From the IMG/VR virus record IMGVR_UViG_3300037963_001436, positions 1 through 28,908 of that record: DNA of 28,908 bases; one strand, written 5' to 3'. Positions within the stretch are counted from its first letter, which is position 1. Every line of letters starts with the position of its first letter. The position numbers and the translations under genes were made by a program. The notes under the pieces are model-generated. The model was not told where the DNA came from. It saw nothing but the letters and a program-made list of their open reading frames with translations, and searched no databases. The stretch is from a virus. Shown in pieces: positions 1 through 28,908 of the stretch.

Positions 1-1
1 T

Positions 2-3000
2 AATAATTGGCCAATGATAGATTTCAGGGTTGATAACACTTCTGGAAATCCTGAAGCAAGAATTTATTATAAGCAAGATATTACTTCTTTAGTTTTAGCT
101 ACAGCAAATACAAATGCTGTTTATATAGACTCAAGTCAAAATGTTGGTATTGGTTCTGCTCCAGATTCTAATACTCCTTTGCATATTAAAGATGCAACCT
201 ATGGAAGAGTAAGAATTGAATCTACTGGTTCTAATTCTTTTGCTATTCTTTATTTAAAAAATGATGCAATAGAATATGCCGTAAGAACAAATGGAAGCGA
301 TGTATTTGAAGTTCGTGACGATACTGCTGGTGCAGTTCGTTTAGCTCTTGATTCTAACTCCAGAATTTCACTAAGTAATAATGATGGTGGTACATCCAAT
401 ACAGTCTTTGGATACGAAGCAGGTAACCTTATTGGAGCTGGAGATAACTACAATGTTTTTATAGGCCATCAAGTTGCAGATGCAGATATGACGGATGCAA
501 TTCAAAATGTAGGAATAGGATACCAAGCTCTTACATCATTAACGACAGGAGTTTCAAATACAGGAGTTGGTTCTGGTTCTCTATATAATATAAATACAGG
601 AAATTATAATGTTGCTATGGGGCATCTTTCAGCAGATGCTTTAACTTCATCACAATATAATGTTGCAATAGGTTATGGGTCTTTAAGTGCAGAAGTAACA
701 TCTGGAACTGCTGTAGCGATTGGTTTTGAGGCTTTAGGATTGCAAAATAAAGGAGATACTGACAATAGTGAAAATGTAGGAGTTGGATTTCAAGCTGGAT
801 TAAGAAATGTAACAGGAACTGGCAACACATCAGTTGGATTTGAGGCTATGAAAGGAGCTTCTGGGCAAAGCAATTCCTTTAATACTGCCATTGGTAAACA
901 GGCTTTACTTAATGTTACTACAGGAAGCTATAACGTTGCAATCGGAAACATAGCTATGGATAGTGTTACTACAGGAGGAACAAATGTTGCTATAGGTTCA
1001 AGGGCATTGGCTACTTCTCAAGCACCTTTATATAATGTTGCAATTGGTGGTGATGCTTTATTTGGAGTTCCTTCTGGACAAGCTATAACAGGCGCAGTTG
1101 CTATTGGTACAGAAGCATTTAAAGGTGGATCAAGCACAGAAGCAGGATCGGATAAAACAGACTATACAATTGCGATTGGTCAAGAAGCTCTTAAATATTT
1201 GGAAACTGGACATGGTTGTGTAGCAATAGGTTATGGAGCAAGTGAAAATGTTACAACAGGAAGTTGGAATACTGTTATAGGATATGAAGCGTTTAATACA
1301 GGCACAGGAGCAAATAATACTACTGCTTTTGGGTATCGAGCTGGGAAGTTTCTTGGAGATGATGGACAGACTAACCATTCATCCTTTAATACCATCATTG
1401 GAAGGTCTGCAATGGCTGGAGGAGATACTTCAACTCCAGCTAATAACACAGCAAATTTAAATATCGCCATAGGTCATGTTGCTTTAGGTGGAAATACAAG
1501 TTCAGCTTTAACTGCGACACATAATACAGTCATAGGTTATGCTAGTATGAATTTAGCAACAAGCGCCACAAACAATGTAACTATGGGTTATGGTGCGATG
1601 CAAAATGCTACTACACCATCTTCAAACGTAGCAATAGGTATGCAAGTAATGGGTTCAGGTGTAACAACAGGTTCAGAAAACGTTGCTATCGGTAAAGATT
1701 CTATGTATGATGCTACTAGTTCAACTGGAGTTGTAGCAATAGGAACTGAAAGTGCAAATAATATTACTTCTGGAAGTGAAAGTGTAGCAGTTGGAAAACA
1801 AGCTTTATACACAGCTACCACAGTAGGTGCAAATACAGCAGTTGGATACCAAGCATTAAAATTAAATGCAGTTGCTGGCAATACAGCAATTGGACATAGT
1901 GCTGGATTAAATACAACGGGAACTGCTAATGTTTATGTTGGTGCATCTGCTGGAACGGGTGCCTCTGGAGCAGAAACTTATAATACAGGAATAGGTTATC
2001 AAGCTTTATATGATATAACATCTGGTTCAAGCAACGTAGTTGTAGGTGCTTTAGCAGGAGAAAATATTACAACAGGAGCAGAAAATACAATAGTAGGAAC
2101 AGGAGCATTTAGACAAGCTGCAACTGGTTATGATAATGTTGTAATAGGGCGTGAAGCTATGGGTCTAGGATATGTAGAAGGTCACGATAATGTTGTGGTA
2201 GGAAAAGGAGCTGGTTACGATGTTACTACAGGAAATGACAATACTCTTGTAGGAAGAGCTTCAGGGGGAAATATTACTACAGGAGAAGGAAACACTCTTA
2301 TAGGGTATCAATCTGGAAATACTGGAACAGTTGATATAGTTGGTGGAACTTATAATACATTTATTGGTTATCAAGCACGAGGCAGTAGTGCAACTTCAAT
2401 AAATCAAATAGTAATAGGAAAAACAGCGCAAGGTCAAGGAAACAATTCAGTAACACTTGGTAATGCAGATGTAACTAATGTTTATATGGCACAAGATAAA
2501 GGTGCTACAGTTCATGCTAATTATGTATTATCTCAAGGAAATCAGAATCATGTATGTAACACGATGTCTTCTCCATATTATAGATTTGATGGTACGGATG
2601 ATTCTATTAGTTGCACAGCGATAAGTGGAATGAATAACTTTTCTCTTGCTGCTTGGGCAAAAGCACCAGATTGGGATGACAATAACCATCACAATATAAT
2701 ATGTGCTTATAGTAGTGGAGGTAATAATGATTGGTATAGAATATCTATTCTTAATGATGGAACTATTACTTTTTCAGTTGATAGTGGAGATGATCATAGT
2801 GGTTTAGTTCAAGCAAAATATACTCATAGTTTAGTTGATGATACATGGCATCATATTGTAGGTGTATGTGATCAAAGAAATAACTTATTGTATCTTTATG
2901 TTGATGGAGTAAATGTTGTTAATGCCACTTATAGTGATGACACACCTATTAATGTATCAAATTTAAGAATTGGTTCAAGAGGAGATAGTAACTCTTCCGA

Positions 3001-4069
3001 AAATTGGATAGGTGAAATAAGTCAGGCTCAAGTTTGGAATGTAGCTTTAACAGGAGAAGAAGTAAAAGAATTATATAGTGGTTCAAGTGTACCTTATAAA
3101 TATAGTAGTGCAAGTCAAACTGATATGGTTACAAATGGTGGATTTGCAGATGGCTCTAATTGGACTATATCTGGTGGATGGGATATAAATACTACAACTG
3201 CTGGAAAAGCAAGATTTTTAAAAGATGGTAGTGGTATTGATTATATAGAGCAAGATGTAGGATTAATAAAAGGTAAAATGTACAGAGTAACATTTACCAT
3301 TTCAAATGCTACCAACGCTCAACTTGCAATTTATAATAAAGATACATCTAATTATGCAAGTATTCAAAACTCTTCTCCAAGTTTTTCTAATTTTACTAAC
3401 ACAGCAGATGGAACGTATGTTGTAGATTTTTTAGCAACTGCAAGTGGTAAATTAGTAATAGCTGGACATCAAAATTCTGGAAGTGCTTGGGATTTAGATG
3501 ATGTTTCATTAATACCAATCGGTGCAGTAGCTCAATACGATGGTAGTGGAATAGCATCTGATAAATGGTTTGATAAATCTGGTAATGACAATCATGGGGC
3601 AATTGTTGCTGGCGCAACTGCTCCAAGTGTAGAAAATGCTCCTTCTAGTGATGATGGTTTGGTTTATGAAGATGGCACTTGGGATCCGACCCCAGCAGAT
3701 GCCGCAAATGGTGGAAATACAGCCGCCGCTGGAACTGCAACAGGTTACTATACAAGAATTGGTAGAATGGTTCATTGTGAATTTACTTTAGTGAACATTA
3801 ACACAACTGGTATGACAGGCGGAAACGATTTTTTTGTACAGGGATTACCTTACACTGTTGCAAATCATGCTGGTCATGCTCATGGTTCTGTTGCATTAGA
3901 GAATGTGAATTTTACAGGTGAATATGTTACGATTTCTCCTTCTGGAGGAACAACTGCAATTAGATTTGCTGAAGTTCCAGACAATAGCAATATTGATATA
4001 GTTGTGGTGAGTGAAATCAATGACGATTCTGCTGATATATATGGACATTTTTCATACATGGCTACCTAA
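2..4069 (+). CDS. Large tail fibre / receptor-binding protein, 5' end cut by window edge
   Basis: Probable adhesive tail fibre. An ATG lies at position 14, but the frame stays open to the window edge (N-N-W-P precede the Met), and the first residues read like the middle of a fibre (S-S-Q-N-V-G-I-G), so the true start is probably upstream. Counting from that Met, residues about 130-825 hold some 38 degenerate repeats of the type N-V-A-I-G-Y-x-A-L, as in YadA-like trimeric adhesin heads. Residues about 850-1030 resemble a LamG/concanavalin-like lectin (D-D-T-W-H-H-I-V-G-V, then L-Y-V-D-G). Residues about 1036-1170 resemble a CBM_4_9 jelly roll starting N-G-G-F and ending D-D-V-S-L-I-P-I. The C-terminus from about 1218 (Y-E-D-G-T-W-D-P, then Y-T-R-I-G-R) is a domain seen at the ends of many phage fibres. 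No S74 chaperone is visible. Sugar or outer-membrane binding is inferred. Confidence 0.9.
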   Translation, partial: NNWPMIDFRVDNTSGNPEARIYYKQDITSLVLATANTNAVYIDSSQNVGIGSAPDSNTPLHIKDATYGRVRIESTGSNSFAILYLKNDAIEYAVRTNGSDVFEVRDDTAGAVRLALDSNSRISLSNNDGGTSNTVFGYEAGNLIGAGDNYNVFIGHQVADADMTDAIQNVGIGYQALTSLTTGVSNTGVGSGSLYNINTGNYNVAMGHLSADALTSSQYNVAIGYGSLSAEVTSGTAVAIGFEALGLQNKGDTDNSENVGVGFQAGLRNVTGTGNTSVGFEAMKGASGQSNSFNTAIGKQALLNVTTGSYNVAIGNIAMDSVTTGGTNVAIGSRALATSQAPLYNVAIGGDALFGVPSGQAITGAVAIGTEAFKGGSSTEAGSDKTDYTIAIGQEALKYLETGHGCVAIGYGASENVTTGSWNTVIGYEAFNTGTGANNTTAFGYRAGKFLGDDGQTNHSSFNTIIGRSAMAGGDTSTPANNTANLNIAIGHVALGGNTSSALTATHNTVIGYASMNLATSATNNVTMGYGAMQNATTPSSNVAIGMQVMGSGVTTGSENVAIGKDSMYDATSSTGVVAIGTESANNITSGSESVAVGKQALYTATTVGANTAVGYQALKLNAVAGNTAIGHSAGLNTTGTANVYVGASAGTGASGAETYNTGIGYQALYDITSGSSNVVVGALAGENITTGAENTIVGTGAFRQAATGYDNVVIGREAMGLGYVEGHDNVVVGKGAGYDVTTGNDNTLVGRASGGNITTGEGNTLIGYQSGNTGTVDIVGGTYNTFIGYQARGSSATSINQIVIGKTAQGQGNNSVTLGNADVTNVYMAQDKGATVHANYVLSQGNQNHVCNTMSSPYYRFDGTDDSISCTAISGMNNFSLAAWAKAPDWDDNNHHNIICAYSSGGNNDWYRISILNDGTITFSVDSGDDHSGLVQAKYTHSLVDDTWHHIVGVCDQRNNLLYLYVDGVNVVNATYSDDTPINVSNLRIGSRGDSNSSENWIGEISQAQVWNVALTGEEVKELYSGSSVPYKYSSASQTDMVTNGGFADGSNWTISGGWDINTTTAGKARFLKDGSGIDYIEQDVGLIKGKMYRVTFTISNATNAQLAIYNKDTSNYASIQNSSPSFSNFTNTADGTYVVDFLATASGKLVIAGHQNSGSAWDLDDVSLIPIGAVAQYDGSGIASDKWFDKSGNDNHGAIVAGATAPSVENAPSSDDGLVYEDGTWDPTPADAANGGNTAAAGTATGYYTRIGRMVHCEFTLVNINTTGMTGGNDFFVQGLPYTVANHAGHAHGSVALENVNFTGEYVTISPSGGTTAIRFAEVPDNSNIDIVVVSEINDDSADIYGHFSYMAT
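400..2490 (+). repeat. YadA-like head repeats encoded within the tail fibre
   Basis: About 38 units of the pattern [YSE]-N-[VT]-[AVG]-[IV]-G-x-x-[AS]-[LMG] were counted by eye, spaced roughly 15-25 residues apart. They are conserved in protein but divergent in DNA, so this is an old protein repeat, not a tandem DNA satellite. In YadA-type adhesins such repeats stack into a left-handed beta-roll trimer, and the same fold is inferred here. Confidence 0.8.
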
Positions 4070-4094
4070 TTGGATTGATTAGGTTGGAACAAAA

Positions 4095-4100
4095 AAGGAG
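4095..4100 (+). promoter_or_regulatory. Shine-Dalgarno AAGGAG for the 4107 gene
   Basis: AAGGAG lies 6 nt before the ATG at 4107. The gene at 4397 has a matching AAGGAGTC leader at 4385-4392. These strong sites show SD-dependent initiation in the host. Confidence 0.75.
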
Positions 4101-4106
4101 TCTTAA

Positions 4107-4370
4107 ATGGCATTAGAAAAAGTGGTCGAAGTAGACCAAATAGAAGTAAAAGGCGAATACTCAATACAAGTGAGAACAGCCACAAAGGTATTAGATGATG
4201 GTAAACAAATTGGTGGTGTTTCATATCATCGTCATGTAGTGCATCCAAGTTCTATACTTTCATCTGAAGATGCAAAAGTAAAGAAGATTGCTGAAGCATT
4301 ATGGGGTGACGAAGAAAAAGAAGCATGGGAAAAATTGCAAAATCCAGAATCATCTGAATCTTCAGAATAA
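4107..4370 (+). CDS. Small conserved phage protein next to tail fibre (87 aa)
   Basis: Function unknown. The start is fixed by AAGGAG 6 nt upstream. The N-terminal half reads as beta-strand (E-V-K-G-E-Y-S-I-Q-V-R-T-A-T), then S-Y-H-R-H-V-V-H-P and an acidic helical tail ending E-S-S-E-S-S-E. The I-Q-V-R-T-A-T followed by H-R-H-V arrangement is one I recall from small proteins next to tail-fibre genes in marine phages, recalled from memory and not searched. It has its own ribosome site, unlike most genes downstream, so it may be expressed at a different level from the fibre. It could be a small virion or fibre-associated protein; that is inference from position only. Confidence 0.88.
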   Translation: MALEKVVEVDQIEVKGEYSIQVRTATKVLDDGKQIGGVSYHRHVVHPSSILSSEDAKVKKIAEALWGDEEKEAWEKLQNPESSESSE

Positions 4371-4396
4371 TTTAATTAATAAACAAGGAGTCAAAA

Positions 4397-4627
4397 ATGG
4401 CTAAAAAACAAAAAGAACAGAAGCCAGTCTTGACCTTAGATGATAAAGAATATATCATTGAGGATATGACTGATGAGCAAAAAGTAATGGTAAATCATCT
4501 TAATGATATACAGAATAAGCAAAGAACAAATCAATTTGTAGCTGAACAACTAGCAGTTGGGCATAATGCATTTGTTAATATGCTTAAAGAATCTTTATCT
4601 GAAGAAAAGGAATCAGAGGATAAATAA
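4397..4627 (+). CDS. Small acidic coiled-coil protein, DUF6447-like (76 aa)
   Basis: Function unknown. The start has AAGGAG at 4385-4390. After a lysine-rich N-terminus comes L-T-L-D-D-K-E-Y-I-I-E-D-M-T-D-E-Q-K, then a helical stretch through A-V-G-H-N-A-F-V-N-M-L-K and an acidic tail. An L-T-L-D-x-K-E-Y hairpin followed by a helix of paired-coil character resembles proteins I remember as DUF6447, which are small phage and bacterial proteins without known function; the assignment is from memory. It sits between the 4107 gene and the 4628 gene, whose ATG directly follows its stop. Confidence 0.85.
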   Translation: MAKKQKEQKPVLTLDDKEYIIEDMTDEQKVMVNHLNDIQNKQRTNQFVAEQLAVGHNAFVNMLKESLSEEKESEDK

Positions 4628-4918
4628 ATGCTGATAAGGAAAAGTTCTCAGGGTCATGATCTAAAGTTATATAGAAATACAACTCCTAGTTCTACTCGTA
4701 CAAAGAAATACCCAGATGGTACAACAGAGACCCTGACTTATCCTTCTAGATATAAATACTTTTTAACATTCAATGGTGAAGTTATAAAAAGAAGTGATAG
4801 TTGGGATACGATTGAACAAGCTTATGTTGATAAATGCGATGATGAACATGGTGGCGGTACAGGGAGAATGTTAATAGGTAAGCACGAATTAGTTAATAAC
4901 GTTATAAAAGAAATATGA
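4628..4918 (+). CDS. Hypothetical protein (96 aa)
   Basis: Not recognised. The ATG follows the preceding TAA with no gap, and a GAGG at about 4616-4619 could serve as a weak ribosome site. The protein is soluble-looking, with no membrane segment or signal. Visible features are a basic middle containing T-K-K-Y-P-D-G-T-T-E-T, an aromatic run S-R-Y-K-Y-F-L-T-F-N-G, and an acidic and glycine-rich patch C-D-D-E-H-G-G-G-T-G. Its TGA stop overlaps the ATG of the next gene (ATGA), suggesting coupled translation. Confidence 0.75.
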   Translation: MLIRKSSQGHDLKLYRNTTPSSTRTKKYPDGTTETLTYPSRYKYFLTFNGEVIKRSDSWDTIEQAYVDKCDDEHGGGTGRMLIGKHELVNNVIKEI

Positions 4919-5097
4919 ACAAAGTAATTAAAACATTAAAAAACGGAGATTTTACAGTTGTTAGTACGAGTTATGACATTCCTGTTAATTATGTCAGGAA
5001 TACCAAATTGCAGTCAGGGATGGATCGTAGGGAATATCCCTCTCACACCGCAGGATACAGTTACAAATACAGTTTTTACCGAGATAGTGGATGCTGA
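4915..5097 (+). CDS. Hypothetical protein, possible 5' part of a frameshifted gene (60 aa)
   Basis: Not recognised. The ATG overlaps the upstream stop as ATGA. The frame reads as good protein (N-G-D-F-T-V-V-S-T-S-Y-D-I-P-V-N-Y-V-R) up to S-H-T-A-G-Y-S-Y-K-Y-S-F and then stops early at 5097. If one T were missing from the T5 run at 5073-5077, the frame would continue into the 4973-5188 frame and give one protein of about 90 residues ending exactly at the TAATG junction with the next gene. It is therefore either a separate small gene, a gene broken by an indel or sequencing error, or a site of ribosomal frameshifting. Confidence 0.6.
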   Translation: MNKVIKTLKNGDFTVVSTSYDIPVNYVRNTKLQSGMDRREYPSHTAGYSYKYSFYRDSGC

Positions 5098-5188
5098 TAG
5101 CATTACACATTGGTATCATGGTCGTTTGTCTAGTTATTCTAATTGGTGTTACTTACACAATGATTGGGAAAAAGTCGAAGTAAAATAA
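4973..5188 (+). CDS. Hypothetical protein, possible 3' part of a frameshifted gene (71 aa)
   Basis: Not recognised. This frame overlaps the 4915 gene for 125 nt. An ATG at 4973 is possible but has no nearby ribosome site (a GGAG is about 25 nt upstream). A TTG at 4958 is less likely. The first half looks like an out-of-frame shadow of the 4915 gene. The second half, after the T5 run at 5073-5077, is protein-like and aromatic (D-S-I-T-H-W-Y-H-G-R, S-N-W-C-Y-L-H-N-D-W). Its TAA at 5186-5188 overlaps the ATG of the next gene, the spacing typical of real junctions in this cluster, so the end is real even if the start is not. Confidence 0.5.
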   Translation: MTFLLIMSGIPNCSQGWIVGNIPLTPQDTVTNTVFTEIVDADSITHWYHGRLSSYSNWCYLHNDWEKVEVK

Positions 5189-5505
5189 TGGATTTTTTAG
5201 CTATATATGGCGAAGCAGGAATGATTGGAGTAGTGGGTGCTATGTTTGTATATTTAGTTGTATCTCTTAGCAATAAATCAGCAAAACAACAAGAAACATT
5301 AGAAAATTTAAAAGTAGAAAATAAAGGTCAATCTGAAACATTAGAAAATATGGAAGGTATGATTATAAAACTTATTAATAGATGGAATCAATCTGATGAT
5401 AAATTAGATCGTAAATTTGATGCTCTTACTAAAGAAGTAAACGATTTAGATAATCAAGTTTCAGAAATAAAAGGGTCTCTTAGTAGAATAAATGGTAAGC
5501 ACTAA
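5188..5505 (+). CDS. Single-pass membrane protein with coiled coil, holin/spanin-like (105 aa)
   Basis: The ATG at 5188 shares its A with the preceding stop (TAATG); a TTG at 5164 in the same frame is rejected. Residues about 11-28 (G-M-I-G-V-V-G-A-M-F-V-Y-L-V-V-S-L-S) form one transmembrane helix, followed by a long charged coiled coil (residues about 32-100) ending in K-H. This topology is shared by BhlA/UviB-type holins and by inner-membrane spanins. The gene is one of two membrane proteins placed two genes apart, which fits a lysis cassette. No endolysin or outer spanin is recognisable beside it, so the lysis role is tentative. Confidence 0.82.
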   Translation: MDFLAIYGEAGMIGVVGAMFVYLVVSLSNKSAKQQETLENLKVENKGQSETLENMEGMIIKLINRWNQSDDKLDRKFDALTKEVNDLDNQVSEIKGSLSRINGKH

Positions 5506-5723
5506 TGCATACATTAATGGATATATATAACAATCAATATCAAAAGAAAGATCCAAATTCTTTAGTTGTAGAAGTACCTCAAATAGATTCTTTATTAAAA
5601 CATCTAGATTTATTATATTCAATCGTATTGAAAAAACAAATGGAACAAGAACAGATGCAAAATACAATATCATATTTTAACGCAGGTCAAGGATCTAAAT
5701 CACAAGCAGATAGTGTAAACTAA
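5505..5723 (+). CDS. Hypothetical small protein (72 aa)
   Basis: Not recognised. It starts at a TAATG overlap with the membrane protein gene and ends in another TAATG overlap. It is polar and helical, with a hydrophobic helix-like stretch I-D-S-L-L-K-H-L-D-L-L-Y-S-I-V-L followed by K-K-Q-M-E-Q-E-Q-M-Q. The leucine spacing suggests an amphipathic or coiled-coil helix. There is no transmembrane segment. It lies between two putative membrane proteins, so a lysis-related or membrane-peripheral role is possible but unsupported. Confidence 0.78.
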   Translation: MHTLMDIYNNQYQKKDPNSLVVEVPQIDSLLKHLDLLYSIVLKKQMEQEQMQNTISYFNAGQGSKSQADSVN

Positions 5724-5869
5724 TGGATAGCTTAAAGGTAACAGGATTAAGTACAAGTTTAGGAGTTGTTTATTGGACAGATTTACTATCTGGTGTACTT
5801 ATGTGTGTAATGTTTGCAGTACAAATTTACTATTTATATTTAAAAACAAAGAAAATAAAGGAGAGCTAA
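5723..5869 (+). CDS. Tiny single-pass membrane protein (48 aa), possible holin
   Basis: The ATG at 5723 overlaps the preceding TAA. The translation begins M-D-S-L-K-V-T-G, and residues about 20-40 (D-L-L-S-G-V-L-M-C-V-M-F-A-V-Q-I-Y-Y-L-Y-L) form a clear transmembrane helix, followed by a basic tail K-T-K-K-I-K-E-S. Length, topology and the positive C-terminus fit small single-helix holins, but such proteins have little sequence signature. Its last codons contain the ribosome site of the next gene. Confidence 0.7.
   Translation: MDSLKVTGLSTSLGVVYWTDLLSGVLMCVMFAVQIYYLYLKTKKIKES
5858..5863 (+). promoter_or_regulatory. Shine-Dalgarno AAGGAG for the 5871 gene
   Basis: AAGGAG lies 7 nt before the ATG at 5871, inside the 3' end of the 48-aa membrane protein gene. 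It marks the start of a new translational unit that runs by TAATG-type overlaps into the small basic-protein cluster. Confidence 0.7.
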
Positions 5870-5870
5870 T

Positions 5871-6047
5871 ATGTTAGCAAAACTAATAGCAGACGACTTA
5901 TTGTCAGATGAAAATGGGGCAGAGATAATTGCTGAAATTAATAAAGCAGTTGATATACCTATTATTTCAGAGAATACAGAACAAAAAATACTTGAAGCAC
6001 TTTGGAAAGTTATTAAAAGTGTATTGCTTAAGAAAATTGGTGTATAA
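5871..6047 (+). CDS. Hypothetical small helical protein (58 aa)
   Basis: Not recognised. The start is supported by AAGGAG at 5858-5863. The protein has two amphipathic helices: L-A-K-L-I-A-D-D-L-L-S near the N-terminus and I-L-E-A-L-W-K-V-I-K-S-V-L-L-K-K-I at the C-terminus, joined by N-K-A-V-D-I-P-I-I-S-E-N-T-E. Short proteins with an I-N-K-x-V-x-I-P motif before a final amphipathic helix occur in other phages, but I know no function. Its TAA overlaps the next ATG. Confidence 0.72.
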   Translation: MLAKLIADDLLSDENGAEIIAEINKAVDIPIISENTEQKILEALWKVIKSVLLKKIGV

Positions 6048-6193
6048 TGGCAACAGCTAAAAAAGAAAAAGTTGTTGTTAAAAAACAACCTAAGAAATCT
6101 TGTGAATGTGAAAAGCATATAGAATTTATATATGAAGAATTAAAATCATTAAGAGATAAGTTAGAAAAAGTATTAATAAGGATGGGATTATAA
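6047..6193 (+). CDS. Hypothetical small protein with basic N-terminus and coiled coil (48 aa)
   Basis: Not recognised. It starts at a TAATG overlap. The N-terminal 18 residues are lysine-rich (A-T-A-K-K-E-K-V-V-V-K-K-Q-P-K-K), followed by S-C-E-C-E-K-H and one heptad-like helix I-E-F-I-Y-E-E-L-K-S-L-R-D-K-L-E-K-V-L. A C-x-C pair next to a helix could bind metal or form a disulfide, but this is speculation. It leads into the basic-protein cluster with a 1-nt gap. Confidence 0.7.
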   Translation: MATAKKEKVVVKKQPKKSCECEKHIEFIYEELKSLRDKLEKVLIRMGL

Positions 6194-6194
6194 A

Positions 6195-6482
6195 ATGGCT
6201 CGTAAGCAAGGAAATATGCCAGCAAGAAATAAAAAGAACTTTCGTTCTACTAAATCTGGAGCAGGAATGACTAAAGCTGGTGTAGCAGCTTATAGAAGAA
6301 TGAATCCCGGTTCTAAACTAAAAACAGCAGTTACAGGAAAAGTAAAGCCTGGTAGTAAGTCTGCTAAAAGAAGAAAGTCGTATTGTAGTAGATCTGCAGG
6401 TCAAATGAGGATGCATGGTATTAATTGTTCAAAGACTCCAGATAAAAGAATATGTGCGGCTAGAAGAAGATGGAGGTGTTAA
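6195..6482 (+). CDS. Small Arg/Lys-rich, Cys-containing protein, DUF6321-like (95 aa)
   Basis: Function unknown. Residues about 18-95 include A-G-M-T-K-A-G-V-A-A-Y-R-R-M-N-P-G-S-K, then K-R-R-K-S-Y-C-S-R-S-A-G-Q-M and the end A-A-R-R-R-W-R-C. This pattern matches the phage family I remember as DUF6321, widespread in marine cyanophages and pelagiphages (from memory, not searched). Cysteines fall at Y-C-S, N-C-S, I-C-A and the C-terminal residue. The high positive charge suggests nucleic-acid contact, perhaps as a minor virion or DNA-associated protein, but no role has been shown. It is the first of seven such small proteins in a row. Confidence 0.87.
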   Translation: MARKQGNMPARNKKNFRSTKSGAGMTKAGVAAYRRMNPGSKLKTAVTGKVKPGSKSAKRRKSYCSRSAGQMRMHGINCSKTPDKRICAARRRWRC

Positions 6483-6629
6483 ATGGCTAAAAAAGATGCT
6501 TGTTATCACAAAGTAAAAGCAAGGTATAAAGTATGGCCTTCTGCTTATGCTTCAGGAGCTCTTGTTAAGTGTAGAAAAGTAGGAGCTGCTAATTGGGGTA
6601 ACTCAAGTAAGAAAAGGAAAAAGTCATGA
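6483..6629 (+). CDS. Small basic protein with VWPSAYASGALVKC motif (48 aa)
   Basis: The ATG directly follows the previous stop. The sequence A-C-Y-H-K-V-K-A-R-Y-K-V-W-P-S-A-Y-A-S-G then A-L-V-K-C-R-K-V-G-A-A-N-W-G is a motif I recall from many cyanophage and other marine phage proteins, sometimes embedded in longer polypeptides (DUF5872-like, name from memory). Here the motif makes up nearly the whole protein. Two cysteines flank the conserved core, and the C-terminus is K-K-R-K-K-S. Function unknown. The TGA overlaps the next ATG (ATGA). Confidence 0.82.
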   Translation: MAKKDACYHKVKARYKVWPSAYASGALVKCRKVGAANWGNSSKKRKKS

Positions 6630-6787
6630 ATAAAAGTGTAAGAGCGCCTAAAGGTTATCATTGGATGAAATCTGGTAAAGGTGTAAAACTTATGAAAAAT
6701 CCTAGAGGTGGATATAAAGCACATAAAGGTGCTAGTCTAACTGCTTCTTTTAAAGTGCAGATGACTCCACATTCTAAAAAGAAATAA
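6626..6787 (+). CDS. Small basic protein (53 aa)
   Basis: It starts at an ATGA overlap with the preceding gene and ends in a TAATG overlap with the next. The sequence reads M-N-K-S-V-R-A-P-K-G-Y-H-W-M-K-S-G-K-G, then K-A-H-K-G-A-S-L-T-A-S-F-K-V-Q, with no acidic residues visible. The A-P-K-G-Y-H-x-M-K-S-G and H-K-G-A-S-L segments look like a conserved marine-phage small protein (from memory). Nucleic-acid or capsid-interior binding is a guess based on charge. Confidence 0.78.
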   Translation: MNKSVRAPKGYHWMKSGKGVKLMKNPRGGYKAHKGASLTASFKVQMTPHSKKK

Positions 6788-6981
6788 TGGCAAAAGAAGG
6801 TCTAAAGAAATGGTTCTCAAGGAATCAAGGTAAAGGATGGGTAGATTGTAAAACTGGTAAACCTTGCGGTAGACGTAAAGGTGAGAAGAGAAAAGGATAC
6901 CCTGCTTGTAGACCTACAATGGCTCAATGTACTTCTGCTATGAAAAAGAAGACTAGTAGCAAAAGGATAAGTTGGAAATAA
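6787..6981 (+). CDS. Small basic Cys-rich protein, DUF5872-like (64 aa)
   Basis: It starts at a TAATG overlap. The core is K-K-W-F-S-R-N-Q-G-K-G-W-V-D-C-K-T, then P-C-G-R-R-K-G-E-K-R-K-G-Y-P-A-C-R-P-T-M-A-Q-C. Four cysteines, each beside glycine/basic residues, suggest metal binding or disulfides. The W-V-D-x-K-T-G-K-P-C-G-R pattern is familiar from marine phage proteins (DUF5872-like, from memory). Function unknown. It is very basic, like its neighbours. Confidence 0.82.
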   Translation: MAKEGLKKWFSRNQGKGWVDCKTGKPCGRRKGEKRKGYPACRPTMAQCTSAMKKKTSSKRISWK

Positions 6982-7241
6982 TGGCTGACGTATTTGGATT
7001 ATCTGATGTGGCATCTCCAGACACAGGCAGAGGAGGATCAACAAATCTTAAAACTGGAGGAATGAGAAGGAAATATAATATGAAGGGTAAAATGAAAAAA
7101 TGTCCTGCAGGAAAAATGTATGATATGAAACTTAAAAAATGTGTAACTAGAAAAGGTGATCTTAACAAGGATGGCAAAATGTCTAGTTACGAAAGCAAAA
7201 GATCATCTGCAATTCAAAAATCAATGAAAAGGGGTATGTAA
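6981..7241 (+). CDS. Small basic protein with EF-hand-like loop (86 aa)
   Basis: The ATG at 6981 shares its A with the previous TAA and is preferred over an in-frame TTG at 6972. The N-terminal 27 residues are glycine/serine-rich, then come R-R-K-Y-N-M-K-G-K-M-K-K, a C-P-A-G-K-M-Y-D-M-K-L-K-K-C pair of cysteines (41 and 54), and the loop D-L-N-K-D-G-K-M-S-S-Y-E at residues 60-71. The loop fits the 12-residue EF-hand calcium consensus (D1, N3, D5, G6, hydrophobic 8, E12). A basic helix follows. Calcium binding is inferred; the function is unknown. Confidence 0.82.
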   Translation: MADVFGLSDVASPDTGRGGSTNLKTGGMRRKYNMKGKMKKCPAGKMYDMKLKKCVTRKGDLNKDGKMSSYESKRSSAIQKSMKRGM

Positions 7242-7462
7242 TGCCAAGTAAAGCAAAGTGTAAAATGATGGTAGGGCCTGGTAAGAAATATAAAACTATG
7301 TCTGAGTGCATGAGTTATGGTGGTAAAAAAATGGGTAAAACTCAAAAACCTATGGCATCTGCAAAAGCAGAACAAGACATGGTTGGAACTGCTATGGCTA
7401 AATCTAAAAATGTTAGAATGAAAAATCGTATTAAAAAGAACTTAAGTAGAAGTGGTTATTAG
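7241..7462 (+). CDS. Small basic protein (73 aa)
   Basis: It starts at a TAATG overlap and ends in TAG, which overlaps a GTG start of the next gene. The sequence is rich in Lys and Met: K-A-K-C-K-M-M-V-G-P-G-K-K-Y-K-T-M-S-E-C-M, G-G-K-K-M-G-K, and a basic helical C-terminus V-R-M-K-N-R-I-K-K-N-L-S-R-S-G-Y. Two cysteines lie in the first 28 residues. Not assigned to a family; it belongs with the preceding basic proteins by position and composition. Confidence 0.78.
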   Translation: MPSKAKCKMMVGPGKKYKTMSECMSYGGKKMGKTQKPMASAKAEQDMVGTAMAKSKNVRMKNRIKKNLSRSGY

Positions 7463-7638
7463 TGAGTAAGAAAATAAGTGTAGACCTATTTAGTAATGAC
7501 ATTGGTTTTGGTGACACAGTTAGTCGTGCAATCAAAACAGTAACTAGAGGAAAAATAAAGGAGTGCGGAGGATGCAAGAAAAGACGAGATATATTGAACA
7601 GGATGATTCCGTACAGGAACGCTACGAATCGGGGGTAA
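7462..7638 (+). CDS. Small CGGC-motif protein, GTG start (58 aa)
   Basis: A GTG start overlaps the preceding TAG (TAGTG). The translation contains G-F-G-D-T-V-S-R-A-I-K-T-V-T, then K-E-C-G-G-C-K-K-R-R-D-I-L-N-R-M-I-P-Y. The sequence G-D-T-V-x-x-x-I-K, C-G-G-C-K-K-R and L-N-x-x-I-P recurs in many phage small proteins I have seen, often near tail genes (from memory). The single C-x-x-C suggests half of a zinc site or an iron-sulfur ligand pair; whether metal binds is unknown. Its last 67 nt are also read in another frame by the 7572 gene. Confidence 0.75.
   Translation: MSKKISVDLFSNDIGFGDTVSRAIKTVTRGKIKECGGCKKRRDILNRMIPYRNATNRG
7558..7563 (+). promoter_or_regulatory. Shine-Dalgarno AAGGAG deciding the 7572 start
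   Basis: AAGGAG lies 8 nt before the ATG at 7572, inside the coding sequence of the 7462 gene. It makes ATG 7572 preferable to the GTG at 7563, which overlaps the ribosome site. Confidence 0.65.
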
Positions 7639-7808
7639 GAAATGGTGGTGCTATATCTGGATCTGAAGGTGGACTTAGATTAGATATATTTGACCATGAT
7701 GTAAACTCTGAAGTAGACTTTACGGAAGATACTTGTTCTTTATGTGAACTTCCAGAACACGCTCAAAATCTTATTATAGAAGATATAGAGTACGAACAAA
7801 ATGCCTAA
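7572..7808 (+). CDS. Small acidic protein with CSLC motif, overlapping its neighbour (78 aa)
   Basis: The start is chosen from AAGGAG at 7558-7563. The first 67 nt overlap the end of the 7462 gene in a different frame. Unlike the preceding seven proteins it is strongly acidic: F-D-H-D-V-N-S-E-V-D-F-T-E-D-T, then C-S-L-C-E-L-P-E-H-A and I-I-E-D-I-E-Y-E. The C-x-x-C pair might complement the C-G-G-C of its neighbour in a shared metal site, which is speculation. It overlaps the nozzle gene start by 8 nt. Function unknown. Confidence 0.75.
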   Translation: MQEKTRYIEQDDSVQERYESGVRNGGAISGSEGGLRLDIFDHDVNSEVDFTEDTCSLCELPEHAQNLIIEDIEYEQNA

Positions 7809-10800
7809 ACAAACTCATGTTATAGATAAATTTCATGGAGGTATAAATTCAAATGCTGATCCAAGAGATATTGAAGATAACCAATCTCCTTTAATTGAAA
7901 ATATTAAAATAAGTAATTTAGGAAAACTTGAACTTGTTGGATCATTTCAAGCTGTAGATATTATATCTGGTACAACCGTAGGACTTTTAGATGGCCGTGG
8001 TTTAGGTGTTTTTAAATCAGATAAAAAATTAAATGGGTCTAATTCAAATGAAACTATTTTAGCTTTATATGATGATAATACAAGTTCTATTGCTTTAAAA
8101 GATAGTTCAGGATGGATAGATAGTAAAATAACAACGTTTGATAGTGACTTACCTGTTTTTCATGTTGCTGATGGTAATTTAAGAGTAGGAGATGGAGAAT
8201 TTGATGATGCAATTAATAACAAATGGTTTGGATATATTGAAAATCATAGATTTGCAGGTTTAAGAGCTGGATCATCTCAACCAGAAATAACTTTTGTTTA
8301 TTGTGTAGCTGATAGTTCAAATAGTTTAGATGGCAAATATTTTGATATATATGGAGCTGACAATCATAAATTTCAAATATGGATAGACGTAGGCGACACT
8401 GGTACTCTTCAACCTACTGGTAGCGGAAGTTACGATCATAATATAGAAGTAACTGGAATATCTACAAATGATACAGCAGCTACAGTTGCAACACAAATAG
8501 CATCATCTATAGATGCACATGGTGAATTTTCTGCTACTGCTTATACTAAAAGTGCCGATACTAGTTTTGTTCCTTTTATAATTATAACTTCTTCTACAAA
8601 AGAATCTCTTACAGATGCAGTTGCTGGTAATACAGGATTTACTGTTGTAGTTGCTCAACAAGGAACATCAGATGGAAGTGTAGGTAAAATAGCATGGACT
8701 CAAGCTGATCAATCTATAGCATCTCCAACGGTAGGTACTTGTATAATATCAACTCCGTACGCAGGTGGTGGTGGTGATTCTGATTTAAGAGCTGTTAATT
8801 CTACAGTTTCAGAATATTATGGAAGCATAGCAGATAATAGTCCTCCAGACGCAGCGACTATTCAAAGTGTTAATTTAAGAGTTGGTTTACAATATAATGA
8901 ATCATTAAATGTTTTAGGAGCAAGCGGATTAGCTGGAACAAATGCAAGTTTATCTGATGATGTTACTGAAATTTATCCTCTTATTGCAAACAATAATATA
9001 AAAGCAACTGGAAGCGGTAATGGTACTATTGTAGACGTAACGGAAACTTCAATGAATTATAGTATAGATGAAGAACGAAGTTTTGTTTATGCTTTTTATA
9101 TTACATCAAGTGAATATGAAGATTTAGTTAAAGTTACTATTCAACATAGCACTAACGATACAGGCGGAGGAGGTAGTGCTAATACTCTTAATTATACATT
9201 TTTAAAAGAAGAAATAAAATCAGATTGTTGGAATTTATTAGTTTGTTCATCTTCTAATATTGATTATGCTACTGCTGCTTTAGGAGATACTTTTACACGA
9301 TGGGATATAAGTGTTTTAGATAGTGATTCTGGTGACACTGCTCCTACTTTTTATTTAAGTGGGCCTGTATTAATACAAAATGTTCCTGTTAATGGTTTTC
9401 CAATAGGCACATATACTTTTCATCATACTTATTTATATGATGATGAAAAACAAGAATCTTTACCATTTAAATTTGCAGATGTAGGATCATCTTTAAGTAA
9501 GAATGTTAATAAATTAAATATATTAGGATCTCCTCTTCTTTTAAATTTTGATTCTTATATTAATCCATGTGATAATTCTGGTGTTTATAGTTTAAATAAA
9601 AGAATAACTGGTTCACGATTATATTATAAATTACAAGAAAATGATAATTTCTTTTTAATAGGTGAATTAGATTTTGTAGAAAATGGGTTTAAATGGTTTC
9701 CAGAAGGAACTGAAATGTCTTATAGTATGGTTAATACAACTGGAGCTGGAAGCGCATCATCAGAAACTTTTTTTAAAAATGCAGTTATAGTTAAAGGAAT
9801 TACTCCCGTTGAAGCAAATGGTATAGATACATATAAAAATATAAATGGATTTGGAGGTTTTGATAAACATATAAATGCCAAATATAAAACATCAGTTATT
9901 CATGGAAGAAGAACTTATATAGGAAATATAAGGCAACCTGCTAATAGCAATGGTATTAATTATCCAGATAGAATGTTAAAAAGTTCTATAAATAAATTTG
10001 ATGTATTTCCTAGTGAAGTTGGTAAGATAGATGTTGCAATTAACGATGGTGAAAGCATAATTAAACTAGAAGCATTTGCTGATAGGATATTGCAATTTAA
10101 AGAAAAAACTTTATACATTATAAATATATCTGAAAACGTAGATTTTTTAGAAGATACAATTAGAGATAAAGGATGTGCTTTTGATTATCATGTTGCTAAA
10201 ACAGATTTTGGTATTGCATGGTTTAATAAGTTAGGATTGTATTTTTTTGATGGACAAAAAGTAATAAATCTTTTAGAAAAAAATGGACAAAGATTAATTA
10301 ATCAAGATGATTGGAGAGCATTTTTAGAAGATGGAGAAGATGGAAGTTCAGATGATTTAGATATAAGTTCTGCTCATATAGCATACTCACCTGAAACAAG
10401 AGAAATTTTTATAAAAAATGAAAATACTGATATGTATATTTATGATTTTGTTTTAAAATCATTAACAAGAGCAATGCTAGTATTTTTACCAATTGGGAAT
10501 CATACAAATTTTATTATAAATAAAGATTCTAAGATGTCATATATTACACAATCCTCAAGGAGAGAATTAGTTTGGGATAATGATGCACAACATTATGATG
10601 GATTTGTTTATGTTACTAAAGATATTGATTTTGGACAACCTTCTGTAAGAAAAAAGATTTATAAAGTTTATATATCTTATACTTCAACAAGTGGAAGTGT
10701 TCCTTCTTTTACTTATGGAGTTAATGGAGATACTGCGTTAGCAAACACTCCAGTTACAGTTACTGCTTTTGCACAAAATCAACCTCAATGGACTCAAGCA

Positions 10801-10935
10801 GAATATAAATTTAATTCAGATGCAAATAATTGTTTTTCTATTCAATTAAAAATTGGAACAGCTGCTCAATCTATAAACACTGGATTTCAAATAAATGATA
10901 TAACAATAGTTTACAGATTAAAAAGACCTAGATAA
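7801..10935 (+). CDS. Large tail nozzle / tail tubular protein B-like protein (1044 aa)
   Basis: Likely part of the tail tube tip. The N-terminus (K-F-H-G-G-I-N-S-N-A-D-P-R-D-I, Q-S-P-L-I-E-N-I) matches the G-G-I-x-x-x-x-D ... Q ... N pattern of T7 gp12-type nozzle proteins and of many marine podovirus tail proteins. Residues about 176-290 form an inserted domain (D-G-K-Y-F-D-I-Y, T-A-A-T-V-A-T-Q-I-A-S-S-I-D) found in assorted phage structural proteins. Residues about 694-910 have propeller-like blades (H-G-R-R-T-Y-I-G-N, L-Q-F-K-E-K-T-L-Y-I-I-N, F-G-I-A-W-F-N-K-L-G-L-Y-F-F-D-G). No Cys or membrane features suggest otherwise. The nozzle identity is inferred from the N-terminus and blades, and is weaker than the call that it is a virion tail protein. 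Confidence 0.92.
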   Translation: MPKQTHVIDKFHGGINSNADPRDIEDNQSPLIENIKISNLGKLELVGSFQAVDIISGTTVGLLDGRGLGVFKSDKKLNGSNSNETILALYDDNTSSIALKDSSGWIDSKITTFDSDLPVFHVADGNLRVGDGEFDDAINNKWFGYIENHRFAGLRAGSSQPEITFVYCVADSSNSLDGKYFDIYGADNHKFQIWIDVGDTGTLQPTGSGSYDHNIEVTGISTNDTAATVATQIASSIDAHGEFSATAYTKSADTSFVPFIIITSSTKESLTDAVAGNTGFTVVVAQQGTSDGSVGKIAWTQADQSIASPTVGTCIISTPYAGGGGDSDLRAVNSTVSEYYGSIADNSPPDAATIQSVNLRVGLQYNESLNVLGASGLAGTNASLSDDVTEIYPLIANNNIKATGSGNGTIVDVTETSMNYSIDEERSFVYAFYITSSEYEDLVKVTIQHSTNDTGGGGSANTLNYTFLKEEIKSDCWNLLVCSSSNIDYATAALGDTFTRWDISVLDSDSGDTAPTFYLSGPVLIQNVPVNGFPIGTYTFHHTYLYDDEKQESLPFKFADVGSSLSKNVNKLNILGSPLLLNFDSYINPCDNSGVYSLNKRITGSRLYYKLQENDNFFLIGELDFVENGFKWFPEGTEMSYSMVNTTGAGSASSETFFKNAVIVKGITPVEANGIDTYKNINGFGGFDKHINAKYKTSVIHGRRTYIGNIRQPANSNGINYPDRMLKSSINKFDVFPSEVGKIDVAINDGESIIKLEAFADRILQFKEKTLYIINISENVDFLEDTIRDKGCAFDYHVAKTDFGIAWFNKLGLYFFDGQKVINLLEKNGQRLINQDDWRAFLEDGEDGSSDDLDISSAHIAYSPETREIFIKNENTDMYIYDFVLKSLTRAMLVFLPIGNHTNFIINKDSKMSYITQSSRRELVWDNDAQHYDGFVYVTKDIDFGQPSVRKKIYKVYISYTSTSGSVPSFTYGVNGDTALANTPVTVTAFAQNQPQWTQAEYKFNSDANNCFSIQLKIGTAAQSINTGFQINDITIVYRLKRPR

Positions 10936-12317
10936 TGGCTTTAAATAGAGAAGAAAGAAAACTATTACATCATAAATCTAGAAAACCTACTTTTGGTGTA
11001 AATAAACCAGATCCAAATGAAGGAAAAAATGGAGATATATCTTTTAGAAAAATACAAGGTTCTGGAACTGTTCAATATATAAAAGATAATGGAAATTGGT
11101 TAGCAATAGGTTCTTCTGGAAACTTACCTCCTCAAAGACAAATTATATATAGTTCTAGTTCTTCTTCTTCTGGAACTTCTTCTTCCGTAACAAATCATGG
11201 TGATTTGCTTGGATTAGGAGATGATAATCATACTCAATATGTTCACAATACAATCGCCAGAACTATAACTGCTGATCATAACTTTACAGGAACTCCTGTA
11301 TTTGCTTCTCCAGATATTAATGGTGGAACAATAGATGCTATAACTTCTTTAACAGTTGCTAACAATGTAGATATTGGTAGTCACGATTTAAGAGCAGCTA
11401 CATTTACAGCAGATGGACTTACAAGTGGAAGAGTAGTATTTGCTGGAACAGATGGTGTATTATCAGATGATAGTGATTTAACATTTAGTAGCGATACATT
11501 AACAGCAACAAAGATAGGAGCATTTACAGCAGCTGGAGCAATTAACTTTGATAATCAAGATATGACTAATGTGGATATTGATAGTGGTGCTATTGATGGT
11601 ACAACTATTGGAGCAAATAGTCAAGCTGCTGGCGATTTTACTGCAATAGGAGCTGTTGCCGCTGGTACTATAGTAGGAACAACAATAGACGCTACTACTG
11701 ATTTTACTATTGATGGATTAGTAATAACTCCAGATACTATTTCTAACGATGCTGATTTAACTTTAGATGCAGGTGGTGATATTATTTTAGACGCTGCTGG
11801 TGGTCAAGTATTTATTCAATCTGCCGCTAGTACAGATGCTATTCTTCAATTTAAAATAGGAAATAGCGTAAGGCATATGATTGGTATAGATGCGGATGAT
11901 GATGATGCTTTGCGATTTCATGGAGCAGGGCCAACTCAATTAGCAACAAATTGTAATATGGTTTTAGATGCAAGTGGTATACAATTGAAGGGTGGAAATA
12001 TTACATTTAATGACAATCAAATAAACATAGATAATGATACTTCTGGAAGATTAAATATTTATAACGCTAGCTTAGGTTTACATATTAATACACCAGTTCC
12101 TTTTAATTCTGGTTCTGGAGAAATGGGTCATAGTGACGATACAACAACATTTGATTCTTTTGCCTTAAGATGGAAAACATTAACTGGTGGAACTTATAAT
12201 GGTCAACATATCGCTGGTGGAGAAGCTGATTATAAAAATAATTATGCTATGGTTGGAACTTTTAAAGAAAGCACAAGATATGCAGACCATTCAACAAGTT
12301 TTGTATTGCAAAGTTAA
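10935..12317 (+). CDS. Beta-structured tail fibre protein (460 aa)
   Basis: The ATG overlaps the nozzle stop as TAATG. Residues 1-70 are a basic, glycine-containing head ending K-D-N-G-N-W-L-A-I-G, likely the virion attachment part. A serine linker at about 73-85 follows, then L-G-L-G-D-D-N-H-T-Q-Y-V, a motif common at the entry of phage fibre shafts. Residues about 110-330 are repeating beta-helix/prism style sequence (G-R-V-V-F-A-G-T-D-G-V-L-S-D-D-S-D-L; D-L-T-L-D-A-G-G-D-I-I-L-D-A-A-G). The C-terminal 100 residues lack repeats and may form a tip or a trimer-capping domain. It is probably a second fibre beside the large adhesin; receptor unknown. Confidence 0.9.
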   Translation: MALNREERKLLHHKSRKPTFGVNKPDPNEGKNGDISFRKIQGSGTVQYIKDNGNWLAIGSSGNLPPQRQIIYSSSSSSSGTSSSVTNHGDLLGLGDDNHTQYVHNTIARTITADHNFTGTPVFASPDINGGTIDAITSLTVANNVDIGSHDLRAATFTADGLTSGRVVFAGTDGVLSDDSDLTFSSDTLTATKIGAFTAAGAINFDNQDMTNVDIDSGAIDGTTIGANSQAAGDFTAIGAVAAGTIVGTTIDATTDFTIDGLVITPDTISNDADLTLDAGGDIILDAAGGQVFIQSAASTDAILQFKIGNSVRHMIGIDADDDDALRFHGAGPTQLATNCNMVLDASGIQLKGGNITFNDNQINIDNDTSGRLNIYNASLGLHINTPVPFNSGSGEMGHSDDTTTFDSFALRWKTLTGGTYNGQHIAGGEADYKNNYAMVGTFKESTRYADHSTSFVLQS

Positions 12318-12326
12318 GGATATGTA

Positions 12327-14036
12327 ATGGGAGTTAATCACAGTACAAGAATAGCAAATGTTCCTTTTTATGCTAGAATAGCACAACCAGAAAGATTAAT
12401 TAGTGGTTTTTTAACTGTTATTGTAAGAAATGCAAATGATGGAAATGAATCTACTGATGATTTTGTAACAAGATTAGACCAAAATTTTAGTAATGCTCAA
12501 ACTAGAAATATAGATAATTATGCTCCTTTCGATGCTCAAGACCCTGGCGCATCTAATTTTGCAGCTAATTTAAATTCAGATAATAATATTTTATTAGAAG
12601 AAAATGGTGGTTCTAATAGTGAAAATTCTCATTTTAATAATAATATAGGAAATTGGGTTTCTCATAGCAATGCAACAATAAGTCATGATGGTATAGTAGA
12701 TAGATTGGATATAGTAAATACAAGTAACAGTGGTCAATCTGGAGCTAAATTATCTAGAAGCGATACTATTGGAACAACAGGATTAGAGGCTAGTAAGTTT
12801 GTTTGGAGAACACGAAGTGGTCAAAGATATAGATTAAAAATAAAAATAACTCCTTCTGGTTCTTTAGGTTCAACAAAACAAATTCATTTTAAAGTTTCTT
12901 TTACAAATTCAGAATCATATACTTCTTCTGGTTTTAATGCATCTGTTTTTTCTGGTGGAGCAACTGAAAATTTAGACTTTACTGTTCCATCAGATGCTAC
13001 TCTCGATGAAATACAAGTATATGTAGTAGACCCCGATACTACAACAGGTTCTAATTGCATTGCTATTGACGATGTAGAATTAATTCCTATAATAAATAAA
13101 TCAAGAGTAGATTTTGGACAAAGTATTGGAGATTATGATGTTTTAGTCTATCATGTTACTTCCGCTTGTCATATGAAAAATTTTTTACAACCTTATAAGC
13201 AAGACGGAACTGCTGGATATTATAATGCTGGGGAACTTTCAAATTATCCAGATCAAAGCGAATCTACATGGGCTAAGTATATTGATCATCCTGCTTGTCA
13301 AAATTTTGTAAAGTTTACATTAATATCTAGACATAATAATGCTTATGACCATCAAACTTGGAATTCATCTCCTATATACTTAGAAACAGAAACAGAAGGA
13401 ACAGATGATAAAAGTATTCATATTTTTGAAAGAGATGCAACTAATACTGCTAACTATTGGAATTATGGAACTCCTGCTACTATACAAAGCGATGATTATA
13501 ATTCTAGCATGGTGGATAGAGATGAATATATATTAAAAGATTCTTCTAATATTAATACAATAGCAACAGATGTTAGCGATGGTATTATAAGAAGAAGAAA
13601 ACAAATATTTAGTACAGCTAGTGCTTCTTATGTGGATCCTGGCTCTCTTATAAGAACAACTGGAAGTATGGGAGCAGATTTAAGAAGTGGGACTGCTCAT
13701 GTAGGTACAAAAAAAGATTACGGAAACAATACGTTTTTTGCTCCTGTTCATGGAGTTGATATATTTGCATCTCATCCATTTAGTTTAAGTAAATTTACAA
13801 GTGGAGCAGTGCAACTTCAAAATCATGCAGATTATGGTCAATTAGTAAGAGTAACTAATCACGATATAACTTTCTGGCAATTAGTTGTTAATGTTAAACT
13901 ATTAGTATTTAATAGTGCCGCTGGAATAACAACTTCTAATGATTATGAATTTTTTAAAAATAGAATAAATATAAATTATCAACCTAGTGGAGAAACTCAA
14001 AATATAATTTTTGATACTAGTTTGCATGGCACATAA
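12327..14036 (+). CDS. Tail-associated protein with CBM-like jelly roll (569 aa)
   Basis: Not assigned to a named family. AAGGA lies 6 nt before the ATG. Residues about 98-255 look like a CBM_4_9 jelly roll: N-I-G-N-W-V-S-H at the front, long beta-rich body, and A-I-D-D-V-E-L-I-P-I at the end. The ending closely parallels the CBM-like domain of the large fibre at 2-4069 (D-L-D-D-V-S-L-I-P-I). The rest is mixed beta with many aromatic residues and no membrane segment. Its position after the fibre suggests a tail or adsorption apparatus protein that binds glycans. It could equally be a baseplate or head-decoration protein. Confidence 0.85.
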   Translation: MGVNHSTRIANVPFYARIAQPERLISGFLTVIVRNANDGNESTDDFVTRLDQNFSNAQTRNIDNYAPFDAQDPGASNFAANLNSDNNILLEENGGSNSENSHFNNNIGNWVSHSNATISHDGIVDRLDIVNTSNSGQSGAKLSRSDTIGTTGLEASKFVWRTRSGQRYRLKIKITPSGSLGSTKQIHFKVSFTNSESYTSSGFNASVFSGGATENLDFTVPSDATLDEIQVYVVDPDTTTGSNCIAIDDVELIPIINKSRVDFGQSIGDYDVLVYHVTSACHMKNFLQPYKQDGTAGYYNAGELSNYPDQSESTWAKYIDHPACQNFVKFTLISRHNNAYDHQTWNSSPIYLETETEGTDDKSIHIFERDATNTANYWNYGTPATIQSDDYNSSMVDRDEYILKDSSNINTIATDVSDGIIRRRKQIFSTASASYVDPGSLIRTTGSMGADLRSGTAHVGTKKDYGNNTFFAPVHGVDIFASHPFSLSKFTSGAVQLQNHADYGQLVRVTNHDITFWQLVVNVKLLVFNSAAGITTSNDYEFFKNRININYQPSGETQNIIFDTSLHGT

Positions 14037-14094
14037 TACTGTTGGATAAAACAAATATGTTAATTAAATTAAATAGTAAAACTATATAGTCAAT

Positions 14095-14898
14095 ATGTCT
14101 ACAGCCTCAAAAATTAAATCAGCAATTCGATCTGGAGGAAAGTCTCGAAGAAAAGCTATATCAGCTTTATCGGATGTAAGTAGCAAATTATCTGAAGCTG
14201 ATTATAGTTCAAAATTATTTGAAATTAAATCTAAACAATCTGAAGATTTTTTTAATACTGTTTATTCTGGTATTGATACATTAGCTACACTTGCTGGTGG
14301 ATTAGAGCAAAAAGCTGAATTAGAATCAAATATAAAATTTTTAGAAGGAGAGTTAGGCGAAGGTCAGCAATTTGAAATAAAACAAAAACCTAAATTAATA
14401 GATGTTTTTAAAGACGATGTTACTTTGTCAGATTATTTAACAGGTGAAGATCAATATTTCTTAGGAGAAAAAAGTTTTGGTAGTAAATATGATGTAGCAG
14501 CTTTAGGTTCTAAGATTAAATCAGAAAGAGATGCAGCTGCTTTATTATCTAAAAGCATAGAAACAAATAAAATTTCAAAAGTTGCTCAATCAACTTTAGA
14601 AGAACCTAAAATGCCTTCTATAACTGGAGGCCCTAGTCCTATACCAGAAGTTTATTCATCTATTGAAAGAGAAGGCGGTGGAGGTTTAGAAACTCCAAAA
14701 ACTCCTAAGATGCCTAAAGTAATGACTGAAATTGAAAAAGGTATTCTTAGTAATGTAGATGATAGTATGGATCTTAGAGGTCAAGAAGATCTTTTCGGTT
14801 TTGGTGAAAATCCAGAAGAACTTAATATTCTTAATATGTATGATCAAGCTTTAGTTGATGATTTTGAAACATTTGCAGATGCTGGATTTATAAGATAA
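14095..14898 (+). CDS. Putative internal virion protein, hypothetical (267 aa)
   Basis: Function unknown. The ATG at 14095 follows a 58-nt AT-rich gap, the largest between plus-strand genes, and has no clear ribosome site. The first 25 residues are basic (K-S-A-I-R-S-G-G-K-S-R-R-K-A), then a helical region to about residue 90, a polar middle, a proline-rich linker (T-P-K-T-P-K-M-P-K) and an acidic C-terminus. This is the first of five genes that read as an ejection-protein block. Scaffold or assembly roles are alternatives. Confidence 0.82.
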   Translation: MSTASKIKSAIRSGGKSRRKAISALSDVSSKLSEADYSSKLFEIKSKQSEDFFNTVYSGIDTLATLAGGLEQKAELESNIKFLEGELGEGQQFEIKQKPKLIDVFKDDVTLSDYLTGEDQYFLGEKSFGSKYDVAALGSKIKSERDAAALLSKSIETNKISKVAQSTLEEPKMPSITGGPSPIPEVYSSIEREGGGGLETPKTPKMPKVMTEIEKGILSNVDDSMDLRGQEDLFGFGENPEELNILNMYDQALVDDFETFADAGFIR

Positions 14899-15608
14899 TG
14901 ATGTATAAAAAATTAGCTAAAAAAGGTAGATTCGGAGACAATAGAATAGCAAAAACTTCTAATGGTAGTTTGTGGCATGTTAATAAACAAGAAAAAAAAT
15001 TAATAGATGACTATGGAGTAGTAGGAGAAAGGATTGTTGATATGATTGGATCTGGAAGTACAAATCCAGAAACAGGTTTAAAGGAACAATTTTTACCAAT
15101 GATAACAGCCGGATTAGCAATAGGATCTGCGGTAATGGGAGCTGTGCAATCTTATGGTCAAACAAAAAGAGAAAGAGAACAAGGCGAAATGCAAGTAGGT
15201 TTTGCAAAAGAAGCTTTGGATTCTTTATCAGAAGCTGAATCTTCTTTAAAAGATTCTTTAGGATCTAGCTTAGCTTTACCTACATTAGAAGCGCAAAGAC
15301 AAGTTGAAGACATATCTAAAAAATCTCAAATTGGAATAGAAAATCTTAAAAAAAGACAAGACATTATGGTTGGCAAAACTGGTTTTGCTAGTACAGGCAT
15401 AGATAATACAGAAGTTATTACTCAAGCTAGAGATGAATATAGAACTCAACTAGAAGATGTTGATATAGGTTTAAATAAAAACCTATCAGAAGTTTTATCT
15501 AATTTTGAACAATCTCAATCTGAATTAACATTGCAAAGGCAACAGTTAAATCAACAAAAAAAATTAGCACAACAACAAGCAAACACTAAATACTTTGGAA
15601 TATTTTAA
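14898..15608 (+). CDS. Internal virion protein, T7 gp14-like in layout (236 aa)
   Basis: The ATG overlaps the preceding TAA (TAATGATG). The N-terminal 60 residues hold G-R-F-G-D-N-R-I-A and S-L-W-H-V-N-K-Q-E-K-K-L-I-D-D-Y-G. One hydrophobic segment lies at about 66-86 (L-P-M-I-T-A-G-L-A-I-G-S-A-V-M-G-A-V), followed by a long helical, Gln-rich coiled coil to the C-terminus. A small protein with one glycine-rich membrane segment and a helical tail, placed just before larger internal proteins, matches the role and order of T7 gp14, which forms a pore in the outer membrane. Homology to gp14 is not demonstrated; the similarity is in architecture. Confidence 0.88.
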   Translation: MMYKKLAKKGRFGDNRIAKTSNGSLWHVNKQEKKLIDDYGVVGERIVDMIGSGSTNPETGLKEQFLPMITAGLAIGSAVMGAVQSYGQTKREREQGEMQVGFAKEALDSLSEAESSLKDSLGSSLALPTLEAQRQVEDISKKSQIGIENLKKRQDIMVGKTGFASTGIDNTEVITQARDEYRTQLEDVDIGLNKNLSEVLSNFEQSQSELTLQRQQLNQQKKLAQQQANTKYFGIF

Positions 15609-15610
15609 TA

Positions 15611-16522
15611 ATGTCTAGGGCTTTAGATTCACTTAATAGTATTTTAAAATACAGACAAGCTAGAGAGCAACAAAAAATAGATAGATCTTTAGCATTGTTA
15701 GATTTAGGAACTAGATTAAAACAACAACAATACGATAGAGAAGAGCAATTGCAAAGAATGGAAATTGCTAGGGAAAGAGAAAGAGACAATGATGAAATAA
15801 GAGAATTTCAAAAAAAATCTTTAGATCCAGAATTATCAAAAATGAAAAAAGAAAAAGCTGCTATTGATTTAAAAATACAAAAAGTAGCTTTAGACAATGC
15901 TATTAGTAATAGAACAGAATCTAATGTTACTAAGTTTTTTACAGGAATAAGTAATCAGCATGCAATGACAGACTTAGCTAATGTAGCTAGAATAAAATCA
16001 CAATCAATAATTCCTTCACAAGTTTTTGATTATATAGAAAATAATTACACTGGAAAAGAAGATTTAGATGAATTAAAAACTAATATAAAAAATTTAGGTA
16101 CAAAAAAAGATAAAAAATTAATTAACGAATTTTATAAAAAACCTCAAAGTCAAGCAATTGTTAATTCAATAATAAAAGCTGAGGTAGCTAAAAGTTCAAC
16201 AGGCAATCCAGACTACAATAGTTTTTTAAGATTATTTGAAAATTTAGATAAAAGTTATTTTGCAAATCAAATTCCTTATATGAATAATTTAAAAGATCCA
16301 GTTATAAAACATAATGATAATAAAGATTTTTATTCTAATCAACAAAATAGAATAAGAATAGCTAATTCTATAGAGCAATTAAGTAAAAATCAAATAACAG
16401 AAGAATTAGAAGGTACATTAGAAGATGTTGTAATAGATCAACAAATAGAAGGTTATGTTCCTTTTGATATAAAACAACAATTATTGGAAGAAGGTTTTTC
16501 TAAAGAAGACGTAGGACTATAA
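15611..16522 (+). CDS. Helical internal virion protein candidate (303 aa)
   Basis: Not recognised. The ATG lies 2 nt after the preceding stop. Residues about 10-95 form a highly charged coiled coil (R-Q-A-R-E-Q-Q-K-I-D-R, M-E-I-A-R-E-R-E-R-D-N-D-E-I-R-E-F), with the remainder predicted helical and rich in Lys, Asn and Ile. There is no membrane segment. It sits between the gp14-like gene and the giant protein, the position occupied by gp15-type proteins in T7-like ejection blocks; that comparison rests on gene order alone. The next ATG follows after one base. Confidence 0.85.
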   Translation: MSRALDSLNSILKYRQAREQQKIDRSLALLDLGTRLKQQQYDREEQLQRMEIARERERDNDEIREFQKKSLDPELSKMKKEKAAIDLKIQKVALDNAISNRTESNVTKFFTGISNQHAMTDLANVARIKSQSIIPSQVFDYIENNYTGKEDLDELKTNIKNLGTKKDKKLINEFYKKPQSQAIVNSIIKAEVAKSSTGNPDYNSFLRLFENLDKSYFANQIPYMNNLKDPVIKHNDNKDFYSNQQNRIRIANSIEQLSKNQITEELEGTLEDVVIDQQIEGYVPFDIKQQLLEEGFSKEDVGL

Positions 16523-16523
16523 T

Positions 16524-19500
16524 ATGCCAATGTCAAATGCAGCTCTAGAAAGAGCTAAACAATTATTAAGACAACAAAATTCAAATCAATTAAATCCAAA
16601 TGCATCTCTTAACGTTTATGGAATATCTCAAACAAAACAAGATCAACAAAAAGAATTAACTCAAAGAGAATTATTTCAGCAAAGAAGAGAACAAGAAAAA
16701 CAATCTCTTTTACAATTAGAACAAAGTCTTAATCAACCACGAGAAATACCAACTGAACAAAACTTAGGAATACTAAGAAATGTAGGTGAATCTTTATATA
16801 AAGGTGTAGCTGCTGGTGGGTACGAACTTATCGAATCTGGGGGTTTCGGAGCACCCGGTTTAGCAGAAGCAGGTTTAGAAAGACTCACTGGTATTGATTT
16901 AGGTGTTCAAGAAACTGCTAGAAAATTTCAAGAAGAAGATAGATTTGCTAAGGTAATGGGAGGAGTAGGAACTGGTGCTGGTTATTTAATTGGAGCTCCA
17001 GTTAAAATAACTTCTGCTCTTTTAGGAAAAGGATCAGCTGCAATAGCATCTAAATTGTTTGGTATGCAAACTACATCAGCAGCTGTAAAGAATGTAACAA
17101 AAGCAGCTAACAAAGCATCTAAACTTTCTAAAAGCATGAAAAAACAACTTTCGGATGAAGTGTCTGATGTTGTTCAAAAAACTGCTTCATCTGTGGGTAT
17201 AAAAACATCTACAGCTAGTAATACATTTGCTGATTCATTTGCTAGAAATATTAATTCTAGAATAAGATTATTGCGATCATCTGGTCAAATTAATTCAGCT
17301 CAAGCAAAAGCTATGAGAGATATGGCTAATGTAGTTGGATTAAAAGGTGTACCAGTTAATACATTGCAAACTTTAGCTAAAAGAAGATTTGGAGAAGGTT
17401 ACGCTGGTAGGTTTATGGGAGAGTTTCTTGAAGATGCTTTTGTATTTTCTTTTGCAGATGGTTTAATGAGTGTTAGTAGGCAATCGCAAGAAATACTAAG
17501 AGGTGAATCTGATTCTTTAAAAGGTGGATTTAATATTTTTGATGAAAGTTTTTTAGAAGCAGGTAGCGTTGCTAGAGAGATGTTGTTTGGTTTTGCCGCT
17601 GGTACAGCAGTTAATGCTACAGCTGCTGCTTTTAAACCATTAAACAAAATGATGAAATCAAGAGTAGATTTTATTCAAGGAGTTAGAGGTTTATTAAATA
17701 AAAATGCTTACAAAGGAAAAGACTTAACATATCTTACTAGACAATTACTTCATTATGGTGAACAAAATAGATATAATAACTTTTCTACAAAAATGAATTT
17801 TACAAAAGATGGAGTAAAAGATTATATTGATTTGCATAAGTTTAAATTAGCTAATGGAAAATTATCTGAATCTAGATTAGAAAAACAATTAAGAGATGAA
17901 CTTGGTGATGACGCTGAAAAAGAAGCAGTAAAATGGTTGATGTCTAATAAAAAAACATATTCTAAAGAAATAATAAAAGAAGCAATAAGAGAAGGTGGTA
18001 AAAATTATAGAGTTTTATTTAGTAGAATGATGGCGACTGGATTTGCTATGTCTGGTACTCAAGGTTTACAAATGTATATAGACTCTGAAGGTGAATATGA
18101 GTTTAATGATCCTACTGATTTTATATCAAGTTTTATTATTGGTGGATTTACAATGAGGAGAGGTAATTTTGGTAGAATAGATATTGATACTAAAATCAAT
18201 AAATTAAGAGAAGGTTTAAGTCAATTAGGTATTAATTCTTCAAATACATTTTATTCCTCTACTTTATCTAAAGGCAATGAAAGATTTGGTGTTGGTTTAT
18301 TAAGAGATAACCCAGAACTAACAGATTATTTAAAAGAACAAGGTATTGTAAGTGACGATGATGAAACAATAACTAATTACGAATTTAAAGAAGGAGAGAA
18401 ATCTTTTTATAATTTTGATAAAGCAGTTCCTACAGATCCATATGGACAAAGGATGAATGTTTTAGCAGGGTTAATGAATACTGATTTTAATTATCATAGA
18501 ACATTAGATCAAATTACAGATAAACAAGCTTCTGAAATTATAAAATTACTAGAAGCTCAAGGTCTTAAAACTGTTGAAGATTTTGATAAAGCAATACAAG
18601 ATAGAGTTGATGAATCTACTCAGAGTATGGAAGAGTCTTTAGTTAATGTTTTAAAAAATATAACTAGATCAAACCATGAAGATCTTTCTTCTAGGGAAAA
18701 TAAAAATGGAATTACTATACCAGCAAATATAAAGATAAGTAATGAATTGCTTAAGAAAGCATCTAATGGAGAGTTTAAAGAATGGTTATCTGGTAAAGAA
18801 GGAAACGAAGCAGAAGAAGAATTATTAGATTCTATGAGAAGTTTAGAAACTGTTATAGCTGTTAGCGAAGGATTAGGTAAAGCTTCTTTTGATACATCTT
18901 TAAGTGTAAACAAAATTGAAAATGCAGAAACATTAAAATCTGTATATGACGTTATAAGAAAAGCAGAATCTATTATTGATGATAGTGTAGCAAATAAAGA
19001 TGGAAGAGTAGAATTTAAATTTACAGAATTAGAATCTTATATTGTTCCTATGATGAGAAATATAGGAAACAACAATACTAAAAAAATTATGAATGTATTG
19101 TCTGAAAAAAATATGGATTCAAAATTAACATCTTTATTTCTTGATGCTGGTATTTTAGTAAAAGAAGATGAAAAGATTAAACTTATAAATGATTATAAAG
19201 ATATTAACACATCTGAAGACGCTGGTAAAATTGATCTTGGTAAAATACATGGCATATTAAAAGCATTAGGCGAGTTTGAAATAACTCAAAATGCAAATCC
19301 AAACGTTGTAGAAAAAACACCTATTTCTAGTTTAAAAAATCAATTAGATACTTTAGGAGTTAAAGTTGATTTATTAAATAAAAAGAATATGGAATATATG
19401 TATCAATTAGTTTTAAATGATATAAACAAACTTAGATTAAAAAATTCTGTAGTAGATCCAGCGGATATAGATTTTATTATACAACAATCTGGCAATCCAA

Positions 19501-22500
19501 ATTTTAGTGTACCCGGTGTATTAGATGATAAAGGTATAAGAAATTTTGTTTTAAGAACTGTTGAAATACCAAGTGATTTAGATTTACAAAATAGATACAA
19601 TAATAAAATATTAAAAAGATTAGAAAAAGATTCTAAAGTTGTTAGTATTCTTAGTAATCCTATTCAATTAGATAAAGAGGATGCATTTTTATTAAGAAGA
19701 AAATTAAATATAATCTATACAAAAGATAGAACCAATGATAATAGAAAAATAGAAAGTCTATTTGAAATGATGACTAATACAAATTTAAATAGTGTTAAAA
19801 ATCAAATGCAAGAACACATATTAACTTTTGGAGATGAAGCAAGAATAGATGTTTTAAATATGTTAAATCAACAAAATATTATTAAGAGAAATGTTAATGG
19901 TGATTTAGAAATTGTAGAAAAAAATCTTACTATAGAAAAATTTGAATTAATAAGTAATAACATAGATAGAGCAGGTTTACCATCTGATGTAGTACAAGCA
20001 AAAATTGATGAAAGAAAAGAAATAAGAAGAAAATATATTAAAGATTCAAGTGATGTTATAGATGAGAAGAATGCTTCATTAAAATTAGATGATTTCTTTT
20101 TAAGATATAAATTTAAAAATACATTAGACGATGGAACAATTGATTACGCTGATTATTCTAATCAAGACAACATTGCTAAAAGAGATTTTTTTAATGAATT
20201 AATATTTGAAGATAATCCAAAAGCAATAGAAGGTCAAGAAGTAGAAGAGTTAAAAGTTATTAATAAAGATTCTATAAAAAGAATAACAGATAAAATAGTT
20301 TTTAAAAACATAGAGTATTCTAAACTTAATCAAGACCAAAAAGAAAAAGTACTACAAGACATACAACAGATAGCATTTGGAACTAAAGATAGGGTAGCGG
20401 TTAGAAAAATAAGTATTAGAAACAATGAACTATCTATTGATGATAACAAAGAACTTATGCAAAACAATCCTGTTCATAAGTATTTTAAATCGTTAGGGTT
20501 AGATTATGGTATATTTGACAATAGTGTTGTTTATACAGAATTTAATAGAAGTGGTAATTTAGTAGAAAAAACATACAATATTCTTCAAACAGAAAACGTA
20601 CCTAAACAATTAAGATCTAGGATAAAAGAAACTAGAGATAGGGTATTGAGAACTTTAGCAAAGAAAAATTTAAACAATAGCGATGTTGCATCTATGGAAC
20701 CTAATGATATAGGTGTAAAGAAATTAGATGTTTATGATGGCATGGATAGTATTTTAATAAATACAATTGACCAACAAAAAATAGTAGATGACTTTGATAG
20801 ATTTCATAAAGAACATATAGATAAAGTAGATAGCAGAACAAAAAAAATATTAAACAATATTAAAAAATCATTTGACGAAACAGACAGTATTTATAAATAC
20901 GATGATGAAAAAATAGAACACGCTACTAGGTTTTTAATATTTGAAGTAGGATTTAAAAGTAAAGAAAACGAATTATTTTATAGTATACTAGACGAAACTA
21001 GCCCAAGTAGAGTAGATAAATACATTAAAAGATTAAAGTTAATTACTACAAAAAACTTTGTTAGACCCACAGGTGAATATTTAGAATCTTTAAAAGAAGT
21101 TAGAAGAGCATTGTATGATAATCCAGATAAAGCAAAAGAAGATAGGATTATAAAATTAATTGATTCTAGAATTAAGAAAAAAGGACACAATGTTTTAATA
21201 TGGGATGATGAGGGTACGGAAACCATGTCTCAGATTATAAAAGATTTGAAAGAAGAATACCCTGAATATGAAGGAATTGATTTAGAAAATACTATAGGAA
21301 CCGCTCATGGGAAAGTTTCTGGTTTTGATAGTATTAGTTTTATTTCTAAAGATGCAATGTCTGAATATCATACATATATGGGTCACGATCCATCTTCTAG
21401 AAACCCGATTAAACCAGTTATATCCTCTCAAGGCAAAGAAAAAACATTATTGTATGGTAAGACATTGTTTGTTTACTCTCCCGCTCTAGATGGTTTCTTT
21501 GAAAACAATCCAACAGTAGATATATTATTAACTAAGTCAGGTGCAAAAGCATATGATGGTATAGACGATCCAACAAAAGATGATTCAAATGTTATTAAAA
21601 ATAAAAGGTGGTTTGAATTAAACGAAGGTTCGTATTCTAACTTAATTAAAACTATTGATATTGATGCTTTGGGTTTAAGACCACAAAAAGATGCAAACTT
21701 ATTATCTGGTAGTGTGTCTGATGCTGATTTTAATTACATGAATAACCTAGAACATGAAGCTGCCTTTTTAGAAATAGCAGATGAATTAGATTTAAATTTA
21801 GATTACATGAAACAAATTATGTATGATCCTTATAAATTAAATGCTTTTATGAGAACTAAAATGTCTGAGGGTAAGATACCAGAAGATTCTAGGGAAGGTG
21901 CTTTAAACAATTTAAGTAGTTTAATGTACTATTTAAAAATAAGTGAATCAGCAGATCCTAGAGATTATAGTACAAACCAAGTTCAAAAGTACCTAGCGCA
22001 AGAATATATAGATACTATTTTTTCAGACAGAAGAGCAATTGTAAATAGAATATATAAAGATGTAGAACCAGATTCTTATAGATACGGAGGTCAAGCTGAG
22101 TTAGTTGTATCTGGTAAAAGTCATTTAGGTGAAAATAAAAAAACAAGATTGTTACCAACTCTATTTAATAATTTAAATAAAATGGTAGTTAGAGGTCAGA
22201 TGATGCTACCTTTTAAAGAAAGAGATTCTAGGTTATCTGAGTTAGGAACTAAAAAAATAAGAATTGTTCAAAATGATAGAATATTAAAAGTAAACGAATT
22301 TGTAGAAGAGGTAAGTGACTTAATAGGTCTAGATAAACAATCTAAAGATATTCTTGACAGACTAGAAGAAGAGATAGAAACAGATGCTACGTTAGGAATC
22401 TTGCATGATAGAATAGAATCTATAGCAAAAGAAACAAATACAAGATATGAAATAGGAATTATATCTAGAAGAAATCCAAGAACAAGACCTAACGATATAA

Positions 22501-25244
22501 CGTTGTTGGGATTAAAAGGATTTTTAGACGAAGGACAGGGATTAGGTGTAGAAATAAATAGTTTTGATGTTGCTAATGTATATGAAGGTGATTACGATGC
22601 TGATAAGGTAGATTACTTTTTTGCTCACGATGATTATATGTTTGATTATATTAAAAGAAACCAAGCGTATTTTGTTCAAGGTATTGATCCTTCAGATTTA
22701 CAAGGAGATCCAACATTTACCTTTCAAATGGAATCTAGTGCCTCTAGAGATGCAGTATTATCTAAAATAGGTAGTTCTATATCTTACAAACAAGGTATAG
22801 GAATAGTTCAAAAAACTCCTAGAAAAATAAATTATTTACAAAACTTAGGTAATAATGAATATTTATTTGAACCTGACCAAAGAGAATTGTGGGATAATGA
22901 AGTAAGAAATAATCCAGTTACCGATGAACTTATTGGCCCTTCTATTTTATATAAAAGTGGTAAAAATGAATTTGTAACTATTGATACTGAAACTTTAGCT
23001 TATTTTCAAAGAGCAGCTTTAGAAGTTCAATACATTGTAGATGGATCTAATCAATTAAATCCAAACATTGCAGGGGATATATATGATTGGACAGATAACT
23101 TTTTGTTTCCTTCAAATTCAACATCAATATCTCCTAAACAAGCAAATGCTAAAGATCTAAAAGAGATAATAGAAAATGGTCAAACTGCTAATGGTAGTAG
23201 GGTAAGAATATTTCAAAAGTTTAAACTAGATAAAAACTCTAATAAATATAAAGTTACAGAAGATTTAAATGATGCTGATAAATTAATTATAAAAGAATTT
23301 TTAAATCAACAAAATAAATTATTAAATGCATTTGGCGATAAAACATATACTGAAGGGTCTCCAAGAAAATCTACTTTTTATGATTTATATAATGGAAGTA
23401 GAATATTTAGAGACTTTCATAAAAATATATATAGTGGATTAGACAAAGCATTAATATATAAAAGAAAATTTTTATCTAGTGGTGATAAAAAATATTTACA
23501 AAATTTATTAAAACCTGACAATAAAGCATTTGAGCGTATAGAATCAAACGTTCAAAATATATACGATGGTCAAGGTGGTGGTTATTTAGATAGAATGGCT
23601 GTTGCTATTGCTAAAAGTGAATTAATGGAAGATAAAAAGCAATACAATTTAGATATAGAAATATATACAGAAGTTGATAATTGGTTTAATTCATTATTAG
23701 GAGATGCTTCTGATGAAAATGGCGACTACAGAAGTGTTTCAAAGAAAAAAATATTAGAACCTTTTTTATCTAAAATAGATAATCAAATTAAATCTAAAGC
23801 TGATACTAGAGCAAAAAAAATAATTAAAGATACTCAACAATTTAATTCTTATATATCTACAATTAAAAGATTATCAAAGAAAAAACAATTTATTGAAAAA
23901 AGTTCTTATCATTGGAAATGGAAAAAACATAAAATGGATGCATTAGATTATGTTATAAATAAAATGCAAAATAATGTACAAGAAAAATATGGTAAGAATA
24001 TTAAAAAAATTAATCCACAAAATTTAAATTATAAAAAATATGTTTCTGTAGAAGATAGTGGTATAATAAAGTCTATTATTCACAAACATTCTTTAAATGC
24101 TTTTTTAAAAAAATATGGATCTGAATATGATAGTTGGACTGAAACATTAGGAGGTAAAGACAGTCAAGCAAGAATAGATTTGCAGGCTGTAAAAGATTTT
24201 AATGCTAAGATTATTGGTGGTAATACACTATTAGATGAATTAATTCCAAATAATAAAAATACAATTTTAGACAATGATATAATGTTTAAATTTATACAAC
24301 AACATGATACTGGAATTAGTAATGCGTGGGAATTAAGAGAAAAGTATTTACTTAATAAAGTAAGAGAACATGGAATTAATTTTTTATATGCATACATGGA
24401 ACCTATTAGAGACAATGAATCTATAGGTGTATTTAATAATAGGCCTGTTGCTATTCCTTATAAAGAATCAAAAAGATATTCTCATGGTATACAATTACTA
24501 ACAAAAATGGCTCAAGGAAATACAAAATTATTTAAAGATTTAAAAGAATTAAATGAACTCCCAGGCGTAGATTCTTCTGCTATGTTGCAAAATACAGCAT
24601 TTACAAATTTATTAGAAATATCACAAGCTAATGAACATTATAGAAGGTTTTTTGAAAAAGATACTGAATTAAGAGATTTAGCTAATCCTTTATTAGATAG
24701 GTATCCATTAATGGATTTTGGTAGACCAATGGAAAAAAGATTAAATACTAATAATGATTTTAAATGGTCTGCTCAAATGTTAGCATCTGATCCATTATCA
24801 ACTTTAAATAAATCTACTATAGAAGTTTATAGAAATTTTGCTGAAACATATACAGATAGAACAAATGAAGATTTTATAAAGTTTATTAACGATTTAAATG
24901 ATTTAGATGAATTTTCTGCAAGGCATGATTATGTTAATCCATCTAGATATATGCAAAAAAGATTATCTTTAGATGAGGGTTTTAGAAAATTAAGTAAAAA
25001 AAGTTTAGATGTAGTAGGAGCTGATGGTAAACCTACTAATATGCTAGATACAGAAAATTATTTAGGTAATAAGTTTTTTAAATTTAAACCTAAACTTGTA
25101 AAATCAGATCAAAAATTAATATCTATGTTAAAAAATATGAGAGAAATGAAGAACGAATTAAATAGAAGTGTAAGAGATAATCCTGTAAGAGATACAGGAT
25201 ATGAAACTTTTAGATTGTTAAAGGAGCAAAAAGATTGCCTATAA
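16524..25244 (+). CDS. Giant virion protein with candidate double-psi-barrel RNA polymerase core (2906 aa)
   Basis: Likely a packaged single-chain DNA-dependent RNA polymerase. Residues 1-75 are Gln-rich and helical. Residues about 80-180, 352-371 and 503-547 are glycine/alanine-rich and hydrophobic, as in ejected proteins. The key region is I-S-R-R-N-P-R-T-R-P at 1980-1989 and Y-E-G-D-Y-D-A-D-K-V-D at 2020-2030, with D2023, D2025 and D2027 placed like the metal-binding aspartates of beta-prime NADFDGD. DxDxD is also the form in crAss-like phage phi14:2 gp66 (DFDID, from memory). Residues 1595-1679 (H-G-K-V-S-G-F-D-S-I-S-F-I-S, later L-T-K-S-G-A-K) may be the lysine-bearing second barrel. About 880 residues follow the motif. 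It is longer than gp66 (about 2180 aa). CDS certain; polymerase activity inferred. Confidence 0.9.
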   Translation: MPMSNAALERAKQLLRQQNSNQLNPNASLNVYGISQTKQDQQKELTQRELFQQRREQEKQSLLQLEQSLNQPREIPTEQNLGILRNVGESLYKGVAAGGYELIESGGFGAPGLAEAGLERLTGIDLGVQETARKFQEEDRFAKVMGGVGTGAGYLIGAPVKITSALLGKGSAAIASKLFGMQTTSAAVKNVTKAANKASKLSKSMKKQLSDEVSDVVQKTASSVGIKTSTASNTFADSFARNINSRIRLLRSSGQINSAQAKAMRDMANVVGLKGVPVNTLQTLAKRRFGEGYAGRFMGEFLEDAFVFSFADGLMSVSRQSQEILRGESDSLKGGFNIFDESFLEAGSVAREMLFGFAAGTAVNATAAAFKPLNKMMKSRVDFIQGVRGLLNKNAYKGKDLTYLTRQLLHYGEQNRYNNFSTKMNFTKDGVKDYIDLHKFKLANGKLSESRLEKQLRDELGDDAEKEAVKWLMSNKKTYSKEIIKEAIREGGKNYRVLFSRMMATGFAMSGTQGLQMYIDSEGEYEFNDPTDFISSFIIGGFTMRRGNFGRIDIDTKINKLREGLSQLGINSSNTFYSSTLSKGNERFGVGLLRDNPELTDYLKEQGIVSDDDETITNYEFKEGEKSFYNFDKAVPTDPYGQRMNVLAGLMNTDFNYHRTLDQITDKQASEIIKLLEAQGLKTVEDFDKAIQDRVDESTQSMEESLVNVLKNITRSNHEDLSSRENKNGITIPANIKISNELLKKASNGEFKEWLSGKEGNEAEEELLDSMRSLETVIAVSEGLGKASFDTSLSVNKIENAETLKSVYDVIRKAESIIDDSVANKDGRVEFKFTELESYIVPMMRNIGNNNTKKIMNVLSEKNMDSKLTSLFLDAGILVKEDEKIKLINDYKDINTSEDAGKIDLGKIHGILKALGEFEITQNANPNVVEKTPISSLKNQLDTLGVKVDLLNKKNMEYMYQLVLNDINKLRLKNSVVDPADIDFIIQQSGNPNFSVPGVLDDKGIRNFVLRTVEIPSDLDLQNRYNNKILKRLEKDSKVVSILSNPIQLDKEDAFLLRRKLNIIYTKDRTNDNRKIESLFEMMTNTNLNSVKNQMQEHILTFGDEARIDVLNMLNQQNIIKRNVNGDLEIVEKNLTIEKFELISNNIDRAGLPSDVVQAKIDERKEIRRKYIKDSSDVIDEKNASLKLDDFFLRYKFKNTLDDGTIDYADYSNQDNIAKRDFFNELIFEDNPKAIEGQEVEELKVINKDSIKRITDKIVFKNIEYSKLNQDQKEKVLQDIQQIAFGTKDRVAVRKISIRNNELSIDDNKELMQNNPVHKYFKSLGLDYGIFDNSVVYTEFNRSGNLVEKTYNILQTENVPKQLRSRIKETRDRVLRTLAKKNLNNSDVASMEPNDIGVKKLDVYDGMDSILINTIDQQKIVDDFDRFHKEHIDKVDSRTKKILNNIKKSFDETDSIYKYDDEKIEHATRFLIFEVGFKSKENELFYSILDETSPSRVDKYIKRLKLITTKNFVRPTGEYLESLKEVRRALYDNPDKAKEDRIIKLIDSRIKKKGHNVLIWDDEGTETMSQIIKDLKEEYPEYEGIDLENTIGTAHGKVSGFDSISFISKDAMSEYHTYMGHDPSSRNPIKPVISSQGKEKTLLYGKTLFVYSPALDGFFENNPTVDILLTKSGAKAYDGIDDPTKDDSNVIKNKRWFELNEGSYSNLIKTIDIDALGLRPQKDANLLSGSVSDADFNYMNNLEHEAAFLEIADELDLNLDYMKQIMYDPYKLNAFMRTKMSEGKIPEDSREGALNNLSSLMYYLKISESADPRDYSTNQVQKYLAQEYIDTIFSDRRAIVNRIYKDVEPDSYRYGGQAELVVSGKSHLGENKKTRLLPTLFNNLNKMVVRGQMMLPFKERDSRLSELGTKKIRIVQNDRILKVNEFVEEVSDLIGLDKQSKDILDRLEEEIETDATLGILHDRIESIAKETNTRYEIGIISRRNPRTRPNDITLLGLKGFLDEGQGLGVEINSFDVANVYEGDYDADKVDYFFAHDDYMFDYIKRNQAYFVQGIDPSDLQGDPTFTFQMESSASRDAVLSKIGSSISYKQGIGIVQKTPRKINYLQNLGNNEYLFEPDQRELWDNEVRNNPVTDELIGPSILYKSGKNEFVTIDTETLAYFQRAALEVQYIVDGSNQLNPNIAGDIYDWTDNFLFPSNSTSISPKQANAKDLKEIIENGQTANGSRVRIFQKFKLDKNSNKYKVTEDLNDADKLIIKEFLNQQNKLLNAFGDKTYTEGSPRKSTFYDLYNGSRIFRDFHKNIYSGLDKALIYKRKFLSSGDKKYLQNLLKPDNKAFERIESNVQNIYDGQGGGYLDRMAVAIAKSELMEDKKQYNLDIEIYTEVDNWFNSLLGDASDENGDYRSVSKKKILEPFLSKIDNQIKSKADTRAKKIIKDTQQFNSYISTIKRLSKKKQFIEKSSYHWKWKKHKMDALDYVINKMQNNVQEKYGKNIKKINPQNLNYKKYVSVEDSGIIKSIIHKHSLNAFLKKYGSEYDSWTETLGGKDSQARIDLQAVKDFNAKIIGGNTLLDELIPNNKNTILDNDIMFKFIQQHDTGISNAWELREKYLLNKVREHGINFLYAYMEPIRDNESIGVFNNRPVAIPYKESKRYSHGIQLLTKMAQGNTKLFKDLKELNELPGVDSSAMLQNTAFTNLLEISQANEHYRRFFEKDTELRDLANPLLDRYPLMDFGRPMEKRLNTNNDFKWSAQMLASDPLSTLNKSTIEVYRNFAETYTDRTNEDFIKFINDLNDLDEFSARHDYVNPSRYMQKRLSLDEGFRKLSKKSLDVVGADGKPTNMLDTENYLGNKFFKFKPKLVKSDQKLISMLKNMREMKNELNRSVRDNPVRDTGYETFRLLKEQKDCL
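22461..22613 (+). other. Candidate RNA polymerase catalytic barrel, DYDAD motif
   Basis: Codons for residues 1980-2030 of the giant protein. An R-R-N-P element (1982-1985) is followed by a glycine/hydrophobic stretch (L-L-G-L-K-G-F, G-L-G-V-E-I-N) and then Y-E-G-D-Y-D-A-D at 22581-22604. The order and spacing parallel bacterial beta-prime, where N-R-x-P-x-L-H precedes N-A-D-F-D-G-D by about 35-40 residues. Confidence 0.62.
25221..25226 (+). promoter_or_regulatory. Shine-Dalgarno AAGGAG deciding a TTG start at 25235
   Basis: AAGGAG inside the last codons of the giant gene is 8 nt before TTG 25235. No ATG or GTG stands at this spacing, so the site supports a true TTG start. Confidence 0.65.
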
Positions 25245-28069
25245 ATTGTAATGATGTAAAGAATCCATTAACAGAAAGATTGTTAGATGGTATTGATAAA
25301 TGGGCTAGCAATCAAGAAACTGTAGATAATATAGGTATGCCATATCAAGCTGCTATATCTATGTTTGAAGCTAGGTTTAATATTCCTATAGAAGCAGCTG
25401 CTTTACTAGGTGCAAAACAAACTAGAAACTTTTTAGGATTAGGTGCTATAGAAGCATTTAAGTCTGATTTAAATAAATATACACAAAGAGTAAAAGACGG
25501 CAAATTAACAAGTTTTGAATCATTAGAAGGATTTATGACTGGAACTGTGTTGGGTAAGAAAGATCCAGTTTTGCAAAAAACATTGAAAGGAATTAGGGAT
25601 ATTGTAAATAGCGATTCTCTTAGGGAAAGTAAATTAAATAAAAGTTTTCTTAGTGTCATAGATAAAATAAAAGCATCTGGTGGTTTAAGTTCTAGAAATT
25701 TAAACAAAGGACTGAAAGAACATAGAAGATTGCAATTAGAATACATTAAAGCATTAGATTCTAAAGATGGTGATCTTATAGAAAAAACAAATAATGAATT
25801 ACAAGAATTTGAAAAAGGTGGAGTTGTTAGTTCTTTTGTTGATTTTATAAAAATAATAGAAGATAGAGTACCTGAAGCAATTAAATTAAAATATGAAAGT
25901 GAAAAAGCATTAGCTGATTCTGGTGATAAAAAAGCTAAAAAAAGAATTAAAGATTATGATTCTGGTAAAAATTTAGTAAAGTTTGAAAACGAACAAGAAG
26001 CTAAAGATTTATTAACTAGAGTTGGCATAGATGATTCTTTATTGCCAGCAGTTGTAGAATATAATAATTTAATGGATGAATCTTATAAAACATTAAGACT
26101 TGGTATAGATAAAAAAATAGATACAATTATTTCTAAAATAGAAAATAAAAGAGGATCTCAATTCACTATTGATAGATTAGAAGAAACAAAACAAAATTTA
26201 AAATCTAAATTAATGCCTAAGTATATTGAGGGATACTTTCCTCATTATACTAATGAATTAAATATAAAATTTATGGATAACTTAATGCCATATTTTGATA
26301 AAATGGAGACATCTCAAATTGATGGTAAACATGATTCTTTAGACATTGATGATATTATAAAAAATTTAAATGATGCTATTCCTTCTTTTGGAAAATCTAG
26401 AACACAAGGAACTAATTATGAATACAATAAAAATTTTATAGATGTTGTTAGTTCTTACATTAATCAAATAAATAAATTTAATACAAATGCTTTTTTAACT
26501 AATTCACATTTTGAATCATTAGACTTAGCTAGAAAAATGTATGGTGAAACACAATACTCTGATTACTCTGCTAAAGTGGTAAGCACAATAGAAAGTTTAT
26601 ATGGTTCTATGAATGGAAATAGTAGAGTAGATGGATCAATGAATGAAATAAAAAAAGCATTATTATCGTATCAGTTTTTTAATAAACTAGGTTTTAGTTT
26701 CAGATCTGCTTTAAAAAATTATACACAGATATTAATGAACCTTCCTACGTTTGGAGTATCTGGTATGTATCAATCTCTTAAATATATAAAAGATAATCCA
26801 TTAAAGTTTAATATAGACAAATTTTTAAAAGAATCTAACTTATACATGGATACCTCTGAAGCAGCTATTGAATCTGGTATTAAAGGTTTAGATAAAGATC
26901 AGATTAGAATTAGAAGAATGAATGACAAAGGAAAAATAGTTTATTCAACAGAAGGTAATTTTGTATATAAAGGTTTAAAAGTTTTTTCAAGTGGAATGAG
27001 TTCACTTGCACAAATAAGTTCTGTATTTCATAGGAAAGCTGAAAATGCAAATAGAAAACTCACTGCTAAAATAGCATACGGTCAGATACAAAAGATAATG
27101 GATGAAAGTCCAAGATTTGAAAGATATATACAATCACAAATAGATAGTGGTCAACTAAAAGGATCTATAAACGATATTAAAAGAAGATATGCTAGAAACT
27201 ATGCTAAAAGTATGGTCATACTAAATCATTTTGATTATGAATCATATGCTAAAGCAAAAAATATGAAAGAAGGCATAGGTCAATTTTTATTTCAATTCCA
27301 ACATTATGGTATGGAATTTTTAGAAAGAAATTATTCTGTAGTTAAAGAAGCATATTACGATCAACAGGTTTTAAGAAAAGAAAAAACAAAATTTTCAGAG
27401 TGGTTAAAAGATGCTAAAGGTGTTCATAAAACAATGAACATGACTATGGCTTATTTTATAGCACCTGCTTTAATTAGTTATATATCTGGATATAATCAAA
27501 CTTTAGTAGAACACACTGGTGAAGAAATACTAAAAGATTTATGGATGTTATTTTCATCTGATCTTGATGATGAAGAAGACAGAGAAAGATTAAATAGGCA
27601 ATTTTTTGGTAAAGGTGTAGTTACTTCAAAGTTAGGCCCGACTGTTGGAACTATACTTGATGTAGGTGTAATGACAGAATTAATAAATGCTGATAGTGAA
27701 TATCTTGACAATATTGCTTTTTCAGTAGGCGAATATTCACATGATGATAATATGGATATTGCAATGCAACAAATAAAATTGTTTAATCAATTTCTTGGTA
27801 GGTCTGCTGATAGATATATTCCAATGAGTGTAAAAACTCCTTATGGTGTATTTTCTGCATTTCTTGGTCAGGAATCAACATTCTATCCTAAAAAGAAAGA
27901 TGAAAAAACTTTATTTAGAGATATTGAACCTGTGTTAAAACAAGTTGCTCCGTCATATTATTTTGAAAAGTTAAAAAAAGAATCTAGATCAAAAAGAAAA
28001 TATGGCAATCTACCTTTAGGTTTAAAGAACTCATTAAAATATATAGAAAAAGAGGGTAAGCGTAAATAA
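25235..28069 (+). CDS. Large internal virion / ejection-like protein (944 aa), TTG start
   Basis: Function unknown. It overlaps the giant gene by 10 nt and starts at TTG with a strong ribosome site. The protein is mostly helical. Residues about 486-507 (G-F-S-F-R-S-A-L-K-N-Y-T-Q-I-L-M-N-L-P) resemble an S-A-x-x-N-x-T-Q patch I recall from very large phage virion proteins. Residues about 735-752 (M-A-Y-F-I-A-P-A-L-I-S-Y-I-S-G-Y) are hydrophobic and could insert in a membrane, and an acidic patch S-D-L-D-D-E-E-D-R-E follows. The end is very basic. Position at the end of the internal-protein block and size suggest a T7 gp16-like role in DNA delivery. No lytic transglycosylase motif was seen. Confidence 0.9.
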   Translation: MPINCNDVKNPLTERLLDGIDKWASNQETVDNIGMPYQAAISMFEARFNIPIEAAALLGAKQTRNFLGLGAIEAFKSDLNKYTQRVKDGKLTSFESLEGFMTGTVLGKKDPVLQKTLKGIRDIVNSDSLRESKLNKSFLSVIDKIKASGGLSSRNLNKGLKEHRRLQLEYIKALDSKDGDLIEKTNNELQEFEKGGVVSSFVDFIKIIEDRVPEAIKLKYESEKALADSGDKKAKKRIKDYDSGKNLVKFENEQEAKDLLTRVGIDDSLLPAVVEYNNLMDESYKTLRLGIDKKIDTIISKIENKRGSQFTIDRLEETKQNLKSKLMPKYIEGYFPHYTNELNIKFMDNLMPYFDKMETSQIDGKHDSLDIDDIIKNLNDAIPSFGKSRTQGTNYEYNKNFIDVVSSYINQINKFNTNAFLTNSHFESLDLARKMYGETQYSDYSAKVVSTIESLYGSMNGNSRVDGSMNEIKKALLSYQFFNKLGFSFRSALKNYTQILMNLPTFGVSGMYQSLKYIKDNPLKFNIDKFLKESNLYMDTSEAAIESGIKGLDKDQIRIRRMNDKGKIVYSTEGNFVYKGLKVFSSGMSSLAQISSVFHRKAENANRKLTAKIAYGQIQKIMDESPRFERYIQSQIDSGQLKGSINDIKRRYARNYAKSMVILNHFDYESYAKAKNMKEGIGQFLFQFQHYGMEFLERNYSVVKEAYYDQQVLRKEKTKFSEWLKDAKGVHKTMNMTMAYFIAPALISYISGYNQTLVEHTGEEILKDLWMLFSSDLDDEEDRERLNRQFFGKGVVTSKLGPTVGTILDVGVMTELINADSEYLDNIAFSVGEYSHDDNMDIAMQQIKLFNQFLGRSADRYIPMSVKTPYGVFSAFLGQESTFYPKKKDEKTLFRDIEPVLKQVAPSYYFEKLKKESRSKRKYGNLPLGLKNSLKYIEKEGKRK

Positions 28070-28076
28070 CTTACCC
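28054..28076. terminator. Hairpin terminator between convergent genes
   Basis: GGGTAAG (28054-28060) pairs with CTTACCC (28070-28076) across a 9-nt loop, 7 bp in the stem. Read on the minus strand the stem is followed by TCTTTTTC, a good U-tract; read on the plus strand it is followed by the poorer CCTTATTCTC. It overlaps the last codons and stop of the 944-aa gene and lies 28 nt beyond the stop of the convergent minus-strand gene, so it probably ends the minus transcript best and may slow the plus one. Confidence 0.65.
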
Positions 28077-28103
28077 CCTTATTCTCTTAGCCAGCAAAGG
28101 AGA

Positions 28104-28289
28104 TTATGCTGTAAATTTAGTCTCTTCACTCATTTGAATTAACTTTTCTAATTGTTTTGTTGCGTTTCTAAATAATTCTAACATTTTTATAATAGATTTA
28201 TCATCATGTCTTTCCATTGCTAATTTAATTGATTTGCATACATTCCCAGATGTTCTTATCCATAATTCTATGCTATCTTTATTCTCCAT
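28104..28289 (-). CDS. Hypothetical small helical protein (61 aa)
   Basis: Not recognised. The start has AAGGAG 7 nt upstream on the minus strand, inside the resolvase gene, and the first codons overlap the resolvase end by 11 nt. The protein is helical and amphipathic (I-E-L-W-I-R-T-S-G-N-V, then I-I-K-M-L-E-L-F-R-N-A-T-K-Q-L-E-K-L-I), with one cysteine and no membrane segment. Last gene of the minus-strand transcript before the hairpin. Confidence 0.75.
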   Translation of the reverse strand: MENKDSIELWIRTSGNVCKSIKLAMERHDDKSIIKMLELFRNATKQLEKLIQMSEETKFTA

Positions 28290-28773
28290 TTTGTCTCTCC
28301 TTTTCTGTGTACATTCCGTACATTGTTATTAATACAGCATCAGCATTCCATAGCGTTGCTGGTTTGTCTGTGTAAACAGATGCTATTTCTTTTAGTTTAT
28401 TTTTTCTATCTTTTTTTACTTTAGGAAACTTCTCTCCTATTTTACTTTCCCAAAACTTCATCCATTTTTGTGGTGATACTTCTACTATTTGATTTATAGT
28501 ATTTAAGGAATGTAGTATACCTAACCATGCTCCATAGTTTACTCCAAACTTAAATAAAGAACTACGACCATCGTGAGGCATTGCATGAACCTTTTCTATG
28601 TATGCTATTGTTTCATATGATCTATAAGCATTAGCAGCCATAGAGGCAGTTACTCTTCTACCAGCAATTGATGGATGGCATTTATGTGTATACATATCTT
28701 TTTTTTCTGAACTAGCAAAGCATAGTGCTCCACTAGCGCCAGGATCTATTCCTATTACTGTTATAGGTCTCAT
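28279..28773 (-). CDS. RuvC-like Holliday-junction resolvase, phage type (164 aa)
   Basis: Predicted to cut branched DNA during replication, recombination or packaging. The RNase H-like fold is marked by I-G-I-D-P-G-A-S-G-A-L (D10), Y-I-E-K-V-H-A-M-P (E60), and L-W-N-A-D-A-V-L-I (D145), the acidic metal ligands in RuvC order. The segment S-S-L-F-K-F-G-V-N-Y-G-A-W-L-G-I-L and V-S-P-Q-K-W-M-K are typical of phage RuvC-like nucleases. Length fits the family. A ribosome site AAAGGA lies 6 nt before the ATG, and the start overlaps the stop of the upstream gene (ATGA). It belongs to a minus-strand arm that probably carries replication genes. Confidence 0.9.
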   Translation of the reverse strand: MRPITVIGIDPGASGALCFASSEKKDMYTHKCHPSIAGRRVTASMAANAYRSYETIAYIEKVHAMPHDGRSSLFKFGVNYGAWLGILHSLNTINQIVEVSPQKWMKFWESKIGEKFPKVKKDRKNKLKEIASVYTDKPATLWNADAVLITMYGMYTEKERQNGE

Positions 28774-28908
28774 TGTGCATCCTTTCTATATGAATAGTTA
28801 TGTGCGCTTTTCACATACTTTTTCTTATATGTTTTGTATTGTCGTTTATATATTTTATACTTATCACTAAGTATCTCTCCATCAAACTTATTAAGTATAA
28901 GTTGTTGT
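28770..28908 (-). CDS. 3' end of a minus-strand gene, cut by window edge
   Basis: On the minus strand a frame is open from the right edge to a TGA at 28770-28772 that overlaps the resolvase ATG (ATGA). The 45 visible residues are Lys/Tyr-rich (Q-Q-L-I-L-N-K-F-D-G-E-I-L-S-D, then Y-K-I-Y-K-R-Q-Y-K-T-Y-K-K-K-Y). Product not recognisable from this piece. The ATGA junction supports it as a real gene. Confidence 0.6.
   Translation of the reverse strand, partial: QQLILNKFDGEILSDKYKIYKRQYKTYKKKYVKSAHNYSYRKDAQ

Follow-up and report, generated by a model that had tools for sequence, protein, structure and literature searches.

The stretch analysed (the window), a virus record of 28.9 kb (IMGVR_UViG_3300037963_001436, 28,908 nt), carries a giant open reading frame (ORF) whose product is predicted to contain the core of a single-chain two-barrel RNA polymerase (RNAP). 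The features relevant to the analysis are the following:

14095 to 16522, plus strand: three ORFs (267, 236 and 303 aa) immediately ahead of the polymerase gene, where ejected internal virion proteins would be expected, a putative function taken from their position.
16524 to 25244, plus strand: giant protein of 2906 aa with a predicted single-chain two-barrel RNA polymerase core; ORF with homologues of ~2830 to 3000 aa in many IMG/VR contigs.
20376 to 23888, plus strand: residues 1285 to 2455, the modelled region, with a fold match to phi14:2 gp66, QDE-1 and RDR2 (AlphaFold2 model, structure search).
21318 to 21563, plus strand: residues 1599 to 1680, proposed first (beta-like, lysine) barrel, DPBB-B, with FDSI..NPIKPV..GKTLF..VDILLTKSGAKAYDG (conservation, profile alignment).
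22080 to 22112, plus strand: residues 1853 to 1863, RYGGQAELVVS, connector between the barrels, aligned with the GGSFIQLS region of gp66.
22443 to 22625, plus strand: residues 1974 to 2034, proposed second (beta-prime-like) barrel, DPBB-A, with RRNPRTRPND and YEGDYDADKVD (conservation, model, alignment).
22467 to 22478, plus strand: RRNP, residues 1982 to 1985, opening a stretch with P1985, T1987, P1989 and D1991 invariant in the family.
22590 to 22604, plus strand: DYDAD, with the family-invariant aspartates D2023/D2025/D2027 as the proposed metal-binding triad (conservation; forced alignment with gp66).
22734 to 22847, plus strand: residues 2071 to 2108, a 38-residue helix directly after DPBB-A and a bridge-helix candidate, holding I2092, G2093 and R2100 (conservation, model).
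25235 to 28069, plus strand: 944-aa ORF directly downstream of the polymerase, with no Pfam match and no known family, recurring downstream in the relatives read.

The original prediction saw an RNA polymerase signature in residues 1980 to 2030 (positions 22461 to 22613), where R-R-N-P is followed 35 residues on by Y-E-G-D-Y-D-A-D-K-V-D. Letters and coordinates are exact, with RRNP at residues 1982 to 1985 and YEGDYDADKVD at residues 2020 to 2030, and D2023/D2025/D2027 is the sole DxDxD within the protein. Taken alone, the bare pattern ([RK]xP, 28 to 45 residues, D[FYLI]DxD) is weak and not significant, as 18 of 300 composition shuffles (6%) of the 2906-aa protein yield it; the motif becomes significant because it is conserved across a family.

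With the 2906-aa protein as the query, four close relatives were found in IMG/VR; the core alignment retrieved 13 loci and a wider alignment 46, and further ones were reached through the motif EGDYDAD, whose chance carriers, short unrelated ORFs, were told apart from the true family by profile search. After clustering at 88% identity, the set comprised 39 distinct sequences (38 relatives and the window protein; 40 rows in the conservation table, where the window's own locus, L005, was entered twice), among which identity drops to ~28 to 30%. In spite of this divergence, G2022, D2023, D2025 and D2027 are invariant in all 39, and the same holds for three lysines upstream of DxDxD (K1630, K1646 and K1675); the three aspartates, whose conservation in homologues had been proposed as a check, are therefore kept throughout. 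The invariant residues cluster between positions 1503 and 2300, namely in the first barrel region (D1602, S1603, I1604, K1630, P1631, G1645, K1646, T1647, D1666 and K1675, with D1602 and the three lysines falling in the proposed DPBB-B), in the connector (Y1854, G1856 and Q1857), and near and after DxDxD (P1985, T1987, P1989, D1991, G2022, I2092, G2093 and R2100), and residues 2001 to 2050 rank among the best-conserved stretches of the entire protein. In all family members R1983 lies 40 residues ahead of D2023, and in 78 of 78 crAss enzymes the distance from the arginine to DxDxD is 39. Three members (L058, L138 and L141) have insertions of ~110 residues in the connector between the barrels, ahead of the RNP motif.

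The alanine replacing glycine in DYDAD had been taken as the sign of a divergent branch. This residue is alanine in all family members but two, which have valine or tyrosine, and isoleucine or valine in the crAss relatives; since the position varies in both groups, alanine is by itself no mark of divergence.

The AlphaFold2 model of residues 1285 to 2455, built with 37 aligned sequences, reached a mean pLDDT of 79 and a pTM of 0.78. Its top PDB match with Foldseek was 6vr4, which is gp66 of the crAss-like phage phi14:2, a virion RNA polymerase (E 4.2e-8, probability 1.00); next came three entries of QDE-1 (E 9.9e-5, 3.1e-4 and 5.6e-3), maize RDR2 (E 1.6e-3) and, weakly, the non-virion RNAPs (nvRNAPs) of AR9 and PhiKZ (three entries, E 0.6 to 1.1). 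All PDB matches at E<1 were two-barrel RNA polymerases, with unrelated proteins from E 2.2 on, so that structure prediction, the comparison called for by the original prediction, came out in its favour. Among the BFVD viral predictions, the matches include proteins of the crAss-like phages cr50_1, cr118_1, cr116_1, cr131_1 and cr4_1, plus A0A516 entries. The matches point to two double-psi barrels and the 38-residue helix of the model to a bridge helix, with a catalytic loop of low confidence (pLDDT < 50 at residues 2018 to 2025). Superposition of the whole model on gp66 was poor (TM 0.32, rmsd 20 Å), meaning that the domain arrangement, as modelled, differs or is mispredicted. Given this global TM and the low-confidence DxDxD loop, the model supports homology and is unfit for active-site geometry.

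A profile comparison led in the same direction. When the family was aligned by hhalign with a profile of 78 crAss RNAPs (gp66, its GenBank crAss relatives and 72 IMG/VR sequences), the catalytic cores were significantly similar over ~395 columns (probability 93 to 94, score 74 to 76, E 2-4e-7; untrimmed, probability 93 and E 3.5e-7 across 396 columns). After trimming, the score was 75.9; reversing the profile lowered it to 18.7, and none of 40 decoys with shuffled columns or blocks exceeded 30.5. When only 8 crAss sequences were aligned, the match was short and insignificant, in the correct register, and it became significant with 78. In particular, hhalign pairs D1602 with gp66 D962, NPIKPV with QPLKGV (K1630 with K1012), the VDILLTKSGAKAYDG stretch with IGESIVLDGVKVG (K1675 with K1065), RYGGQ with the GGSFIQ region and RNP with RIP, while K1646 falls on the invariant gp66 K1027 only after a by-eye shift of one residue. 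The significant local alignment ends ~12 residues before DxDxD; with the last barrel aligned by force, D2023/2025/2027/K2028 fall on gp66 D1361/1363/1365/K1366 (DYDADK on DFDIDK). Conserved aspartates, fold match and decoy-calibrated profile homology together support the polymerase reading of the signature, as judged from sequence and model.

The likeness to known enzymes that had been proposed held for gp66 and failed for bacterial beta-prime, the closest enzymes being gp66 and QDE-1/RDR. Like gp66, the new protein is a single giant chain in which a lysine barrel with three invariant lysines precedes the DxDxD barrel, with a GG..IQ-like connector in between and RxP 39 to 40 residues ahead of DxDxDK, and gp66 is its best fold match; different from gp66, it shares only ~13% identity with it across the aligned core and has ~1500 residues before the core instead of ~890. 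With bacterial beta and beta-prime, the new family shares DxDxD and the two-barrel principle, but those are two separate subunits, beta-prime with NADFDGD, without a significant match to the family, which features EGDYDAD in one chain. The N4 virion RNAP would be alike in its role as the giant virion polymerase of a podovirus, but it is of the T7 type and has another fold; the T7-type polymerase family PF00940 gave no match in 16 contigs, in a search run without a positive control. Gp96 of P23-45 is likewise a two-barrel virion RNAP within a giant virion protein, found through DxDxD (PMC10770324), to which the new family would correspond if packaged as we presume; however, it belongs to a phage with a long tail, in which it is joined to the tape measure, and is absent among the best 50 fold matches.

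The RNA-interference polymerases QDE-1 and the plant RDRs are eukaryotic, with solved chains of ~1000 to 1200 residues and a glycine in DYDGD or DLDGD, and their match to the new family is without significance by sequence profile; nevertheless, besides the fold match (E 1e-4 to 6e-3), they share with it [RK]xP-x3-P-x-D-[IV] followed by GD[YL]DxD. The P-x3-P-x-D element precedes DxDxD in every family member (RNPRTRPNDITLL...EGDYDAD), in QDE-1 (RSPAHFPSDIQKV...GGDYDGD; RSPAHFPSD) and in plant RDRs (KNPCLHPGDIRVL...GGDLDGD; KNPCLHPGD), and in none of the 78 crAss enzymes. It may be an ancestral feature or the result of convergence, and carries little weight alone. Since the motif is common to both and absent from the crAss enzymes, the family could be useful for tracing the origin of the RNA-interference polymerases. 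That the family, keeping features of crAss gp66 and of those polymerases, stands nearer than the crAss RNAPs to the phage source of QDE-1/RDR is a proposition that we regard as rather unlikely.

The gene order was read in three longer related contigs (50 to 54 kb). One strand encodes the terminase (phrog_38), portal, capsid, tail proteins, small proteins, the polymerase and a protein of 900 to 950 aa; the portal is of the P22 type (PF16510; two contigs tested, with E 8e-45 and 5e-50) and the capsid of the SU10 type (PF17236). Counterparts of the 267-, 236- and 303-aa ORFs recur upstream of the polymerase in the relatives. The other strand encodes a DnaB-type helicase, a protein resembling Holliday junction resolvases and one that, judged by eye, is methylase-like. 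As in phi14:2, the polymerase gene closes the structural block, but the head and packaging genes of phi14:2 are of another type and its genome measures 100 kb, against the 50 to 54 kb of these possibly incomplete contigs. The hallmark genes of phi14:2, Crass_capsid together with phrog_6547 and phrog_6681 (crAss portal and terminase families), were not those of the relatives; because a P22-type portal, an SU10-type capsid and a phrog_38 TerL occur in their stead, hallmark genes place the phages with the new polymerase outside Crassvirales.

On the evidence of sequence and model, then, the 2906-aa protein represents a new family of single-chain two-barrel RNAPs outside Crassvirales. We consider it highly probable that a single-polypeptide RNAP of the gp66/QDE-1/RDR clade resides in the giant protein of an uncultured P22/SU10-type podovirus and is packaged, ejected and used for early transcription; this reading is built on conservation, fold similarity, profile homology and gene order, from which we infer catalysis, a DNA template, packaging, ejection and promoter use. 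The active site would be formed by two double-psi barrels in one chain (lysines at ~1600 to 1680; D2023/D2025/D2027 at ~1974 to 2034), followed by the bridge helix. In known two-barrel RNAPs, three aspartates on one barrel serve two Mg ions and basic residues come from the other (PMC7824862; PMC10770324), a mechanism that the conserved aspartates and lysines fit: the invariant triad, aligned to gp66 DFDID, would bind the two Mg ions, and the lysines, contributed by the other barrel according to the sequence alignment, would stabilise phosphate transfer. Since the gene ends the late structural module and adjoins small ORFs located where internal virion proteins would be encoded, its product most likely enters the virion and is ejected along with the DNA, after which it would transcribe the first phage genes with no wait for the host polymerase. 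Its use may be coupled to DNA entry, by analogy with the virion RNAPs of crAss-like, N4-related and P23-45 phages, which are fused to large proteins and may couple the two processes (PMC10770324).

Other explanations of the same data were weighed. The enzyme could be a non-virion two-barrel RNAP, produced while infection proceeds to serve middle or late genes, in the manner of P23-45 gp64 or the AR9 nvRNAP, and several phages do carry such nvRNAPs (PMC10770324). We find this improbable, given that the gene belongs to a late structural operon with small virion-type proteins as neighbours, as does gp66, which is annotated from mass spectrometry as a virion protein, and that the replication genes run on the opposite strand. 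Moreover, the polymerase is embedded in a chain of 2906 aa, just as the virion RNAPs of the three phage groups named above are fused to large proteins (same source).

The large remainder of the chain outside the polymerase core would suit a dead polymerase descendant retained as a DNA-translocation or structural protein, but the invariance of all predicted catalytic aspartates and lysines, maintained in 39 sequences at the low identity given above, makes this very improbable. As for DxDxD being a chance motif, another kind of metal-binding loop in an unrelated ejection protein, the frequency of the pattern among shuffles and the failure of family databases to recognise the protein speak for it, whereas the decoy-calibrated profile matches, the structure matches to two-barrel polymerases and the invariant triad and lysines reduce its probability to almost nothing.

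The packaged single-chain polymerase that we favour seems to have escaped annotation. Pfam, PHROGs and PDB sequence searches with the 2906-aa protein and 37 aligned members returned no meaningful family, tblastn of three members against 50,697 GenBank phage records gave no match, and scans of GTDB genomes for the family gave none either, hence no host or provirus. No description of the family was found in the literature searched; the supplements of PMC10770324, a survey of viral two-barrel RNAPs, lay outside the search, and an earlier mention there is possible. Podoviruses outside Crassvirales thereby gain a diverse, previously unannotated group of one-chain RNA polymerases; the gp66-type virion polymerase would thus be no crAss speciality, and proteins missed by Pfam and PHROGs receive a predicted function. 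With their smaller genome, these phages may also be suited to studies of early transcription driven from the virion.

In three related contigs, the early region was scanned for promoter motifs and yielded only the Shine-Dalgarno-like AAAGGAG, which occurs in the early regions of G003, G009 and G016 and at about half of the window's genes. Shine-Dalgarno-like sites at this frequency in the window speak against a Bacteroidetes host. At 28279 to 28773 (minus strand, opposite the structural genes), the window encodes a Holliday junction resolvase-like protein (phrog_1770, E 8e-19), whose start is near-identical in G003. The protein at 2 to 4069 (1351 aa if counted from the ATG at position 14, in a frame open at the window start) is fibre-like: NVAIGYQAL-type repeats are numerous in it and a LamG-like region can be made out by eye, so that it is probably a tail fibre.
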